The position numbers were made by a program, and so were the translations under genes. Positions 1 to 64,000 of a stretch of DNA of 64,000 nucleotides are shown piece by piece. Location of the stretch: contig JAEOTO010000011.1 in NCBI GenBank assembly GCA_016839805.1, positions 1 to 64,000 on the forward strand, written 5' to 3'. This stretch comes from Candidatus Hermodarchaeota archaeon (GTDB taxonomy: Archaea > Asgardarchaeota > Hermodarchaeia > Hermodarchaeales > Hermodarchaeaceae). Below the pieces are notes generated by a model. It saw nothing but the letters and a program-made list of their open reading frames with translations, made no database searches and was not told the origin of the DNA. The number at the start of each line of letters is the position of its first letter. The stretch's first letter is position 1.

Positions 1-1579
1 GTACGCTGCTGAGTCCCACGCCGACGTGGTAGCTGTTATTCCACACGACCTCACAGCGCATTGTAACATTAGTTATCAGGTATGTATTGGGTGTGAAAGA
101 TGGAAAGGTCAGTAATCCAGCAACTGGAGTTTGAAACCATTCAGCAAGCGAAGTTCCCATTTCATCATAGGGATTAAACCGCCCTTCTCCATCCGTGTCG
201 GTCGTTACCTGAGCAGTGACATACAGTAAGTCCGTGATATTCACCTCGTCACCGGTCACATCCGTCGCCCCTCGCCAAATAGCAGGGGTTTGTACATAGT
301 TTGAGTCTGTGGAAATAACCCGCCAAAGTGTCCCATTACCTGCACCACCTGGCTCATCAATGAATAACCAACCAGGAGTTGAGCTGCTATCTTGAACTTG
401 ATAATTAATTGCTGGAATGAAAGTCGAACCGTTATACAAAAATTGCACAGTCCAATAGGATGGAAGAGAAAAGTTGAGGATTCGACTATTCGAGTCAGCA
501 CCCACATTAGGAAATGTAACAGAGGCGGTAATATTCCAGTTTGCTAAAGCAAGCTGATAATTTGTGAGAAATGCTGTTGTCCCGATAAAAGTTTGGTTAA
601 AAATCGCAAGATATGTGAAGTTTAAGGTGATAGGCCACGTTGCTGAAATGTCGAAAAATACCGAACTACTTGGCTCCGTGAATGTACTTTCCCACCATCC
701 GGAATTAGTTCCCATGTCATTAACTGATGAACCGTTAATTCTCAAATCAATCTGTTGCGGAGTTGGAAATTGACCGAGAGGTAAAATCGTAATATTCATC
801 ATACAATCATAGCCGGAAGTATGAACTGGTCCAAGCCAAACATAGCCATTATCAGGGGGCGATAACGCATCATCCCTAAAGCCCCAAGCAGCTTGAGCAC
901 TACCCTGGTTTTCCCAGTTGACAAAGAATGTATTGTCATAGGTATTGCTAGTATTCAAAAAAATGGGTGATGAAAAAGTGTGATTAATCCAACTTATCCC
1001 AGCAGAAACAAACTCAACATCTTCTGGGAGTAAATATAATTTCGTCTCGGGTCTTGGTGTTCCTGATGAATCTGTAGCATTGTATATCCAGATACGCGCA
1101 TCCGGTCCTGGACGAACTAAATTTCTATTAATATATGATTGAAGGCTGTGTAAATAGCAGCTATTTGTTAGTTTAAAGCTCATGTAGGGTTCTTGTGAGA
1201 ATGGAGGATATCCCTCAACTGATGTTTGATTTGTTTCAATATCGAGAATAACCGGATATGTTGCCGTGACATCATCTAAACTTACGTTCAGATAGGTTTG
1301 CCAATTACTAGGGTTTTGAATTGTGAAATCGGCAGCGTCGGTTGTTTCAGTTTTTGCGCTAGCCGTTTTATTGTATCGGGCAAATACCTCGGTTGAGTCG
1401 CCTGAACCGGTATATTGGCCGACAGGGTTTCCTCCACCGTAGGGAGGAATGGGTTTGCTATCGTTGGGCATTTTATTGGATAATGCTGCTGTGGGGATTT
1501 GTGAATATGGCAGATTAATTAGAAGAGGAAGGAGTAGGACGACGATGAGGGTCACTCTTCTCCAATGACGTCGTGCCAC
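1..1579 (-). CDS. Large secreted/cell-surface protein, 3' end beyond the window
   Basis: I translated this frame by hand: it is open from the window edge to a stop complement near 1721-1723. The most likely start is the GTG at 1579, giving a positively charged N-terminus followed by a hydrophobic segment rich in V and L, which is a signal peptide or anchor. A TATA-like ATCATATAC lies about 25 bases upstream of that GTG. GTG at 1696 or 1555 are alternatives. At least 526 codons are present. The exported part is rich in Asn, Thr, Ser and aromatics with many N-x-S/T sequons, in keeping with N-glycosylation by the AglB enzyme encoded at 41.5-44.6 kb. I recognise no catalytic motif and no named family; a surface or S-layer-like beta protein is the best guess. 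It has no clear operon partner. Confidence 0.7.
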   Translation of the reverse strand, partial: MARRHWRRVTLIVVLLLPLLINLPYSQIPTAALSNKMPNDSKPIPPYGGGNPVGQYTGSGDSTEVFARYNKTASAKTETTDAADFTIQNPSNWQTYLNVSLDDVTATYPVILDIETNQTSVEGYPPFSQEPYMSFKLTNSCYLHSLQSYINRNLVRPGPDARIWIYNATDSSGTPRPETKLYLLPEDVEFVSAGISWINHTFSSPIFLNTSNTYDNTFFVNWENQGSAQAAWGFRDDALSPPDNGYVWLGPVHTSGYDCMMNITILPLGQFPTPQQIDLRINGSSVNDMGTNSGWWESTFTEPSSSVFFDISATWPITLNFTYLAIFNQTFIGTTAFLTNYQLALANWNITASVTFPNVGADSNSRILNFSLPSYWTVQFLYNGSTFIPAINYQVQDSSSTPGWLFIDEPGGAGNGTLWRVISTDSNYVQTPAIWRGATDVTGDEVNITDLLYVTAQVTTDTDGEGRFNPYDEMGTSLAEWFQTPVAGLLTFPSFTPNTYLITNVTMRCEVVWNNSYHVGVGLSSV

Positions 1580-1785
1580 AGCCAGTTCACCAAGTAGCGT
1601 ATATGATACCCGCTTCTGCAATACGATGAGTGGAGGAGAACTTTTAGTTCTTTCTTTAAGCAAAAGCTTGTCCAAAGGCTCCTGCGATTTTCGCACAGCG
1701 AAAATTGGAATTAAGTCGGGTTATCGGTTGAGTCACAGCTAAATAGGTATGGAAGGGTACAAACGGCAAGCAGAAGGGTTGTGCT

Positions 1786-2127
1786 GTGATTACCTTTGAT
1801 GACTTTAAGAAGTTAGATTTTCGCGTTGCAACGATTGTTGAATCTGAGCCGGTTCCTGGAACGAAGAATTTACTCAAACTCCAAATCGATCTTGGTGAGT
1901 TAGGGAAACGCCAGATTGTAACGGGGCTAGCTCAATATTATTCAGCAGAATCGCTGTTGGGTCGACAACTGGTGGTGTTAGTGAACTTGAAATCTGCGGT
2001 GTTTCGTGGCGAGAAATCTGAAGGTATGTTACTTGCTGCAGAAGTTGGAAAACAAGGGGATCCTGACTATCAAGTAGTATTAGTTATACCAGAACGGGAG
2101 CTACCTCCTGGGACTCCTGTGCACTAG
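1786..2127 (+). CDS. EMAP/MetG C-terminal type tRNA-binding domain protein
   Basis: This is a 113-residue free-standing OB-fold protein of the EMAPII / MetRS C-terminal / CsaA type. The N-terminal DFRVATIV segment (about residues 11-18) and the later FRGEKSEGMLLAAE segment (about 72-85) are the family hallmarks. In archaea this domain often exists as a separate polypeptide that binds tRNA and can dock onto methionyl-tRNA synthetase; in bacteria the same fold makes CsaA. The start is GTG at 1786; no ATG fits. The gene is divergent from the secreted protein and convergent with the PAC2 gene. Identification of the domain is firm; the exact partner is inferred. Confidence 0.85.
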   Translation: MITFDDFKKLDFRVATIVESEPVPGTKNLLKLQIDLGELGKRQIVTGLAQYYSAESLLGRQLVVLVNLKSAVFRGEKSEGMLLAAEVGKQGDPDYQVVLVIPERELPPGTPVH

Positions 2128-2159
2128 CTTTTACGCTTAGCCACAATCATTCCATGTGA

Positions 2160-2942
2160 TTAGACGAACATGCCGCCTGCACCGTGATCATTTTCACGTT
2201 CTTGCTGGCGCTCAAGAAGCTGCTTGATTTCTTTTTCTATAATTTCGGCATCGGCCATGAGTTCCCCGGTGCTGATTTCGAGGTCGAAAAGCTTATTGAA
2301 AACTTCAATGGCGACGCTGGCTGCACGTGGATCTGGGCGGCCTCGTTCGGCATAGGGTAGAATGGTAAGTGCTGGAAAGTTCCGAATCTCATAATTAGCA
2401 AGTAGCAGAGCCAATGGACCATAGATTCCTCGTCCTTCTCCTAGGACTGGCAATTCGAATTTTTGAGCGGTTTCACGGTAAGCGACGGTATACGCAGTTC
2501 GATAGCGCTCCTCACCTTCTGCGAATTGTATATCAAGGCCTCCCCAAAGAATTGCTTCTTTGAACTCCTCTTTTACAGACCATTCGGCAATGGCTTCGGT
2601 AAAGGGCGCCCATTCGGCGCGATGTGGTTGAAGTCGTGTAAACAAGAGGATGAAGCGGTTATCATACTCATAGAGCTCAATAGGCATTAGCAGGCGGTCG
2701 CCACCAATGAACACGTGGGGAGGAACAAGTGGACTCATGATACATCCTATAGAGCGGGTATTTTTTTGAGCGACGAGATGACGCAGTACAATGTAACCGG
2801 TTTCACCTAAAGCGCTATGAAACCCAGTAACAAGTACTTTACCTTTCAGCTTTACATCAGGATCTCGTAGAATTATTTGAATTTCATCTGCGTATTCCAT
2901 TGAATTCGCCATTCTATCGTATTGGCTGTAGCTGAATGACAC
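2160..2942 (-). CDS. PAC2 family protein (proteasome assembly chaperone-like)
   Basis: This 260-residue protein has the PAC2 fold pattern: an early VLVTGFHSALGETGYIVLRHLV segment, then PLVPPHVFIGG, a GEGRGIYGPLALLLA helix and a C-terminal charged coil. Archaeal PAC2 proteins (PbaB and relatives) act in proteasome assembly or as tetrameric chaperones. In many archaea a PAC2 gene sits directly after nop10; here nop10 (41.4 kb) is instead followed by convergent aglB, and this PAC2 gene is far away. The start ATG at 2942 is used because hydrophilic sequence precedes the first core strand. The substrate is unknown. Confidence 0.8.
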   Translation of the reverse strand: MSFSYSQYDRMANSMEYADEIQIILRDPDVKLKGKVLVTGFHSALGETGYIVLRHLVAQKNTRSIGCIMSPLVPPHVFIGGDRLLMPIELYEYDNRFILLFTRLQPHRAEWAPFTEAIAEWSVKEEFKEAILWGGLDIQFAEGEERYRTAYTVAYRETAQKFELPVLGEGRGIYGPLALLLANYEIRNFPALTILPYAERGRPDPRAASVAIEVFNKLFDLEISTGELMADAEIIEKEIKQLLERQQERENDHGAGGMFV

Positions 2943-3043
2943 TGCGTTTTAAGTATTTTGAAGAACTCACCGCCTTTCAATTCTGAGATTTATCGACACC
3001 CCCCCACCAGACGTAAAAAAGACCAACGAAGTCTTAACAAGGG

Positions 3044-4353
3044 ATGCGACCACTAATCCAATACCGGAAAATTCGTATTTCACCTACTCCACAACAAGAA
3101 CATGTCTTATGGGTCCTATCCGAGAAATGTCGCCTTATCTACAACTTTGCCCTAGCTGAGCGACAACAACACTGGAAGGAAAACCATCTAAATCACGAAC
3201 TTTCATCACCTACACAAAGCAACAGAACGATTTACCTGCCATAAAAGCGCGTTTTCCCGATTACACTTGGGTCTATTCTAAAGTTCTACAAATGGTTTTA
3301 CGACGTCTAGATGCTGACTACAAATCTTTCTTTGCTCTTTGGAAAAAGGGTGATCAACGCGCGCGTCCACCCCGATTCAAAGGTAAGCAGCACTTCACCA
3401 CTCTCCACTATAATCAATCAGGCTTCATCATTGACACCAGTAACAAGACGATCAACTTTTCTCACAAACACCCCTCAGGAATAAAACTCCAATTCGAACT
3501 GCCTTGGTTGCCACCAATCACAGGCAGAGTAAAACAAGTGGAAATCTTTCAGGACCGACAATGTCGATGGTTCATAAATCTCATCATTGATGAAAACGCT
3601 CCCGAATATATTGATAACGGTCTATACCAGGCTATTGACTTAGGTGTCTTAAACATAATCACCGGGGTCAATATGCATGGAAAGTTCATCCAGATTCAGA
3701 ATCGTAGACCTGATATCTATTGGCAAAAGAAAATCCAGGAAGTTCAATCTAAACGCGATCATTGCAAGAAATATAGTAAAAAATGGCACAGATATACAGC
3801 CAAATTGCAGAAGATGCAATCTAAACTGACCAATCAGCTCCGTGACTTTCAACACAAAATCGCAAAGTGCGTGGTAGAGAACACCCGCGCTAACACAATT
3901 GCACTCGGTGCCCTAAACATCAAAACTATGGCGCAAAAGAAGAATCCAACTAATAATCCTCAACAAACAAAGACCAAAAAAACCTTGAACCGATCGTTAC
4001 AAAGTACTGGTTTTTTGGGGCGCTTTGCCGATTTCTTAACCTACAAAGCATGCAAAGTAGGGAAAAGAGTTGTAAGAATTGACGAAGCATACACCACCCA
4101 AACTTGTTGTGTTTGTGGCAATGTCCAGCGCCGGAAACTTTCAGAACGTTATGTTATATGCGATTGTGGAAACCCCCTTGACCGCGACCAAAACGCCGCA
4201 GTCAATATCATGGTCCGGTTCCTATCGCAGCAACCCCCTGTGAACGGGGAGCCATTACAAGCCTTCTTGAATGGCTTATATCGACACACAGCCCTGCCCT
4301 ACCTCCCCTGGGTAGTGGACTCGATAAAAACATCTGTAGCAATACGGAGGTAG
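3044..4353 (+). pseudogene. tnpB: IS605/IS1341-type TnpB, broken by a frameshift
   Basis: Two overlapping reading frames make up one TnpB. The N-terminal part (from ATG 3044) has the usual KIRISPTPQQ opening; about 3190-3210 the reading must shift to the other frame, where TKQQNDLPAIK continues the family pattern and runs to 4353. RuvC-I Asp is in AIDLGVLNI, the zinc ribbon is CCVCG...CDCG, and RuvC-III Asp is in DRDQNAAVNI. The usual RuvC-II Glu position reads IALGALNI, without Glu. TnpB is an RNA-guided nuclease carried by IS200/IS605 elements. No tnpA is nearby. A programmed frameshift cannot be ruled out but I see no slippery heptamer, so it is called a pseudogene. Confidence 0.8.
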
Positions 4354-4502
4354 TTCACCGATTCTTCCCTGATAAGAGAAAAATCGCCATCTTTCTACAG
4401 GGTATTCCTTTGCTTCGAAATACATTTATGAGGTTAGGTCCGCAAATCGTGGTTATCAATCCGCTAATGCAGACATGAGTAACGTAGGAGAATCGTGAAA
4501 TT

Positions 4503-5762
4503 TTGACTGAACTCCATTTTCTGGGTGGCTGTAAAACCATCGGTAGTTCTGCATATCTCGTTAAAGAGGATAATACCTCAATCCTGCTGGATTTTGGGGC
4601 TTCCTTTAATGGTCACCCCACCTTTCCCCAAATGAGTAGACCTCCCAATCTCACAGTTGCCCTTAGCCATGCTCATCTCGACCACAGTGGTGGTCTTCCC
4701 CTCTTATTCGCAAGTAGCTCAGCACCGGTCTACATGACTGCCATTACACGTGATTTGATTCGGATTTTGCTTAAAGATATGTTGCGGTTAAGCAACTACT
4801 TCCTTCCCTATGAAAAACTTGAAGTAGATCGCCTATTCCGACGAATCAAAATTGTAGACTACAAAGAGCCAATTGAGGTTGGTCAGGATATCACCATAAC
4901 TCTTCATGATGCAGGACATATTCCTGGTAGCGCAGCAATCCAAGTTCAAACCCCAACGCATGATATTCTCTACACAGGTGATATTAACACAATTGACACT
5001 CAACTCTTGAAAGCTGCCCGGCATCCCACGTCATCGGACACATTAATCATGGAAAGTACCTACGCACTCACAGCGCATAAAAGTCGAAACGAAATCGAAG
5101 AGGAATTTATTGAAACCACTGAAACGATCATCGATAATGATGGAATAGTACTTGTACCAGCTTTTGCTGTCGCACGAGCACAGGAAATTCTTTGTATCCT
5201 TAAACGCTACAAAGTCTCTTATCCTATCTATATGGATGGAATGGCGCGAGAAGCGGCTCGAATCTTTCTCCGTCATCCTAAGTTCTTCCGAAATTACAGA
5301 CTGCTCAAGAGTGCTTTACGGAACACACAGTGGGTACAAAATCGTCGACAACGTGAACGAATCACCAAGAATCCCGGGCTAGTTGTCGCTCCTGCTGGAA
5401 TGTTACGGGGAGGAACAGCAGCCATGTATCTTAGTCAAATCATGCATAATCCCAAAAATGCTGTACTCTTAGTGGGTTATCAAATCCCTGGCACCCCTGG
5501 ACGGGATCTCCTCGAAAACGGCTCATTCGATGATGGAAGTGGACCCAAACGTGTAAAAGCGAAATTCGAACTCTTTGATTTCTCCTCCCATGCTGGGAAA
5601 AACCAGTTACTAGAACTAGGGCGCTCATTTTCGAATGCTACCGAAGTTTTTACCGTACACGGTGAAGCTGAAGCTTGTGAGTCTCTGGCCAAGGACTTGC
5701 ATAAACAGTATAGCATAAATGCCCGTGTTGCTGAGACAGGACAAAGGCTCGAACTATCATAA
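4503..5762 (+). CDS. Metallo-beta-lactamase/beta-CASP ribonuclease (archaeal CPSF-like)
   Basis: This 419-residue protein has the metallo-beta-lactamase core with motif HAHLDH at residues 56-61, DAGHIPGS, LYTGDIN and ESTYA, then a beta-CASP insert with VPAFAVARAQE, and a late histidine in DFSSHAGK. It lacks N-terminal KH domains, so it corresponds to the short archaeal CPSF2/RNase J-like group that cleaves or trims RNA. The start is TTG at 4503, which puts the first beta-strand TELHFLGGC immediately at the N-terminus as in relatives. The presenilin-like gene follows with a 13-base gap, suggesting cotranscription. The precise RNA substrate is unknown. Confidence 0.85.
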   Translation: MTELHFLGGCKTIGSSAYLVKEDNTSILLDFGASFNGHPTFPQMSRPPNLTVALSHAHLDHSGGLPLLFASSSAPVYMTAITRDLIRILLKDMLRLSNYFLPYEKLEVDRLFRRIKIVDYKEPIEVGQDITITLHDAGHIPGSAAIQVQTPTHDILYTGDINTIDTQLLKAARHPTSSDTLIMESTYALTAHKSRNEIEEEFIETTETIIDNDGIVLVPAFAVARAQEILCILKRYKVSYPIYMDGMAREAARIFLRHPKFFRNYRLLKSALRNTQWVQNRRQRERITKNPGLVVAPAGMLRGGTAAMYLSQIMHNPKNAVLLVGYQIPGTPGRDLLENGSFDDGSGPKRVKAKFELFDFSSHAGKNQLLELGRSFSNATEVFTVHGEAEACESLAKDLHKQYSINARVAETGQRLELS

Positions 5763-5775
5763 AAATGGTGAAAAA

Positions 5776-6654
5776 ATGATGGCTGATGAATTACCTGTTA
5801 TATCCGGGGCTCGCAGTACCATTATCGCCAATCTCATCACGTCGATGATTGCAGCGGGGCTTTTAGGTATTATCGTTGCTTTGGCTGGTGTTCGATTTTA
5901 CGCTGAACCCATCCCTGAATCAGCTTTTGGTCCTTTAGCTGGGATTGCAAACGCCATCCTTTTTGTCGTGCTCGCAACAGTCGGTGCAACTATGGTAGTG
6001 CTCCTACTGAAATATGGAAAAGAACACATTCTCAAATACATCTTAATAATTGCATTTGGCTTCATCAGTATCGTTATTGTCATTTATTTTGGCTACATGT
6101 TCTTCCTTGTCTTCCAATTTGTCGATCCAATTCTTGCAGCCTTCATCATTATCGCCTTCATTATGACTGCTGGATTGGCATTCGTCATGGTAGATTCTGA
6201 AAATCGGATAAAGAATGGAGGGTTGTTGATATTTGGGGGTGCCGTGGGAGCCTTTTTGGGAGTAGTTCTGCCTGTATGGACGAGTGTGCTACTACTCGTC
6301 GGATTGGCCATTTACGATTATTTCTCAGTGAAAAGAGGTCCAATTCGCAAAATCGTGGAACTCACAGAAGATGATCCTGACAAACTTACAGCCCTCGCTG
6401 TGTCTACCTCTGAATGGGATATTGGCCTCGGAGATGTGGCATTTTATGGAATGATTACCGTTCTCGCCATTGTCAATTACGGCATGCTTACCGCGTTGTT
6501 AGCCGTCATCGGCGTTATCAGCGGATTTTTAATCACCCTAAAAATGCTTGAAAAACGAGGAGTAATGGCTGGGCTTCCCATCCCAATTGGACTGGGACTG
6601 CTAGGATTTGCCATTGGCATACTGGTAACTTTCTTCTTCCCATTTGTGCCCTAA
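5776..6654 (+). CDS. Presenilin-like intramembrane aspartyl protease (A22 family)
   Basis: This is a 292-residue multi-pass membrane protein with about nine hydrophobic segments. Two signature motifs of presenilin/signal peptide peptidase enzymes are visible: an Asp after Tyr in AIYDYFSVK (about D181) and the GLGD motif in WDIGLGDVAFYGM (about D220). A Pro-rich LPIPIG near the C-terminus takes the place of the PAL motif. These enzymes cleave transmembrane helices inside the membrane. ATG 5776 is chosen over the longer frame at 5719 because GGTGA lies just upstream and the longer version overlaps the nuclease gene. The substrate is unknown. Confidence 0.85.
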   Translation: MMADELPVISGARSTIIANLITSMIAAGLLGIIVALAGVRFYAEPIPESAFGPLAGIANAILFVVLATVGATMVVLLLKYGKEHILKYILIIAFGFISIVIVIYFGYMFFLVFQFVDPILAAFIIIAFIMTAGLAFVMVDSENRIKNGGLLIFGGAVGAFLGVVLPVWTSVLLLVGLAIYDYFSVKRGPIRKIVELTEDDPDKLTALAVSTSEWDIGLGDVAFYGMITVLAIVNYGMLTALLAVIGVISGFLITLKMLEKRGVMAGLPIPIGLGLLGFAIGILVTFFFPFVP

Positions 6655-6684
6655 TCATGTCAGACAAAAGAAAGGCTTGATTGC

Positions 6685-6879
6685 TCAAACATCGATAATG
6701 GGAACTTTTATTCCTGCTAAAAGGCGTTCTGCTGTGCCTGGGTCGGTTTTGAATGTGTAGAGGTGACTAGGGGTTCGCAACTTTAATTTGACCAAGTCAC
6801 GAAGTCGTTTCACGCGACATTCACTAGCACGTTCAACAATTTCTAAGAATTCTTCCTCGCTTTGAATTTCTCGTGGCAT
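6685..6879 (-). CDS. rpl38e: Ribosomal protein eL38
   Basis: The 64-residue protein beginning MPREIQSEEEF has the eL38 pattern: an N-terminal acidic stretch, RASECRVKRLRDLVKLKLRTPSHLYTF (the K-x-K-x-R-x-x-x-x-LYTF core) and a C-terminal helix with EKAE-like spacing. It is a component of the large ribosomal subunit shared with eukaryotes and found in archaea chiefly in TACK and Asgard groups. Start ATG 6879 is preferred to 6888 because GGTGG sits at the right distance. It is convergent with the presenilin-like gene and lies close to tRNA-Glu and eL40, so this is a small translation cluster. Confidence 0.8.
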   Translation of the reverse strand: MPREIQSEEEFLEIVERASECRVKRLRDLVKLKLRTPSHLYTFKTDPGTAERLLAGIKVPIIDV

Positions 6880-6985
6880 CTTTTTCATCCACCAGGCGAT
6901 TGGCTACGAGGCTAAATTCCGACTTAAAAGCATTGTGATGGTCCGGCAATCTACTGATTCAATTTTCTCTGTTACCTTGAGGGTG

Positions 6986-7093
6986 TGGTGGGCCGGGCGT
7001 GAATTGAACACGCGACCTCCGCCGTTTCCTCGTATCCTACCAATGGGAGCGGGATTCAGTGAGAGCGGCGTCATACCACTAGACTACCGGCCC
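6986..7093 (-). tRNA. tRNA-Glu (CUC) with one intron
   Basis: On the minus strand the acceptor strand GGGCCGG (7093-7087) pairs with CCGGCCC (6996-6990), followed by discriminator A and an encoded CCA. The anticodon stem CGCCG/CGGCG flanks a loop CTCTCA-A with anticodon CTC at 7063-7061. A T-arm GCGTG-TTCAATT-CACGC is complete. A 34-base intron (about 7059-7026) sits after position 37, the canonical archaeal site; inside it ATCC and GGAT can pair, as an inner stem of a relaxed bulge-helix-bulge would. The gene overlaps no real CDS; an antisense open frame across it is a shadow. Confidence 0.93.
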
Positions 7094-7107
7094 AACGAGG
7101 TATACGT

Positions 7108-7269
7108 CTACTTCGAGATCTCGCGTCGTTTCGGTCGCAGATTTTTGCGTCGACACCGGCGACACTTCGTAGCCTTAAAGGGGTTTTTTGCTCCACAATC
7201 ACGACAAATAGTAACATAGAGGAGATGACGTAGGGCAATACGACGTTTTTCGGGATCAGCGACAGGCAT
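7108..7269 (-). CDS. rpl40e: Ribosomal protein eL40
   Basis: A 53-codon gene, too small for ordinary ORF calling, was read directly. The protein starts MPVADPEKRRIALRH and has the zinc ribbon ICRDCGAKNPFKATKCRRC, with four cysteines in two CxxC pairs, and a basic C-terminus. This matches archaeal eL40, a large-subunit ribosomal protein that in eukaryotes is fused to ubiquitin. It lies between sucD and the tRNA-Glu gene on the same strand. Start ATG 7269 is preceded by GGTGA. Confidence 0.93.
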   Translation of the reverse strand: MPVADPEKRRIALRHLLYVTICRDCGAKNPFKATKCRRCRRKNLRPKRREISK

Positions 7270-7327
7270 CGTGTTCACCTAATGCGGGTGCGCTTGCAAT
7301 TGGTGCCTTATTAAAATATCGCGTGAA

Positions 7328-8197
7328 TTAGAGTATCTTTTGTAAGGCTTCATCAACATCAATGGGTCGATCAATGACGGTTGCTCCGGCGTTTCGGAGG
7401 GCTTTGATTTTTCCATCAGCAGTACCTGTTTGTCCACTAACAATTGCCCCTGCATGACCCATCCGTTTGCCTTTAGGTGCAGTACGTCCTGCAATGTATG
7501 CAATTACGGGTTTTGAAATATGCTTCTTGATAAAAGTGGCTGCTGCTTCTTCGGCACTTCCACCAATTTCTCCGATTAATACGGTAGCATCAGTCCCCTC
7601 ATCGGCTTCAAAGAGTTTGAGAGCGTCTACAAAAGACATTCCCACAATGGGATCGCCACCAATTCCGAGGGCCGTAGATTGGCCAAACCCTGCCTCCGTT
7701 AAACTCGCTGCTACCTCATAGGTGAGTGTGCCACTCCGTGAAATGAGTCCCACTCGCCCGGGTTTGAAAACGTGGGCCGGCATGATGCCAAGTTTACATT
7801 GCCCTGGTGTTATAATACCGGGGGTGTTAGGACCAACGATATAGCTGCCTTGGCGGCGAGCAAGCTCAACGAAACGCATCTCGTCATGAACCGGAATATG
7901 CTCTGTGATCAAGCTTACGACCTTAAGCCCAGCATCTAAGGCTTCATAAGTTGCATCTGCCGCAAACCGGGCTGGCACGAATATGATGGAGGCATTAATT
8001 TCTGGAAACTGCTTCTTTGCTTCGACAACACTGTCAAACACAGGAATTCCTTCAACTTCTTGCCCACTCTTCCCTGGCGTGGTACCCGCAAGAATAGCTG
8101 TTCCATAATCTAACATTGCCTTAGTGTGAAAGTGCCCCTCTCGACCGGTTATCCCTTGAACGATTACTTTGGTTGTCTTATCAACTAGAATTGTCAT
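7328..8197 (-). CDS. sucD: Succinyl-CoA (ADP-forming) synthetase alpha subunit
   Basis: This 289-residue protein has the CoA-binding Rossmann domain at the N-terminus ([21 protein letters not shown]), the ligase domain, and the phosphorylated active-site histidine in [11 protein letters not shown] (about residue 247). It forms the alpha half of succinyl-CoA synthetase, making ATP or GTP from succinyl-CoA or running in reverse. It follows sucC with only two bases between the genes, so the pair is one transcription unit. Full length for the family. It could use other acyl-CoAs, but the sequence pattern is typical SucD. Confidence 0.93.
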
Positions 8198-8199
8198 TG

Positions 8200-9345
8200 T
8201 TATTCTCTCTTCGTTACTTGTTCGACAACACGTTTCGCAGCAGCATCCATCGAATTGAGGAATGGAATCTTAGCGGCTGCAAGGATTTCTGCCCCTTCTT
8301 TTTCCCGTGTTCCAATCATTCGAATAACGATTGGAACATCTCGGGGCAGAGTTTTTTGAGCATCAATAATACCTCGGGCCATTTCATCGCAACGTGTAAT
8401 ACCACCAAGAATGTTGATGAAAACAGCTTCAACATCAGGGTGGGATAATACAATCTCAAGGGCATTACACATTCGATCCGCCGTTGCCCCGCCACCCACA
8501 TCAAGAAAGTTAGCCGGAGCGCCACCGTAATATTTGACCGCATCCATCGTGGCCATTACTAGACCGGCACCATTACCAATAATCCCAATGTTGCCCTCTA
8601 ATTCCACGTACGTCATTCCAAGTTCGTGCGCTTGTTGTTCAAGTTTGGTTTTTTCTGAAATCCCTGCACCAACACGTTCCAGCAGAGCCTGATGACGAAA
8701 CAGTGAGTTATCATCGACGTTGAGTCGTGCATCAGCTGCAATGAATTTTCCATCAGGGGTGACAATAAGGGGGTTAATCTCGGTGAGTTCTGCGTCATTT
8801 TCAATGAAGACCTGCCAAAGCCGTAACAGAAGTCCTGCCACCTGTAATATTGTCTTACCTTCAAACCCAGCGTTTTTTGCTAGTTGTCGTGCTTCGAAAT
8901 CACGTAAGCCCAAGATTGGATCTATCAAAGCGCGAGCAATTTTCTCTGGATATTTCTCTGCCACCTGTTCAATATCGACCCCACCCATTGCACTACAAAT
9001 TGCTACAGGCTTTCTTTTGCTACGATCGATTGTTATTCCCAGATAGATTTCTTGTTTAATCTCAAGTCGTTGTTCGATGAGTACACGTCGAACCTGATGA
9101 TCATGAATTGTCATCTTTAAAATTTCAGCCGCAGTTTCTCTCGCAGCTTCAGGTGTATCGGCAAATTTGATGCCACCAGCTTTTCCTCGTCCACCCGCAA
9201 GTATCTGGGCTTTAATCACCACGGGACAGGCGAGATCTCCCGTGATTTTTGCTGCCTCTTGTGCAGTGGATGCCAGTCCGGAGGGTGGAAGGGGTAAACC
9301 AACCTTGCGAAATGCCTCTTTTGCTTCGTATTCAAAGAGCCGCAT
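8200..9345 (-). CDS. sucC: Succinyl-CoA (ADP-forming) synthetase beta subunit
   Basis: This 381-residue protein has the ATP-grasp fold: [18 protein letters not shown] at the N-terminus, [17 protein letters not shown] for nucleotide binding, TEINPLIV, and the C-terminal ligase domain with [12 protein letters not shown] and LDVGGGA. It provides the nucleotide-binding half of the enzyme whose alpha subunit follows two bases downstream. The upstream Lrp-type regulator gene ends 14 bases before, on the same strand, and could belong to the same unit. Length is normal and all landmark motifs are present. Confidence 0.94.
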
Positions 9346-9359
9346 GAAAAGTTCCTCCC

Positions 9360-9848
9360 TTAGATGGCATCAGGGGTCCACGTCGTGAGCACAGTATGTG
9401 TCGAAGTTTCAACGACGCCGTCAATATTAGCCACTTTTGAAAGAAAATCTGCTAACTCGGCTCCGCTGACAGCTACTACCATATCCACTGTTCCGGTGAC
9501 ACGATGAAGTCGCAGCGGGTTAATCTGAGTGATTTGCTCATAGACTTGAACACGTTTCCTTGGTTCAACCTTGAGAAAGATAAGTGCTTCGTCGGTTGAC
9601 TTACCCAGTAAGCGTAAGGAGTCAGGTGATAAATCGATAAAACCACGACCGGTTCGGATAAGTTTGAGTTCGCGCAGTCTTTTCAAATGGTTGCTCAACG
9701 CCTGCCGAGTAATCTTTAATTCTTTAGCCAATTCTTTTTGGGTTCTTTTTACTGTCTGGACAGACATAGGAATGCTAGCATGGTACAGTTTACGCAGAAT
9801 ATCAAGCTGGCGTTCAGTTAATCGTACGGCTCTATCTACGAGTTCCAA
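9360..9848 (-). CDS. Lrp/AsnC-type transcriptional regulator
   Basis: This 162-residue protein has an N-terminal winged helix (ILRKLYHASIPMSVQTVKRTQKELAKELKITRQALSNHLKRL; HTH about residues 35-60) and a C-terminal alpha/beta ligand-sensing domain of the RAM/AsnC type (VTGTVDMVVAVSGAELADFLSKVANIDGVVETSTHTVL). It probably binds DNA as an oligomer and senses a small molecule. It lies directly upstream of sucCD on the same strand with 14 bases between, so control of that operon is plausible but not shown. Confidence 0.85.
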   Translation of the reverse strand: MELVDRAVRLTERQLDILRKLYHASIPMSVQTVKRTQKELAKELKITRQALSNHLKRLRELKLIRTGRGFIDLSPDSLRLLGKSTDEALIFLKVEPRKRVQVYEQITQINPLRLHRVTGTVDMVVAVSGAELADFLSKVANIDGVVETSTHTVLTTWTPDAI

Positions 9849-10054
9849 TCTTATCTACACCTGGGGAAATCAACTATCTGTCGAGTAGGAGAATTGCCTT
9901 TTGAGCATTGTTCTTGTGTAAAGTAAATTAGACACCAATGACAAGGTATCCTTAGGGATGTTACATGGGAACGTTTTTTAACTTTCCAGCATAGCCAACC
10001 CGTGAAACCTGAATCATCCCGCTAGTGTAACCGTGAAAAATAGAAGGTTTAATC

Positions 10055-10564
10055 GTGAAATCCCCCCTCTGCTCTATCTGTTTGAAGAATTATCCTCTCA
10101 TTTGTGGTAATTGTCAAGAGAAGATTAGTGAAGGCGAAGTTAGTGAGGTCGATGTAAAGGTCGCTCGCGTATTAGTAAACCTCGAAGACCTCTTCCCTTC
10201 CATCAAAGATGTCACCTTCAAACGAGTCATTGAAACGAATGGATTGATAATCGTGTTAGTTGATAAAGGGGATGTTCGACGAATACTCGGGTCAAGTCGC
10301 CGGATCTTACGGGAATTAGAAAAGGAGCTCAATACAAAGGTTCGAATTGTCGAAGAGAGCAGGAATCCCCAAAATATTCTACGAGATCTTATCCGTCCCG
10401 TTCGAATTCTTGGTGTCAACACCATTTGGTTGCCTGATAATAGTTTCGAAAAAAAGGTTCGAATTAGTGCACGTGAACGTGAGAATATTCCTCTAACGTT
10501 GCAACAGCTAGAAAACGCCATCTATGAATTAACCGGTGAACGGATTCGCATCGCCTTTGATTAG
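10055..10564 (+). CDS. Zinc-finger plus KH (NusA-like) RNA-binding protein
   Basis: The 169-residue protein begins with two CxxC pairs (CSICLKNYPLICGNC, residues 6-20), followed by an alpha/beta region and a C-terminal KH-like segment around DLIRPVRILGVNTIWLPDNSFEKKVRI. Archaeal proteins of this build are usually annotated as NusA-like or KH-domain factors; the function is not well settled. Start GTG/ATG at 10055 gives the Cys pairs at the N-terminus. It is convergent with truD. I am confident of RNA-binding character, less so of a role in transcription. Confidence 0.6.
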   Translation: MKSPLCSICLKNYPLICGNCQEKISEGEVSEVDVKVARVLVNLEDLFPSIKDVTFKRVIETNGLIIVLVDKGDVRRILGSSRRILRELEKELNTKVRIVEESRNPQNILRDLIRPVRILGVNTIWLPDNSFEKKVRISARERENIPLTLQQLENAIYELTGERIRIAFD

Positions 10565-10579
10565 ATCTAAAAATTAGGG

Positions 10580-11917
10580 TTATAGTTGAGTAGGCAATTC
10601 CGGTTTGATGAATTCTCTCAAAATGACTGAAGCATAGCTTCCTTTGTTTAAATTGAAACTCACCCTAACTGGTGTATCGTCTTCGGCATCGAGTAAATCG
10701 ATGTTGAATTCAGTGGGATTAACAAGTAAAGGACGAAAAGTGCCACGAGAACTTAGAATCGGAAGCTCTCTCAAATGAAATTGGCTGGGCGTGATATCTT
10801 CTTCTTCAAGTAGTGTTAATATGATTTCCCCCATAGGTCCCTGTAATGCGACATTTTCAAAATCAAAACCGATAACAGGAATGACAAGTATTTGTTTCTT
10901 CTTCTGTACAGCCTTTTTGGCTTCGCTGAGGTTTTTTCTAGTGACTGATCGAATCTGATGGATTTCACCTGAAATTGGCATAATGAAATCGCCAATGATA
11001 GGCAATTGTAATGAGATTCCCCGTTTCATGCGTTCACTAATTGTTTTATTAAAAATGAGAGACTGATAGGCATGGACATAAAGCCGGGCAAGGTCCTTTG
11101 GTAACACTCGTAGACTCTCCTTAAACTGCCTGGGGTGTTTGTCCAGATACTGCTGGATAGCCCGTTCGTAAGTACCATACAATTTATTTATTCGTTGAGA
11201 TGGTCCATTTGAAATAACAGGTTCTTCCACCTCAGATGGCTCGAGAATTTCTTCAACGGATATGTTTCCCCCTTCTAGGAGGATACGGATGGCTTTTTCA
11301 AAATTTCCACGAATAATCTGCTTTCCCACCAGATGGGTAGTAGGGCGCATAATCCCAAACCGCTGAGGCCCATAAAAATTTAGAATTCCTCCTGCCTTCT
11401 CGTACTCTTGTCGTATTTTCTCAATCCGATTCTGCACTTCTACCCTTGTAAGTTTCACTTCACGCACTGTTATCGTAAACCGATTGCCCATTAAAGTACC
11501 TGGAGTGATGGGTTTTGGTTTTCGGTGTGGGTGTAGAATTTGGATATTAGGGATATCACGACCGATAAGGTCTTGGGGGCTTCCTTGATAGAAAGAGGCA
11601 CGTTGTGATGTTATAGCGCGTCGGTCCTTAATTCCTGCGTATGAAAAGCGCTTGTAACTAGCACCGATTGCCTTACTGAGACGTCTAATTGCTTGAATTG
11701 AATCAAGATTACGTTTTACGAGGAAAAATTCTGTAAATTTTCCTGGTTGATCTTCGTACACTTGGGAACTGGGTTCCAGGGGGGCAATCGATCCATCTAC
11801 TCCAATTTCTTGAACAATGAAATCCTCTGGTGACTGTTTGAGCCGCCCTCCAATGCCTGGAGAATGCGTGGTAAAGGCATCCATTCCTATAAGAGCATCA
11901 TATTCTTTTGCCCGCAA
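10580..11917 (-). CDS. truD: tRNA pseudouridine(13) synthase TruD
   Basis: This 445-residue protein carries the TruD signature: catalytic Asp in YAGIKDRRAITSQ (about residue 97), FYGPQRFGIMRPTTHLVG, and the family-specific insertion domain between about residues 190 and 350. TruD converts U13 of tRNA to pseudouridine. Length is at the upper end but normal for archaea. It ends 16 bases from the convergent KH gene, and pth2 lies upstream on the same strand with 17 bases between the genes, so the two tRNA-related genes are probably cotranscribed. Confidence 0.93.
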   Translation of the reverse strand: MRAKEYDALIGMDAFTTHSPGIGGRLKQSPEDFIVQEIGVDGSIAPLEPSSQVYEDQPGKFTEFFLVKRNLDSIQAIRRLSKAIGASYKRFSYAGIKDRRAITSQRASFYQGSPQDLIGRDIPNIQILHPHRKPKPITPGTLMGNRFTITVREVKLTRVEVQNRIEKIRQEYEKAGGILNFYGPQRFGIMRPTTHLVGKQIIRGNFEKAIRILLEGGNISVEEILEPSEVEEPVISNGPSQRINKLYGTYERAIQQYLDKHPRQFKESLRVLPKDLARLYVHAYQSLIFNKTISERMKRGISLQLPIIGDFIMPISGEIHQIRSVTRKNLSEAKKAVQKKKQILVIPVIGFDFENVALQGPMGEIILTLLEEEDITPSQFHLRELPILSSRGTFRPLLVNPTEFNIDLLDAEDDTPVRVSFNLNKGSYASVILREFIKPELPTQL

Positions 11918-11934
11918 AGGCCGACCTCCTCGTC

Positions 11935-12333
11935 CTAAAGTAAAGGTAAATCGCCAGTGATTTTATCCACAGTGGAAGTCTGGGCAGGACCAATGCCTAG
12001 AGCTGTGACTGTGCCTGGGGGAAGCTCAGTAAGTCCTCGGTCTCGAATTAAATAAGTGGGCAAACCTGCCCGTTCAGCAGTTTCACGAAGAGTTATCAAC
12101 TCTTCTTCTATTGGAACTTTCACAACAACTTTTTTTTGCCCCTCCCATAGCCATTTTCGCCAGGAGGTTGGAGCATGTTTTCGCGCTTCTTCTGTGGCTG
12201 ACACAGCCGCATGGGCAACCTGTACCGCAATCTTTCCGCGACTCATCTTCAAGTCCATGCGAATTACAATTACCTGTTTATACTCGAACTTAGGAGATTG
12301 AGACTGTTGGTTTTGCAGATTGAATTCCTCCAT
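11935..12333 (-). CDS. pth2: Peptidyl-tRNA hydrolase Pth2
   Basis: The core matches Pth2: KQVIVIRMDLKMSRGKIAVQVAHAAVSA, then a long helix with KWLWEGQKKVVVKV and the C-terminal TELPPGTVTALGIGPAQTSTVDKITGDLPLL. It releases tRNA from peptidyl-tRNA. The frame is open up to 12453, overlapping the divergent HAD gene, but ATG 12333 is chosen because a TATA-like AAATACTTAA lies about 25 bases before it, fitting a leaderless start, and this gives the usual length of about 130 residues. Confidence 0.88.
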   Translation of the reverse strand: MEEFNLQNQQSQSPKFEYKQVIVIRMDLKMSRGKIAVQVAHAAVSATEEARKHAPTSWRKWLWEGQKKVVVKVPIEEELITLRETAERAGLPTYLIRDRGLTELPPGTVTALGIGPAQTSTVDKITGDLPLL

Positions 12334-12436
12334 CTCATCGAAACCCACTGTAAAATCCCTTAAGTATTTAGTCATCCCGTTATGGCATAACTGCATTTTC
12401 ATTACCACAAACATAAACCAGGAACCATGAAAGAAT

Positions 12437-13147
12437 ATGTCACAGGAAATCAAGGGAATCTTCTTCGACTTTGGTGGAACACTGTTCGATTTTTATCCGT
12501 CAAATTCGGAAATTTGGGCAAATGTTGCCAAAAGATTAGGAGTTGACATTAAACCTAGTGATCCTCGTATTCAACATGGGATGAGGAAACAGAGCCAGGC
12601 CTTTGAGAAGTTAGGTAAGCCTTGGTCCGAGTTATCTAGCGATGAAATTCATACACTGAATTGCCAGGTCTTGAAAACTTTGGGAATCGAAACTGAAGGT
12701 ACAAAAGAGACAATTGATGCTGAATTTAGCGCAAGAGAGCAGGGTGAATTGTTTACAATTTATCCTGATACGCTAGAAACGTTGCGGAAAATCAAAGAAC
12801 TGGAGATAAAAATTGGCATCGTATCGAATGTTGGTGGAAAATTGGCTCTCTCTCGACGTCCTACATTGGAAGAAAACGGAATTCTACAGTATTTTGATAC
12901 CATTATTCTCTCAGGAGAAGTGGGTGTCTTGAAACCCGAGAAAGAGATCTTCGATATCGCGCTTCGTGAAATAGGAATTAAGGATCCTGCAAAAGTAATG
13001 CATGTAGGCGATAGTCCAATTGAAGATGTGTGGGGTGCTCGGAATGCAAGATTAATTCCTGTTTTCTTCGATCCACTGGAATTGTTTTCTACTGAAAACG
13101 TTATTAAAATCAAAACATTGTCAGATATTCTTCTATATCTGAAATAA
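12437..13147 (+). CDS. HAD-superfamily phosphatase
   Basis: This 236-residue protein has the HAD motifs in order: motif I FFDFGGTLFDF (nucleophile Asp at about 12, with Gly in place of the usual acid at +2), motif II VSNVGG, motif III Lys in GVLKPEKEIFD and motif IV VGDSPIEDVWGARNA. A helical cap lies between motifs I and II. It is a soluble phosphohydrolase of unknown substrate. The DFGGT variant is common among HAD proteins. It is divergent from pth2 and followed by the flavoprotein gene after 12 bases. Confidence 0.85.
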   Translation: MSQEIKGIFFDFGGTLFDFYPSNSEIWANVAKRLGVDIKPSDPRIQHGMRKQSQAFEKLGKPWSELSSDEIHTLNCQVLKTLGIETEGTKETIDAEFSAREQGELFTIYPDTLETLRKIKELEIKIGIVSNVGGKLALSRRPTLEENGILQYFDTIILSGEVGVLKPEKEIFDIALREIGIKDPAKVMHVGDSPIEDVWGARNARLIPVFFDPLELFSTENVIKIKTLSDILLYLK

Positions 13148-13159
13148 AATGGGCTAGTG

Positions 13160-14377
13160 ATGATAGTGGATGCAGATGTTGTCGTCGTTGGTGCAGGACC
13201 CGTTGGTGGTTTAGCAGCACGACAACTCGCTCGGAAAGGTCTATCTGTTCTCCTTTTAGAAGAGCACCCTGAAGTGGGTCACCCCGTTCACTGCGCTGGT
13301 CTAATTGGCATAAAAGGATTGAACGATAATGGGGTCATTCCACAGTCTGATGTCATTCTTCAACGCGTTTGCCGGTCAATCTTTCATGCGCCATCTGGAA
13401 CTCAATTGGTCTTTGAGAAAGGAGAACCTCACGCTTTTGTATTGAATCGAGATCGTTTGGACCAACAAATCGCCAACGAAGCAGAAACAGCTGGTGCCAC
13501 TTTACAGCTAGAAACACGCGTAACAAAATGCAAACGGGACCGAAAGGGAATGCGTGTTTATGTTACTGAACGAGGCACTAAACGCGAGCTTTTCACACAA
13601 TTTGTTGTTAATTCCGAAGGGATTCGTGCAAAATTAGCACACGATCAAGGGCTTCCTCGACCAAAAAGACACTACATGTTACCGGCGTTGCAATATGAGG
13701 TTGGTAATGTGTCATTACCAGGGGACACAGTTCATCTGTTTTTTAACACCCAGCTAGCGAAAGACTTCTTTTCATGGATCATACCGCTTGATAATAATCG
13801 TGCTCGTGTCGGACTAGCAACAGCTCATAAGCAAGCACGAAAGGCATTAGATAACTTCCTCAGGCAGTCTTCTTTGCTCTCAGAAGCAAAAGTTGAGAAA
13901 CGCTTTGGAGGCATAGTGTATACGGGAGGTCCCTCGTCACGAACTGTAAGTAAACGGTTTGTAAATCTCGGAGATGCGGCAGGACAAACCAAGGCTACAA
14001 CTGGGGGAGGAGTTGTGTCAGGAGGTAGTTGTGCAATTTTGGCTGCATCGAGTATTAGTCGCGCCTTAAGGGGTGGTCATTATGATCACAGGGAGTTGGT
14101 TCGATATGAACGATTGTGGAAACGAGGGTGGGGAAGACAACTAAGGTTAATGGCAATCCTTAGGCGGTTTGTTAACACGCTTAACAATCATGAACTGGAT
14201 CAATTATTCATGAATTTACAAACCGGTAAAGCTCGTGAAATTATTGAACGCACAGGCGATATCGATCGCCAAGGTCGCCTTATCACCACAGCTCTTACTT
14301 CTCCCGCTTTGATAAGGAGTGTCTTGAAGCTTTTTGTGAAAAGAATCCGATTCTTCCCCCATCTACTGTGGGGCTGA
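13160..14377 (+). CDS. Geranylgeranyl reductase-family FAD oxidoreductase
   Basis: This 405-residue flavoprotein starts with the dinucleotide-binding VVVVGAGPVGGLAARQLARKG (residues about 7-27), contains the GHPVHCAGLIG Cys motif typical of geranylgeranyl reductases, and has a second FAD-contact motif in VNLGDAAGQTKATTGGGVVSGG. In archaea members reduce the double bonds of isoprenoid membrane lipids; others are halogenase- or oxidase-like. The C-terminal helix is basic. ATG 13160 is preferred over GTG 13157. It is probably in an operon with the HAD gene. Confidence 0.82.
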   Translation: MIVDADVVVVGAGPVGGLAARQLARKGLSVLLLEEHPEVGHPVHCAGLIGIKGLNDNGVIPQSDVILQRVCRSIFHAPSGTQLVFEKGEPHAFVLNRDRLDQQIANEAETAGATLQLETRVTKCKRDRKGMRVYVTERGTKRELFTQFVVNSEGIRAKLAHDQGLPRPKRHYMLPALQYEVGNVSLPGDTVHLFFNTQLAKDFFSWIIPLDNNRARVGLATAHKQARKALDNFLRQSSLLSEAKVEKRFGGIVYTGGPSSRTVSKRFVNLGDAAGQTKATTGGGVVSGGSCAILAASSISRALRGGHYDHRELVRYERLWKRGWGRQLRLMAILRRFVNTLNNHELDQLFMNLQTGKAREIIERTGDIDRQGRLITTALTSPALIRSVLKLFVKRIRFFPHLLWG

Positions 14378-14398
14378 AGCATAGGGTGTAAAATAAAA

Positions 14399-14743
14399 CT
14401 AATATTCGCGCCAGGTTTGACTACATTTTACACAGCGATAAAACGTCGTCATTGCTTCATCACCGGAACGTGTTTGCACCTGCCAGTAATAGGCTTCTTT
14501 GTTTCCACATTTAGGGCAGATTTGACGAGCAGTAGGCATGGTTCGTTGCTTAGAAAGCTTCTCGTCAATTACCACAACTTCTTCTTTTTCGGGAACGTGA
14601 GAAATCTTGTCCACTATGCGATAGGTGTTCTTGGAGCCTTTTGGCAGCTTTTTCGTGTAGCCACAATTCTGACAAGCTAGGATTTTTTTGTCTCCATCTT
14701 TTTGAGGGGTTAACATGCTTGAACATTTAGGGCAAAATTCCAT
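14399..14743 (-). CDS. tfs: Transcription factor S (TFIIS/RPB9-like)
   Basis: This 114-residue protein has two zinc ribbons: N-terminal CPKCSSML...CQNCGY and C-terminal CPKCGNKEAYYWQVQTRSGDEAMTTFYRCVKCSQTWREY. The C-terminal RSGDE loop holds the acidic pair that enters the RNA polymerase secondary channel and stimulates transcript cleavage; here it reads S-G-D-E-A, as in active TFS. Start ATG 14743 begins MEFCPKC, matching the family; upstream extension is not conserved-looking. It heads a leftward run including RNase III-like, RpoL and Csl4 genes in reverse order. Confidence 0.93.
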   Translation of the reverse strand: MEFCPKCSSMLTPQKDGDKKILACQNCGYTKKLPKGSKNTYRIVDKISHVPEKEEVVVIDEKLSKQRTMPTARQICPKCGNKEAYYWQVQTRSGDEAMTTFYRCVKCSQTWREY

Positions 14744-14808
14744 TGAGCAATTCTCCGATATCGAAGGGTTTGAAAGCATACGATGTGACGCATAAGAATG
14801 TATTGGCT

Positions 14809-15276
14809 TTACACGCTGTTACGCTCTTGCTCTTTTTCCCAAATTGAAAGTAAGAATATGGCAAAAGCTTTTGCAATAGTTTCGAGGTGTTCTGCCTTTG
14901 TTTGTTTGGTTCCTGGATCCATTTTCAAGATTTGTTCCTGTAATAAGGTAGCTGCATCAGAAATGGTGAAGAATCCCTGAAGCCAGGCGTATGCAATCAT
15001 GGCTTCAACACAATCTCCTAAACCATGAGCGTCAAGTCGTGAAGGTGCTAAATGCCGTAAATTCGAATACCGTAGTGCGGCTGCAAGAATTTTACCTGAG
15101 ACTTTCTCACCACTAAACTGGTTTAAATGAAGGGAGTAGGCTAGAGAAAAGAGCAAATTGGTCAAGGGATCTCCGAGCTTTGCCAGCTCTTTGTGTCGCA
15201 TTGCAGTTTTAATCGAACGAATTCCTTCCTTATCGAGAAGGGTGTACAATTCCTCGATTTCTGACACGCCGTTCAC
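14809..15276 (-). CDS. RNase III-like family protein
   Basis: This 155-residue helical protein resembles the endonuclease domain of RNase III and mini-RNase III: ELAKLGDPLTNLLFSLA corresponds to the signature helix with the metal-binding Asp, KVSGKILAAALR follows, and HGLGDCVEAMIAYAWLQG corresponds to the second metal site with Asp and Glu. The first Glu of the RNase III signature is not present in the same place. No dsRNA-binding domain follows. It overlaps the rpoL stop by four bases (ATGA), so it is translationally coupled. RNA processing is inferred from fold similarity only. Confidence 0.65.
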   Translation of the reverse strand: MNGVSEIEELYTLLDKEGIRSIKTAMRHKELAKLGDPLTNLLFSLAYSLHLNQFSGEKVSGKILAAALRYSNLRHLAPSRLDAHGLGDCVEAMIAYAWLQGFFTISDAATLLQEQILKMDPGTKQTKAEHLETIAKAFAIFLLSIWEKEQERNSV

Positions 15277-15563
15277 GCGGCTTTAAGCGCTTTTTTAAAT
15301 TCTGTTCTCAGTTCTTCAGTTCTTTCAATTAACTTCTTTGCGGCTTTTTTGAAACTGTTGATAGCTTTTACCTTACCATCGGTTCGGACTATGAATCGAG
15401 CACTCCGAGTTAATGGATGAGGAACGGAGTAGCCCGCGAATGTAAGATGCGCGTCTTCAAAAAGGATTTCACGGAGGGGATTACAAAGAGTGTGTCCTTC
15501 ACCTTCTATTTCTAACTCTAATTCTCGTGATGTGTTTTTGATTATATTGATGTTCATAGTCAT
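15273..15563 (-). CDS. rpoL: RNA polymerase subunit L (Rpb11-like)
   Basis: The protein starting MTMNINIIKNTSRELELEIEGEGHTLCNPLREIL is the archaeal Rpb11 homologue: the EGEGHTL-NPLR core that pairs with RpoD is intact, followed by YSVPHPLTRSARFIV and a C-terminal amphipathic helix. The frame remains open to 15647, but conserved sequence begins at 15563 or 15557, so the 28-residue extension is left out. The gene sits between csl4 and tfs, a common archaeal order. Confidence 0.92.
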   Translation of the reverse strand: MTMNINIIKNTSRELELEIEGEGHTLCNPLREILFEDAHLTFAGYSVPHPLTRSARFIVRTDGKVKAINSFKKAAKKLIERTEELRTEFKKALKAA

Positions 15564-15643
15564 CGAGTCCAAGCACGTTTTTCCATGGCGCAGGCAGACC
15601 GTACACAACTCCGCTTTTAAAGTGTTGCTTTGACAAAAAAGGG

Positions 15644-15868
15644 TCAAGTAGCTACTGCATGCTTGAAGTTTCGGAAAAGGGTTTGAGCATGATTAGCTGC
15701 TTGTCGAACTTGCTCAGGACCTCCACGAAGAGTAACTGTGATTCCTCGTTGGTCTGCCTTGACATGAAAATCAAGTTTTAGTTTTCGTTTTAATTGGTCA
15801 ATAAAGGTTACTTGATCAGTTGCACCTATTATAGGGAATGTAAGGCTTTTTTTGGTCCAACGAGCCAC
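15644..15868 (-). CDS. Small uncharacterised protein between csl4 and rpoL
   Basis: This 74-residue basic protein reads as a beta-alpha-beta unit with two strands (KLDFHVKADQRGITVTLRG) followed by an amphipathic helix (GPEQVRQAANHAQTLFRNF). That outline could be a small KH-like or other RNA-binding fold, or a distant Pcc1-like subunit, but no diagnostic residue settles it. It starts four bases after csl4 ends, so it is clearly part of the exosome/RNA polymerase operon. I do not assign a function. Confidence 0.6.
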   Translation of the reverse strand: MARWTKKSLTFPIIGATDQVTFIDQLKRKLKLDFHVKADQRGITVTLRGGPEQVRQAANHAQTLFRNFKHAVAT

Positions 15869-15871
15869 TCT

Positions 15872-16492
15872 TTAGATGCCCTCCTCTATTGGTGGCTCCT
15901 CCTCAACTGGTTCAGCTTTGGACAATTTGCCATAATTCTTCGCAAGTTTTCTTTGTTCATAGTTGCCACATTCAGTGCATTCTAACCGCCTTCCCTGTAA
16001 ATGAAGCGGTTCTCCACAGCGACTGCATGAGGCCTTAATAACGCCGAAACGAGTTCCTACTGTTGAAAGTCGAGCTAATCCATCGGCTTGCTGTTGAACA
16101 CGAGCAATTATTAGATCACCCGGAGCGAAGAGGTCTCGCATTTGTTCTACATACCCACCCGCTGTATTTTTAATGAATAAATAACCGGAAAATGTGACCG
16201 GACAAGGGGTGTCCTCAATTTGAAATATATTCACTATTGCTGACTTTTTCGTCACGTGTTGAATTTCACCCAAAACGACATCATTTCGCTTGGGATATAC
16301 AGGTGTCCGTGTGGTTGCTTCTACACTGATTTTTCGTTCTTTCATGTCAATATGAACAATACCTGTAATGCTCGCATAGATTACGTCATCCTCATCTTGG
16401 AACGTTCCCTCGCCTGGAAGATATTCTTCAATCACGCCTAACCTTTCACCGGGAAGAACTGAGTCTCCTTCTTTAATCCGTTGGGTTGTCAT
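15872..16492 (-). CDS. csl4: Exosome RNA-binding subunit Csl4
   Basis: This 206-residue protein has the N-terminal exosome domain (SVLPGERLGVIEEYLPGEGTFQDEDDVIYASITG), a central S1 domain (FAPGDLIIARVQQQADG) and a C-terminal zinc ribbon CSRCGEPLHLQGRRLECTECGN. This is the complete Csl4 architecture. It caps the archaeal exosome and helps feed RNA to the Rrp41-Rrp42 ring. It overlaps the methylase gene upstream by four bases (ATGA). Confidence 0.95.
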   Translation of the reverse strand: MTTQRIKEGDSVLPGERLGVIEEYLPGEGTFQDEDDVIYASITGIVHIDMKERKISVEATTRTPVYPKRNDVVLGEIQHVTKKSAIVNIFQIEDTPCPVTFSGYLFIKNTAGGYVEQMRDLFAPGDLIIARVQQQADGLARLSTVGTRFGVIKASCSRCGEPLHLQGRRLECTECGNYEQRKLAKNYGKLSKAEPVEEEPPIEEGI

Positions 16493-17130
16493 TTAGTTTC
16501 CTCCTGCTTTTCTATCCGATAGAAATCAACCTTAATCTTGTGCCTCTTTTTTTCATGAAAGTGCATGGTGGCAGGAAGCGCCATCATCATCTCCTGGATA
16601 AATGAGATTCGTCCTCCAAACTCGGAGACGTAACGGGCAATGAATTTCCGACCACCTTCAGACGCTTTATGTAGGGAGTACACCACATCTCCTATTTCCA
16701 ATGCTTTTCGGAGAAAGGGTCGATCTGCATGATCTCGTTGCACTCCAAACGGAGCATTCATTAACACAGTATCTACTCGTGCCGTTATTGTCTCAATATC
16801 TTGTGAGACGAACTCAATGCGTTCTCGCACACCAAGTTGAACAGCGTTTTGTTCTGCGACATTTAATACTTTCGAATCAATATCGACACCTACAACGTGT
16901 TCTGCTCCCAGTAGAGCTGCGCCGATTGCTAGACGTCCAGGACCGCAACCCAAATCATAGACCCGACGATTTTCAATATCACCAGCGCTTGCGGCGGAAA
17001 AGAGCATTGTCGCTGCAACTGTGTCTGAAATCTCATATTGTTCTTTACTAGCATTGGGGTCTGGGAAACCCTTTAGTTGGCTGAGTATGATTTCTAATTG
17101 TTTCCGGGGTAGCCGTACAGACATAATCAC
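16489..17130 (-). CDS. METTL5-like RNA N6-adenine methyltransferase
   Basis: This 213-residue class I methyltransferase has the SAM motif VYDLGCGPGRLAIGAALLGA (residues about 59-78), acidic VVGVDID, and the catalytic motif NAPFG in VLMNAPFGVQRDHADRPFLRKA, the place where amino-adenine methylases have N-P-P-F. The NxPFGxxxxxxD pattern and small size match the archaeal relatives of METTL5, which methylates an adenine in small-subunit rRNA. It is the first gene of the csl4-rpoL run. Confidence 0.85.
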   Translation of the reverse strand: MIMSVRLPRKQLEIILSQLKGFPDPNASKEQYEISDTVAATMLFSAASAGDIENRRVYDLGCGPGRLAIGAALLGAEHVVGVDIDSKVLNVAEQNAVQLGVRERIEFVSQDIETITARVDTVLMNAPFGVQRDHADRPFLRKALEIGDVVYSLHKASEGGRKFIARYVSEFGGRISFIQEMMMALPATMHFHEKKRHKIKVDFYRIEKQEETK

Positions 17131-17223
17131 TGCCTGTCCTCTAGTTTTTTATGAATCCTAGTATTTTTATCTCTTAACTGAGTCTCCACTCTTATTTTAA
17201 GGATGAATGAAGGTATCAAAACG

Positions 17224-18516
17224 ATGTCAAATCCTTATGAAATCAGTGAAATTCGTGCTATGGAAATTTTAGATAGCCGGGGAAATCCTACGGTACAGGC
17301 TGAAGTACTTACAAAGGAAGGCTATGGCAGGGCAATGGTCCCTTCCGGAGTTTCAACGGGACGGTGCGAAGCGGTTGAATTACGCGATGGAGATTCCAAC
17401 CGGTATCATGGAAAGGGTGTAAAAAAGGCGGTAGAAAATATTCTATCGATTTTAGCGCCATCCTTGATTGGGATGGATTCGCGCCAACAGCGAGTCATTG
17501 ATGAAAAATTACGCAAACTTGATGGAACACCCAATAAAGAACGGTTAGGTGCGAATGCCCTTCTAGGAGTATCGCTTGCTGTTGCTAAAGCCGCTTCAGA
17601 TACGGCTATTCAGCATTTATTCGAATATCTTGGCAATCGAGATAAGTACATCTTACCAGTACCAATGATGAATATCATTAATGGTGGGGCGCATGCAGGA
17701 AATCAACTCGCCATTCAAGAATTTCTTATCATGCCCATTGGTTTCAACGGATTCTCAAAAGCCCTGCGGGCAGGCGTTGATGTGTATCAAACTCTTGGTA
17801 AAGTGTTGCTGCAAAAATACGGCATTGTTGGGAAAAACCTAGGTGATGAAGGGGGATTTGCTCCTCCGATGCTTGAAACACGAGAAGCATTAGACGCCAT
17901 CATTGCTGCCATAGAAGAGGAAGGCTACAAACCCGGAAAGGAAATTGGACTTGCTTTGGATGCTGCAGCAAATGAATTTCATTCTAAAGGTAAATACTCC
18001 ATTGATGGTCATGATCTTTCATCGGGGGATCTCCACGAATATTATCAGAAATTATGCACAGAATACCCTCTCATCTCCATTGAAGATCCTTTTGAAGAAA
18101 ACGCGTTTGAAGATTTTGTCGACCTAACACGGGCAATTGGTAAATCAGTACAGATTGTTGGTGATGACATTTTTGTTTCTAATACTGAAAGATTGCAGAA
18201 AGGCATCGACATGGGTGCAGCTAACGCACTTCTATTGAAAGTTAATCAGATTGGAACGCTCACCGAAGCCATTGAGGCTGCCAATCTTGCTGGAGCAAAT
18301 GATTACACCGTGATCGTTAGTCACCGAAGTGGAGAAACGGAAAACACCTTTATTGCTGACTTATCGGTAGCTCTATCGTGTGGTCAGATTAAGACTGGGG
18401 CCCCGGCACGAGGTGAACGAACCGCAAAATACAATCGGCTCATTAAAATCAATAACGATCTGGGGCGAAGAGGGCAATATGCGGGGGCAAAATTCCGGCA
18501 ATATCTGGTTCTTTAA
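17224..18516 (+). CDS. eno: Enolase
   Basis: The 430-residue enzyme converts 2-phosphoglycerate to phosphoenolpyruvate. Landmarks are EILDSRGNPTVQAEV at the N-terminus, SGVSTGRCEAVELRDGD (the mobile loop), GGAHAGNQLAIQEF, NLGDEGGFAPP, metal ligands in LALDAAANEF, SIEDPFEE and VGDDIF, the catalytic Lys in LLLKVNQIGT and the SHRSGETENTFIADL loop. ATG 17224 is preferred over 17203 because GAAGG lies before it and family members start near here. It is a single-gene unit flanked by divergent and convergent genes. Confidence 0.96.
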   Translation: MSNPYEISEIRAMEILDSRGNPTVQAEVLTKEGYGRAMVPSGVSTGRCEAVELRDGDSNRYHGKGVKKAVENILSILAPSLIGMDSRQQRVIDEKLRKLDGTPNKERLGANALLGVSLAVAKAASDTAIQHLFEYLGNRDKYILPVPMMNIINGGAHAGNQLAIQEFLIMPIGFNGFSKALRAGVDVYQTLGKVLLQKYGIVGKNLGDEGGFAPPMLETREALDAIIAAIEEEGYKPGKEIGLALDAAANEFHSKGKYSIDGHDLSSGDLHEYYQKLCTEYPLISIEDPFEENAFEDFVDLTRAIGKSVQIVGDDIFVSNTERLQKGIDMGAANALLLKVNQIGTLTEAIEAANLAGANDYTVIVSHRSGETENTFIADLSVALSCGQIKTGAPARGERTAKYNRLIKINNDLGRRGQYAGAKFRQYLVL

Positions 18517-18580
18517 AATATTTAAACTAAAATATGCAAAAAGCCCGCTTTTTTCCTTCGTTAAAAGGTGATTACAGGAG

Positions 18581-19117
18581 TTAGAAGCCAATCTTCTTAC
18601 GCAGTTCATCAGGTGCCTTATCCAGGTGGATTTTACACGGAGTCGGTATCTTCATGGATGCTCGACGAAGTGCACTCTTTGCAGTATCAAGATCTTGGTA
18701 ATTCACTTCTAATGTTAATACTGGTTGACCTGGTCTAACACGAGCTGCCAGAGCGAAGGGCTTGCCAAAGGATCGGCGCATGCCCTCCTGAATACGGTCT
18801 GCACCAGCGAAAGCCATCATCTTCTTTTCACGAAGAATTTGGTGAGGATAGGTTCGAAGCCATAGAAAATAGTTCTCTGGTCCCAGCTCTTTGTTGAGGA
18901 AGCGGTTGGCTGATACCCGCATGGCTTCTAAGGCGCTGTGACGAATCTGTACTGCCTCCTTGGCTAACAGACTCAGTGTTAATTCGAAGTTTCGGTTACG
19001 TCTTTTACCCATTCTCCATAAAACGACCTTGTTGCCTGGTATCCGCTTGATATATTCTTTACGAGTGTAGGGTGGTCGTTTGATTTGTCGATAGCATTTT
19101 CCGGGTCTAGCAGGCAT
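18581..19117 (-). CDS. rpl10e: Ribosomal protein uL16 (L10e)
   Basis: The 178-residue protein beginning MPARPGKCYRQIKRPPYTRKEYIKR is the archaeal/eukaryotic form of uL16, with GNKVVLWRMGKR, HSALEAMRVSANRFLNKELG, and the loop region MMAFAGADRIQEGMRRSFGKP near the peptidyl transferase centre. Start ATG 19117 is preceded by GGGAGG. It is convergent with enolase and divergent from the second tnpB. Confidence 0.95.
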   Translation of the reverse strand: MPARPGKCYRQIKRPPYTRKEYIKRIPGNKVVLWRMGKRRNRNFELTLSLLAKEAVQIRHSALEAMRVSANRFLNKELGPENYFLWLRTYPHQILREKKMMAFAGADRIQEGMRRSFGKPFALAARVRPGQPVLTLEVNYQDLDTAKSALRRASMKIPTPCKIHLDKAPDELRKKIGF

Positions 19118-19333
19118 TGGTTGTTCGCCTCCCACATAGGGGTAGGAGTAAGTGCAAATCCTGGCGTCTTATTAATCTTACCGATACCTGGGTAGAATTT
19201 CCTCGACTTCAGTCGTTGGAATGAATCGCTACCCGCCTGTTGGATGACACCACTTATCTCCACCTCCCCACCGCTTAAATCCCTCAATGACTTGAACCAC
19301 TTTAGTGTCATTTCCCAACTTAAGAGCAGGTGT

Positions 19334-20515
19334 ATGGCTGTGCGACGAACCAACACAGTGGTCTTAGCGCCATCGGCGAAACAACACCAATACCTCCTGC
19401 AACTGGCGGAGAACTGCGCTCGACTGTGGAACGAGCTAAACTATCGGCGCCGCCAAACTTTCTTCAAAGGCAGGATCAACTGGGAGTGGCGCGACCTATA
19501 CGAGACCTACAAACGCACTATGGGGTCAGCGACCGCCCAACAGATTGAACGGAAAAATAGTGAGACCTGGCGGGCTTTCTTTGCCCTACTCCGATTGAAG
19601 CGGAAAAAACAGCTTCCACCCCACATCAATCGCGTTCGCCCACCAGGCTACTGGAAGGATCGACGAAGGAACATGCGGAAGTTGATTATCCTCCTCAGGT
19701 GCGACTCGTATAAGTTTAAAGATCACGTGTTGCGGATGCCGAAGAGATTCAGTATAAAATAGAAAGGCAGGCCTAAATGGAGTATCTGGATAAAACAGGG
19801 TAGGCTCACCATAAAATACGATGCGGTTACCTGCAAGTGGTATGCCCATCAACCTGTGGAGGTGCCTCCTCCTCATCAACCGCTCTCGAATCGGAGAGCC
19901 TATATTGATCTGGGCGTTATTAGCTTGTTGACGATCGCGGTGGATGGTGCACGCCAGACCTTATCCTATAGTGGGCGTCCCGCATTGGCCGACTGGTGGT
20001 ATCTCTCCCACCAGATAGACCGGTTAAAGGCGCTAGCGAAGACCATGAATAACCGGGAATCGACGAGAGGGGTGCGCCGTCTATACAGACAGCGACGACT
20101 TCGGGTCCACCAGTTTGTAAATACTACTGTTCGCAGGGCGATTGAAGCTCTGTGGGTGAGTGGTGTGTCTACGCTGGTTGTGGGAGACCTCACCGGGATT
20201 CTGGCAAATACAAGTTGGGGACGGAAAGCTAATGCAATGACGCATAACTTCTGGGGTCATCGGCATCTCATTCAACGCGTCAAGGAGGTTGGGGAGGAAT
20301 ACGGCATCGCAGTTGAACTGGTGAATGAACGGGGTACATCGAGTACGTGTCCACGGTGTGAAGGAGATCAAATAACTCGTCGAGGTCGTCTGTTCAAATG
20401 CCGTGGCTGTGGGTTAGAGGCGCACCGGGACACTGTGGGAGCTGTAAACATAAGCGTCGTCTTCGGAGGGCGCATTAACGGGGTGGTGGTGCACCCTGTG
20501 GAGGTTTGTATATGA
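19334..20515 (+). pseudogene. tnpB: IS605/IS1341-type TnpB with one in-frame TAG
   Basis: One reading frame runs from ATG 19334 to 20515, interrupted only by a TAG at 19760-19762; on both sides the translation fits TnpB (N-terminal RTNTVVLAPSAKQHQYL; then YIDLGVISLLTIAVD with RuvC-I Asp; VVGDLTGILAN; zinc ribbon CPRCEGD...CRGC; RuvC-III Asp in HRDTVGAVNI). The usual RuvC-II Glu is Gly in VVGDL, but a Glu occurs in NERGTSSTC. The gene is a lineage apart from the first tnpB and has a higher share of G and C in codons than its neighbours. No tnpA is adjacent. A fresh nonsense mutation is the simple reading. Confidence 0.8.
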
Positions 20516-20668
20516 CGTCCACGAATCTCCCGATTTTAATCGCGGAGAGTGTCAAGCGCTAACAGTTCAATTGAACCCATAGATAACCGAAATTATATCT
20601 ACAATAAATAATGAAGAAGACTGCTCCTGCATTTAGACAGAAATGGTTGAATCTGATTTAAGTGAGAA

Positions 20669-20977
20669 TTATCTAGTTTGACCTTTCGTCCGTGACATTT
20701 GAATTCCTATCCATGCAATATTGATGATGGCAAATGCGATGAGCATAGCACCAATATGACTAAGGATTTGAAGGATATTCCACCAAGAAACGAGCCAAAT
20801 CAAAGTACCCAAAAAGAAGGTGAGAATTGCGAGTATAGGAAACACCCGCCAATGTCGCCAATAAAATCTGACTGGAAAAAAGTTGCTGTGTTTCCAGTCC
20901 CAGAGCATGGTCACAAGTGCAGACAAAGGGAGCAGAAAAACAAACCAAATCGGATTGGCAAATAAGGTATACATCAC
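20669..20977 (-). CDS. Small three-TM membrane protein, unknown
   Basis: This 102-residue protein has three hydrophobic segments (about 9-26, 45-65, 69-92) separated by a basic aromatic loop WDWKHSNFFPVRFYWRHW. The C-terminus is basic (SRTKGQTR), suggesting it faces the cytoplasm. I recognise no family. It stands alone between the second tnpB and the DRG GTPase gene. The run of plausible membrane segments, which an antisense shadow would not give here, supports it as real. Confidence 0.55.
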   Translation of the reverse strand: MMYTLFANPIWFVFLLPLSALVTMLWDWKHSNFFPVRFYWRHWRVFPILAILTFFLGTLIWLVSWWNILQILSHIGAMLIAFAIINIAWIGIQMSRTKGQTR

Positions 20978-21103
20978 ATTCTTCCCTCTTGAACCTGCAA
21001 TTCTTTGAATTGTATTTAGTGATTATCATTCCTGCTAAATGGGTGAATCTGATTTTTATGCAGAGAATCCATTAGACTTAGTGTAGGTTTAATTTCTGTT
21101 TCC

Positions 21104-22270
21104 CTAGGATGTAAAGATTTGGATGACATCTTGGTCCTCTAAGAGAAAAGTCAATCCCACCTTCTTTCGGATTTGCCCCGTGTGCATCCGATACACAATT
21201 GCATAGCGGAAGTTGGTGAGAAAGTCACTGTGAAGTCGTTTGGCCAAGTCTTCTACGGTTGCTCCCAGTGGTAAAATCAGCGGTTTGTCACCGATTTCAC
21301 CAGAGCTTTTCCGAGTGAAAATCCGAATTACCCCAAGTCCTTCAAAGATCGCCGCTGCAATAATATTAATGCCCCGATTTTTCTCAACTGAAACCGGATA
21401 AATTGGAAATCTCTCTCCGTATTCTTTTTGGAGTGCTTCATAATTGCGTGAGCTCTGAGAAGTATCTCCTTTTGTCGCAATAATAATCGAAGGTGCGTAA
21501 GTAGTTCGGCTATCGAGCACTTCCACAAGGTCTTCTAAAGTAGCTGGGCCACGGAATTGGAGTGAACAATTGTGAATTCGCCTTCGATGAAACAGACGGC
21601 GGATAAGTTCGGGGTCTTCTTGAAAGTTGGTGACACCAATGATGTGGATTCCTCCGCTCCCCGTTTTCGCAAACCGAATAGGTGGAGGGTCTTTGTTTAA
21701 TTTTATACGCGCATCTTCTAGGGTCTTAATCAGAAATTCCATTTGTGGTGTTGGGGGTTTTGAAAGGTCGATAACTAACAAAATGAGATCCGCATTTCGG
21801 ATGCCACCTAGAATCTGGCGACCAATGCTACTATCTAATGCCCCCTCAAATAGCGCTGGCATTTCTATAACCTGAATGTCAGTTCCTCCATATTTGAGAA
21901 CGCCGGGTTCAGGAAGCTGAGTGGTAAACTCATAGTTTCCCACTTTAGCCTTGGCGCCTGTTAAACAGTTTAAAAGTGCACTTTTTCCCGCACTCGTTAC
22001 TCCTACAAGAGTGACCTGACCGGCTCCCTCTTTAGCCAGCGAATAGCTAGGTCCTCCTGTTGCCATTTTACGTCGAGCACGGCGATCTTCCCGATCCTGA
22101 CGGAGAACCGTAAGTCGATGGCGATATTGTGCTACCATCTTTTCTGAGGATTTATGCTTAGGAATAAGGGAAATGAATTTCTCTAATTTTTCGATTCGCT
22201 CATCAAGGGTAGTTGCCTCTTCGTAGGCATGTTTTGCTGCTTGTGCTTCCGCAGTCAAGTTGACAGGCAT
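21104..22270 (-). CDS. DRG-type GTPase with TGS domain
   Basis: This 388-residue protein has the Obg/DRG G-domain: G1 in VTLVGVTSAGKSALLNCLTG, G3 region VIEMPALFEGA where the usual DxPG is replaced by MPAL, and G4 IIATKGD, with a C-terminal TGS domain (ILPLGATVEDLAKRLHSDFLTNFRYAIVYR...EDQDVIQIF). An N-terminal helical region precedes the G-domain, as in DRG proteins. DRG GTPases bind ribosomes. The odd G3 is worth noting, since that loop normally coordinates switch II. Start ATG 22270 is preferred to 22279. Confidence 0.88.
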   Translation of the reverse strand: MPVNLTAEAQAAKHAYEEATTLDERIEKLEKFISLIPKHKSSEKMVAQYRHRLTVLRQDREDRRARRKMATGGPSYSLAKEGAGQVTLVGVTSAGKSALLNCLTGAKAKVGNYEFTTQLPEPGVLKYGGTDIQVIEMPALFEGALDSSIGRQILGGIRNADLILLVIDLSKPPTPQMEFLIKTLEDARIKLNKDPPPIRFAKTGSGGIHIIGVTNFQEDPELIRRLFHRRRIHNCSLQFRGPATLEDLVEVLDSRTTYAPSIIIATKGDTSQSSRNYEALQKEYGERFPIYPVSVEKNRGINIIAAAIFEGLGVIRIFTRKSSGEIGDKPLILPLGATVEDLAKRLHSDFLTNFRYAIVYRMHTGQIRKKVGLTFLLEDQDVIQIFTS

Positions 22271-22305
22271 CAAAACCACCCACTATCATTCAGCTGAGCA
22301 TGATT

Positions 22306-22935
22306 CTAAAGTTTTTTCAATTTCGAAGTGTTAATGGGATTTTGTGCTTCGAATAGAAGTAAACGTTCGAAGAAAAATGCCTTCTCAGCCTTTATCTGGA
22401 CTGTGTGATAACGCTGCTCGAGGTGAGCTCGGGTTTTTTTAGGGTCGGATAGAGTCGACTGAATGAGTAATAATCGACCAGTTGGAAGAAGATACTTTGA
22501 GCACTGAGAAAGAAAATTCTCTGTGACTTCGCGCCCCTCTGTCCCGCCTGACCATGTAGGATCAAAGGCGGGGTCTTTAGTCGTTCCTGGTAGATAGGGT
22601 GGATTAAAAGCGATAAGTGAAAATTGTTCATCCGGTTTAATTGGGTCGAAAAAGCTTCCTTGACGAATTTCTATTTGATTTTGGAGATTGTGAAATGCCA
22701 CATTTGATTTTGCGTTTTGGATTGCTAAGGGAGATTGATCAGTTGCAATTACTTTAGCACCTGTCCTTGCTGCTACGATTGCTACGAGTCCACATCCCGT
22801 TCCCAACTCCAGTACGGTATCATCAGGTGTGGTCTCAAGATTGGCACAGAGCATGAACGTATCCTCTGCGGGTTCATAGACACCATCGTTGACCATAACC
22901 CATATGTCTTCAAAGAAGGCAGCAGCAGGGCTCAT
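22306..22935 (-). CDS. HemK/Mtq2-like release factor or protein methyltransferase
   Basis: This 209-residue class I methyltransferase has EPAEDTFMLCANLE near the start, the SAM motif VLELGTGCGLVAIVAARTGA, and the catalytic NPPYLPGT motif. That layout is the archaeal/eukaryotic Mtq2 (HemK2) type, which methylates the Gln of the GGQ motif in class I release factors. It overlaps ksgA upstream by four bases, so the two methylase genes are translationally coupled. Confidence 0.85.
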   Translation of the reverse strand: MSPAAAFFEDIWVMVNDGVYEPAEDTFMLCANLETTPDDTVLELGTGCGLVAIVAARTGAKVIATDQSPLAIQNAKSNVAFHNLQNQIEIRQGSFFDPIKPDEQFSLIAFNPPYLPGTTKDPAFDPTWSGGTEGREVTENFLSQCSKYLLPTGRLLLIQSTLSDPKKTRAHLEQRYHTVQIKAEKAFFFERLLLFEAQNPINTSKLKKL

Positions 22936-23756
22936 TGGTTAATTTCCTCAGAGATGATATTCGCAATTTCAGCTATCTGTTCTGGAGATAATTCTTCAAC
23001 ACGTTGGTCTAACCATGGAATTTTTTCCTGAAATTGCTGGAACTGACGATGGCCAAAAACTGATTTTAAAGGTGTTCGAATTTTTTTCCGTCGCTGATTA
23101 AAAAGTGCCGTTGTTAATTGCGCAAACAGGTTTGTATCCAACACTAAGAAAGGAGGTTTACTCTGTCGATGGATTCGTACTAGGGCAGAATCAACAGCGG
23201 GAGGAGGGTAGAAGGATTCAGGCGCTACATATTCCAATAGGTCAATTTTTGCATGATAGGTGGCCATTACCGTAAGTCGCCCATATTCCTTGGTATTGGG
23301 TTCAGCGGTAAGTCGTTCTGCAAACTCTTTTTGGAGCATTATAACTGCCATGGGAATGTTGGATTTGAAGAATTTGAACAGCACAGGTGAAGAAATATTA
23401 TAGGGGAGGTTAGCTACGAGTTTGTCCGTTTTTGGCCAATCAATTTTAACAGCATCTCCGTGGATTAAGGTAATTCGATTATCAGATCTAAGTTCAGAAG
23501 CTAAGATTTTGTAGAATTCCGAATCCCTTTCGATAGTGTGGACGTGTTGAACCTTGTCAGCCAAAAGTTGTGTTAAAACTCCGTTTCCTGTTCCGATTTC
23601 GAGAATGTTTTCATTACTGGAGAGATTGGTGTATTCGATAATTTGTGTAAGGATTGTTGCATCAATAAGGAAATGCTGTCCTAGCCGCTTAGTCACACGA
23701 ATATTGTGTGTTCTAAGCCATTGTTTGGTCCGGGCAAGCAGGGTTCCCGGTGTCAT
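22932..23756 (-). CDS. ksgA: 16S rRNA dimethyladenosine transferase KsgA/Dim1
   Basis: This 274-residue enzyme has RVTKRLGQHFLIDATI at the N-terminus, the SAM motif ILEIGTGNGVLTQLLA, and the catalytic NLPYNISSPVLFKF, all typical of KsgA/Dim1. It dimethylates two adjacent adenines near the 3' end of 16S rRNA. A C-terminal helical domain is present. It is followed by the Mtq2-like gene and preceded by DUF655, an arrangement frequent in archaea. Confidence 0.95.
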   Translation of the reverse strand: MTPGTLLARTKQWLRTHNIRVTKRLGQHFLIDATILTQIIEYTNLSSNENILEIGTGNGVLTQLLADKVQHVHTIERDSEFYKILASELRSDNRITLIHGDAVKIDWPKTDKLVANLPYNISSPVLFKFFKSNIPMAVIMLQKEFAERLTAEPNTKEYGRLTVMATYHAKIDLLEYVAPESFYPPPAVDSALVRIHRQSKPPFLVLDTNLFAQLTTALFNQRRKKIRTPLKSVFGHRQFQQFQEKIPWLDQRVEELSPEQIAEIANIISEEINQ

Positions 23757-23785
23757 TTCAATCCTCCTCCCAATGGGGGATGCGG

Positions 23786-24385
23786 TTAACTTCGACCTTG
23801 TTCCTTTTCAGTTACCGGTTTGCGTGTAAAGAGGTTGTACTTGTCTTCGCCCCCTAATTCGTTAAGAATCCGTTTCACGATGATTTCTTTAGGAGCACGA
23901 ATAGAGGTTCTTTCGGCAATGTCTTGAAAGCTTGTAAAAGGGGCTTTACGGCGTTCCTCGAGGAGATCCCACATAAGTTTCTTTCCAATTCCTGGGAGTA
24001 ATTCTAAACTATGCATCCGGGTCGTCAAGGGTCGGGCATTATTGAAAAAGTCAACAAAACGCCGTTCGGATCGCTCAACAAGGGTTTCAATGACGAAAGG
24101 TAATTCGCTTCGAGCTGTGGAAGTCAACACATCAAAGGTGATTCGCCGCTTCACGTGGTCGATTTTATCGCGACGGTCACGGCCAATGAAAATAGATTCT
24201 TGCTGTTCGAAACGAGCACCCTTTCGTGGAACCAATTCTAGCAGAGTAAAATAGGTATCTCCAACGGCTTGGACGAGAGGTTCTTTTTTGTAGATTGGTC
24301 GTGTGTCCTCTGGGTACCCACGTGGCAAGTAGTCTAGGACGTATGAATACTCCTCAAACTTTTTCGTGGGCGGACGTTGCGTCAT
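23786..24385 (-). CDS. DUF655 family protein (HhH-containing)
   Basis: This 199-residue protein has an N-terminal beta domain (VLDYLPRGYPEDTRPIYKKEPLVQAVGDTYFTLLELVP), and a C-terminal helix-hairpin-helix region around LELLPGIGKKLMWDLLEERRKAPF. That is the archaeal DUF655 architecture; the family is next to rpoF and ksgA in many archaeal genomes and is probably nucleic-acid binding. Function is not established. It lies 73 bases after rpoF and 30 before ksgA. Confidence 0.88.
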   Translation of the reverse strand: MTQRPPTKKFEEYSYVLDYLPRGYPEDTRPIYKKEPLVQAVGDTYFTLLELVPRKGARFEQQESIFIGRDRRDKIDHVKRRITFDVLTSTARSELPFVIETLVERSERRFVDFFNNARPLTTRMHSLELLPGIGKKLMWDLLEERRKAPFTSFQDIAERTSIRAPKEIIVKRILNELGGEDKYNLFTRKPVTEKEQGRS

Positions 24386-24457
24386 TGTTTAACCTCATTA
24401 AAGTAGCTAACAGAGTGTGCCGCAGGTTTATCTCTTTTCCCGTTACCAGCGTATGGT

Positions 24458-24817
24458 CTATTTATTTTTCTTTGCTTTCGCCTTTGCTCTCGCCTCGTCA
24501 AGAAGGGCTAATATGTCAGAAACTTCATCTGCTGTATAGGTTCGGGGAGCTCTAGCAAGAAAAGCCGCTAGCTCATCATTCGTTGAGGGAACAATATTAA
24601 CAAGTTGGATTGCTAACGGTTCATCCATTTCATATTTCTTGATAAGTTTGGACACTAGAGACTTGGTCGTACGGGCTGGAAGATAGGAAAACTTGATAGT
24701 ATGCTCTAATGTTACTCGTTGAATGTAACTTAGTTCAGCTTTCTTTCCCCGTTTAGTTAGGGTATTCTTTACCTCTGCTAATGTAAGGGGTTTAGACTCA
24801 ATGATTTTCTTTACCAT
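24458..24817 (-). CDS. rpoF: RNA polymerase subunit F (Rpb4-like)
   Basis: The protein beginning MVKKIIESKPLTLAEVKNTLTKRG has the RpoF pattern: an N-terminal tip, a helical HRDC-like bundle with TLEHTIKFSYLPARTTKSLVSKLIKKY, and a C-terminal lysine-rich tail. RpoF pairs with RpoE to form the stalk of archaeal RNA polymerase. ATG 24817 is chosen because the extra 13 residues to 24856 overlap eL21 and are not family-like. It follows eL21, the usual archaeal gene order. Confidence 0.9.
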   Translation of the reverse strand: MVKKIIESKPLTLAEVKNTLTKRGKKAELSYIQRVTLEHTIKFSYLPARTTKSLVSKLIKKYEMDEPLAIQLVNIVPSTNDELAAFLARAPRTYTADEVSDILALLDEARAKAKAKKNK

Positions 24818-24845
24818 AAGAACTCCCTCTAGCTGATTATTAGGG

Positions 24846-25142
24846 TTAACCACCACTTGGTCGAAGATGTTCCGGGCGTATAATTAAAAGTTTAGTTTTT
24901 TTGCCCAATGTAGTTTCGACTTCATATGCTCTGCCACGCCGTCCACGAATAATTCCCACGCGGCCTTGGTAACGTCGGTGGGGTTGACCACCATGGATTG
25001 CTGGATCGATTAGTATATCGACCCTATCGCCTTCCTCATAAGTGTGTAGTAGCTTCCCCAAACTAGGCATGCCACGTTGGCGGATTTTCTTTGTCATCAT
25101 TTTTCGACTACCAACACGGTATCCGTGGGAGCGTTTCACCAT
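24846..25142 (-). CDS. rpl21e: Ribosomal protein eL21
   Basis: This 98-residue basic protein starts MVKRSHGYRVGSRKMMTKKIRQRG and contains YEEGDRVDILIDPAIHGGQPHRRYQGRVGIIRGRRGRAYEV, the complete eL21 pattern. It is a large-subunit ribosomal protein. It overlaps the end of pus10 by seven bases and precedes rpoF, so the translation, RNA-modification and transcription genes form one leftward operon. Confidence 0.95.
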   Translation of the reverse strand: MVKRSHGYRVGSRKMMTKKIRQRGMPSLGKLLHTYEEGDRVDILIDPAIHGGQPHRRYQGRVGIIRGRRGRAYEVETTLGKKTKLLIIRPEHLRPSGG

Positions 25143-26476
25143 GGTAGTGTATCCTCCGCGATTTCTACATCAATGACGTCTAACTGCTGACAGACAGCAG
25201 GAGTTCCCAAGAGTTCTGCAAGGCTTGGTTTAGTGCGGCCCTCATCACCCGATATAAATTCTTTGACATATAAACCGCCTTGGCAGCTAATTGTCAACTC
25301 GAAGTTTTGAGCGTTAAGGGGCACAATTCCGATTGTGTGGACGCGTTTTTTGCGTACTCGATCAGCTCGACGGTGAAGGACTCGTTGGGGAGTGCGTTGC
25401 TCTATCATTAGGGGCATCGTTAGGTTCTCAAGGGCTAGCAGTGTCTCCTGGGGGATGGGCGTCTCCACATGGACAATCGCCTTATAAACCTTTTTGGAAG
25501 AAGTGGCGCTTCCTTTCAGTCGTTTGACTACCTCTTTGTTCGCGAACCGGATATTGCCCACAACGATTTTTCCCTTTGTAGATTCGTTAATTTGCATAAT
25601 TAGATCGTCGAGATTCACGGAGCGTATTCGGGGGCGGAGAACTTCGATTACAAAAGGGCGACCATTGCCTAACATTAATGCATCAATGTCCTCGCGTCCT
25701 GCACCATGAAACTTAACGTCACTGCCTTGGGTTAATTCAATGACAGACGGCGCTATGAGTTCTTCTACCGATTCAGGATACATCTTTCCCGTGTCTTTAC
25801 AACGTTGGCATCCTCGCCCACCACATTCTCGACAAGGCCATCGTGTTTGGGGTATTCCGCGAATGAGTTTCTTGTATCGACCATAAATGAAGAGGGAATG
25901 TACATCGAGTTCGACATGAAAATCGGGAATCTGAATTAATGCAACGATATCAGGATTTTCGAAATTAGTTGTAAGTCCTAGATTGGTAGTGACTAGCTTT
26001 CCAATTTCACGGTTTAATTCAGCTTTGATTGGTTCACCTGTGGTAATTTGGAATTCGCTGCGGAGTTGTTCTTCGGCTTCAATGATGGTTGGAGATATTT
26101 TTGTGCCAATTAGAATAGAGTGCGCTTCCCATTGTTCTAGGCTTTTTATCACTGCTCTAGCTGCCTTATGAAAGCGATTCGTTACACCTTGGCATATCTC
26201 ACAGTCTTGGCTATGGGGAGTATCAGTTATACCTTCCTTTTCGAGGAAAGCTCTTGCGGGTTCAAACTGTCCTTTTTCGGCTAAACGACGAATGAGGGTG
26301 GTACCACGCTTGATTTTTTGATGATACACTTCTGTCGCGGTCATTAACAGAAGGGTTTTCAAAGCTACTCCGCGGTCCTTGTTAGTTAGACCATATCCTT
26401 GCATGGCAAATTGTCTACCCAGACACCAATCACAAATGGTATAACGTCGAAGAATTCGCTGCGCGCTAGCATTCAT
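25136..26476 (-). CDS. pus10: tRNA pseudouridine(54/55) synthase Pus10
   Basis: This protein of about 446 residues has an N-terminal zinc/THUMP-like domain (CDWCLGRQF... CEICQG; later CRECGGRGCQRCKDTG) and a C-terminal pseudouridine synthase domain with the catalytic Asp in GAGREDIDALMLGNGRPFVIEV. Pus10 makes pseudouridine at positions 54 and 55 of archaeal tRNA. The next gene downstream encodes TrmY-like SPOUT methylase acting on pseudouridine 54, though it is transcribed upstream in the same leftward run, so context and chemistry agree. Start ATG 26476 is preferred over the TTG-type 26491. Confidence 0.93.
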   Translation of the reverse strand: MNASAQRILRRYTICDWCLGRQFAMQGYGLTNKDRGVALKTLLLMTATEVYHQKIKRGTTLIRRLAEKGQFEPARAFLEKEGITDTPHSQDCEICQGVTNRFHKAARAVIKSLEQWEAHSILIGTKISPTIIEAEEQLRSEFQITTGEPIKAELNREIGKLVTTNLGLTTNFENPDIVALIQIPDFHVELDVHSLFIYGRYKKLIRGIPQTRWPCRECGGRGCQRCKDTGKMYPESVEELIAPSVIELTQGSDVKFHGAGREDIDALMLGNGRPFVIEVLRPRIRSVNLDDLIMQINESTKGKIVVGNIRFANKEVVKRLKGSATSSKKVYKAIVHVETPIPQETLLALENLTMPLMIEQRTPQRVLHRRADRVRKKRVHTIGIVPLNAQNFELTISCQGGLYVKEFISGDEGRTKPSLAELLGTPAVCQQLDVIDVEIAEDTLPW

Positions 26477-26518
26477 TTTACCTAATGTCATTAAGGCAAC
26501 GACGACTTAGCGACTTTT

Positions 26519-27103
26519 TCAGTCTTTCTGCATCACGAAATCTAGGGCATCTAAGGCTTGAACAACCTCAAGGATGGCTAAGTCGCGGTGAATGTTTTCT
26601 CGATAAAACTCAGGCCTATGTTTCAGAAACGCTTCTGTTGACCACTCTGTAAATAGTGGACAATACATTACCATTTGGCTCGATTTAGACAAAGCATCTC
26701 GCCAGGTGGAATTCTTCCCTGGAATCAAGAGAGTGGCGTTATCTGGAACAATCTTAGAGAACAGTTCATGCATTGAACTATTTGAAAGAGTCACACCATG
26801 GGGGACTTTGTTCTTGGGTTCTTGATGTGCTTTCTGAGCCCTCAAAATAATATGCAAAATTGTTCGTTCATCAGTCCCGAGATAACGAATTGTCCTTGGG
26901 TCTAATGTCATTGCTAATGGTCCTAGGAGATCAAAGCTAAGCGTTATACGAACCCAATCTCTGAGTGCATGAGAAACGGTAAATCCAGCTCGGATACAAT
27001 GGGCAATTCTCACATAGGGTTCAGTTACAATACCGATATCAAGTTCAGTCTTAGTTACTTCATGAACTGCTGGGGAATCGAGAAAGACATGCAAATGAGG
27101 CAA
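26519..27103 (-). CDS. trmY: tRNA (pseudouridine54-N1)-methyltransferase, TrmY-like
   Basis: This 194-residue SPOUT-type protein matches the TrmY/DUF358 outline: a central RIAHCIRAGFTVSHALRDWVRITLSF segment, then IRYLGTDERTILHIILRAQKAH, and a C-terminal knot region. Family members methylate N1 of pseudouridine 54. The first 15 or so residues are divergent. It abuts srp54 upstream with no gap and is followed by pus10, whose product makes the substrate base, which strongly supports the call. The SAM-binding knot is less clear by eye than the middle region. Confidence 0.75.
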   Translation of the reverse strand: MPHLHVFLDSPAVHEVTKTELDIGIVTEPYVRIAHCIRAGFTVSHALRDWVRITLSFDLLGPLAMTLDPRTIRYLGTDERTILHIILRAQKAHQEPKNKVPHGVTLSNSSMHELFSKIVPDNATLLIPGKNSTWRDALSKSSQMVMYCPLFTEWSTEAFLKHRPEFYRENIHRDLAILEVVQALDALDFVMQKD

Positions 27104-28465
27104 CTAGCGCGTTCCTCGTGGTAGTTTTTGATCACCTATCATTCCAGGCATACCTGGGATCTTAAGACCTCCACGACGTTTCCGAATAGTCTTAATGAAC
27201 TTCTTTGATTGCTGGTACTGTTTGAGAAGTTCCTTCACGTCTTTTGGTTGGGTCCCCGATCCTCGTGCAATTCGTTGGGTACGCGAGCTACGAATAAGTT
27301 TAGGATTCTCTAGTTCTTCCTCTGTCATCGATTTCATGATGACCTTCCATTTCTCAAGGTTTTCTGAAGCAACTTCTTTCAATTCATCCGGAACTTTGTA
27401 GCCTAGCCCTAACATACTAAGGATTTTCTGGATAGAACCCACATTACCCATTGCCTCCATTTGCCCCATCATATCCTTTAAGGTAAACTTACCTGAAAGC
27501 AGAGCTTTTGCCAAGTCCTTATCAGGCATCGCTTCCGCATCTTTCACCTTTTGGAGAAGCGATTCAAAATCAGCCATACCTAACAGTTGTCCAACGAACT
27601 TTGTGGGCTGGAATTTTTCAAGATCTTTGGTTTTTTCACCGGTTCCAATATATTTAATCGGCGCTCCGGTAGCCGCAACGGCAGAGAGCGCACCACCACC
27701 GCGTGCTGAACCATCCAACTTCGTTACGATAATAGATCCAATCGGAGTAGCGGCGTTGAAGGCTTCAGCTTGTGTTGATGCTTGCTGACCTAAGGTTCCG
27801 TCAACAACGAGGATGATTTCATCGGGTTTGATGGCTTTAGCAATTTGTTGCATTTCGCGGATGAGACCTTTCTCATCTTTGTGCCGACCTGCAGTATCAA
27901 CCAAAATAACTTCAGTTTTTTGAGACTGGTAATGCTTCACGCCTTTTTTGGCGGCTTTTATCGAATCCTTTTCTTTTGAATCACCGAAACAGGGAATCTC
28001 AGCACGATCAGCGAGTTGTTTAAGCTGGTCATAGGCTCCTGGACGGAAGGTGTCAGCAGCTACAACTCCGATGCTATGTCCCTCTTTTTTTAGCAGCCTG
28101 CCTAGTTTGACAATATTTGTGGTTTTGCCACTTCCCTGAATACCGACGACAAGATAGATGTTAGACTTTCCAGGTGTAAATTTGAGGGGAACGACTTTTT
28201 GTCCCAGGATTGAAGTAAGTTCTTCATATACCACCTTTACAACGTATTCACGCCGTGAAATTCCTGGAGCCACAGCTTCTTTCAGAGATCGTTCTTCGAT
28301 GCGCTTGGTAAGATCCATGACCAAGTGAACGTTGACATCCGCTTGAAGGAGGGCGCGTTGTAAATCCTTCACCAGCTCCTTGACGGCTTTTTCATCTACA
28401 ACAGCTGATCGTAATAACTTCTGAACTGCTTGGTGAAGTGCTGACCCTAATTTTCCGAGGACCAT
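27104..28465 (-). CDS. srp54: Signal recognition particle protein SRP54
   Basis: This 453-residue GTPase has the N-domain helical bundle, the G-domain ([40 protein letters not shown]) and a methionine-rich M domain ([25 protein letters not shown]) that binds signal peptides and SRP RNA. It targets membrane and secreted proteins to the translocon. Start ATG 28465 and full length agree with archaeal SRP54. No SRP RNA gene is seen in this window. Confidence 0.97.
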
Positions 28466-28526
28466 AGTGATTGCCTACTTCAAACAATTACTGCTCGGAT
28501 AACCCAACACAGCATATTAATTCTTT

Positions 28527-29468
28527 CTAATCGGACTCCAGTTGTTCTAACACTGCTCCAATTAGGAGGGGGAATAGGAGCGTGGCATCCCCTATGACGG
28601 TTTCAAATGATGCAGTAGCTTTGACTTTCCCCCATGAAATTCCTTCTTTAAGTTTGGCTCCACTCAAACTCCCATCTTCTTCTCGAGCCATCGTTATTTG
28701 AATTGCACTATCAAGTCCGCCTCGTAGAATATTTGCACCTAATGTAAAATGTTTAGGGAGACCCCCACCTAATATAATCGCGCCTATCCGCTCAGCCTCA
28801 TAAACACGGTCATAGAGAATTTTCATGTCTTTAAGCCCGTTCAGCTTCAAGGACTGCGTTTGACTAAAAAGCGCAATATGCAAACCCAGCATTGAATCAA
28901 GGATACCTGGGCAAAAAATCGGGACCTTTAGTAAGTGTGCCTGGCGAACAAAGGAATGAACATCTTCAATTTGTGCGCCAATTTGGTTGATAATTTCTGA
29001 GGGAGACAAGCCCTCACTTCGTTGTTGTTCGGGTATTTGGCGGAGAATCGAATGAATCGTATCCTCGAACTTCTCAAATCCTGCCATTTCAACGTATACG
29101 TCACCAGCCCGTCCAAGTTGTTGTTCAGCTAATTCTCGGTCATCTGCTTGAAGAGAGCCCTTAACGTGATGCCCGCCAATAGCTTCAAGCACATCATGTA
29201 CTACATTCGCCCCACTAGTGACAATAACTTGAATGCGCTGTGTCTGAACTAGTTCAGCAATAATCTCGCGTAATCCACCGGGAACCATAGGACCGGCTAA
29301 TGCTAGAAATACAAGATACTCAGGTGATTGGAAGAGGTTCCTTACAATTTCTACAGCACGGGCTAATCGCCCTGCTCCCAGGACTCCTGCTTGTTGATAT
29401 TGTTTAACAAGATCGCCAATAGTCATTCCTTTGGCAATTTTCATGTGCTTAACATATCGACGAGACAT
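28527..29468 (-). CDS. dhs: Deoxyhypusine synthase
   Basis: This 313-residue enzyme has the DHS pattern: ALAGPMVPGGLREII and VTSGANVVHDVLEAIGGHH near NAD contacts, ILGGGLPKHFTLGANILRGGLDSAIQIT, and the active-site Lys in GISWGKVK. It transfers the aminobutyl group of spermidine to a lysine of aIF5A, whose gene (29518-29922) lies directly upstream on the same strand. That pairing makes the substrate clear. It is a full-length protein. Confidence 0.94.
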   Translation of the reverse strand: MSRRYVKHMKIAKGMTIGDLVKQYQQAGVLGAGRLARAVEIVRNLFQSPEYLVFLALAGPMVPGGLREIIAELVQTQRIQVIVTSGANVVHDVLEAIGGHHVKGSLQADDRELAEQQLGRAGDVYVEMAGFEKFEDTIHSILRQIPEQQRSEGLSPSEIINQIGAQIEDVHSFVRQAHLLKVPIFCPGILDSMLGLHIALFSQTQSLKLNGLKDMKILYDRVYEAERIGAIILGGGLPKHFTLGANILRGGLDSAIQITMAREEDGSLSGAKLKEGISWGKVKATASFETVIGDATLLFPLLIGAVLEQLESD

Positions 29469-29517
29469 CTTCCTAAAAACCAGATAAGATTATTCTATTA
29501 ATGGAGAGAAGAGGTGG

Positions 29518-29922
29518 CTAGCGCCGACGAATAATTTTCCGTCGACCTAGTACAATCCAATATTCCACCTGGATTCCCTGGTCGATTTTTCCCTCAACCT
29601 CCTCAGAATCCGGCATGGGCATCTCAAAGCTCTCATAACTTTCCATATCCATTAACCCTAAAACCGGAGGTGTGGCATCAGTAATATAATTGACTTGGGC
29701 AACTCGTTTATCAATAACAGGTGAATCGACTTTGAAATCTGAAGGATACACAACACTCCTTTTTGTACCGTCAAAGACGCCTACAGCGACAATTCGAGCC
29801 TTAGCGTGACCGTGTTTGCCTGTTTTGCTCTTTTCAATACTTACAACTTTGCAGGGCTCATCATCGATTACAAGATATCGACCAACCTTCAAGCTACCTG
29901 CTTCAATGACTTTATGCGACAA
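29518..29922 (-). CDS. eif5a: Translation initiation factor aIF5A
   Basis: This 134-residue factor has the two-domain aIF5A layout. The hypusine-site loop reads SKTGKHGHAKARIVAVG, with the modified Lys in GKHGH, and the OB-fold C-domain ends in KIIRRR. It is next to its modifying enzyme dhs. Hypusinated IF5A eases peptide bond formation at difficult sequences. The upstream promoter region is short and shared with divergent nadK. Confidence 0.95.
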   Translation of the reverse strand: MSHKVIEAGSLKVGRYLVIDDEPCKVVSIEKSKTGKHGHAKARIVAVGVFDGTKRSVVYPSDFKVDSPVIDKRVAQVNYITDATPPVLGLMDMESYESFEMPMPDSEEVEGKIDQGIQVEYWIVLGRRKIIRRR

Positions 29923-30030
29923 TGATAGCCACCTTCCTCGATTAAAATAAGGAAGCCACTTAAAGTTTTAGGCTCTCTAGCAAAACTACCAAATAGGAGT
30001 ATACCTTGACGCTATCGGAGGAAAATCAGC

Positions 30031-30849
30031 ATGAAACGTGTAGGTCTTCTTACTCGTCCTGACTTCACTGCAGGTATTGAATACGCAAAACAGATTGTGT
30101 CATATCTTGAGTCTCGAAAAATCAGCGTGCTTCTTCTCCCGCATATTGCAGATGCACTCGACCGTTCTGAATTAGCCTGCACTTCGAAGAAAATGAAAGC
30201 TGATTTTGTTATCACCTTAGGTGGGGATGGAACTACCCTGTATGCCGCACGTCATTTACCACAAGATGTTCCTCTTCTCCCTGTGAACCTCGAATCCTTT
30301 GGGTTTCTCTCCGAATGTGAAATTCATGAGATCAAGGAACTTCTCGATCAAGTCTTTGCTGGGAAGCTTACAATCCAAGACACTCCCCGACTTGCAGTAT
30401 GGTTCAAGAAAAAACGCTTACCCGACGCTGCAAATGAAATCGCACTCTTCCCCGAGGATCCGGGTCGTCCTGTTCCCATTACCGTTAGACTGCATGACAT
30501 TTCTGAATTATCCTTTCGAGCCGACGGCTTCCTTGTTACGACCCCAATGGGGTCCACAGGGCACTCATTCTCTCTTGGTGGACCAATTCTTGATATCCAT
30601 CTCCATGCATTCCTACTCATCGCAGTGGCACCTCTCCGGCAAGGGTTCCACCCCCTTGTCGTTCCAGACGTTAGTACGATTCATATAGAATTGGAAAGAG
30701 AAGCAAATTGTTTCATTGATGGAAATCACATAGTAAAGGTTCCACCCCATAGTCTGATTTTCGTGAAAAAATCGGCGCATTCTCTCCGAATCCTTCGGCG
30801 GCAATCACATTACTACAGGCGGCTCCAAGGTAAACTGCTCCGGTGTTAA
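30031..30849 (+). CDS. nadK: NAD kinase
   Basis: This 272-residue enzyme has the signature GGDGTTLYAARHLP (about residues 69-82) and the second conserved segment TTPMGSTGHSFSLGGPIL. It phosphorylates NAD to NADP. A GGAGGA ribosome site precedes ATG 30031. The gene is followed by nob1 with three bases between them, so the two share a transcript, and a rightward run of small translation genes and cdc48 continues after that. Confidence 0.93.
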   Translation: MKRVGLLTRPDFTAGIEYAKQIVSYLESRKISVLLLPHIADALDRSELACTSKKMKADFVITLGGDGTTLYAARHLPQDVPLLPVNLESFGFLSECEIHEIKELLDQVFAGKLTIQDTPRLAVWFKKKRLPDAANEIALFPEDPGRPVPITVRLHDISELSFRADGFLVTTPMGSTGHSFSLGGPILDIHLHAFLLIAVAPLRQGFHPLVVPDVSTIHIELEREANCFIDGNHIVKVPPHSLIFVKKSAHSLRILRRQSHYYRRLQGKLLRC

Positions 30850-30852
30850 CAA

Positions 30853-31380
30853 ATGACTACTCATAAACCACACATTTTCATCATTGACACTTCGGCTCTT
30901 TTCAATCGGATAAACTACGCAGCTGAAGATATTCGACTCGCAACAACACCCTTACTAGAAAAAGAAATGCATCAAAAAGGTCTGAAAGATACCCTCGAAC
31001 TGCTACTTGCAACAGATAAGCTTCAGATTATCGAACCCACAGCTGCATCACTGGAAAAGATTCACAAAGTGGCAATGCAGTTAGGTGATTTATCCAATCT
31101 CTCTGATCCCGACCAACAACTACTTGCTCTTGCCCTAGACTTGAGTCATCAGGATTTCAATGTTGTCATCATCACAGATGATTACTCAATTCAGAACGTT
31201 GCCCGACGTTTATCAATTAGTTATAAACCAGCTAGTCATCCAGGAATCCGTGAGGTAATCAAATGGGAGACTTATTGCAGTGCCTGTGGACACAAGGCTC
31301 CTAAGCTAGTCCACAAGGAACCCTGTCCAGTTTGTGGCACGCCTATAAAACGACGTGCTGTTCGTAAACAACCAATTTAG
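30853..31380 (+). CDS. nob1: Nob1-like rRNA endonuclease (PIN plus zinc ribbon)
   Basis: This 175-residue protein has a PIN domain (FIIDTSALFNR with the first acidic residue, then LSDPDQQLLALALDL and VIITDDYSIQNVA) and a C-terminal zinc ribbon CSACGHKAPKLVHKEPCPVCG. That is the Nob1 architecture; Nob1 cleaves the 3' end of pre-16S rRNA during small-subunit maturation. It begins three bases after nadK. Confidence 0.93.
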   Translation: MTTHKPHIFIIDTSALFNRINYAAEDIRLATTPLLEKEMHQKGLKDTLELLLATDKLQIIEPTAASLEKIHKVAMQLGDLSNLSDPDQQLLALALDLSHQDFNVVIITDDYSIQNVARRLSISYKPASHPGIREVIKWETYCSACGHKAPKLVHKEPCPVCGTPIKRRAVRKQPI

Positions 31381-31460
31381 CTCCGATGTGACAGTGAACA
31401 AAATTTAAGAAGCCTGTGCATATCCTTCAAAACCACATTATCCCATTGAAGGCGAATGCC

Positions 31461-31637
31461 ATGAGTGAAACGAAAACATCTTTCTGTTCATGCTGTGGGG
31501 GATTGATTACACCCCGTGAAAATTCAGTTCACTTCACATGCCCCGTTTGTGCCAACTTTACAATTCGTCGTTGTCAGAAGTGTCGGGAATTCGCAAATGC
31601 CTATACATGTCCTGCATGTAATTTCAAGGGACCTTAG
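31461..31637 (+). CDS. Small double zinc-ribbon protein
   Basis: A 58-residue protein with four CxxC pairs: CSCCG, CPVC, CQKC and CPAC, in the pattern of the archaeal HVO_2753/DUF1610-like small zinc-finger family. It usually sits beside the elongation factor 1-beta gene, as here (31675). Start ATG 31461 begins MSETKTSFCSCCGG. The role is not established; association with translation is inferred from conserved context. Confidence 0.8.
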   Translation: MSETKTSFCSCCGGLITPRENSVHFTCPVCANFTIRRCQKCREFANAYTCPACNFKGP

Positions 31638-31674
31638 ACATTTTACACAGATTTTGTATATGAGGGATTATTCC

Positions 31675-31941
31675 ATGGGAAAGGTTCTTGCTATTATGAA
31701 AATCATGCCTGAAGATGCAAATGCTCCAATCAGTGAATTACGGAAGAAAATCGACCAAAATCTCCAAGACAAAGTTCACATCGAAGCCTGGGAGGAGGTT
31801 CCCATTTTTGGTCCTTTATATGCCCTTCGCCTACGGGTCATCGTTGCAGATGAAGCCGGAGGAACGGCGGCTGTCGAGGAGATCATTCGAAAAGTTCCTG
31901 GCGTAAGCGAAATTGAAATCGAAGCTGTTAGTTTACTCTAG
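31675..31941 (+). CDS. ef1b: Elongation factor 1-beta (aEF1B)
   Basis: The 88-residue protein beginning MGKVLAIMKIMPEDANAPISELRKKI folds as a ferredoxin-like EF-1beta guanine-nucleotide exchange domain, with FGPLYALRLRVIVADEAGG and a C-terminal VSEIEIEAVSLL strand. It recharges elongation factor 1-alpha with GTP. The frame is open further upstream from 31516 but conserved sequence begins at ATG 31675. Confidence 0.92.
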   Translation: MGKVLAIMKIMPEDANAPISELRKKIDQNLQDKVHIEAWEEVPIFGPLYALRLRVIVADEAGGTAAVEEIIRKVPGVSEIEIEAVSLL

Positions 31942-32024
31942 CTTCTCAATAGTTCCCAATCCCGAATTGAGGCTTCTGACAGTTTTTTATGTCTTTGCTC
32001 CTTTGCATATAGTGGAGAACAACA

Positions 32025-35000
32025 GTGGCAGAAGATCAACCTCCAGAAGGAAAAACCATCACACTTCGTGTCAAGAAAGCCCACGAGCGCGATGCTGGGC
32101 GATTCATCGTTCGCATTGATTCTGCGACAATGGAAAAACTTAGTGTACAAACCGGTGATATTCTCGGAATAAAAGGACGGAAACAAACAGCCGGAATTGT
32201 ATGGCCCGCTTATCCACAGGATGAGGGACAGCGCATTATCCGAATGGACGGTCGAATGCGTCGGAATGCTGGTGTCAGCTTGGAAGAAACCCTTTCTATC
32301 TACCCAGTACAGGAACGACCCGGATTATCAGTTGTACTGGCACCGCTTGAGATGCGATTCCCTGTCAAAGATTTTGACGATTTTGTCAAACAAAAACTCC
32401 TTAATTGTCCCGTAGTCAAAGATGATACTGTACATGTTTCGATTCTGGGACGCCCTGTTCGTTTTATCGTTCGCCGTTCGCGTCCCACAGGTGTCGTTCT
32501 GATTGCGCTTAACACTCAATTATCCATTCTTAGTGAACCTCCCAAGGAACTAGAAATCGGTGTTCCCCATATCACCTATGAAGAAATCGGGGGGCTTAAC
32601 CACGAAATCCAACGAATTCGTGAAATGGTCGAGCTCCCTCTAAAACATCCTGAACTCTTCGCTCGATTAGGAATTACTCCACCTAAAGGGGTCCTCCTCT
32701 TTGGGCCACCAGGGTGTGGTAAAACACTCTTAGCACAAGCCGTAGCGAATGAATCGGAAGCGCACTTTATCTCAATTAATGGTCCTGAAATTATGAGTAA
32801 ATTCTATGGCGAATCCGAGAAACGGTTACGCTCAATTTTTGATGAAGCGGAGAAAAACGCTCCCAGTATCATTTTCATTGATGAACTCGATGCTATCGCG
32901 CCCAAACGCGAAGAAGTCATTGGTGAAGTCGAAAGGCGTGTAGTTGCTCAGCTCTTAGCAGTCATGGACGGCCTCCAAAAACGTGGACAAGTCATTGTGA
33001 TCGGAGCATCGAATCGTCCAAATGCTATCGATCCTGCGCTCAGGCGGCCAGGACGGTTTGATCGTGAAATCGAAATTCGTGTACCCGATAGAGAAGGACG
33101 GTACCAAATTATCAATATTCATTCTCGCGGAATGCCCCTCGAATCCGTGAAACCTGACAGTATCGCTGAAATCACCCATGGATTTGTCGGAGCTGACCTC
33201 GCCGCTCTGTGCCGTGAAGCAGCAATGAATGCTTTACGTCGCTACCTCCCCCGAATAAATCTCGAAGAAGACGAAATCCCACCCGAGGTTCTTGCTGACC
33301 TGCGGGTTACTAATGATGACTTTCTTGAAGCTCTTCGTGAAATCCAACCCACAGCCATGCGTGAGGTCACTATTGAAGTTCCGAATGTACGATGGAATGA
33401 TGTCGGCGGACTTGAAGAAATAAAACATAAATTACAGCAAGCCGTGGCATGGCCCTTACAGGATCCTGAGGCATTTACAAGGTTGGGTGTAGAGCCACCC
33501 CGCGGGGTTCTACTTTACGGACCCCCCGGTTGTGGAAAAACCCTATTAGCACGGGCCGTAGCAACAGAAAGTGAAGCCAACTTCATCAGCATCAAAGGAC
33601 CAGAGGTCCTTTGTATAGCCTCTGATACACCAATCATCAGTAGTCATTGTGGTCTCCGTTCAATTGCGGATTTATATGAGAAGATTAAACTGAATGGTAA
33701 TGTTCACAGAACTAAAAATTACGAGATTGTGACACCTTCAGAAATCATTGAAGTTCCAGCAATGGACGAAGAAGGAAAAATGATTACAACTCGTTTAAAA
33801 AGCGCTCATAAACTCTTTATAGAAGAGGCTTACAAACTTCGATTTTCAAATAACAGTACAATCGAAGTATCAGCTAACCAACCTTTCTATTCTTTTAGAA
33901 AAGAAGGCTTTCAATGGGTCAAAACTCAAGACTTGAAAGAGAATGATTGGGTTGCCATACCCTCTCTTATCCCAACTTTCAATCAAATTCTATCATTACA
34001 GATTCCGCCATATTCTCATCTACGTTTAATTCGCGAGGATGAAGAGGCATGGTACGTTCGAATATTTTCTACTCATTTTGAAACAAGATTGCCCAAGATT
34101 CTGTCAGCTGATCTTGCAGAATTTTTAGGGTGGTTCGTAGCCGAGGGGAATATCTCCAAAGCCACTGTAACTATATCCAATTCTCAGAAATGCAATCGTG
34201 AAAGAATACATAACTTGTTTGAACTTTTTGTATCAACAAAGCGGATTAAGAAAAACAAATACAGTCTTTTCGTATATTCATCACCTCTCGAAAAGTACTT
34301 AGAAACGATTTTTGAAATACCATTAAAAGCAAAATCGTACACGATACGTGTTCCTCCAATACTCTTCAAAGCACAACCTAGGCAAATCTCAGCCTTTCTG
34401 AGAGGTGCATGGAAGGGAGATGGATCTTTTCAGGACACTCGGATCGAATATAGTTCTGCAAGTAAAGAGTTAGCACAGGGTAACATCTATCTGTTATCAC
34501 TTTTGGGAGTGAAAGCGAAATATTGGAAGCGCAGTGATGGAATGCATATGGTGACAATCTCTGGTAAAAAAGAGATGATGAAATTTAGAAATTTGGTCTT
34601 TCATGAAAATCATGATGAGAAAGTTCGAAGGAACTATAATGCACGATATCCTCTTCCCAACGTATCTGAATTACTTAGAGAAACAAAAGAAAAATTGAAA
34701 CTCATTTATGGTAAACAATTACCTGACAAATTGTGTGAGCCAATAATAAGTGGACGGAAACGTTGTGGACTTATCAGACTACAAAGAATTATGAAGTTTA
34801 TTGAGGCTCATTCAACTGCAGAGTTCCGAGATACAAAAACGTATAAGACTCTCAAAAAACTCTCATCAGGGGAATTAGATTGGATTAAAATCAAATCTAA
34901 GATGCGTTCTACACCACAATGGATGTATGATATTGAAACAGAACATTCATCCTTCATTGGAGGTGACTTGCCCCTCTTACTTCATAATTCAAAATGGGTA

Positions 35001-35594
35001 GGTGAGTCAGAGAAGGCTATTCGTGAGACCTTCCGTCGTGCTCGCCATGCTGCACCTTCTATTATCTTCTTTGATGAAATTGATGCGATAGCCCCAGCCC
35101 GTGGGACCGGTGCTGGTGATTCCCACGTCACCGAGCGCGTGATAAGCCAATTTCTCACCGAAATTGACGGCATTCAATCTCTCAAGGATGTCGTTGTCTT
35201 AGCGGCTTCTAACCGACCGGATCTTCTTGATCCCGCCATGTTGCGTCCAGGACGTTTTGACCGGCATATTCTTGTCCCTGCCCCGGATGAAAAGGCGCGA
35301 AAACAAATCTTCGAAATATACACAAGAAGTATGCCGATAGCCAAGGATGTGGAGATCAGCGAATTAGTTCAGTTGTCAGAAAACTTTGCGGGAAGCGATA
35401 TTCAGGCTTGTTGCCGAGAAGCAGCATTAGCGGCCCTAGATGAAAATATGAAATCAACAAAGGTTAGCCGAAAGCACTTTCTTACTGCAATTGACGAAAT
35501 TAATCCCACAGTTACTCCTGACATGGAGAAGGCTTATCGGTCTTGGGGTAAAAAGGCTCGTCAAACACGACCTAGCACGACACCCTTTGCCTAA
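32025..35594 (+). CDS. cdc48: Cdc48/p97-type AAA ATPase containing an intein
   Basis: The 1189-residue translation is a Cdc48 homologue of about 730 residues interrupted by a 459-residue intein. The N-domain ([19 protein letters not shown]) is followed by AAA module D1 ([25 protein letters not shown]) and D2 ([43 protein letters not shown]). Cdc48 unfolds proteins and segregates complexes. The start is GTG 32025. The intein lies in D2 between GPEVL and [10 protein letters not shown]. It follows ef1b, and a small wHTH gene is convergent after it. Confidence 0.96.
33612..34988 (+). mobile_element. Intein in Cdc48 with LAGLIDADG endonuclease
   Basis: The insert runs from Cys (residue 530 of the precursor) to Asn (988), with Ser as the first C-extein residue. 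Block A reads [10 protein letters not shown]; the C-terminal block G is LLLHN/S. A LAGLIDADG endonuclease is present: [11 protein letters not shown] (block C) and [12 protein letters not shown] (block E). In block B, where TxxH is usual, the sequence is SANQ, so both the Thr and His are replaced. The site is a known Cdc48 intein position, after the D2 Walker A near the PE(V/L)L/SKW motif. Removal leaves a normal Cdc48. Confidence 0.93.
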
Positions 35595-35628
35595 GATATT
35601 CACTCACATTCTTTCGTAGAACTTGAAG

Positions 35629-35889
35629 TTAGTCTTCGGCGATGGCTAGATAACGTCGTTCACCAAGGAGCTCAATTTTACGTTTAGTCTTAGTAATTTG
35701 TTGAACATGAATTTGTCCTCCAATTTCAAGCTCTAATAGGGCTTGATTTAATTCTGAAGCTGTCACGGTGACGCGATTCGCTTTTAGCAGTCGGATAAGC
35801 TCCTTATCAAGGACAACGCCCTGACGCTTATCAAGAATGGCTAGAATAGTATTTCGGAGGGGAATTGTTCTCCAACTCAAAATGTTCAA
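35629..35889 (-). CDS. Small winged-helix protein
   Basis: An 86-residue protein that reads as one winged helix: ILAILDKRQGVVLDKELIRLLKANRVTVTASELNQALLELEIGGQIHVQQITKTKRKIELL, with a recognition-helix-like middle and a beta hairpin. It is likely a small DNA- or RNA-binding protein, of unknown target. It is convergent with cdc48. Start ATG 35889 is followed by a hydrophilic strand; the N-terminal 12 residues are uncertain. Confidence 0.65.
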   Translation of the reverse strand: MNILSWRTIPLRNTILAILDKRQGVVLDKELIRLLKANRVTVTASELNQALLELEIGGQIHVQQITKTKRKIELLGERRYLAIAED

Positions 35890-36058
35890 CCTCGTTTCAA
35901 TAACTGAAAACAGTCATTTATAGGATAAAGATTAACAATACTGAAAGGATGTCAGGTGAAAACAGGTTTGATGGTTCTTTAAAGTTTCTCCTTCGATGGA
36001 AACCACGAGAAGAGATATAACTTTAAGGATAATAATGTGAAACTCTAACCAAGAGCAA

Positions 36059-36418
36059 GTGGCGGATGTTACAATGTCTGCAGATACCTTTGTCAGAACT
36101 CCAGCAATCTTCACTGACATCGGTACAATTACCTCAGAATACGCAGGTCGACGCTTTCGAATAATGGGCTTCGTGGTGGACCGTCGGGAACAATCGGAGT
36201 TCACAATCAGTGATGATACTGGTCGAATTACAGTTATTACTGAACAACCCCCTCCGCTCCAATCCTTCGTAAGGGTTTTTGGGTCCATTGCAGTGTCTGA
36301 AGAAGGTCAACCGCTCTTTCGAGCTGAAATCATCCAGGACATGACTGCTCTTGATAAACAGCTTTATATCAAAGCAAAGAAAATATTTGACGCCCCACTC
36401 AGCGGGAGGAGTTCCTAG
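36059..36418 (+). CDS. OB-fold single-strand DNA-binding protein (RPA-like)
   Basis: This 119-residue protein is a single OB fold: RIMGFVVDRREQSEFTISDDTGRITVITEQPPPLQSFVRVFGSIAVSEEGQPLFRAEIIQDM. It resembles the small RPA/Stn1-type subunits and precedes the PCNA gene without a gap (its stop ends where pcn begins), so a role in replication is likely. The start is GTG 36059; an ATG at 36074 is an alternative. Exact RPA subunit type is not resolved by eye. Confidence 0.75.
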   Translation: MADVTMSADTFVRTPAIFTDIGTITSEYAGRRFRIMGFVVDRREQSEFTISDDTGRITVITEQPPPLQSFVRVFGSIAVSEEGQPLFRAEIIQDMTALDKQLYIKAKKIFDAPLSGRSS

Positions 36419-37174
36419 TTGTTTGTTGCTAAATTCGATGATGCAAAAACCTGGCAGGCACTTATTGGCGCAATCTCAGCCCTTGTGGATGAAGCAAACT
36501 TTGAAGTCTCACCTCAAGGGATGACGCTTCGCGCCATGGATCCCTCACGAATTGCTATGGTCGATTTTGAGCTTCCCAAAAGCGCCTTTAGTAACTTCGA
36601 ATGCGATGAAGAAGCTCGCATTGGTGTTAATATGGACGAAATGGAAAAAATCGTTAAACGTGCGGGATCCGGTAATAGTCTAGCCCTCGGGCTTAATCGC
36701 GAGAAAAATCAATTAGCGATTACCCTCGAAGGACGGACTCGCCGAAGCTTCAACATTTCCCTAATCGACTTAGGGGCTGATCGTCCCCCCTCATTGAATG
36801 TTGACTTTGACGTGAATATCAAAATCACAGCTGATACACTCAAAGAAATAATTCAAGATGCTGATATCATTAGTGATTTCATCACTATAGATGCAGCCCC
36901 TGAAACGCTGACCATTTCTGCTCGAGGCGATACAGGGAATTTGAAGGTTGCCATTGGAAAAGATGAAGAAGCGCTCCTAGAATACACGGTGAAACAACCG
37001 GCCAAATCGCTTTACGCATTAGAGTACTTGAACGATATGATGAAAGCTGTTGCTGCATCCGATACTGTTCAAATGGAGTTCGGAAAGGGTACTCCAATCA
37101 AATTATTCTTTGCTGTCAGCAGTGGAGGTCATATCACATACTTCCTTGCACCCCGCGTTGAGGATGATTTCTAG
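36419..37174 (+). CDS. pcn: DNA sliding clamp PCNA
   Basis: This 251-residue protein starts at TTG 36419 with MFVAKFDDAKTWQALIGAISALVDEANFEV and keeps the PCNA pattern: GMTLRAMDPSRIAMVDFEL, the interdomain loop, and the C-terminal TPIKLFFAVSSGGHITYFLAPRVEDDF. It forms the ring that tethers polymerases and other PIP-box proteins to DNA. GGGAGGAG just upstream supports the TTG start. It belongs to a replication cluster with OB protein, primase and GINS. Confidence 0.96.
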   Translation: MFVAKFDDAKTWQALIGAISALVDEANFEVSPQGMTLRAMDPSRIAMVDFELPKSAFSNFECDEEARIGVNMDEMEKIVKRAGSGNSLALGLNREKNQLAITLEGRTRRSFNISLIDLGADRPPSLNVDFDVNIKITADTLKEIIQDADIISDFITIDAAPETLTISARGDTGNLKVAIGKDEEALLEYTVKQPAKSLYALEYLNDMMKAVAASDTVQMEFGKGTPIKLFFAVSSGGHITYFLAPRVEDDF

Positions 37175-37210
37175 CAAGATTGCTCTGATCCCCATCTTTA
37201 GGAATAAAAA

Positions 37211-38245
37211 ATGCAAGAGGATATCTCGATATACGAAGCTGCCAAATATCCTTGGTCAGTAATGGCTCGGTCTTTGCTCAAAGACTTGGATGTTACGCTT
37301 AGCGAAGCAGATAAGAATCCAAAAATTCTTCAGCGCACGTCTCAACGGTTATTAGGTGCATTAGATTCAAAATCCTTGGTTGAGCTAGAGATTTTAGATA
37401 GTAATCCATATGTTGAACTAACTAGTTTTTTTGTAGCAAAAGCACTGGTTGACGGAATTGGAAGTATGTTTCTGCGGCGACGCTGGGCAACAGCTGAAGC
37501 CAAACGCGCAGAATACAATCTCATCAAAGAAACCGAAGCTAAACTTGCTCACATTGGACAGGTAGAGTTCAAATGGCAAGTTGAGAACCTAACATCACGA
37601 TTCGCGGGGCGAACCTTTACACATCGGCTATATTTTGCCAATTATCTTGCGGCTTCAGCTGGCTTTCACGAACGTGAATGGAAACTAGTTAACAAACGCT
37701 TAAGTGATGGGTACGTTTTGCTTAGAAAAAGTGAAACTGCTCGCGTGATACGAGCTGCAGTAGAAAAAATGCTGGTCCGTGATATCAAAAAAATAACTAC
37801 TGATTTTCCATCCAATATCAAAGAAGTTTACAATACAGTTGATGAGGTTGTTCGTAAACGGACGGATCGGATACGCCAGGAAATCCAAGGTGAAATTGTA
37901 CCGGAAGCTTTTCCTCCCTGCATGCAAGCTCTCCTTGCTGATATGAGGGAGGGTAAACCTCTCTCCCATATTGCACGCTTTGCTATTACGGCTTTCCTCC
38001 TTAACGTTGGTATGGACGTTGATGCAATCCTTGAGCTTTTTATGAAAACCCCTGACTTTCGTGATGATCTTGCACGCTATCAGATAGAGCATATCGCAGG
38101 TAAAAGAGGTAGTACTGCATATACCCCGCCAAGTTGTGCTTACATGGTATCAGTACGGCTTTGTGTAGACCCCGAAAAAGTCAATATCCGCCGTCACCCC
38201 CTCGCCTACTATCGTCAAAGGAGGAAATGGCAATCAAAACCTTAG
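37211..38245 (+). CDS. priL: DNA primase large subunit PriL
   Basis: This 344-residue protein has the PriL layout: helical N-terminal region and a C-terminal iron-sulfur domain containing FPPCMQALL, then TPPSCAYMVSVRLCVDP and HPLAYYRQRRKW. PriL binds PriS and helps start primers. It overlaps priS by 19 bases (38227-38245), so the two subunits are translationally coupled, an ordinary arrangement in archaea. Confidence 0.92.
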   Translation: MQEDISIYEAAKYPWSVMARSLLKDLDVTLSEADKNPKILQRTSQRLLGALDSKSLVELEILDSNPYVELTSFFVAKALVDGIGSMFLRRRWATAEAKRAEYNLIKETEAKLAHIGQVEFKWQVENLTSRFAGRTFTHRLYFANYLAASAGFHEREWKLVNKRLSDGYVLLRKSETARVIRAAVEKMLVRDIKKITTDFPSNIKEVYNTVDEVVRKRTDRIRQEIQGEIVPEAFPPCMQALLADMREGKPLSHIARFAITAFLLNVGMDVDAILELFMKTPDFRDDLARYQIEHIAGKRGSTAYTPPSCAYMVSVRLCVDPEKVNIRRHPLAYYRQRRKWQSKP

Positions 38246-39462
38246 AGTTTCTCATTAAACAATTTTCGAACTATTATCGTAATAATGGGAATGCCATAAC
38301 TCTGCCTCCACAATTTGAACAACGTGAATTTGCCTTCTTTTGGTTTTCCAGGGAGGGTGCACTACGTCATACCAGCTTTGCAAGCACCGAGGAACTAATT
38401 CATTTTCTTAGCCAAGAAGGTCCTGCTCATACTTTTTATTCTGCAGCATATTACAAGACTCCTGATGCCCCCCAAATGCCTCTGAAGGGCTGGCAGGGTG
38501 CTGATTTAATATTTGATATAGATGCAGACCATTTTGATCTACCATGTCAAAGGCGACATGATGTCTGGTGGTGTCTTGATTGTGGTCACCGCGAGCATGG
38601 GCATCGACCTGATCAATGTACAGAATGTAATGGTAATCAATTACGAGAGCTCAAGTGGATGTGCGAAGAGTGTCTTGGAAAAGCCAAAGAAGAATCCATT
38701 AAGATAATTCAAAACTTCCTTCTGCCCGATTTTGGCATTTCTCAATCTGATATCATGATTGTGTTTTCAGGACATCGTGGCTATCATATTCATTGCTTTA
38801 CACCTCAGCTCCATGGTCTTGGCTCTCACGAAAGACGAGAAATTGTTGATTACATTTCAGGTACTGGAATTGATTTTCGCCATCAGGGATTTGGTGATAC
38901 TGCATATGGCGTTCCCAAAGGACCAGATATGCGCACTCCAGGGTGGGAACGGAAAATCGCCCTTGGCATTCGTACCCTTTTTAAAAATCCACAGGAGCTA
39001 AACCAAATTCCTGGTCTCCGAGTTAATCAAAGCCGAATCCTGCAAAGGGAAGCCGAGTCTATTCACCAATCTCTGTCTGAACAACCTGCCCGTTATATGA
39101 CGCCAAAAGGCGTTGGACGCAAGGCCTGGTATACCATTACCCAATATGTCATCGAATCTATTGGTGCACTAGTGGATGAGCCAGTTACTACGGATATTCA
39201 TCGATTAATTCGTCTTCCCGGGTCCCTGAATGGAAAAACTGGATTTCTCGTAAAACGACTAGATCCTACGTCTTTAGAGGAGTTTGATCCCTTCCAATAT
39301 ACCCAAGTTTTTACTGGAAAGGTTACTGTAGAAATTAAGGACGCGCCTGCTTTTACACTGAGTGGCGTTCATTATCCTCCAATGCGCGAGATTAAAAAGG
39401 AGCTTCCACTCTCCGCAGCAATGCTCCTAATGTGTAAGGGAGTCGCGGAACTCGTGAAATAA
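38227..39462 (+). CDS. priS: DNA primase catalytic subunit PriS
   Basis: The 411-residue protein (ATG 38227) has the archaeal-eukaryotic primase core: catalytic DIDADHFD (two Asp) and SGHRGYHIHCF. A zinc-binding segment CLDCGHREHGHRPDQCTECNG separates the catalytic strands. It synthesises RNA or DNA primers with PriL. The frame is open from 38134, but the start used gives the family N-terminus and 19-base overlap with priL. Confidence 0.95.
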   Translation: MAIKTLEFLIKQFSNYYRNNGNAITLPPQFEQREFAFFWFSREGALRHTSFASTEELIHFLSQEGPAHTFYSAAYYKTPDAPQMPLKGWQGADLIFDIDADHFDLPCQRRHDVWWCLDCGHREHGHRPDQCTECNGNQLRELKWMCEECLGKAKEESIKIIQNFLLPDFGISQSDIMIVFSGHRGYHIHCFTPQLHGLGSHERREIVDYISGTGIDFRHQGFGDTAYGVPKGPDMRTPGWERKIALGIRTLFKNPQELNQIPGLRVNQSRILQREAESIHQSLSEQPARYMTPKGVGRKAWYTITQYVIESIGALVDEPVTTDIHRLIRLPGSLNGKTGFLVKRLDPTSLEEFDPFQYTQVFTGKVTVEIKDAPAFTLSGVHYPPMREIKKELPLSAAMLLMCKGVAELVK

Positions 39463-39477
39463 TGGAGGACCCGAATT

Positions 39478-40035
39478 ATGTATACTGCCCTCCTTGAACG
39501 ATGGCAAGCTGAACGAGATGCACTTGACCTGCTCCCATTACGTGATTCCTTCCTCCAAAATTTACGCGAATACATAGAACAGGTTCTCGAACGAACACAA
39601 TCCGAGGAGCTCACTGCCCTACAACGTCAGTTGTTAGAAACAGAGTTAACCAACCTTCAGTTTATGATGAAAAGTCTACTTCAGATGCGAGTGAAAAAAA
39701 TTCTGACACACCTTTTTGACCAAGAAATCGATTATGACCTTCTAACCCGTACTGAACGACGATTTGCAGATCAAATCTCGCGAAACCTCCGGTCTGTGCT
39801 TCTCCCCGTAAATGATTTATTCACACCCTTAGAAGAAGAAGGAGGCTCCTCACGATTATTACTCGTACGGTTTCTTGAAGACCACCCTCAGTTAATTGGA
39901 GTAGATTTAAAAACCTATGGACCATTCAGAGCGGATGACCTAGCGACGCTTCCCGCTGAAAACGCTCGGCTCATTATCCGGAAAAATCAAGCAGAACCGG
40001 TCTCAATAGGTGAGATTCATCGTGAAAGCCCCTAA
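39478..40035 (+). CDS. GINS complex subunit (Gins51-like)
   Basis: This 185-residue protein has the helical GINS A-domain (about residues 1-120, rich in leucine and charged residues) followed by a short beta B-domain (LLVRFLEDHPQLIGVDLKTYGPFRADDLATLPAENARLIIRKNQAEPV). The A-then-B order is the Sld5/Psf1 (Gins51) type. It sits between primase and eL44, where archaeal gins51 usually lies. GINS joins MCM and Cdc45/RecJ in the replicative helicase. The end overlaps eL44 by 14 bases. Confidence 0.88.
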   Translation: MYTALLERWQAERDALDLLPLRDSFLQNLREYIEQVLERTQSEELTALQRQLLETELTNLQFMMKSLLQMRVKKILTHLFDQEIDYDLLTRTERRFADQISRNLRSVLLPVNDLFTPLEEEGGSSRLLLVRFLEDHPQLIGVDLKTYGPFRADDLATLPAENARLIIRKNQAEPVSIGEIHRESP

Positions 40036-40297
40036 AATCATGAAAACATACTGTGCACGGTGCAAAATGCACAAAGAACACGCCGTGAGTTTATACAAGA
40101 AAGGTCGTGAACGTGCACTATCAGCCGGACGGCGTCGATATACCCGAAAAGAATCTGGTTATGGCTCACAACCCAAACCCATCCAAAAACGATTCGCAAA
40201 AGTCACAAAGAAACAATCGTTGCGCTTAAAGTGCAACGAATGCGGGCACGTCACCGTAAGAGAAGGTATACGACTAAAAAAGATCGAAGTTGTCTAG
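40022..40297 (+). CDS. rpl44e: Ribosomal protein eL44
   Basis: This 91-residue basic protein starts at GTG 40022 with MKAPKIMKTYCARCKMHKEHAVSLYKKGRERALS and ends with a second CxxC in LKCNECGHVTVREGIRLKKIEVV. It is the archaeal eL44 zinc protein of the large subunit. The GTG start gives the usual lead residues before the first Cys pair and overlaps the GINS gene. Confidence 0.95.
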   Translation: MKAPKIMKTYCARCKMHKEHAVSLYKKGRERALSAGRRRYTRKESGYGSQPKPIQKRFAKVTKKQSLRLKCNECGHVTVREGIRLKKIEVV

Positions 40298-40315
40298 TTC
40301 TGGAGTGAAGATAGA

Positions 40316-40513
40316 TTGCCTAAGCAAAAGAAATCCATTTCTGAGCCACGGTCTCGTTTTCTTCTCGTCAAATGCAAGGAATGTGAGCACGAACAGGTAG
40401 TCTTTGGCTCAGCAACACAAAAAGTGGCCTGTGAGGTGTGTGGTAAGCCACTCACTGAGCCCACAGGTGGAAAAGCGAAAATTCTTGGAGAGGTCCTCCA
40501 AGAACTAAGCTAG
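40316..40513 (+). CDS. rps27e: Ribosomal protein eS27
   Basis: A 65-residue zinc-ribbon protein starting at TTG 40316 (MPKQKKSISEPRSRF) with CKECEHEQVVFGSATQKVACEVCGKPLTEPTGGKA, the eS27 pattern. It is a small-subunit ribosomal protein. The order eL44-eS27-aIF2alpha-Nop10 is the classical archaeal translation block. No ATG fits the N-terminus. Confidence 0.95.
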   Translation: MPKQKKSISEPRSRFLLVKCKECEHEQVVFGSATQKVACEVCGKPLTEPTGGKAKILGEVLQELS

Positions 40514-40555
40514 CTTCCCAAAACCTTCCCATTATCCAACTAAAAGGTGATTTCG

Positions 40556-41365
40556 ATGGCAAGAAAAGAAAAGACCTCCTTAACCTCTGAAGTGAAACTT
40601 CCCGAAGTCGGAGAACTAGTTATCGGAACAGTCCAACGGATAACCTCACACGGTGCTTATGCTACTATGGACGAATACGCTAATCAGGAATGCTTCATTC
40701 ACATATCTGAAATTGCCTCAACATGGGTTCGAAATATACGAAATTTCGTACGCGAAAATCAAAAGATAGTAGTGAAAGTGCTTCGAGTCGACGCACAGCG
40801 CCATCAAGTTGACACCTCCAAACGACGGGTAACGAAAGAACAGGGACGCATGAAAATTCAAGAGTGGAAACGTGCACAACGAGGCAGTAAATTACTAGCA
40901 TTTGCTGCCGAACGAATGAAAAAGACTCCTGAGGACGCCTATACAATTGTTGGAAAACCCATGGAAGAAAACTTCTCTGATATTCTCGAAGGGCTAGAAG
41001 AAACAAAGGAGAAGGGACCCAAGGTCCTTACCGATATTGGGATACCCAAAAAATGGGCGGAACTATTACATGAGCTAGCACAAGCCCACGTTATTGTTCG
41101 AGAAGTCAACGTCGAAACCACCCTTGAACTCACTTGTCGTGGACCCGAAGGTGTGGAAGGGATTCGCAAAGCTCTTCTGGCTGCTCAAGAAATTGTTTCA
41201 GCATCTGGGGGGGAAGTGTTCCTTGAGGGTGCTCCACGGTATCGTATTCGGGTTAGCGGAAAAGACTACAAAGAAGCCGAACAGCTCCTGGATACTGCTG
41301 TGAGTTCGAGTTTGAAGGTCATCGAAGCCTGTGGTGGAGAAGGAAAAATAACCGAACGTTCATGA
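40556..41365 (+). CDS. eif2a: Translation initiation factor aIF2 alpha
   Basis: This 269-residue factor has an N-terminal S1 domain (VIGTVQRITSHGAYATMDEYANQECFIHISEIASTWVRNIRNFV), a helical middle and a C-terminal alpha/beta domain ending in ETTLELTCRGPEGVEGIRKALL...YRIRVSGKDYKEAEQLL. It is the aIF2 subunit next to beta and gamma in bringing initiator tRNA to the ribosome. ATG 40556 is preferred over 40547 for a family-like N-terminus. Confidence 0.95.
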   Translation: MARKEKTSLTSEVKLPEVGELVIGTVQRITSHGAYATMDEYANQECFIHISEIASTWVRNIRNFVRENQKIVVKVLRVDAQRHQVDTSKRRVTKEQGRMKIQEWKRAQRGSKLLAFAAERMKKTPEDAYTIVGKPMEENFSDILEGLEETKEKGPKVLTDIGIPKKWAELLHELAQAHVIVREVNVETTLELTCRGPEGVEGIRKALLAAQEIVSASGGEVFLEGAPRYRIRVSGKDYKEAEQLLDTAVSSSLKVIEACGGEGKITERS

Positions 41366-41388
41366 TGTTCTGAATAAAACTGGGCAGG

Positions 41389-41598
41389 GTGCAGATACTG
41401 ACTAAACTCCTGAAAAAGTGCCGTCAGTGCAATACTTACACAATGAATACCCAGCAATGCCCAGATTGCCATGGGGGCGTTAAAAATGCGCACCCAGCAC
41501 GTTTTTCAATTGAAGACCGTTATGGCTCGTACCGTCGTGCGATGAAGAAAGAACTACTCTCAAAAAAGACTACAAGAAAGAGTAAAGGTGGACCATAA
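41389..41598 (+). CDS. nop10: H/ACA ribonucleoprotein Nop10
   Basis: This small protein has a zinc ribbon CRQCNTYTMNTQQCPDC and then NAHPARFSIEDRYGSYRRAMKKE, the Nop10 pattern. It belongs to the H/ACA RNP pseudouridylation complex with Cbf5 and Gar1. The start may be internal to 41389 (residue M1 or the KCRQC region). Its 3' end overlaps the convergent aglB by 79 bases, which is unusual for two conserved genes. Confidence 0.9.
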   Translation: MQILTKLLKKCRQCNTYTMNTQQCPDCHGGVKNAHPARFSIEDRYGSYRRAMKKELLSKKTTRKSKGGP

Positions 41599-44588
41599 TC
41601 GAGTGGGCGTCTAGTAGACGTAGTAATTAATGTTGCGTCCTCGGTAATTTGATCCTGAAGTGAAATGTCACTAGGGGTCGGTGGTGACGGAGCTACCTGG
41701 ATGGGGAGCGTAATGGATACGTTCAAGCCATCGTAAGTAGGCATCAAACTCATATAATGAAATAGAACCATTATATCATCCCCTGCCACAAGATCGAGGT
41801 CCAAAGCCGTCGCATTAATCGTAACACCTAACGTTTCACCAGCAAAGAGAACTCTTCCACCCGTCAAAATTGCATCACTAAGGAAGAAAGTTTTGTCATC
41901 AACCAGACCTTGTTTGTCAACAATAAGATACCCTGCACCCATATTTTCTAGTTCGACATAGATCGTCCCATTGTCGTACGCATAAGACTTCGTTGCAAGT
42001 GCCGTTAAGTTATAAGCAGGAGGATTACGGACTGGAACCGTTACAGATGCTTTGAGATCAGGGGTATATCCGACCAAATTCACGGTGACGTTGATATCAG
42101 TATCCACGGTGAAATAATAATTGGCTCCTGCACTGAGGATGATGTTTTCACCAGGTTCGATACGCAGTGATCCGGTGTTCGTGGATAAGAAGAGCGAAGG
42201 AATGGCACCACTGCGATATTCACCGATACTCCAATCCCAATAATCAATACCTACTGAATCCACTTCAACCGTATAACTTCCTGTATTTCGAACCTCAAGG
42301 GTAATTGATGAAAAATGTTCGATAAGGTTGGTGTCATTGTAATGAGGATAGACGCTTGCTCCACCAATTTCGATGCCGCTGTCTAGCCAGGTGTAATTAC
42401 ATTTGTAGATCTTCATCATCTGAATCTGACTGAAATAGACAGGCTCAAAAATACTAAAGATCGTGATTCCTGGATCGGTTGCCTGACTGGGGAGGGGACC
42501 GGGCTGACCGGTTGCTTCATCGACTGGACGGCTTTCCGCGACACCCTGAATTTCGGAGGAGTTTAGCCACAGCATGTTATAGATCATCGATCGGAAATAT
42601 GGAGCCTTATACTGTCCTGTGGTATCATTCCAGAAGTAATCTTCGCTGGGAACTTGATCACCGAACACCTCGCCAGCAATTCGGATCATCCACTGCCATT
42701 TGCCTTCGTCCCCGCTAAGACCTGGCTGCCCTAATCCGAAATGGACAAAGACATAATCTACGTTCCATCGTCGACAGATGCGAAGTGCTTCCACTGGGTC
42801 TGTTTCCATGAACATGCGACCGACCCAGGCTATTTGCGTTTTATTTATCGTCGCATTATCCACCACGGTATGTCTGTCTCCGACTTGTCTAGTCCAATAA
42901 CCATAGTCCCACCACGAGACCATCGTCGAGCCAGGCGGAGTGTGATGTCGCATCCAAGAGAAGGCTTCAAGATAATCCTGAGCTGGACCCCACTGAATAT
43001 CACCGGTTCGAGCATCACGAGCGGCTGGTATTAATTCGGGACTTCCCATTTGGTTGGTCATGTCAATAGAGGTGATAGTGGCCGATAATAGAAGAATAAT
43101 TACAAAAAGATAGGCAACCGTGGCAAAGCTTCGAGACGTGGGCGGGGTGATACGACGCCGCCGCCTAGTCATAATGGGACGTTGCCAGAAAATAGGACGG
43201 AAGGGACGGATTGCCATTAATAAACCATAGGCACCTAAAATGGCGGCTGCAGGTGCTAATATTAGGGCTAGTCGGATCATGGATCCACTGAAGTAGAGTG
43301 CTGTGAGGGCAAAGATGATTAACAGTATATCTACTTCTCGTTCTCGGCGGAAGGCAATATAGAACCCAAAGGGCAGGAGAAGAACCAAGATACTCAGATT
43401 AAACCAAAACGTAGCCCAGGGGGCTGGTAGGTGTTCACCAACCGACGCAAGCAGAAATGCGTTCTGACGAATTAGCGGGTCGATGACAGTATAAAATTTT
43501 CCTGCAATATCCCCAAGGAAACCTGTTCCCTGTTGTGCTGTTGCCACAGAGAGAAATAATCCAGACTGGAATAAGTAACCAAGACCTACTACAATAAATG
43601 CACACATCGCTCCGAAAATATAGGTAAAATAGGGTTGTAGACGAGTTGAGAGAGTTCCAAAACTACTGGGAAAGCGTAAATCAGTGAGCCGATAAGATCG
43701 GCTTAATTCTACTAATAATAGGATGCCAAATACTCCGAGTGGGATTAATCCTGTCGTAGCTGTTGGCCAATCAGGTCCAATTCGTGGCACGCAGACTGCA
43801 ATTGCCATACCAGTGATAACAACGCCCGAATACGTAATCAGTAATCGGCGCGAATAGCGTCTGATTAGGACCATTACCAGCCCGAAGATGGCAAGAATTT
43901 GAAACATATACAGGTAAACACTCCAACTCGCTGAAAGATAGCCGAGTGAGAGTCCACCGAGGATTGCTGAGGCAATCGATCCTTTCCGTAAAGCCCTAGC
44001 GAAGAAGAATAAGACGAGAAGAATGGCGACAATGCCTATTGCTTCATTATCAAAAAAGCCAGCGATTGTGCGTTGGGTATATGCGGGGATAATTGCCATA
44101 AAGAAGGCTGCTAAAAGTCCCACCTCTTTCGAGCTTACCTCTACACCTAAGGCATAAATTGCTAGAACGCCCATGACTCCCATAAATGCGGGGAAGAGCA
44201 CTGCAACAGTCATTAAATCTACAGGAACACCTACTGCTTGAAACGCCAGGAAAATCAAGGCTGTGGTAAAGGGAATGCCCGGATAAGCTGATTGTGGGAT
44301 ATTGCGTCCGAAGGGTACCCAGGTGGTTGTGTCATACCAACCAAACCAGGCTGCGAATCCATTTTCTATAATGTATTGGGTTTCGCGAAGATTGAACCAG
44401 GGATCGAAGGCTCGGACAAGGAGTTGAAAACCAATTGTAGGTAAAAGACGAATCATCAAGGCAATAATGCAGATAACGAGGAGACCGACCACCCCTAATA
44501 CGTTGGCCCTTGAGATTTCCATGCGTGGACTATGTATGTATCTTCGAAGGAAGGAATAGAAAGACCGCAGGGAATCTCGGATTGTCAT
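41520..44588 (-). CDS. aglB: Oligosaccharyltransferase AglB (STT3)
   Basis: This 1022-residue membrane protein has about thirteen TM segments in the first 480 residues, then a soluble domain. The STT3 motif WWDYG reads MVSWWDYGYWTRQVGDRHTVVDNATIN. An acidic DPWFNLRET near the N-terminus is the first catalytic DxD-type region. It transfers lipid-linked glycans to Asn in N-x-S/T sequons of exported proteins. The C-terminal 300 residues look like beta-sandwich repeats. The end overlaps nop10 on the other strand. The long secreted protein at 1-1579 is a plausible substrate. Confidence 0.93.
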   Translation of the reverse strand: MTIRDSLRSFYSFLRRYIHSPRMEISRANVLGVVGLLVICIIALMIRLLPTIGFQLLVRAFDPWFNLRETQYIIENGFAAWFGWYDTTTWVPFGRNIPQSAYPGIPFTTALIFLAFQAVGVPVDLMTVAVLFPAFMGVMGVLAIYALGVEVSSKEVGLLAAFFMAIIPAYTQRTIAGFFDNEAIGIVAILLVLFFFARALRKGSIASAILGGLSLGYLSASWSVYLYMFQILAIFGLVMVLIRRYSRRLLITYSGVVITGMAIAVCVPRIGPDWPTATTGLIPLGVFGILLLVELSRSYRLTDLRFPSSFGTLSTRLQPYFTYIFGAMCAFIVVGLGYLFQSGLFLSVATAQQGTGFLGDIAGKFYTVIDPLIRQNAFLLASVGEHLPAPWATFWFNLSILVLLLPFGFYIAFRREREVDILLIIFALTALYFSGSMIRLALILAPAAAILGAYGLLMAIRPFRPIFWQRPIMTRRRRRITPPTSRSFATVAYLFVIILLLSATITSIDMTNQMGSPELIPAARDARTGDIQWGPAQDYLEAFSWMRHHTPPGSTMVSWWDYGYWTRQVGDRHTVVDNATINKTQIAWVGRMFMETDPVEALRICRRWNVDYVFVHFGLGQPGLSGDEGKWQWMIRIAGEVFGDQVPSEDYFWNDTTGQYKAPYFRSMIYNMLWLNSSEIQGVAESRPVDEATGQPGPLPSQATDPGITIFSIFEPVYFSQIQMMKIYKCNYTWLDSGIEIGGASVYPHYNDTNLIEHFSSITLEVRNTGSYTVEVDSVGIDYWDWSIGEYRSGAIPSLFLSTNTGSLRIEPGENIILSAGANYYFTVDTDINVTVNLVGYTPDLKASVTVPVRNPPAYNLTALATKSYAYDNGTIYVELENMGAGYLIVDKQGLVDDKTFFLSDAILTGGRVLFAGETLGVTINATALDLDLVAGDDIMVLFHYMSLMPTYDGLNVSITLPIQVAPSPPTPSDISLQDQITEDATLITTSTRRPLDYGPPLLFLVVFFESSSFFIARRYEP

Positions 44589-44675
44589 TCGGTCACCTGG
44601 AAGCAGATAAGGTGGTGCCTTGATAACTGCGTGTGCTTAAAAAATTTCTCGTACCAACCACATCAGGGATTGTAC

Positions 44676-45068
44676 CTATTTTTCCAATCCTTCAATGAAT
44701 TTCTCGTAGTCCGCAGCACTCAAAAGACCTTTCAGCTCATCTGGAGCAGAAGATTTGATAGCGACCATCCACCCTTCGCCGTAGGGGTCGTTATTTACAA
44801 GCTCAGGTGCTTCTTCAAGCTTCTCGTTCGCTTCGACTACCTCGCCTGAAATCGGCGAAAAGAGTTCAGAGGTGGCTTTAACGGAGTCAACCGTTCCAAA
44901 GACATCACCAACTTTGACTCTAGTACCTACAGAGGGAAGTTCAACCATCACGATTTCATGTAATTCTTCCTGGGCGTAATCAGTGATACCCACCCGAACT
45001 AGCCCGTCTTCTTGACGAACCCATTCGTGTTCCTTTGTGTAAAGCAATTCAGAGGGGACCTTTGTCAT
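44676..45068 (-). CDS. gcvH: Glycine cleavage system H protein-like
   Basis: This 130-residue protein is a lipoyl-domain GcvH: YTKEHEWVRQEDGLVRVGITDYAQEEL at the N-terminus, the lipoylation Lys in FGTVDSVKATSELFSPISGEV, and C-terminal NNDPYGEGWMVAIKSS. It carries methylamine on lipoate in the glycine cleavage system; in archaea stand-alone copies may serve other lipoate enzymes. No gcvT or gcvP gene is in the window. It is divergent from aglB direction only in spacing: both run leftward, 87 bases apart. Confidence 0.93.
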   Translation of the reverse strand: MTKVPSELLYTKEHEWVRQEDGLVRVGITDYAQEELHEIVMVELPSVGTRVKVGDVFGTVDSVKATSELFSPISGEVVEANEKLEEAPELVNNDPYGEGWMVAIKSSAPDELKGLLSAADYEKFIEGLEK

Positions 45069-45177
45069 TTTGCTGAAACCTCAAATAATTGGTTGATTCC
45101 GTGATTCACCTCTCCCGATATATAGCTCTTTAGTTGTCACCCTCTGAATGCTTGGAGGCAGGGACACCCCGAAGCAG

Positions 45178-45186
45178 TTTTAAACC
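45178..45186 (+). promoter_or_regulatory. TATA-like box upstream of tRNA-Leu
   Basis: TTTTAAACC lies 29-37 bases before the first GCGGGGG at 45215 and about 75 before the assigned tRNA start at 45258. Archaeal TATA boxes sit about 26 bases before transcription start, so initiation near 45207-45212 would fit. This suggests a 5' leader or a mature end nearer the first GCGGGGG. Confidence 0.4.
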
Positions 45187-45257
45187 TTTAATTGCCCTAC
45201 CAATTTACACCTTTGCGGGGGACCCTTCCGAAGGGGTCTTTGCCGCCTAAATAGGTG

Positions 45258-45445
45258 GCGGGGGTTTCTACCCTGTGTAGACCCTACAGCCAAGCCTGGT
45301 TAACGGCGCAGGAGTCACCGGCAATGGCCTGGTGACGGCGTTACTCAAGATCTAACCAGGTAAAGGAGACATCCTGTCCGGCAGCGGTTCGAGGGTTCGA
45401 AGGAGTCCCGTTCTGCGAGCTCCGAAATTCCCTCCCCCCGCACCA
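45258..45445 (+). tRNA. tRNA-Leu (CAA) with four apparent introns
   Basis: Acceptor GCGGGGG (45258-45264) pairs with CCCCCGC (45435-45441), then A and encoded CCA. D-arm GCC...GGC is at 45289-45307; anticodon stem CAGGA (45309-45313) and TCCTG (45372-45376); loop CTCAAGA with CAA at 45346-45348; variable arm CCG-GCAG-CGG; T-stem GAGGG (45391-45395) and CCCTC (45430-45434) with loop TTCGAAT. Four stretches must be removed to make this tRNA: about 45267-45288 (before position 10), 45314-45343 (before the anticodon loop, containing the perfect 6-bp stem GTCACC/GGTGAC), 45350-45370 (canonical 37/38) and 45402-45428 (T-loop, with GGAG/CTCC). Without them the four-arm structure is exact. Intron ends are accurate to a base or two. 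Confidence 0.87.
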
Positions 45446-45520
45446 CTTTCCATCGTTACCTTTTTGACTGAGCTTTCACTAGCTTGTATAACGGATTTCC
45501 ATCTCCACGGGGCGTTAATC

Positions 45521-46114
45521 GTGCTACACGTGGTCTATCTTATGCATCCAAGTGGGGTCTGTCTCCTCGACCAAAAATTCGGAGAACTAGAACTTGACTC
45601 CACGTTAGTTGCCGGCTTCTTTTCTGCCATCCGGGAATTCGCGCGAATGATTTCAAAGGGTAAAGGAGAGGCTCGAATTGTGGAGATGGGTGAGTTTTAC
45701 ATCACCTACGCTTCCGGGGATTTCATTGTCGTTGCGGCTGTAGTAGACAAAGAAGACAATCGATTACAAGTTCTCCAAGCACTTGACAAGGTCATTACCC
45801 GGTTTTCAGATCTTTACCAGGAGACGCTCAAAGAATGGGATGGAAAACTAGTTTTCTTTTCATTCACACCAGAACTAAATCAACTGTTAAACAATGGCTT
45901 CGTTGGTGAAGCTGACGAACCTTCACCAAAACTTAAACGCGGTCTTCCTCGCTTGATGGTGAAATTAGGGCAAATAAACCAATTCGAGTACAATGTTGCG
46001 AAACAATGTGACGGAAAACGAACGCCAAAAGAAATCGCTGAGAATGTCGGGCTTCCCTTAGATGATGTAGAAGTACTCTTGTATAAACTGAATAAACTCG
46101 ATCTAATCGAGTAG
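45521..46114 (+). CDS. Longin/roadblock-like domain plus winged helix protein
   Basis: The 198-residue protein starts at GTG 45521 (MLHVVYLMHPSGVCLLDQKFGELELDSTLVAGFFSAIREFA). That segment and the following GEFYITYASGDFIVVAAVVDKEDN... look like a longin or roadblock fold (beta-hairpin, helix, beta strands, helix) of the kind found in eukaryotic trafficking proteins and in Asgard archaea. The C-terminal part (GKRTPKEIAENVGLPLDDVEVLLYKLNKLDLIE) is a winged helix. The combination suggests a small-GTPase or membrane-linked regulator, but function is unproven. It follows tRNA-Leu and is convergent with a 7-TM protein. Confidence 0.65.
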   Translation: MLHVVYLMHPSGVCLLDQKFGELELDSTLVAGFFSAIREFARMISKGKGEARIVEMGEFYITYASGDFIVVAAVVDKEDNRLQVLQALDKVITRFSDLYQETLKEWDGKLVFFSFTPELNQLLNNGFVGEADEPSPKLKRGLPRLMVKLGQINQFEYNVAKQCDGKRTPKEIAENVGLPLDDVEVLLYKLNKLDLIE

Positions 46115-46140
46115 GTCCTGTAGTTTCCCGCTAGATACCG

Positions 46141-46830
46141 TTATTCGTGTTCCTCAAGTAAAACGCCAATTGCGATGAGAACCATTGCAAAAAGCACTAG
46201 AGCAGGAGCCAAGATGTCACCGAGATACAAGATAATAGTGTTCAGGTATGCTGCAAGACTCGATTGAATCACACGTCCACCATAGTAGATGAGGAAACCA
46301 GTGCCGAGGAGAAAATTGCTTGTTCGAAGCTGGCCCCTTAATTGTAAGCCGATGTAGAAGAAAATACTGGGAAGAACGATTACATAGAGTGGAAGAATGG
46401 CTAAATTCGAAATGATGTATCCAACAGTCAAATAGCCGGCAACGGATGGCGGCCAGAAGAAAGAAGGCAGGATTCCGATAAAGATGGCAATGATTAGTGG
46501 TGGCGAGGAAATGAGCATTACCTGCCAAAACTGCCTTTCGAGAATCTGGTAGGTCAACGCGAGAAAGAGCGTGAAAATTCCCAACCAGGAAACCACGGTG
46601 GCAAGCTGCCACCAAATCGGCAGAAGTTGGTAATAATCCCATATCAGGAAGAATCCTCGTGCGACACCAAGAAGGAGGAAAAACAGGCCAAATCCTAGGT
46701 GAAATGGATTCTTCGAATCACGATAACGAAATGCCAGGAAGTAAATAAACAGTAACAAGAAATAACCGATAATGAGGAACCAAATTCCAATTATCACGGT
46801 TTCAACTGCATCAAAAGTTCCATAAGCCAT
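46141..46830 (-). CDS. Seven-TM membrane protein, unknown
   Basis: The 229-residue protein (start ATG 46830, MAYGTFDAVET) has about seven hydrophobic segments with short loops. I see no catalytic motif. The layout resembles archaeal 7-TM sensor-like membrane domains. It is convergent with the longin-like gene (27 bases apart) and divergent from the hdr operon. The only annotation supported is an integral membrane protein. Confidence 0.65.
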   Translation of the reverse strand: MAYGTFDAVETVIIGIWFLIIGYFLLLFIYFLAFRYRDSKNPFHLGFGLFFLLLGVARGFFLIWDYYQLLPIWWQLATVVSWLGIFTLFLALTYQILERQFWQVMLISSPPLIIAIFIGILPSFFWPPSVAGYLTVGYIISNLAILPLYVIVLPSIFFYIGLQLRGQLRTSNFLLGTGFLIYYGGRVIQSSLAAYLNTIILYLGDILAPALVLFAMVLIAIGVLLEEHE

Positions 46831-46939
46831 ACAATGTCCCCGCAAAAATTTACCATATCACAGTCTCTTTGTCTTGGAATATAAGCCTGCTGTTCAAAAG
46901 TAGGGTTTTGAGAACTCGGTAAGAGGAAAATGTTTTTAC

Positions 46940-46957
46940 CTTTACAAATGTAAAGGT
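46940..46957. promoter_or_regulatory. Perfect inverted repeat, likely operator of hdr-kor-mvh operon
   Basis: CCTTTACAAATGTAAAGG is an 8-bp perfect inverted repeat around a 2-base centre. It ends 29 bases before the hdrC start at 46987 and is preceded by a T-rich stretch TGTTTTTACC that may include the TATA element. Its position fits a repressor or activator site for the ten-gene operon. A hairpin in the RNA leader is the other possible reading. Confidence 0.5.
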
Positions 46958-46986
46958 CACTGCCACACATCCTTGAGGTGACTTGC

Positions 46987-47538
46987 GTGATCGATCGCCG
47001 AATAATTAATGGGTCAAAAATCGATAGTGAGCTTGCCGATGACATGACCAAAGCTGGTATTGATCGTATTCGTTCTTGTATTCAATGTGGAACCTGTACG
47101 GGAGCGTGTCCCTCCGGTCGCCGTACTGCCATGAGAACACGACAACTGATTCGGAAAGCTCTCCTAGGTTTTCGTGAAGAAGTTCTTTCAGATCCTGATT
47201 TGTGGGTATGCACAACGTGTGGCACATGTACCGAACGCTGCCCTCGTAAAATTGATGTTACTGAAGCAATCCTGTATCTACGCAATCTTGCCTGTCAAGA
47301 GGGCTACATGCGTCCTGAGCACAGGGCAGTCTCCGTTAAATTAATCGAAACGGGTCACGCTGTTCCCATTGATGATGAAAAATGGAGTAAAATGCGTGAA
47401 GATCTCGGATTATCACCCCTTCCTCCAACTGTTCACTCCTATCCCAAAGCCGTAAAGGAGATACAGCACATCATCAAGAAAACGGGTTTTGACAAACTCA
47501 TCAATTACAAGGAGGGCAAAGAAGATGACAAAACATAG
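46987..47538 (+). CDS. hdrC: Heterodisulfide reductase subunit HdrC-like
   Basis: This 183-residue protein has two 4Fe-4S motifs: CIQCGTCTGACPSGRRT and CTTCGTCTERCPRKI, in the HdrC layout, with helical C-terminus. HdrC passes electrons between HdrA and HdrB. GAGGTGA lies seven bases before GTG 46987, which is preferred over GTG 46978. It is the first gene of the operon; hdrB overlaps it. Confidence 0.92.
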   Translation: MIDRRIINGSKIDSELADDMTKAGIDRIRSCIQCGTCTGACPSGRRTAMRTRQLIRKALLGFREEVLSDPDLWVCTTCGTCTERCPRKIDVTEAILYLRNLACQEGYMRPEHRAVSVKLIETGHAVPIDDEKWSKMREDLGLSPLPPTVHSYPKAVKEIQHIIKKTGFDKLINYKEGKEDDKT

Positions 47539-48418
47539 ATACAGCTTCTTTCTTGGTTGTGTTATCCCTAATCGTCTACCACAAATTGAAGCGGCAACTC
47601 GACTAGTCGCCCCCAAATTGGACATTGAGCTTGTAGAGATGAAGGGGGCATCGTGCTGTCCTGCACCGGGAGTAATTAAATCCTTTGACAAGGACACTTG
47701 GCTAGCAATAGTGGCCCGAAATATCGCCCTTGCTGAGGAGAACGGCTTAGATATTCTAGTACTCTGTAATGGGTGCTATGGCACACTCATAGCCGGTGTA
47801 CACGATCTCAAAGATCCTGAAACTCGAGCACGTGTGAACAAAATCTTGAAGGGAACTGGTCATCAGATTAAGGGAACTGTTACAACGAAGCATCTTGCAG
47901 AAGTTCTCTATATGGATATTGGCATGGAAGCCATAGAAGAAACAATCATTCGGCCAATTGAGGCCCGCTGTGCCATTCATGTTGGCTGTCATCTTCTCAA
48001 ACCAAGTGATATCCGTCCCTGGGGCGTTGTAGAAGACTTCACAGTTGTTGATGAACTCGTTGAGTTATTAGGGGCGACGAGTGTCGATTACAAGCTTAAG
48101 GATATGTGTTGTGGTGCAGGGGGTGGGTTACGCTCAGCCGTTCTCGATGTTTCCTTAGACATGGCCCGCGAGAAATTCGAAGCAATGACCCAAGCAAAAG
48201 TCGATTGCTTGGTGAATGTCTGCAACTTCTGTCATCTACAATTTGATGTTGGGCAAGTACAGGTTAACAAAGAATTTGGTACCGATTATCAAATCCCAGT
48301 TCTCTACTATACTCAACTATTAGGTCTCGCACAAGGGTTCACTCCAAAGGAGATGGGGCTTGACAGGCACTACATTTCAGTTGAGCCTTTCTTGGAAAAA
48401 ATTGGGATGAGCGTGTGA
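47525..48418 (+). CDS. hdrB: Heterodisulfide reductase subunit HdrB-like
   Basis: This 297-residue protein has two CCG domains: the first with CCPAPGVIKS and CNGCYG, the second with HVGCHLLKPSD, DMCCGAGGG and CNFCHLQFD. Those cysteines bind the non-cubane iron-sulfur clusters that reduce disulfides. Together with HdrC it is the terminal reductase module. ATG 47525 overlaps hdrC by 14 bases. The disulfide substrate in this organism is not known. Confidence 0.93.
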   Translation: MTKHRYSFFLGCVIPNRLPQIEAATRLVAPKLDIELVEMKGASCCPAPGVIKSFDKDTWLAIVARNIALAEENGLDILVLCNGCYGTLIAGVHDLKDPETRARVNKILKGTGHQIKGTVTTKHLAEVLYMDIGMEAIEETIIRPIEARCAIHVGCHLLKPSDIRPWGVVEDFTVVDELVELLGATSVDYKLKDMCCGAGGGLRSAVLDVSLDMAREKFEAMTQAKVDCLVNVCNFCHLQFDVGQVQVNKEFGTDYQIPVLYYTQLLGLAQGFTPKEMGLDRHYISVEPFLEKIGMSV

Positions 48419-48705
48419 TGTTGACAAGGCAAGAACGTGCACCAATCGTACCAGAGGAGGAATCCAATACCAAGTGGCGAATAGTGGTTAATGAGGATTG
48501 GTGCAAAGGCTGTGGATTCTGTTACACATTCTGCCCTCGAGAGGTCTTAGAAAAATCTGATAAATTCAACACTAAAGGTTACTATCCTCCTGTTGCAACT
48601 AATATTGATCGATGTGTAGGCTGCGGCCTCTGTGAAGCATTATGTCCCGATTTTGCTATCCATGTTGAAGAGAATGAAGAGCATTCAAAAAGAGGTGGGA
48701 AATGA
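48415..48705 (+). CDS. 2[4Fe-4S] ferredoxin / KorD-like delta subunit
   Basis: This 96-residue protein has two CxxCxxCxxxC motifs: CKGCGFCYTFCPREV and CVGCGLCEALCPDFA. It precedes korA with overlap, so it is the delta (ferredoxin-like) subunit of the 2-oxoacid oxidoreductase, taking electrons from the TPP-bearing subunit. It overlaps hdrB by four bases (ATGA-type). Confidence 0.92.
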   Translation: MMLTRQERAPIVPEEESNTKWRIVVNEDWCKGCGFCYTFCPREVLEKSDKFNTKGYYPPVATNIDRCVGCGLCEALCPDFAIHVEENEEHSKRGGK

Positions 48706-49853
48706 TGCAGAAAGCAGTTCTAACAGGGGAAATGTTCACTCAAGGTGACATTGCTGCAGCTGAAGGTGCTTTGGCTGCTGGTTGTCGATTCTTTGCAGGT
48801 TATCCCATCACACCCGCCACCGAGATTGCAGAACGCATGGCTTATCGCCTGCCCCGAATCGGTGGGCGTTACATCCAAATGGAGGATGAAATCGCTTCCT
48901 GCACCGCTGTACTGGGCGCTTCATACTCTGGTGTAAAAGCAATGACTGCTACCTCGGGACCCGGTGTCAGTTTGATGAATGAAACCATCGGGCTTGCTGC
49001 TATGACAGAAACTCCTATGGTACTTGTAAACGTCATGCGTGGAGGTCCCTCCACCGGACAACCCACTGAAGCCAGTCAAAGCGATATAATGCAGGCTAAA
49101 TGGGGAAGCCACGGAGATTACGAAATCATCGCCTTAATTCCCTCTTCAGTCCAGGAAATGTTTGATCTCACCATTAAAGCTTTCAACTTATCAGAACAGT
49201 TCCGGGTTCCTGCCTTCGTCCTAGCAGATGAAATCATTGGACACATGCGCGAAAGGCTAGTAATCCCACATGAAGACGAAATAGAAATCGTAAATCGTAA
49301 GAAACCAACTGTTCCTCCAGAAGAATATCTCCCTTTCAAAGCAGAGGAGGATCTCGTTCCACCCATGGCAACCTTCGGCGACGGTTACCACTTCTATGCC
49401 ACAGGACTAACACACGACGAACGCGGGTATCCCGTGATGGACGATGAAACCCAACTAGCTCTCATTCCACGCCTGTGTGATAAAATCCGAAAAAATTCTG
49501 CTAAAATCACTGAAGCCAAAACCCTCGAAACTGAGGATGCAGAAATCTTACTCGTCGCTTATGGTGGTGAATCTCGAACAGCGATGCGAGCAGTGAAAGA
49601 TGCCCGCAACAAGGGGATGAAAATCGGGTTATTCCGTCCCGTAAGTGTTTGGCCATTCCCTAAGGAGCAACTGAAAGAAGCCGCGGCAAACGCTCAACAT
49701 GTTATTGTGGCGGAACTGAATTATGGACAATTAGTTGGCGAAGTGGAACGTGTCATTCGAAACGAGGTACCTGTGCACCTTATTCCGCGGGTTTGTGGTA
49801 GTCCCCACACCCCCGATGACCTTATGAAAGAAATCAGGAGGCGAATTAAATGA
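48702..49853 (+). CDS. korA: 2-oxoacid:ferredoxin oxidoreductase alpha subunit
   Basis: This 383-residue protein has the KorA signature YPITPATEIAE near the N-terminus, GVKAMTATSGPGVSLMNE, RGGPSTGQPTEASQSD and a C-terminal Rossmann-like domain (EILLVAYGGESRTAMRAVKDARNKGMKIGLFRPVSVWPFP). Such enzymes convert 2-oxoacids to acyl-CoA and reduced ferredoxin; 2-oxoglutarate is the commonest substrate of this subfamily. Overlaps neighbours by four bases on each side. Confidence 0.93.
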   Translation: MMQKAVLTGEMFTQGDIAAAEGALAAGCRFFAGYPITPATEIAERMAYRLPRIGGRYIQMEDEIASCTAVLGASYSGVKAMTATSGPGVSLMNETIGLAAMTETPMVLVNVMRGGPSTGQPTEASQSDIMQAKWGSHGDYEIIALIPSSVQEMFDLTIKAFNLSEQFRVPAFVLADEIIGHMRERLVIPHEDEIEIVNRKKPTVPPEEYLPFKAEEDLVPPMATFGDGYHFYATGLTHDERGYPVMDDETQLALIPRLCDKIRKNSAKITEAKTLETEDAEILLVAYGGESRTAMRAVKDARNKGMKIGLFRPVSVWPFPKEQLKEAAANAQHVIVAELNYGQLVGEVERVIRNEVPVHLIPRVCGSPHTPDDLMKEIRRRIK

Positions 49854-50698
49854 CTGTAACAACGCGCTCTTCATCCGATTATAGGCATCCTATCCTCGAA
49901 TATATTCGTCAGGATCGTCTACCCCATATCTTCTGCAGTGCTTGTGGCATCGGTACAGTTCTCCAAGCCTTTGCCAATGCCCTTCGCAGCCTTAACTTTG
50001 ACATGGATCGTTTAGTTGTCATTAGTGGAATTGGATGCACTGGACGAGCCAGCGGATATTTCGAATCCGATAGCTACCATACCACGCATGGACGGGCTAT
50101 AGCCTTCGCAACAGGGGTCAAAGTCGCCAATCCAAACTTGAAACCCGTTGTCATAAGCGGCGATGGAGACCTGTTTGCCATTGGTGGAAACCACTTCATC
50201 CATGCAGCCCGGCGAAACGTCGACATGCTTGTCCTTTGTGTTAATAACTTCAATTACGGGATGACGGGCGGTCAAATGGGTCCAACAACACCAGACAGTG
50301 CCATCACAGTTACCTCTCCTGATGGCAACATTGAACATCCCTTCAACCTAGTCAGTGTAGCCGCAGCTTCGGGCGCCGTATTTGTTGCCCGATGGACCGC
50401 ACTTCATGCTCGCCGCCTCACAAAATCCCTTGAAAAAGCCCTCCAAAAGAAGGGCTTTAAATTCATCGAAGTCGTTTCCCCCTGCCCCACACTTTATGAT
50501 CGCTATAACCGACACGGATCTGGGCTTGATGTCATGAAACGATATCGAGAAATCTCCGTTATCCGCAACTTCACGGATCCAATGAAAGCGGAAATCGACT
50601 ATCGAACACGTATCGTCTGTGGTGAATTTGTCGATACAGAAAAACCCGAATTCACCGACTTACTCGCCTCACAGGCAGCAGAGCTCCAGAAAAGGTGA
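49850..50698 (+). CDS. korB: 2-oxoacid:ferredoxin oxidoreductase beta subunit
   Basis: This 282-residue TPP-binding subunit has IFCSACGIGTVLQAF, GDGDLFAIGGNHFIHAARRN (TPP-Mg site GDG...N) and CVNNFNYGMTGGQMGPTTP. It carries out decarboxylation and ferredoxin reduction together with KorA. It overlaps korA by four bases. The short gap to korG (10 bases) keeps the operon intact. Confidence 0.94.
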   Translation: MTVTTRSSSDYRHPILEYIRQDRLPHIFCSACGIGTVLQAFANALRSLNFDMDRLVVISGIGCTGRASGYFESDSYHTTHGRAIAFATGVKVANPNLKPVVISGDGDLFAIGGNHFIHAARRNVDMLVLCVNNFNYGMTGGQMGPTTPDSAITVTSPDGNIEHPFNLVSVAAASGAVFVARWTALHARRLTKSLEKALQKKGFKFIEVVSPCPTLYDRYNRHGSGLDVMKRYREISVIRNFTDPMKAEIDYRTRIVCGEFVDTEKPEFTDLLASQAAELQKR

Positions 50699-50708
50699 TT
50701 TCAAGAAA

Positions 50709-51272
50709 ATGGAACGAACCGAAATTCGTCTAGGTGGTTTGGGCGGACAAGGCGTCATTAAATCCGCCGTCATCATAGGTGAAGCAGCATCGATTTACGA
50801 CGGAAAAGAAGCCGTACAAACCGCCTCCTATGGTCCCGAATCTCGGGGAAGCGCTTGTAAAGCCGAGGTTATTATCTCAAATACCCCCGTTGATTATCCT
50901 CTCGTTTTAGCACCACATGTACTAGTAGCTCTCTCCAACGATGCATACCAAAAATACAAAAGCGATCTCAGGAAGGGTGCCATCGCGATTATTGATTCAG
51001 ACTTAGTAAAAGCGGGAAAAATTAAGGCAGGTATACAAGTGTATCAGGTGCCTGCTGCTGCTACAGCTCACCAGGTCTTAGAAAATCCCCTAGTAACTAA
51101 TGTCGTGATGTTGGGTGCCTTCACCGCTATCACGAAAACCGTCACCCCTGATGCAATGCGCAAAGCCATTGCGAATGCATTTCCCAAATATCAGGAACTC
51201 AACCTCCGTGCTTTCGACGAAGGCATGAAACTCGGACAGGAAGCAATGGAGCAATCATCAAAAACGGAGTGA
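50709..51272 (+). CDS. korG: 2-oxoacid:ferredoxin oxidoreductase gamma subunit
   Basis: The 187-residue protein beginning MERTEIRLGGLGGQGVIKSAVIIGEAAS matches the gamma subunit: GGLGGQGV nucleotide-like loop, SYGPESRGSACKAEVIIS and a C-terminal helical region. It completes the four-subunit enzyme with KorA, KorB and the ferredoxin-like protein. Start ATG 50709 has GGTGA upstream. It overlaps hdrA's possible GTG start. Confidence 0.93.
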   Translation: MERTEIRLGGLGGQGVIKSAVIIGEAASIYDGKEAVQTASYGPESRGSACKAEVIISNTPVDYPLVLAPHVLVALSNDAYQKYKSDLRKGAIAIIDSDLVKAGKIKAGIQVYQVPAAATAHQVLENPLVTNVVMLGAFTAITKTVTPDAMRKAIANAFPKYQELNLRAFDEGMKLGQEAMEQSSKTE

Positions 51273-51280
51273 AAAATCTG

Positions 51281-53251
51281 ATGTCGACTGAAGAACCTAA
51301 AATTGGCGTCTTCATCTGCCACTGTGGCTCAAATATTGCTGGGGTTATCGATATACCTCAACTAGTTGAATACACAGCAACACTGCCCAATGTCGTTGTG
51401 GCCGAAGATTATCGCTATATGTGCTCCGACCCCGGACAGGACCTCATCCGAGAACGTGCCCGGGAAAAGGGGTTAAACCGTGTCGTCGTTGCGGCATGCA
51501 GCCCTACTCTCCACGAACCCACCTTTCGACGTGTCCTCGAAAGCATGGGGTTAAATCCTTTCTTCTTTGATATGTCCAATATTCGTGAACACTGCTCATG
51601 GGTTCACACCCACGAAGAAGAAGCTGCCCTCGAAAAGGCAAAAGATCTTGTTAGAATGGCTGTAGCCCGAGCGGCTGAACTTGAACCCCTCGTACAAAAG
51701 GAAGTTGATGTCAAAGCTAGTGTTCTCGTCGTGGGTGCTGGTATCGCTGGCATTCAAGCTGCCCTCGACATTGCTGATGCCGGTTACAAGGTCTACCTGG
51801 TCGAAAAAGAACCCAGCATCGGGGGGCACATGGCCCAACTCGATAAGACCTTTCCCACGCTTGACTGTTCCAGTTGTATCCTCACACCCAAAATGAGCCT
51901 AATCGGTCAACATCCCAACATCGAATTACTCACCTACAGTGAAGTCCGTGAAGTTGACGGTTTTGTTGGTAACTTCAAAGTAAAAGTCGAACGAAAACCC
52001 CGCTTCGTTATTGAAGATAAGTGCACTGCCTGTGCCGATTGTCTCGAAGTCTGTCCCGTAAACGTCCCGGATGAGTTCAATACGGGTCTTGGATGGAGAA
52101 AAGCCATTTACATCCCCTTCGCTCAAGCCGTTCCTAACGCATACATCATCGACACGGAACACTGTCTGGGCATGACTCCCATTGCCTGTGGAAAGTGCAA
52201 AGACTCCTGTGAAGCTGAAGCCATTGACTATGAAATGAAGCCTGAAATTCTAGAACTCGATATCGGTGCTATCATTGTCACCACCGGATTCAAACTCTTC
52301 AATGCCATGGAACAACTCGAATACGGCTATGGCAAATACCCTGATGTAATGACTAATCTCGAAATGGAACGAATGCTAAGTGCCGCAGGACCCACCGACG
52401 GTAAAATCATACGTCCCTCAAGCATGAAAAAGCCTAAAGACATCGCCTACATCCAATGTGTCGGCTCACGCAACGAACGCTACAACAATTACTGTTCCCG
52501 CGTCTGTTGTATGGCCGCTCTAAAACAAGCCCGACAAATCCGAGAAAAATACCCCGACATTAACGTCACCATCTTCTACATCGATATGCGAGCCTTCGGC
52601 AAGGGATATGAAGAATTCTATGAAAGCACCTCACGCGAATATGGCGTCACCTTCGTCCGAGGTCGAGTTGCAGAAGTTCGAGGATCCTTCGATTCCGACC
52701 GCATTGTTATCCGAGCAGAAGATACCCTCCTAGGACAGCCCGTAGAAGCCGAAGCCGATATCGTCGTTCTCTCATGTGGCATTCAAGCAGCCGAGAATCA
52801 AGGAGACCTCGCCCGGGTCCTCGGTATCCAACTCAGCGCCGATGGCTTCTTCCTCGAAGCCCACCCAAAACTACGCCCTGTTGAAACCAATACTGACGGT
52901 ATCTTCATTGCAGGAGCTGCCCAAGGACCGAAAGACATCCCCGACTCAGTAGCCCAAGCCAAAGGCGCCGCCGCAAGCGCTTTAACCATGGTGACCGCAG
53001 GTCGAGTCAAAGTTCAACCCTACGCTGCTGTCGTCAATGAAGAACTCTGCGCTGGATGCGGTATCTGTGAAGCTTCCTGCCCTTATGGCGCAGTCAAAGT
53101 AGTTGATAATGTCGCACAAGTAACTGAAGCCCAATGCAAGGGCTGCGGAACCTGCGCTGCCGCCTGTCCCAACGAGGCTATTGCACCCCAACACTTTACC
53201 ATGGATCAAATCATTGCCCAACTTGACGCGCTCTTTCAGGAGGCACGCTAA
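51281..53251 (+). CDS. hdrA: Heterodisulfide reductase subunit HdrA-like
   Basis: This 656-residue flavoprotein has an N-terminal CHCGSNIAG domain, the FAD motif [52 protein letters not shown], ferredoxin motifs [15 protein letters not shown] and a CGKC, a thioredoxin-reductase-like FAD domain and C-terminal double ferredoxin [14 protein letters not shown] and [14 protein letters not shown]. HdrA bifurcates electrons at FAD between ferredoxin and HdrBC. ATG 51281 is preferred over GTG 51269. It is the link between the kor and mvh parts of the operon. Confidence 0.95.
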
Positions 53252-53253
53252 AG

Positions 53254-53682
53254 TTGACCAAGAAGAACTGGGAACCTAAAATCGTCTGTTTCGCCTGCCG
53301 TTGGTGTAGCTACGCAGGAGCTGACATGGCGGGGACCTCTCGTATCCAATATCCTCCCAATGCGCGTGTCATCCGAGTCAACTGTAGTGGTCGCGTTGAT
53401 CCGCAGTTTATTTTACGCGCGCTCAAACTCAAAGCCGATGGCGTGCTCATTGCTGGCTGCCATTTCGGTGATTGCCACTATGTCTCCGGGAACTACCAAA
53501 CCTCACGCCGCGTTGAACTTCTCAAAGAATACCTCAAAGAAATTGGCTTAGAGCCTGAACGATTACGCCTCGAATGGATTTCTGCGGCTGAAGGCACTAA
53601 ATTCGCCGAGACCATGAAGTCATTCGTAAATGAGATTAAGCTTTTAGGACCCAATCCGCTGGCTGACGGAGGACCCGAATAA
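53254..53682 (+). CDS. mvhD: Hydrogenase-associated iron-sulfur protein MvhD-like
   Basis: This 142-residue protein has an N-terminal [23 protein letters not shown], followed by [14 protein letters not shown] and [14 protein letters not shown], which is the MvhD/VhuD pattern. MvhD binds a [2Fe-2S] cluster and joins the hydrogenase to HdrA. Start TTG 53254. It follows hdrA after two bases and is followed by mvhG after one. Confidence 0.94.
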
Positions 53683-53683
53683 G

Positions 53684-54622
53684 ATGACAAAACCATCCCT
53701 CGCCGTCGAAACACTCAGCATCTGCTCTGGCTGTGAAATCGCCATCCTGGATCTACACCAGGCCCTCCCAGGGGTGCTGGATGCCATCGACCTCAAATAC
53801 ATCCAAGTCCTCATGGACTTCCGTGAACCCCCCAAAGAAGGCGTCACCGTCGGTTTTGTCTCCGGTGGAGTCCGCAACGAAGAACAAGTCGAACTCCTCC
53901 ACAAAATACGCGAACGCTCACAAATCCTTGTCGCCTTCGGAGCCTGCTCAGCCTTTGGTGGTATACCCGGGCTCGCCAACCTCCACACTAAGGACGAACT
54001 TCTGCAAGAAGTCTACATCGACACTGTAAGCACCGTCAACCCCAAAGGTGTAATTCCCCACAAAGTCGTTCCCCCCCTCCTTGAAGAAGTTCACCCCATC
54101 AGCGACTTTGTCAAAGTCGACTACGTTCTCCCGGGCTGCCCGCCGCCACCCAAACTCATCGCTGAACTCGTCACCTGCCTCCTCGAAGGCAAAGAATTCC
54201 GACTCGAGCCTAAAACCGTCTGCGACCAATGCCCCCTCACCAAGGACGAAAAAAGCGTCACCAACTTCATCCGCTGGGGCACCAAAAAAATCGACCCCGA
54301 ACGCTGCCTCCTCGAACAAGGCTTCCAATGCCTGGGTCCTGTCACTCAAGGTGGCTGCGAAGCCCGTTGCCCCACCGCCCTCGCGCCCTGCCGAGGCTGC
54401 TTCGGACCCACCGAAAGTGTCCACGACCAAGCCGCCAAAATGATAGGCGCCATCGGCTCCGTTGTCATCCAAGATCCCACCAAAGCCCCTGCCCCTGAAC
54501 AAATCGTGAAGGAAATCCCCGACCTTGTGGGTACCTACCTCCGCTTCAGTTTAGCGGCATCCACCTTCAAAAAAGCGCTTCACACAAACGTTGTCAAAAT
54601 GAAAAAGGGTGTAAAAGCATGA
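53684..54622 (+). CDS. mvhG: [NiFe] hydrogenase small subunit MvhG-like
   Basis: This 312-residue protein has the small-subunit iron-sulfur ligands: ICSGCEIAILDL near the N-terminus, GACSAFGGIPG, PGCPPPP and a C-terminal set in CLGPVTQGGCEARCPTALAPCRGCFGP. It carries electrons from the active site in MvhA to MvhD. Codons end in C far more often than in most of the window. It overlaps mvhA by four bases. Confidence 0.94.
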   Translation: MTKPSLAVETLSICSGCEIAILDLHQALPGVLDAIDLKYIQVLMDFREPPKEGVTVGFVSGGVRNEEQVELLHKIRERSQILVAFGACSAFGGIPGLANLHTKDELLQEVYIDTVSTVNPKGVIPHKVVPPLLEEVHPISDFVKVDYVLPGCPPPPKLIAELVTCLLEGKEFRLEPKTVCDQCPLTKDEKSVTNFIRWGTKKIDPERCLLEQGFQCLGPVTQGGCEARCPTALAPCRGCFGPTESVHDQAAKMIGAIGSVVIQDPTKAPAPEQIVKEIPDLVGTYLRFSLAASTFKKALHTNVVKMKKGVKA

Positions 54623-56040
54623 GTCAAAAAGGAAAAACCATCAAAATCGCTCCCGTCTCCCGCGTCGAAGGACACGGCGCCATCACCATTCAACTCGACC
54701 AACAAGGCAACGTCGCCGACGCCCACTTCCACGTCATGGACGTACGCGGCTTTGAAATGTTTATGCAAAACCGTCCCGTCGAAGAAGCCCAACGCATCGC
54801 CACTCGCATGTGTGGCATCTGCCCCGTCAGCCATCATCTTGCCTCTGCCCACGCAGCTGATGCACTTTACAGAGTAGATCCCCCACGAACCGCCAAAATG
54901 CTCCGCGAACTCATGCATATGGGGCAATTACTGCATTCACATGTTTTGCATTTTTGGTATTTAGCTGCACCAGATCTATTACTACCAGATACGGGGCCTG
55001 AGACACGGCATGTTGTGACATTATTGCAGAAACATCCCGATGTGGTCAAGAAGGTTATTCGTGCCCGTCAGGTCGGACAGAACATCATCGAAGCCACGGG
55101 AGGTCGTGCAATCCACCCAGTTACAGCTCAACCTGGTGGGATATCTAAGCCTCTCTCAGAAGAGGTACGGGACGACCTAATAGCACAAGTCGATGAAGCA
55201 CTTGCGATTACCCATGAATTGTTCCCCGTTGTGCGTCCAGTACTGGATAAGGTTGAATTATTAGATGAATTGAAGACGGGCTACCTTGGATTGGTCAACA
55301 AGGATGGCAATCTTGATCCATACCAAGGTCTTCTTCGCCTTGTTGACCATGATGACAAACGCCTGGAAGAATTTCCTGTCAAAGATTACCTCAAATATAT
55401 TGGAGAGCACGTCACCGATTATTCCTACCTGAAGTTCCCATTCTACTTACCACGGGGTTGGCCTAAAGGGATGTACCGGGTAGGTCCACTCGCTCGGATA
55501 AATGTGGCTGATTCTATTCATACTCCTGATGCACGGGAAGAATTTGAAAAACTACATGACCAATTCGGACGAACTACAAACCATACACATCTCTACCACT
55601 GGTCTCGGCTGATTGAGATTTTATATGCAATCGAACGTGCAAAGGAACTCCTTACCGACTCTGAAATCACCAGCGATAATGTCATGAAGGAAGTGGAAAT
55701 TCGAGGTGGAGTTGGTATTGGGGTCATTGAAGCTCCTCGTGGAACCCTTATCCACCATTACACAGCCAACTCCGATGGCATCCTGACTAAAGTCAACCTC
55801 ATCGTTTCAACAGTAGGAAATAATGGTGGTATGGATCGTGGAGTCAAAACTCTTGCTCAACGTTATATCAAAAAAGGAGTTATTAATCCAATTATTTTAT
55901 CAAACATTGAAACAGTTGTTAGAGCTTATGATCCGTGCTTATCATGTGCTGTTCATTCAATAAATGGTCAAATGGCAATGCAAATTGATGTGAAAAACCA
56001 TCTTGGCGAACGAGTTCAAGTGCTCCGAAATTTTGAGTGA
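54619..56040 (+). CDS. mvhA: [NiFe] hydrogenase large subunit MvhA-like
   Basis: This 473-residue catalytic subunit has L1 RMCGICPVSHHLASAHAAD (about residues 62-80) and L2 DPCLSCAVHSINGQM near the C-terminus; the four Cys bind Ni-Fe(CN)2CO. The C-terminal extension after the L2 His is normally removed by a maturation protease. About the first 100 codons are strongly C-ending; from about 54915 the codon style changes abruptly to a more mixed, A/T-ending one. Homology continues across the change. Five copies of its last 35 codons lie downstream. Confidence 0.95.
   Translation: MSQKGKTIKIAPVSRVEGHGAITIQLDQQGNVADAHFHVMDVRGFEMFMQNRPVEEAQRIATRMCGICPVSHHLASAHAADALYRVDPPRTAKMLRELMHMGQLLHSHVLHFWYLAAPDLLLPDTGPETRHVVTLLQKHPDVVKKVIRARQVGQNIIEATGGRAIHPVTAQPGGISKPLSEEVRDDLIAQVDEALAITHELFPVVRPVLDKVELLDELKTGYLGLVNKDGNLDPYQGLLRLVDHDDKRLEEFPVKDYLKYIGEHVTDYSYLKFPFYLPRGWPKGMYRVGPLARINVADSIHTPDAREEFEKLHDQFGRTTNHTHLYHWSRLIEILYAIERAKELLTDSEITSDNVMKEVEIRGGVGIGVIEAPRGTLIHHYTANSDGILTKVNLIVSTVGNNGGMDRGVKTLAQRYIKKGVINPIILSNIETVVRAYDPCLSCAVHSINGQMAMQIDVKNHLGERVQVLRNFE
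55939..56040 (+). repeat. mvhA tail, intact reference copy
   Basis: The last 34 codons of mvhA (LSCAVH...NFE-stop), starting inside the L2 motif just after DPC. This is the reference for the downstream fragments. Its codons (GCT GTT CAT TCA) differ from those in the fragments (GCG GTG CAT GCG), so the fragments are not recent copies of this particular gene. Confidence 0.85.
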
Positions 56041-56100
56041 ATGGGAATTTAACTAAATTCACCAGCTATTCGTTGTAAGCTAATGATCTTCTTTCTCTTT

Positions 56101-57219
56101 TCACCTATTTTCATTTGACTTCCACCATTTTCTCTCGGATTCCTCTATGAATCCTTCTCGCTTAAGTCTTTCAAACATAGAATCGGCTTTTTCTTCTTGA
56201 GTATTAAGCCAGTTTCTAACTGCAACACGCTTGCGTCCAGAGGACGGTGGAGCTAGGATAGACCAGCGTAGAATATCATCTTGACCATTGACAACAGTCA
56301 CCCATGATGTAGAAACTCGACCATTTTTGAAGACACGAATCAGTTCAGAATAACAGGACCGATTGATTCCTAAACTTTCTAGCAGACTTCCTTCATCATC
56401 TATAAGCTTACATCGGTTACCTTCAATTAATTCAACTAATTGAGCTGCGATTATTCTGTCATGGATATTGGCAGCTTTATTTACCAATTCTTGAAGCTCT
56501 CTCATCCGTAATCTGGTTCTCTCAATTTCCTCAGAGTTGATTTTCTGTGAGGTTTCTTCGCCATACCTCAAAATGAAGTCTTTCTGTTGCTGCGAAATCT
56601 TTGGTTCAAAATTATATTCTTTGTTTTTTGAACCGGCATCAAGGACCACTATTCTCCGCCAAGCAAAGGAAAGTGTTTTCTCGGTATGAATAAACGATCC
56701 CTCTTCAGGAATCAATTCTTCAATATAGGCCCTTTTTACCCGTATTGACCCATTCCAAATGCTTGAAGGAAGCTCAAAGGATTGTAGGTGTTTTGCTCCT
56801 TTCCTCACTCCCCAATTCTCTAGTTGTCGACCGAGTACTGTCGTTGAATTTAGTTTGTAAACATTTCCTCGAGATTTAAGGTTCACATGTGCATCACCAA
56901 ATGTTTCTTTCAAGAGGTTCACAACATATTCTACTCGATCTTTTTCTTTCTCAGCGTACTCTGGTGTTGCTGATTTTCGATTCACATGTCCATCACTGAG
57001 GTAGATGGCGAGGAGGCGTGCTCGGAGTTCGTCTCGTTTTTCTCCCTCGGGGAATTGGGGGTTGTGGATTCCGTATCGTGGGTTTCTGCCGATGTGTTGG
57101 ATTTGTGGTTGTATGTCAGTGAATGTGGTGTTTGTTGCGTCGAGGAGGAAGTGTAGGCTTTCGCCGAGGATGTAGTGTCGGTGGGTTCCGTGGCTTATAC
57201 TGTGTTTGCACAAAGCCAC
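56101..57219 (-). CDS. LAGLIDADG-type homing endonuclease, free-standing
   Basis: This 372-residue protein has a LAGLIDADG-like first motif, LLAIYLSDGHVNRKSATPEYAEKE (about residues 69-92), followed by NVYKLNSTTVLGRQLENWG and KRAYIEELIPEEGSF, the second endonuclease-type segment. The C-terminal half has a winged-helix-like region (LLESLGINRSCYSELIRVFKNGRV). It is not inside an intron or intein here. The first ~75 codons are C-ending, then the codon style changes at about 56995, similar to the change inside mvhA. It lies convergent to mvhA, 60 bases away. Its target is inferred, not shown. Confidence 0.72.
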   Translation of the reverse strand: MALCKHSISHGTHRHYILGESLHFLLDATNTTFTDIQPQIQHIGRNPRYGIHNPQFPEGEKRDELRARLLAIYLSDGHVNRKSATPEYAEKEKDRVEYVVNLLKETFGDAHVNLKSRGNVYKLNSTTVLGRQLENWGVRKGAKHLQSFELPSSIWNGSIRVKRAYIEELIPEEGSFIHTEKTLSFAWRRIVVLDAGSKNKEYNFEPKISQQQKDFILRYGEETSQKINSEEIERTRLRMRELQELVNKAANIHDRIIAAQLVELIEGNRCKLIDDEGSLLESLGINRSCYSELIRVFKNGRVSTSWVTVVNGQDDILRWSILAPPSSGRKRVAVRNWLNTQEEKADSMFERLKREGFIEESERKWWKSNENR

Positions 57220-57240
57220 GGATTTACTAGTGCCAAAATC

Positions 57241-57534
57241 GTAGAAGGTGTTCTAAATCCAACCATTTTAAATGATACTGGTAACCTTTTCTTTATCTAC
57301 TCGATTTTAACCTTTATTGGTGAAAATGGTACCCAAGTTATTGAATGGAAGATTGAAATCCCCATCAATGTTGGACAAAGCGACATCGATGTAATATCAA
57401 CAAGAAATGTCACTGTAAGTGTAGTTCATCTTAATGGTGGATATCTCTATGTTGTTACAATTTATGTCTCAATAATCCTGGTTTTTTTCATTCTTTGTGT
57501 TACATGTGTACTAAAACGCAGACAAAGAGTCTAA
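57241..57534 (+). pseudogene. C-terminal remnant of a membrane-anchored protein
   Basis: The frame from about 57241 encodes KIVEGVLNPTILNDTGNLFF, a short extracellular-like region with N-x-T sequons, and one C-terminal TM segment YVVTIYVSIILVFFILCVTCVL followed by RRQ. It looks like the last part of a type I surface protein whose N-terminus is missing. The upstream part of the frame overlaps the endonuclease start. I see no start with a ribosome site. Confidence 0.4.
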
Positions 57535-57545
57535 TGAATTGATGT

Positions 57546-57614
57546 AAGGCGATATTGGTTGCGGTGTTAAATTATTTGGGTCGGACAAAACAGGTGATTC
57601 AGCACTTTGATGCC
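57546..57614 (+). repeat. mvhA-tail fragment 1, degenerate
   Basis: In frame this reads KAILVAVLNYLGRTKQVIQHFDA, matching (M)AMRIEVLNHLGETTQVLQNFED of fragment 3. The start of the tail (LSCAVHAVNGQ) is not recognisable. It is the nearest displaced copy to intact mvhA. Confidence 0.65.
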
Positions 57615-57637
57615 TGGCTGTATTCGGTCTGATTGTT

Positions 57638-58257
57638 TTAGCCAATTAGTTCCTTTACTTTCTTGAAGATATCCTGAGCTAATATTGCTTTGCCACAATG
57701 GGCGCAGTAAATTTGGTTTCCTGTTTCGGGAAGTTCGACATTGGCACCGCATTCTGGGCATTTGACTACCTGTAGCATCAAGCCTCCTTCTTTCATGTAA
57801 TTTTTTAGAAAGGAGAAGTCAAGATGAACGTGGACGCGTTCTTTTTGGCGTTCGGCTTGAAGGGCTTGTTTTCTAGCGTCTGCCCATTCGAAGATGTGTC
57901 GCCGAAATTTATCGAAATAAGTGCCACTGACTCCACTTAAGTGGAATACTTTCTCACCGGTTGGGTCACCGATTGATACGTATTTTCTTACCATACCACC
58001 CATGGAGATTCCGGTAATTTCCTCTAAGGGTGTTTCAAAAATCGTATGGTAAGACTTGCTAAGTCTTCCTCTGCTTTCTAACCAGATTAATCGTTGAGAG
58101 GTAAGGACTAAGGCACCTTTCTTTTTTTCCTTTACATCTTTCGGTACATCTTTTTTGAAAATCCTGCCTTTCTTTTCAAAGATCGTATGGGTCGCTTCAC
58201 AATTTCCTTTCCAATGGTGTATTATTTTCTCTCCTTCTCGAAGAAATATGGTATCTT
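57638..58257 (-). pseudogene. PH-like domain plus zinc ribbon protein, 5' end lost
   Basis: The minus frame is open from 58257, right after an in-frame TAG, with no start codon until ATG 58015 or 58003. The protein reads IIHHWKGNCEATHTIFEKKG... GALVLTSQRLIWLESRG... (a PH/GRAM-type bacterial PH domain), a long charged helix, and CPECGANVELPETGNQIYCAHCG zinc ribbon. Either the N-terminus was lost on insertion or an unusual start is used. The C-terminus is intact. It lies between tail fragments 1 and 2. Confidence 0.6.
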
Positions 58258-58464
58258 CCTATGGCAAAACCACCATCTCCGACAGTAATTGCAAAACGCA
58301 ATTAGCGTATTTAATATTGTTCCAACAGTACTGAAGCAGAAATTAGTTTTTGGGTTTTTCCTTTACTCTTCATAGCAATGAGAATATTGCAAAAACTACA
58401 ATTAGTAATTAGGAAGGGGTGTTATTCAGTTAAGGTCTAAATCTCAATTATGTTATTACACAGT

Positions 58465-58506
58465 CTCTCTTGTGCGGTGCATGCGGTGAATGGGCAGATG
58501 GCGTTA
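58465..58506 (+). repeat. mvhA-tail fragment 2, head part only
   Basis: CTC TCT TGT GCG GTG CAT GCG GTG AAT GGG (58465-58494) reads LSCAVHAVNG and continues QMAL, then the similarity ends. The first 39 bases are identical to fragment 3. Like the other copies it begins exactly after the Cys of DPC. Confidence 0.8.
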
Positions 58507-58522
58507 AAAGGTCAGACCAGGA

Positions 58523-58708
58523 TTATTCTTCGTGTTTTGGTTTTTTAGAAGTGTTTTCGGTGTGAGGTGGCTCATCATCAGGTGGAATTAAGCCTAATCG
58601 TTTTTTCCGCTCTTCTGGACTGAGCTTTGAAATACTTGTTTCACCAGGTTTCCATTTCCCTTTTTTTCTTTTTACTTCAGCTTTTATATTCTCTAACTCT
58701 TCATTCAT
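58523..58708 (-). CDS. Small protein like the protease N-terminal segment
   Basis: This 61-residue, charged protein contains KGKWKPGETSISKLSPEERK and then RLGLIPP. The adjacent papain-like protease has ARWRPGSTQIARKPLAVRKR and then MLGLKPT at its own N-terminus. The shared pattern W-x-P-G-x-T-x-I...R-K-x-x-L-G-L-x-P over about 30 residues is clear. It is transcribed divergently, 134 bases from the protease. A separate propeptide-like inhibitor is the attractive reading. No signal peptide. Confidence 0.6.
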   Translation of the reverse strand: MNEELENIKAEVKRKKGKWKPGETSISKLSPEERKKRLGLIPPDDEPPHTENTSKKPKHEE

Positions 58709-58787
58709 TATTAATAACCATCGGGCTGATGGTCATGTTGAATAGTTGATGCCCTTTAAACTTATCTTTCCTTTTTTTTGGTTAAAG

Positions 58788-58798
58788 ATTTATATATT
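58788..58798 (+). promoter_or_regulatory. TATA box of protease gene
   Basis: ATTTATATATT lies about 45 bases before the protease ATG, with a purine-rich GGTTAAAG just upstream resembling a BRE. GGAGGG at 58831-58836 is the ribosome site. Confidence 0.6.
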
Positions 58799-58842
58799 GT
58801 ATAGACTATAATTACATCATAGCACCAATTGGAGGGAATTGA

Positions 58843-60198
58843 ATGGTTGAAAGTACTGAATTTAAGAAACTCATAACTGAATATCGAAAAAGGCCTGCTA
58901 GATGGAGGCCAGGATCAACACAAATCGCAAGAAAGCCTCTCGCTGTTCGAAAAAGAATGCTTGGTTTGAAACCAACTCGAAGCTTATTAAGACGGATAAA
59001 GGCGGCAAAACTAGACCAACCTGTCCGGCGAGTGAGAAGACTCGGGACGGGACTTGCTGTTTCTACAAGTTACCCAAATGCATGGGATTGGCGAAATGTT
59101 GATGGGAAAGATTGGACTACCCCAATACGAAACCAGGGAGGATGCGGCTCATGTGTAGCCTTTGGAACGCTCGCAGCTTTCGAGGCTCGACAGAAAATTC
59201 AAGTGTTCCGATACCCCACCGCCTCTCCAAACCTCTCTGAAGCTCATCTATTTTTCTGCGGGTGTGGAAACTGCTGTGGTACAGGTTGGTTCTTCACTGA
59301 TGCCCTAGAGTATCTGAAAAAGTATGGAGTTCCACCCGAAGACTGCTTCCCATATGTGGACTCAGATACGCCATGTTCCGATACTTGTGATGATTGGGAG
59401 GATCGAGTCGGATATAACAAAATCAAAAGTTGGGACCATACCATGGACACAGATGAGATGAAAGAATGGATAGCAAGTGATGGGCCACTTGTGGGAGGAA
59501 TGGCAGTATACACCGATTTCTTCTACTACACTGGTGGTATTTACGAATACGTATCGGGGTCTCTTGAAGGATATCATGCCATCGCAGTTGTCGGCTATGA
59601 CGATGATCAAGAATGCTGGATTTGCAAAAATAGTTGGGGCACCGGATGGGGTGAAAATGGCTGGTTCCGAATCGGTTACGGGGAATCAGGAATTGATTCC
59701 GTCTATGGAATGTACAGTATGGATCCTATGGATCCATGTGAAGGTGAAGAATCTCTTAAACTGCTTGGATATCAAGAGGTGTTCTCTACCTTACGGGAAT
59801 TCCGTGGAAGATACTTATTACGAACGGAGTCTGGCAGAGAATACATAAATGCAGTTCGAAGAAATCCAGGACCATTATGGAGAGTTTATTCTTTACTCGC
59901 TTTTGATAAAGATCTACGCAAAAAAACAATGACTGCTTTAGCACCGTTTATTCAAAGCGTTCAGACTATGCATGATCCAAAACCCAAAGTACTAAGCAAA
60001 GCGGATTTCAGTAGAGCAGAAAAAGTGATTGATGCAATAATTAATCGAGAACCCCGAATTCGCAAAGAATTAACACAAGTGAAACAAGAAATGCGTAAAT
60101 ATCAGGGTAAAGATGCTAAACAAATCGTTAGAATGCTTAGACGGGAATCATTTCGTCCGCCACCTCGACCTGTTCCACGTCGATTGGATGATGAATAG
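58843..60198 (+). CDS. Papain-family (C1) cysteine peptidase
   Basis: This 451-residue protein has a short basic N-terminal segment (1-70), the papain domain, and a 150-residue helical C-terminal part. Catalytic residues are visible: Gln98 and Cys104 in RNQGGCGSCVAFG, His in GYHAIAVVGYDD and Asn in CKNSWGTGWGENGWFRI. Further cysteines (CGCGNCCGTGW) suggest disulfides or metal binding. No signal peptide is apparent, so it may act in the cytoplasm. The N-terminal segment recurs in the divergent gene 58523-58708. Confidence 0.9.
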   Translation: MVESTEFKKLITEYRKRPARWRPGSTQIARKPLAVRKRMLGLKPTRSLLRRIKAAKLDQPVRRVRRLGTGLAVSTSYPNAWDWRNVDGKDWTTPIRNQGGCGSCVAFGTLAAFEARQKIQVFRYPTASPNLSEAHLFFCGCGNCCGTGWFFTDALEYLKKYGVPPEDCFPYVDSDTPCSDTCDDWEDRVGYNKIKSWDHTMDTDEMKEWIASDGPLVGGMAVYTDFFYYTGGIYEYVSGSLEGYHAIAVVGYDDDQECWICKNSWGTGWGENGWFRIGYGESGIDSVYGMYSMDPMDPCEGEESLKLLGYQEVFSTLREFRGRYLLRTESGREYINAVRRNPGPLWRVYSLLAFDKDLRKKTMTALAPFIQSVQTMHDPKPKVLSKADFSRAEKVIDAIINREPRIRKELTQVKQEMRKYQGKDAKQIVRMLRRESFRPPPRPVPRRLDDE

Positions 60199-60479
60199 GT
60201 TTAGACGTATTATGTAGTAGTTTCCATTGACATTGTACAAGTATCCACTATGGTCAGCTCCTGACATGAGGTCAAACAAAACGCAAAAAGCGCATAGTGG
60301 AGGTCTTCAACCTCCTCTTTAGATGATATGCTATTCTTCGATGATTTAACCCAATTGCTCACATCTTTGCAATCCCTTGGTTCATCAGCTAATATTCTCT
60401 ATAGCACCAATCATAGTCACAGTATTCATTAAGTAGTACGCTTACAGTTGGAGATAACAGCATATCGCTTTCTTGGGTT

Positions 60480-60851
60480 TCATGATTTTAGATCACGAAA
60501 CATTTTGAAGGGATTAAACCCGATTTCAGCCATGACTGCAGATTTGGAATCCTTATCTAGCCACTTGAGAAGAGTTTCAAAGGCGGTGTTTTCCTCTTTC
60601 GCTGCATCATTCCGTTGGCCAATGATAAATGCAAGGACTGCTCCACTGGCGACTCCAGCAATTAAGTTCAAGATTGCTGTGGCTAAATCAAGTGCAGAAA
60701 ATGCAAGTACTAATGCAGCGGTAATAAAAACCGTCATGATGATTGCTATGATGAATATTAACGCCGTCCATAGATACTTCCAGAGAAAAGCGGTGTGATA
60801 TCTTTTTGCTATAACTTCAAAGATTTGCGATGGTGGTATGTCTTGACTCAT
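60480..60851 (-). CDS. Two-TM membrane protein, unknown
   Basis: The 123-residue protein (ATG 60851, MSQDIPPSQIFEVIAKRY) has two long hydrophobic helices with a short turn (about 27-49 and 55-75) and then a charged cytoplasmic tail NDAAKEENTAFETLLKWLDKD. The layout recalls two-TM membrane domains seen in some conflict or signalling proteins, but no family is identified. It is convergent with the protease gene. Confidence 0.55.
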   Translation of the reverse strand: MSQDIPPSQIFEVIAKRYHTAFLWKYLWTALIFIIAIIMTVFITAALVLAFSALDLATAILNLIAGVASGAVLAFIIGQRNDAAKEENTAFETLLKWLDKDSKSAVMAEIGFNPFKMFRDLKS

Positions 60852-61153
60852 TTTCCTTTCACCATTATTTTGGAGCCTATGACTCAAACCCTCACTCAAT
60901 CCATCTGTGATTATCATATTTATAATACGCCCCTTAGCAGATTTCAGCTACTAGAGTATTGTGTGGTAGTAGGATTTCCTAGTTCATTGGGCTGGGTCTT
61001 AGTGTTAGGGGACGTTGAGTGCGAGTTTAGCAAAAAAGAACAAGTTGAGAATGGGTCCAATGGTTATGACTAGAACCAGGAACACCTTTTTTGGTGTTGT
61101 CAGGTTCTCGAGTGGCATCGTGTCAACTAGCGAATTAATAACTAAAAACTTGC
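60852..61153. other. Gene-free stretch before tail fragment 3
   Basis: About 300 bases of AT-rich sequence with no convincing gene on either strand. It holds the promoter region of the two-TM gene and runs into tail fragment 3. Confidence 0.5.
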
Positions 61154-61258
61154 CTCTCTTGTGCGGTGCATGCGGTGAATGGGCAGATGGCGATGCGGAT
61201 TGAGGTTCTGAATCATTTGGGTGAGACGACGCAGGTGCTTCAGAATTTCGAAGATTAA
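61154..61258 (+). repeat. mvhA-tail fragment 3, complete
   Basis: A perfect 35-codon open tail, LSCAVHAVNG...QNFED-stop, starting after the DPC position and ending in TAA. No start codon or upstream hydrogenase sequence is present. Codons favour GCG, GTG and ACG, unlike intact mvhA. Confidence 0.88.
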
Positions 61259-61427
61259 GTGGTTCTTCTAGTTAAAATTAATCTGGTCCATTCATATCGT
61301 TGTAGTTTTGAATTCAGTTTTTGTATTTTTTGTGTAGGACGGTATCCATGAATATTTATGCGTGACCCTCCTGTGTTTTTTTGACATCACGGTGATTGTG
61401 GTGATCATATTATTTGGGTAAAGAAAA

Positions 61428-61769
61428 ATGTCGAATGAAACTGCCAGAACATTAGCACTGGCTGGAGGCATATTGAATTTGATTGGTGGGCTCGTCATTA
61501 CGAGCATCACCTCCTTGTTATACTTCTTCCTTCTCTGGACGGGGCTTGAACCCTCTAGTTTGAACCACACCCTGTTCTTATTCTTCCTTATGATTGGGAT
61601 ATTTGCGACGCTTCTCGGGATTTTACCAATTATATGGCGCAATGATCCCGAGAATCACCAAACGGGCTTAGTCATCATCGGTGCCATTACCATCCTCTCA
61701 ATTGGCGGTATACTCAATCTCGCAGCTGGTATTATCGCAACAAACGAAGAAGCGGTCAAAACCTCATAG
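61428..61769 (+). CDS. Small membrane protein, three TM
   Basis: This 113-residue protein has three hydrophobic segments (about 7-35, 46-66, 78-100), glycine-rich and without polar active sites. It resembles DUF4064-like small membrane proteins. It lies between tail fragments 3 and 4 and is the sole gene there. A T-rich stretch follows it (61808-61832) and may end transcription. Confidence 0.55.
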   Translation: MSNETARTLALAGGILNLIGGLVITSITSLLYFFLLWTGLEPSSLNHTLFLFFLMIGIFATLLGILPIIWRNDPENHQTGLVIIGAITILSIGGILNLAAGIIATNEEAVKTS

Positions 61770-61807
61770 ATAGTTCGAGTAAAAGCGTTTTTCCGTTTCT
61801 TTCTTCC

Positions 61808-61832
61808 CTCTTTTTTTTACTCACAGTTTTTT
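61808..61832 (+). terminator. T-rich termination region
   Basis: Two runs of T (61811-61818 and 61827-61832) separated by ACTCACAG follow the small membrane protein gene at about 40 bases. Archaeal terminators are commonly oligo-T. No hairpin is needed or seen. Confidence 0.45.
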
Positions 61833-61850
61833 CATATGCTCCCAGATAAG

Positions 61851-61954
61851 CTTCTTACGCGGTGCATCCCGTTAATGACAAATGGCGATGCGGGTTGAGT
61901 TGTTGAATCATCTGGGGGGAAACAACCTAAATCATTCAGAACTTTCAGGATTAA
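61851..61954 (+). repeat. mvhA-tail fragment 4, degenerate
   Basis: Base-by-base alignment to fragment 3 is clear over about 100 bases (ACGCGGTGCATCCCGTTAAT..., then ATGGCGATGCGGGTTGAG, then AATCATCTGGG), but small indels and changes have broken the frame. This is the most decayed long copy and so probably old. Confidence 0.8.
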
Positions 61955-62178
61955 CTTCTTACGTACTGGCTTGTGTTGAGAGCCAGTCTTCTACCTTCTT
62001 TCGTTTGGGGTTAGATGATGGCATTGTACCTCTTACTCTTTTTGAGAGAGGTTTTTTCATATTGCTGAAACTCGTCCTGATCGGTTTCTTCTTTCCTTCG
62101 GGCGTCGACGCTAAGGATATCCTTCTTTGTTGCGGCTCGAATGACTTTTTTTGTTTCTCACTGAATATACCCACCATA

Positions 62179-63459
62179 CTACAAGTGGTTATTTTCCATC
62201 ATTATGGACTCGATGGACTGGGTGTTTTTTTTGTGTTGGGATTGGGGGATTGAAAACCGAAGCGTCCGTTGTTGATTAAGCTCGTTAACAAAAACCTCAG
62301 AGGCTCTACCAACAAATTCGAGGGACTGAGGGGCGATGTTATCAATTCGATCATGTGGTGTGTGATTGAGGAGGAAATTCACTCCTCCACCAAACCACCA
62401 GTGCACTGCTGGAATACCATAATACGCAAAGATGCGGTTATCTCCTCCGGTAGGCGCTAGTCGCATTTCTGGGTTCCATTGATGAATCGCTTGATTGACT
62501 CGGGTGAGCAGCCGTTTTTCTCCAATTACACCTAGGGCTAAATTACCAATTCGGGCCCCTTGTACGTCAAAATTCAGATTCAGTTTAATCTCATCTAATG
62601 AAGTTGAATGCGTTTGGCAATAATGCCGCGCTCCTTGTAAGGCGCACTCCTCGCTTCCACAAGCCACGAAGCGTAAGGTCCATCGAGGGGTCGAAGCCGC
62701 GAAGACTCTCGCTAGTTCCAGTAAAATCGCGGTGCCAGCAGCATTATCCGCGGCTCCAGGGGAGTACGGAGCAGAATCATAGTGGGCGGAAAAAAGGATG
62801 ACATCTGGTTCTAGTCCTGGAATTTCACCAATCACATTGAAACTTTCTGACTGGAGAATTGTTACATCCGCTAGGATAGTTAGTTCTCTCGCATTGGCTA
62901 ACAACTTCGCTCCATCTTGATAACTAACAGAGATTATCGGTGGTAAAAGGTCGAAATCGCCCGTGTTTAATGCACTATAGATAAAACCCATAGGAAGTTT
63001 GGGTGGAATCCCTGGATGATATGTGACATAGATAATTCCTTGAACACCTGCTTGGATGAGATCCTGCACGACTTGTTGCGAGAAATCCCGAGTATATAAT
63101 ATAACGATTTTGTCAGAAAAACGGCTTAGATTATCGGGAGTGGGATTCCAACTCCATGAAGTGTACTTCACAACTGGACCTGATACGCCCTCACTCTCAG
63201 TGGAACCAGATAGTCCAAAGCTTAACCCCTCAAATGTACGAGTTCCGGCGATAATTTGGGCCTTTTTTTGACGACTTGTAAGGACAGGAAACGCTTCGGC
63301 ATGAACGTTTTCAAGACCATATTGCGATAACTGGGTACAGAGATAGTCCTTCGTGGTTACCGTACTCTCCAGTCCCTGCACCCGTACACCAATAGATTGC
63401 GCTAAATGACGACAAACCTCAAATGCAGTGTCACCTGAAAACTTCTGCGTCTCTTTCAT
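62179..63459 (-). CDS. M28-family zinc peptidase with PA-like insert
   Basis: The 426-residue protein (ATG 63459, MKETQKFSGDTAF) has an M28 metallopeptidase core: first zinc ligands in LFSAHYDSAPYSPGAADNAAGTA, catalytic Glu pair in CGSEECALQGARHY, and a late ligand in LLNHTPHDRIDNI. A PA-type insert (about residues 80-190) contains VKYTSWSWNPTPDNLSRFSDKIVILYTRD. No signal peptide is obvious. These enzymes are aminopeptidases or carboxypeptidases. The frame is open to 63498. Confidence 0.87.
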   Translation of the reverse strand: MKETQKFSGDTAFEVCRHLAQSIGVRVQGLESTVTTKDYLCTQLSQYGLENVHAEAFPVLTSRQKKAQIIAGTRTFEGLSFGLSGSTESEGVSGPVVKYTSWSWNPTPDNLSRFSDKIVILYTRDFSQQVVQDLIQAGVQGIIYVTYHPGIPPKLPMGFIYSALNTGDFDLLPPIISVSYQDGAKLLANARELTILADVTILQSESFNVIGEIPGLEPDVILFSAHYDSAPYSPGAADNAAGTAILLELARVFAASTPRWTLRFVACGSEECALQGARHYCQTHSTSLDEIKLNLNFDVQGARIGNLALGVIGEKRLLTRVNQAIHQWNPEMRLAPTGGDNRIFAYYGIPAVHWWFGGGVNFLLNHTPHDRIDNIAPQSLEFVGRASEVFVNELNQQRTLRFSIPQSQHKKNTQSIESIMMENNHL

Positions 63460-63621
63460 GTCAAAAGAATAGGTCAACCCATTAAAAAAAGAGCTCACGA
63501 GAATGGTAACTTACCACGCAACGAAAACAGCTTTTAATGTCCAAGAAGCTAGTATAAATGGGGATCTGTTTTCTCAATAAGAAGTTGTTAATTATTTAAT
63601 GAAATTTCGTTGAATTTTAAG

Positions 63622-63726
63622 CTTTCTTGTGTGGTGCATGCGGTGAATGGGCATATGGCGTTGTGTGTTGAAGTTCAGAATCATCTTGGTGAGACGACGC
63701 AGGTTATCCAGAACTTCGAAGATTAA
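63622..63726 (+). repeat. mvhA-tail fragment 5, complete
   Basis: A second perfect 35-codon tail, LSCVVHAVNG...QNFED-stop, similar in codons to fragment 3 but with several synonymous and a few amino-acid changes. It begins after DPC like the others. Confidence 0.88.
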
Positions 63727-63735
63727 TAGATTCGG

Positions 63736-63975
63736 TTACGTGGGTTTGCTTGCTATCACGCGCCAATTGACAAAGTTGTCGATAATGCGCCAAACACCGT
63801 GCACTACAATGAAAGTGAGTAATCCGAGTAATGGATAAACGATGTTTGTTCCCCATATGTCTATTTCGTTATTTACGAAATATTGGAGAATGCCAATCGC
63901 TACAAGGAATTGGCTGATGGCAATGATGATTTGAAAGATAAACCTGATGCTTGATCCAGTCCTTTCTCGCATCAT
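63736..63975 (-). CDS. Small two-TM protein
   Basis: This 79-residue protein has two hydrophobic segments (about 11-33 and 44-62) and a short basic tail. It begins about 25 bases from the window end and stops 10 bases after tail fragment 5. No family is recognised. Confidence 0.5.
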   Translation of the reverse strand: MMRERTGSSIRFIFQIIIAISQFLVAIGILQYFVNNEIDIWGTNIVYPLLGLLTFIVVHGVWRIIDNFVNWRVIASKPT

Positions 63976-64000
63976 AACTCACCTCCCTTCAAGCTCTATA

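Follow-up and report, generated by a model that had tools for sequence, protein, structure and literature searches.

RESULTS

A tRNA-Leu(CAA) gene interrupted by four introns

Does the locus at positions 45258 to 45445 (forward strand) of the window, by which we mean the whole 64,000-nucleotide (nt) stretch of DNA analyzed, encode a functional tRNA-Leu(CAA), and how is its precursor organized? The window comes from a Hermodarchaeota (Asgard) MAG of 2.31 Mb that is 86.7% complete. When GTDB species genomes were searched with the gene adjacent to the tRNA, all matching records were from Hermodarchaeota. The gene, in which the CCA is encoded, has as neighbors an open reading frame (ORF) resembling glycine-cleavage H protein and a 216-amino-acid ORF, and this gene order is retained in seven relatives. 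Neither ARAGORN nor the Rfam tRNA model detects the gene in the raw sequence, because introns interrupt it. Removal of 22, 30, 21, and 27 nt gives an 88-nt tRNA-Leu(CAA), including the CCA, whose scored stems (acceptor, D, anticodon, and T) are free of mispairs, and ARAGORN calls the spliced sequence tRNA-Leu(caa) in all eight orthologs.

The initial annotation had proposed four segments of these lengths, with the arms pairing upon their removal. We re-derived them with an independent solver that splices bulge-helix-bulge (BHB) candidates and scores the resulting cloverleaves; starting from the raw sequence it returns exactly these four introns. The seven relatives have the same four. Among dinucleotide shuffles, none of 240 reached a mature score of 45 or more (the real gene scores 53 and the best shuffle 40); one shuffle exceeded the penalized total of the real gene, but with a poorer tRNA. 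From these sequence comparisons we put at roughly 90% the probability that this is a functional, single-copy tRNA-Leu(CAA) gene whose precursor carries four spliced BHB introns, at positions 8/9, 30/31, 37/38, and 59/60 (Table 1). An intact second tRNA-Leu(CAA), which the initial annotation would have counted against the gene, was not found in the MAG; as the assembly is incomplete, an additional copy may be unassembled, and the genome-wide tRNA tally, which combines Rfam matches with inspection, is blind to tRNAs as fragmented as this one.

Splice-motif geometry

All cut-site pairs were scored for the BHB motif without regard to tRNA structure, using a rule of a 4-nt exon-1 helix strand, two bulge bases, the cut, one bulge base, and the intron helix, mirrored on the 3' side. 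The top three of the 3415 candidates in the gene are introns 4 (59/60), 2 (30/31), and 1 (8/9), in that order, and intron 3 (37/38) ranks fourth of 1919 once introns 1, 2, and 4 are removed. The outer helix at 37/38 is the anticodon stem, which is absent until intron 2 is excised, and splicing would therefore follow a partly fixed order. The arrangement of 3-nt bulge, 4-bp helix, and 3-nt bulge is strict at 8/9 and 59/60 and relaxed at 30/31 and 37/38, where three of four pairs form, although 37/38 reaches four of four in genomes G001 and G003. We counted against the motifs the mismatched fourth pair of the central helix (H) in introns 2 and 3 and the outer helix (h) of intron 2, which has just 2 bp. 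With BHB or relaxed BHB motifs at all four junctions, together with compensatory changes, the segments support the initial proposal of archaeal BHB introns, and the folds whose absence from the junctions would have spoken against it are present.

Two of the initially assigned positions hold (37/38 and the T-loop, here 59/60), and the other two, 9/10 and 31/32, shift by one base on BHB geometry and comparison. A junction at 9/10 was rejected on BHB geometry and would make position 9 differ in three of eight genomes; the 8/9 placement forms a perfect 4-bp helix (G3-G6 with CCCY) and is the sole one that leaves position 9 identical in all eight. Similarly, 31/32 was rejected because of its BHB geometry and the unequal mature sequences that result, and 30/31 is a one-base slide from it. 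In segment 4 the initial annotation had singled out a GGAG/CTCC stem; the helices relevant to EndA are instead UUCG/CGAA and GAG/CUC.

Table 1. Features of the tRNA-Leu(CAA) locus, with window coordinates (H, central helix; h, outer helix; h', intron helix)
Feature	Coordinates	Strand	Remarks
Promoter CGAAGCAGTTTTAAA, BRE/TATA-like	45170..45184	+	Distance from its end: 30 nt to the upstream copy, 73 nt to the true 5' end
Upstream copy of acceptor 5' strand (GCGGGGG), possible placeholder	45215..45221	+	Identical in 8/8 Leu(CAA) genes
Leader spacer	45222..45257	+	Conserved hairpins GACCCUU/AGGGGUC and GCCGCC/GGUGGC (8-ortholog alignment, folds)
Exon 1, tRNA positions 1-8, GCGGGGGU	45258..45265	+	
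Intron 1, 22 nt, 8/9	45266..45287	+	Strict BHB; H = G3-G6/CCCU, h' = UCUAC/GUAGA
Exon 2, positions 9-30 (D arm and beginning of anticodon stem)	45288..45312	+	
Intron 2, 30 nt, 30/31	45313..45342	+	Relaxed BHB; H = CGC/GCG plus A.G, h' = GUCACC/GGUGAC
Exon 3, positions 31-37 (A CU CAA G), anticodon CAA	45343..45349	+	
Intron 3, 21 nt, canonical 37/38	45350..45370	+	Relaxed BHB; H = CUC/GAG, extended to 4 bp in G001 and G003
Exon 4, positions 38-59 (anticodon 3' strand, variable arm, 5' part of T arm)	45371..45401	+	
Intron 4, 27 nt, T-loop 59/60	45402..45428	+	Strict BHB; h = T stem, H = UUCG/CGAA, h' = GAGU/GCUC
Exon 5, positions 60-73 and encoded CCA	45429..45445	+	

Conservation of exons and introns

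All four introns are present at the same sites in eight of eight Hermodarchaeota genomes (this one and seven relatives, in two genera of one family). The mature tRNA of the relatives is identical to this one at 86 to 88 of 88 positions (98 to 100%), while identity in the introns falls to about half between genera, and intron 1 is 22 to 23 nt in one group and 34 nt in the other. Pairing is nevertheless kept by compensatory changes in h' of intron 1 (A-U to C-G and C-G to G-C) and of intron 2 (G-C to A-U and A-U to G-C), and in H of intron 4 a U-A pair becomes U-G. A decayed or unspliced pseudogene is highly improbable given the near-invariant exons in eight genomes, the covarying introns, the retention of promoter and CCA, and the failure to find another Leu(CAA) in the genome, even though insertions make up half of the gene and standard tRNA finders miss it.

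Where Leu(CAA) could be solved in other Asgard families it has no intron (G027, G015, and G035), one (G008), or two (G034). The initial suggestion of a history of intron gain is supported by these counts of zero to two, and by a tRNA-His 8/9 intron that varies within one genus (see below).

A second copy of the acceptor strand upstream of the gene

The initial annotation overlooked a conserved upstream GCGGGGG, which repeats the 5' strand of the acceptor stem and starts 43 nt before the gene's own strand. A promoter element, CGAAGCARTTTTAA, is conserved in most orthologs and in tRNA-Leu(TAA). Judged by eye, other tRNA genes of the genome have a TATA-like box that ends about 24 to 34 nt upstream of the mature 5' end, and the upstream copy occupies the tRNA start that this spacing predicts. 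The paralogous tRNA-Leu(TAA) has the same 8/9 intron and a GCGGGGG copy with a diverged spacer (loci L039/L121, at G000 C22:28900-29150, L120, and L123-L127), and a GCGGGG copy precedes 15 of 15 Leu(CAA) and Leu(TAA) genes with an 8/9 intron in all eight Hermodarchaeota genomes. Leu(GAG) and Leu(TAG) share this acceptor sequence but have neither an 8/9 intron nor an upstream copy, and the pattern of copy plus 8/9 intron had no matches in 219 other Asgard genomes. We also note a second tRNA-Leu(TAA)-like copy (L164, G002 C36:2450-3100) whose 5' part looks decayed.

Between genera the spacer separating the two copies is identical at only 23 to 25 of 38 to 39 positions, while the upstream copy stays conserved. 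Each of the leader hairpins takes in one or two bases of the flanking GCGGGGG copies.

The 8/9 BHB motif requires G3-G6 in its central helix, and G1 and C2 together with leader bases in its outer helix. Forming it ties up G1-G6 of the acceptor 5' strand as well as bases of the D stem, and we propose that the gene keeps an upstream copy for this reason: as a placeholder, the copy would occupy the 3' acceptor strand and leave the real 5' strand free for the BHB motif. We advance this tentatively, at somewhat under even odds, from sequence and predicted folds. Pairing of the upstream copy with CCCCCGC is predicted with probabilities of 0.81 to 0.99 in Leu(CAA). In predicted folds that omit the leader, the partner of the 3' strand is the downstream strand, at about 0.9 or more in the Leu genes (0.23 in two Leu(TAA)) and at 0.99 to 1.00 in the five His genes tested, and the 8/9 central helix has a probability close to zero. 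When the leader is included, the upstream copy is predicted to capture the 3' strand in both Leu and His (0.80 to 1.00), and in most Leu(CAA) genes the 8/9 central helix rises by one to two orders of magnitude. Two observations count against the placeholder: even with the leader the central helix stays low (0.3 to 12% in Leu(CAA), and at most 0.12 overall), and thermodynamic folds favor the upstream copy even after intron 1 is removed, when RNase P would need the true 5' strand to have regained the 3' strand.

The parallel in tRNA-His

In five Hermodarchaeota genomes tRNA-His likewise combines an 8/9-type intron with an upstream copy (tRNA-His loci examined, L139-L145). The copy reads GCCGGGG or GCTGGGA, and both versions can pair with UCCCGGC of the 3' strand, in part through wobble pairs. 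In G005 and G007, which share a genus with G006, the His gene lacks both intron and copy, and its mature 5' end is at the place taken by the copy in G006. In another Asgard family (f13), two His genes (L165 and L166) have an intron at 9/10 and a copy 15 to 16 nt upstream, with a different spacer. Searching for His 8/9 introns gave no matches with a strict pattern and two with a looser one. Since Leu(CAA) and Leu(TAA) are paralogous, the association between copy and intron amounts to two independent gene families. A further apparent case, tRNA-Lys(TTT), was rejected, as it is a D-loop intron mis-solved by the program.

The main rival to the placeholder holds that the gene has five introns, with the 43-nt stretch between the GCGGGGG copies being an acceptor-stem intron and the upstream copy the real 5' exon. 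In its favor, the promoter is spaced from the upstream copy as is usual for a tRNA, predicted folds make this copy the partner of the 3' strand, the intronless sister His genes have their mature 5' end in its place, and a 3/4 acceptor intron is known from Thermoproteales (PMC4090602). However, a good BHB motif is found at no cut position from 0 to 7 in any of the eight orthologs; register 5/6 alone has at least three of four pairs in all eight, with h of 0 to 1 and h' of 1 to 3. Moreover, U8 adjoins the downstream copy alone, and it is the downstream copy that stays canonical, whereas the upstream copy drifts to wobble-only pairing (GCTGGGA in His) or loses G7 (Leu(TAA) of G001). We thus regard a fifth intron as unlikely. 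A single large intron reaching from the upstream copy to A9 was rejected, as position 8 would then be A, C, or G rather than U.

It is also conceivable, at perhaps one chance in three, that the upstream copy is a functionless by-product of local duplication during intron gain. Tandem duplication is expected to give exactly this arrangement, and copy and intron co-occur in the His gene of G006 and are both missing from its sister genes. This does not readily account for retention of the copy in 15 Leu genes of two genera despite the diverging spacer, or for recurrence of the arrangement, with a different spacer, in His genes of another Asgard family. If our tentative reading holds, the placeholder would be a previously undescribed way to reconcile the acceptor stem with a conflicting splice motif, used by Hermodarchaeota for tRNA-Leu and tRNA-His and by a second Asgard family for tRNA-His.

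Splicing enzymes and a possible maturation pathway

The genome has two EndA genes. EndA 1 matches the Aeropyrum pernix alpha subunit (3p1z_B) across nearly its full length (E value, 1.8e-45) and keeps the presumed catalytic Tyr/His/Lys and the crenarchaea-specific loop with a residue aligned to Lys44. EndA 2, which is without the catalytic His and is similar to other EndA subunits, would, as expected, be the beta subunit. By sequence the enzyme is of the crenarchaeal alpha-beta kind with a specificity loop, a type that accepts noncanonical sites. The broad-specificity EndA of the initial annotation is plausible and has the support of the sequence (alpha and beta subunits, loop, and Lys44 equivalent), but does not by itself explain the gene: at least one EndA gene is present in 39 of 39 genomes searched, and two in most, and the loop motif GIRKPK is present in most readable Asgard alpha subunits. 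Because the type is nearly phylum-wide, including genomes without such tRNA genes, the enzyme permits the four-intron gene and does not explain it.

RtcB and RNase P RNA are both present in the genome. We envisage a pathway in which alpha-beta EndA with its specificity loop would cut each of the four introns, with the 37/38 cut awaiting excision of intron 2, and the upstream copy would stay paired with the acceptor 3' strand up to the excision of intron 1. RtcB would ligate the exons, and RNase P would presumably strip the leader once intron 1 has been removed.

Comparison with known multi-intron tRNAs

According to the reviews examined, an archaeal tRNA gene has at most three introns (PMC8450103 and PMC4033280), a number that this gene exceeds, and our literature search found no archaeal tRNA gene with four. 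Multi-intron tRNAs are described from Thermoproteales, an example being the Pyrobaculum islandicum tRNA-Pro(UGG), which is interrupted at 25/26, 37/38, and 56/57. The Hermodarchaeota gene resembles these in its several short BHB introns at canonical and noncanonical sites, its relaxed motifs, and the alpha-beta EndA of its host, and differs in having four introns rather than at most three; its host is an Asgard archaeon and no relative of Thermoproteales. Both 30/31 and 59/60 are known intron sites, while 8/9 is not among the Thermoproteales sites given in the available part of PMC4090602. The extreme acceptor case of that report, the Thermoproteales 3/4 introns, shares with the tRNA-Leu gene an intron near the tRNA 5' end; here, however, the site is 8/9 and there is a separate upstream copy of the acceptor strand, and the literature examined describes no such copy.

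In the Asgard Atabeyarchaeia and Freyarchaeia, 92 to 95% of tRNA genes bear introns and over half of the tRNA genes have multiple introns, also at noncanonical sites (PMC11291895). Intron richness in Asgard is therefore not new, and, as the text of that report gives no maximum per gene, a four-intron gene is possible in those lineages too. They belong to other classes, and in contrast to them, most solved tRNAs of this genome have no intron or one. What is new, as far as the literature examined shows, is a four-intron gene conserved across a family and an acceptor copy tied to 8/9 introns. Multiple introns in a single tRNA gene have thus persisted for the span of a family in an Asgard lineage, kin of eukaryotes, and the tRNA-His pairs with and without the intron in one genus are material for studying intron gain. 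If the upstream copy is indeed a placeholder, it would explain an intron at a site where acceptor stem and splice motif are in competition, and software for tRNA annotation would have to allow for such copies.

Introns in other tRNA genes

Among the solvable tRNAs of this genome, about a dozen are intronless and a similar number have a single intron; there are two introns each in Pro(TGG) and Lys(CTT), and three in tRNA-His, as seen from comparison of relatives. Leu(CAA), with four, is the extreme among the solved tRNAs. T-loop introns near 59/60 with similar central helices are also seen in Leu(TAG) of G007 and G005 (L150 and L151), Gly(CCC) (L026), and Lys(CTT) (L137), and these recurring T-loop introns of Hermodarchaeota tRNAs perhaps stem from intron transposition. 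Elsewhere in the window, tRNA-Val(CAC) (6989 to 7093, reverse strand) has a long intron close to the anticodon.

Follow-up and report, generated by a model that had tools for sequence, protein, structure and literature searches.

Displaced ends of a hydrogenase gene in an Asgard archaeon: an apparent hot spot of homing that swaps gene 3' ends

Downstream of an intact gene for a [NiFe] hydrogenase large subunit (mvhA), the chromosome of an Asgard archaeon of the Hermodarchaeia carries several copies of nothing but the end of that gene, with unrelated genes between them. What process leaves gene ends behind and keeps the gene itself whole? Apparently, a selfish endonuclease gene has exchanged the end of the hydrogenase gene time after time and has pushed the old ends, together with stray genes, downstream. 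The window analysed here is the whole stretch of bases 1-64,000 of contig C46 (64,983 bases) from genome G000, a 2.3-Mb draft. The comparison covered four other species of the same genus (g1; G001, G002, G003, and G004) and the sister genus (g2; G005-G007).

Displaced gene ends downstream of mvhA

Downstream of intact mvhA, the plus strand carries five partial copies of the gene's final ~34 codons (Table 1). They were detected with E-values of 9e-8 to 1e-30 by an nhmmer profile that was built partly from two of the five displaced copies, and a protein search of the genome with a single sequence recovered the same five places. The five same-direction tails that an earlier note had recognised in this DNA are thus real. 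One more copy is positioned past 64 kb, just outside the window (C46:64040-64131).

The first codon of tails 58465, 61154, and 63622 is the Leu codon that directly follows the DPC of the L2 motif, exactly as described before, and the homology to the mvhA tail stops at the stop codon. Tails 61154 and 63622, whose frames were correctly read as perfect up to the stop, share 85% nucleotide identity. Tail 58465 consists of only the first 39 nt and is identical in these to tail 61154. A strict order of age by distance from mvhA is ruled out because the badly decayed tail 57546 lies nearest to mvhA, closer than the perfect tails. Among the genes listed earlier for the gaps, the endonuclease, the papain-family (C1) peptidase, the M28 peptidase, and the membrane-protein ORFs were recovered, whereas a PH domain was not confirmed and the zinc ribbon has weak matches only. 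Three further relics of mvhA tails are present on the minus strand of another contig of the same genome (G000:C33; L090 17193-19351), and cassettes of this contig are common to G001 and G003.

Table 1. Coordinates of the features of the mvhA locus in the window
Feature	Position	Strand	Basis
mvhA/VhuA-like [NiFe] hydrogenase large subunit, intact, with foreign 3' part	54619..56040	+	473-aa open frame
Putative imported (co-converted) 3' part of mvhA	54918..56040	+	Identity drop vs G002
DPC/L, codons of the L2 motif, putative cut and insertion site	55930..55941	+	Displaced-tail starts at mvhA and the paralogous FpoD/NuoD-like gene
Homing endonuclease gene, LAGLIDADG_3, convergent with mvhA, 60-nt gap	56101..57219	-	Pfam, 26.0 bits vs cut-off 22.5
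Displaced tail 1, decayed	57546..57613	+	nhmmer E 8.9e-8
Cargo: zinc-ribbon ORF	57638..58003	-	Weak zinc-ribbon matches only, under curated cut-offs
Displaced tail 2, truncated	58465..58505	+	E 7e-9
Cargo: papain-family (C1) peptidase	58843..60198	+	Pfam Peptidase_C1, E 2e-42
Cargo: two-TM protein ORF	60480..60917	-	Weak matches only
Displaced tail 3, frame open to stop	61154..61258	+	E 1e-30
Cargo: small membrane protein	61428..61769	+	ORF; similar-looking ORF at L091:5931-6203
Displaced tail 4, decayed	61853..61953	+	E 3e-19
Cargo: M28 peptidase	62179..63498	-	Pfam Peptidase_M28, E 1e-33
Displaced tail 5, frame open to stop	63622..63726	+	E 5e-28
Cargo: small membrane ORF	63736..63975	-	ORF; one weak DUF4418 match

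The 3' part of mvhA and the locus in relatives

The best NCBIfam model of mvhA is VhuA, with an E-value of 8e-136 and a score under the curated cut-off of the model. Identity between genomes G000 and G002 is 90.9% from mvhG to about codon 100 of mvhA and falls to 65.4% beyond this point. The chi2 of this breakpoint is 216, as opposed to 12-20 for other species pairs. The mosaic breakpoint at codon 100 indicates that the 3' part of mvhA is an import. The mvhA genes of G001 and G002 show a sharp break at the L2 motif itself, where identity falls from 86% upstream to 69% downstream.

The nucleotide identity of the intact and displaced mvhA tails is only 59-62%. For displaced tail 61154, identity is 77-80% to the sister genus's intact tails and 80-89% to most of the displaced tails of G004, but 62% to the intact tail of its own locus. 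The intact tails of G000, G001, and G002 are 66-68% identical among themselves and only 65-66% identical to those of the sister genus. The displaced tails are thus nearer to the intact tails of the sister genus than any intact tail of the genus is. Judged by these identities, the intact mvhA tail is the foreign one, and the displaced ones were once native.

Each of the four further species sampled from the genus has displaced mvhA tails: three in G002, six on two contigs in G004, and one each in G001 and G003. The sister genus has the intact tail only, and in G005 and G007 the sequence that follows mvhA is shared nearly without a break. Among 228 Asgard genomes searched for tails, multiple short displaced tails occur in this genus only; matches elsewhere are mostly in long frames. 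No tandem full-length copies of mvhA, the sign by which the earlier note would have recognised gene decay, were seen at the locus in the relatives, which carry tails only. Cassettes recur in altered order between genomes. An M28 peptidase is positioned between tails in both G000 and G004, and the homologue on G004:C236 is 73% identical to that of the window. The upstream flank and start of tail 58465 match G004:C236 1-252 at 94%, and in G004 the tail after this region leads straight to the M28 peptidase. Other cassette units are common to G001, G002, G003, and contig C33 of G000. These comparisons of mvhA loci, with their tail copies and variable cargo, largely bear out the earlier idea of repeated insertion at L2, in which each insertion brought a tail that kept mvhA whole and displaced the older one.

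In G001, G003, and G005, contigs break off at L2 or close to it, as expected for tails that vary in the population. In G001, the contig with mvhA and the contig with the tail overlap by exactly 127 identical bases. The overlap resembles a branch in an assembly graph, and therefore more than one continuation after L2 is probably present in the G001 population.

An endonuclease family at the 3' ends of other genes

The endonuclease that adjoins mvhA has two LAGLIDADG motifs with acidic residues, LLAIYLSDGH and YIEELIPEEG, and the Asp of motif 1 is kept in 65 of 66 relatives. Relatives were identified in 40 of 228 Asgard genomes, many in frames of 600-900 aa. In the alignment, the window endonuclease is without the N-terminal ~340 aa of its paralogues, and it may be inactive. 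A profile search against the PDB matched no LAGLIDADG structure, and the single-sequence AlphaFold model (pLDDT 40) is too poor to use. Scans of IMG/VR with the tail profile and with the endonuclease returned no relatives and so give no sign of a viral carrier.

The family occupies three places in G000, after mvhA, after an FpoD/NuoD-like gene on contig C3, and as a remnant after EtfA on contig C10, and in all three it is convergent with the 3' end of its neighbour. The neighbour on C3, which meets an endonuclease gene of 692 codons' product length (692 aa) stop to stop, encodes a large subunit of the [NiFe] family that ends in IDPCFSCTDR... Beyond the endonuclease are four displaced FpoD-like tails, three of which start at PCFSC/NCVDR (L2), and MsrB and membrane-protein ORFs lie between them. 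Displaced FpoD-like tails are also present in G001, G004, G006, and G007. Between orthologous tails, the FpoD-like array of G000 has one extra unit relative to that of G004, and the tails on either side match at 76% and 91%. No member of the endonuclease family was found in the array-bearing drafts G001 and G004, which are 83% and 74% complete.

The association extends to genes with unrelated functions. The endonuclease is positioned directly downstream of mvhA, the FpoD-like gene, SufS, ScpB, OTC, and other genes. In Asgard members, it lies between an intact gene and a displaced 3' end at SufS (76% over 45 aa), OTC (94% over 34 aa), HDAC, Lsm, ScpB, MetF, and EtfA. The identities of MetF and EtfA were read from the sequence; those of SufS, OTC, Lsm, HDAC, and ScpB come from separate searches. 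Lsm has two displaced copies of its 3' end. The 3' end of HDAC is displaced in two genomes, with the endonuclease codirectional. That of MetF is also displaced in two genomes, and in G002, where the endonuclease is broken up, a displaced tail of 74 aa is still there. Neighbours of ~70 family members were examined for a 3' end that recurs beyond the endonuclease, and such ends were found for 7 of 57 genes that face the endonuclease vs 5 of 323 others (p 5e-4). After regrouping by inspection of three endonuclease-flanked loci (ScpB, and HDAC twice) that the script had misfiled among the five others, the counts are 10/60 and 2/320 (p 2.5e-7). A displaced tail of rubredoxin is a borderline match (E 0.007). 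At SAHH and uS19 (L138, L140, and L143) the endonuclease is convergent with the 3' end and no displaced tail was found. Altogether, the family appears to displace the 3' ends of at least nine kinds of genes in Asgard archaea.

Two loci can be compared with sites that contain no insert. The SufS bodies of G218 and G064 are 94.9% identical. The G218 site is empty, and a convergent gene lies 54 nt downstream of its SufS tail. The order in G064 is intact tail, endonuclease, displaced tail, and, again at 54 nt, the same next gene as in G218. The native tail of G218 is matched at 94.8% by the displaced SufS tail of G064 but at only 77.8% by the intact one, and the junction is at a conserved Cys codon (SGxHC). 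In G089, the displaced OTC tail starts immediately past the HCLPAH motif, and a pfkB-like gene lies 11 nt downstream of it; the native spacing of OTC to the same gene is 11-13 nt in several relatives. Therefore, the insert sits precisely between the gene body and its native tail, at active-site codons.

Several single loci differ in detail. SufS of G086:C185 (L228) has a tail of the foreign type, 87% identical to the intact tail of G064, and no endonuclease follows; this is a tail swap without the endonuclease or after its loss. The endonuclease remnant at EtfA of G000 is arranged stop to stop with the gene (L255, G000:C10 2143-3741), and at EtfA of G002 (L257) a displaced tail of 19 aa is present beyond the endonuclease. 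At the Lsm locus (L188, L178, and L187), a conserved gene of ~210 aa (MNTRLNIGN...) immediately precedes the endonuclease in the same orientation and is perhaps its partner gene.

Mechanism, alternatives, and passenger genes

The best explanation, in which we place considerable confidence, is recurrent intron-less homing at a hot spot, by which gene 3' ends are exchanged at conserved active-site codons. A free-standing LAGLIDADG endonuclease would cut the L2 codons (DPC/xSC) in large-subunit alleles with the native 3' sequence; the divergent tail would be immune. The break would be repaired off a donor allele with homology on both sides, and this repair would insert a tail and the endonuclease gene much as an intron is inserted. 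The left end would pair with the gene body, and therefore copying of donor sequence could extend far upstream, ~1.1 kb in mvhA. The incoming DNA would comprise a divergent but functional tail and the convergent endonuclease gene, and the recipient's own tail, beginning at the cut, would stay on the far side; the intact gene, as the comparison shows, is a foreign tail fused to the gene body. Arrays of tails and cargo genes could arise if such rounds recurred and were accompanied by capture of adjacent DNA and by recombination among tails. Endonuclease genes would decay first and orphan tails would persist. Against this explanation, most of the distal cassettes contain no endonuclease remnant, the array-bearing drafts G001 and G004 yielded no member of the family, and the window endonuclease is shortened.

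The earlier note had assumed a mechanism like that of integrases. Elements with an integrase or transposase could use the L2 region as an attachment site and bring a replacement tail, as at tRNA genes and orfX/SCCmec, with the endonuclease as mere cargo. The sharp recurrent boundary, the growth of arrays with variable cargo, the identical 39-nt direct repeat at 58.5-61.15 kb, and the variation of cassette order between genomes are in line with such elements. Nevertheless, we regard them as an unlikely cause, since no tyrosine or serine recombinase is present among the array proteins searched in Pfam, a LAGLIDADG endonuclease adjoins mvhA instead, the replacement of mvhA upstream from codon 100 is unexpected for integration at a core site, and displacement at seven other kinds of genes tracks the endonuclease family and not an integrase.

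One-sided homologous recombination with illegitimate joining (homology-facilitated) would dispense with a dedicated nuclease, and the array would be a neutral scar of DNA uptake beside a conserved gene. The mosaic mvhA, with its breakpoint far upstream of L2, and cargo made of ordinary genes agree with this, but the right-hand junction falls repeatedly at the same codons in two genes and several species, and at many unrelated genes a nuclease lies between the displaced end and the intact one, which makes such an origin improbable too. Decay of tandem mvhA paralogues was already disfavoured. The copies are tandem and several are decayed, but the fragments start at L2 and the relatives never have extra full-length copies at the locus, so that this origin is very improbable.

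Gene-end-swapping homing has relatives among several known systems. Free-standing homing endonucleases of phages (intronless homing) likewise reside beside a gene with an inferred target, co-convert flanks, and spare a resistant allele that differs in sequence, but in phages the flanking allele is replaced; we know of no displaced 3' ends or cassette arrays from them. Inteins and group I introns with homing endonuclease genes share the inferred target at codons of conserved active-site residues, whereas here there is no splicing, and the gene stays continuous through a replacement tail that brings a stop codon of its own. Integrative elements that restore the 3' end of their target gene (tRNA genes, icd, and orfX/SCCmec) also supply a substitute 3' end and accrete in tandem; they differ in that here no recombinase was found, the upstream part is mosaic, and an endonuclease is present. 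The closest parallel is provided by the mORF elements of fungal mitochondria, which replace gene C-termini in atp6 of Allomyces and in atp6, atp9, cox2, and nad3 of Glomus, and for which biochemical proof of mobility is cited (PMC3630166). As in those elements, the host gene carries a foreign C-terminus with the endonuclease ORF directly behind it, and the native C-terminus farther on is closer to relatives than the inserted one. Unlike them, the elements described here reside in an archaeal chromosome, use hydrogenase, SufS, OTC, HDAC, Lsm, and other genes as hosts, encode endonucleases of another family, whose N-terminal region is long, and form multi-tail arrays with cargo genes. The earlier description of the site as undescribed is therefore only partly right. 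No archaeal or Asgard precedent for 3'-end-swapping endonucleases was found in the open-access literature searched, a scope outside which most subscription journals fall, so that absence is not proof. The nearest archaeal case comes from a Heimdallarchaeum, in which a mobile element with a homing-endonuclease-like gene is inserted between 16S rRNA and tRNA genes (PMC8813620).

The proposed homing would take a process known from fungal mitochondria into Asgard chromosomes and into genes of central metabolism (hydrogenases, SufS, OTC, EtfA, and MetF). A selfish nuclease could create chimeric enzymes, orphan gene tails, and an insertion hot spot next to an essential operon. The C-termini of such genes may have a separate history, which matters for phylogenies and for the assembly of MAGs.

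Cassettes of single, often convergent, ordinary genes are poorly explained by the simplest homing model. Cassettes without an endonuclease could derive from copying into donor neighbours, from capture at the break, or from recombination between tails. The 39-nt repeat shared by tails 58465 and 61154 brackets the C1-peptidase unit. Together with the extra unit of the FpoD-like array, it suggests events inside arrays, insertion or deletion, and displaced tails that are still usable. Tentatively, displaced tails could serve as reusable landing sites, and breaks at L2 combined with recombination between tails of different strains would amount to an integron-like exchange of cassettes, with cargo families swapped between mvhA and FpoD-like arrays. 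Integrons similarly consist of single-gene units bounded by repeats and reshuffled between strains, but the boundary repeat here is a coding tail, and no IntI was seen in the Pfam search, which covered array proteins only. A family of ~240-aa membrane-anchored proteins, without a Pfam match for the members searched, is cargo in both mvhA and FpoD-like arrays (L095 2057-2785, L096 2493-3269, L091 4220-4927, and L124 1212-1922); a search with its G004 member returned copies in mvhA arrays only. Next to the C1 peptidase of the window, a small ORF on the minus strand (58523-58708) looks similar, on inspection by eye, to the N-terminal part of the peptidase (KWKPGETSISKLSPEERKKRLGLIP and RWRPGSTQIARKPLAVRKRMLGLKP). 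It is possible that this ORF encodes a propeptide-like inhibitor beside its protease.
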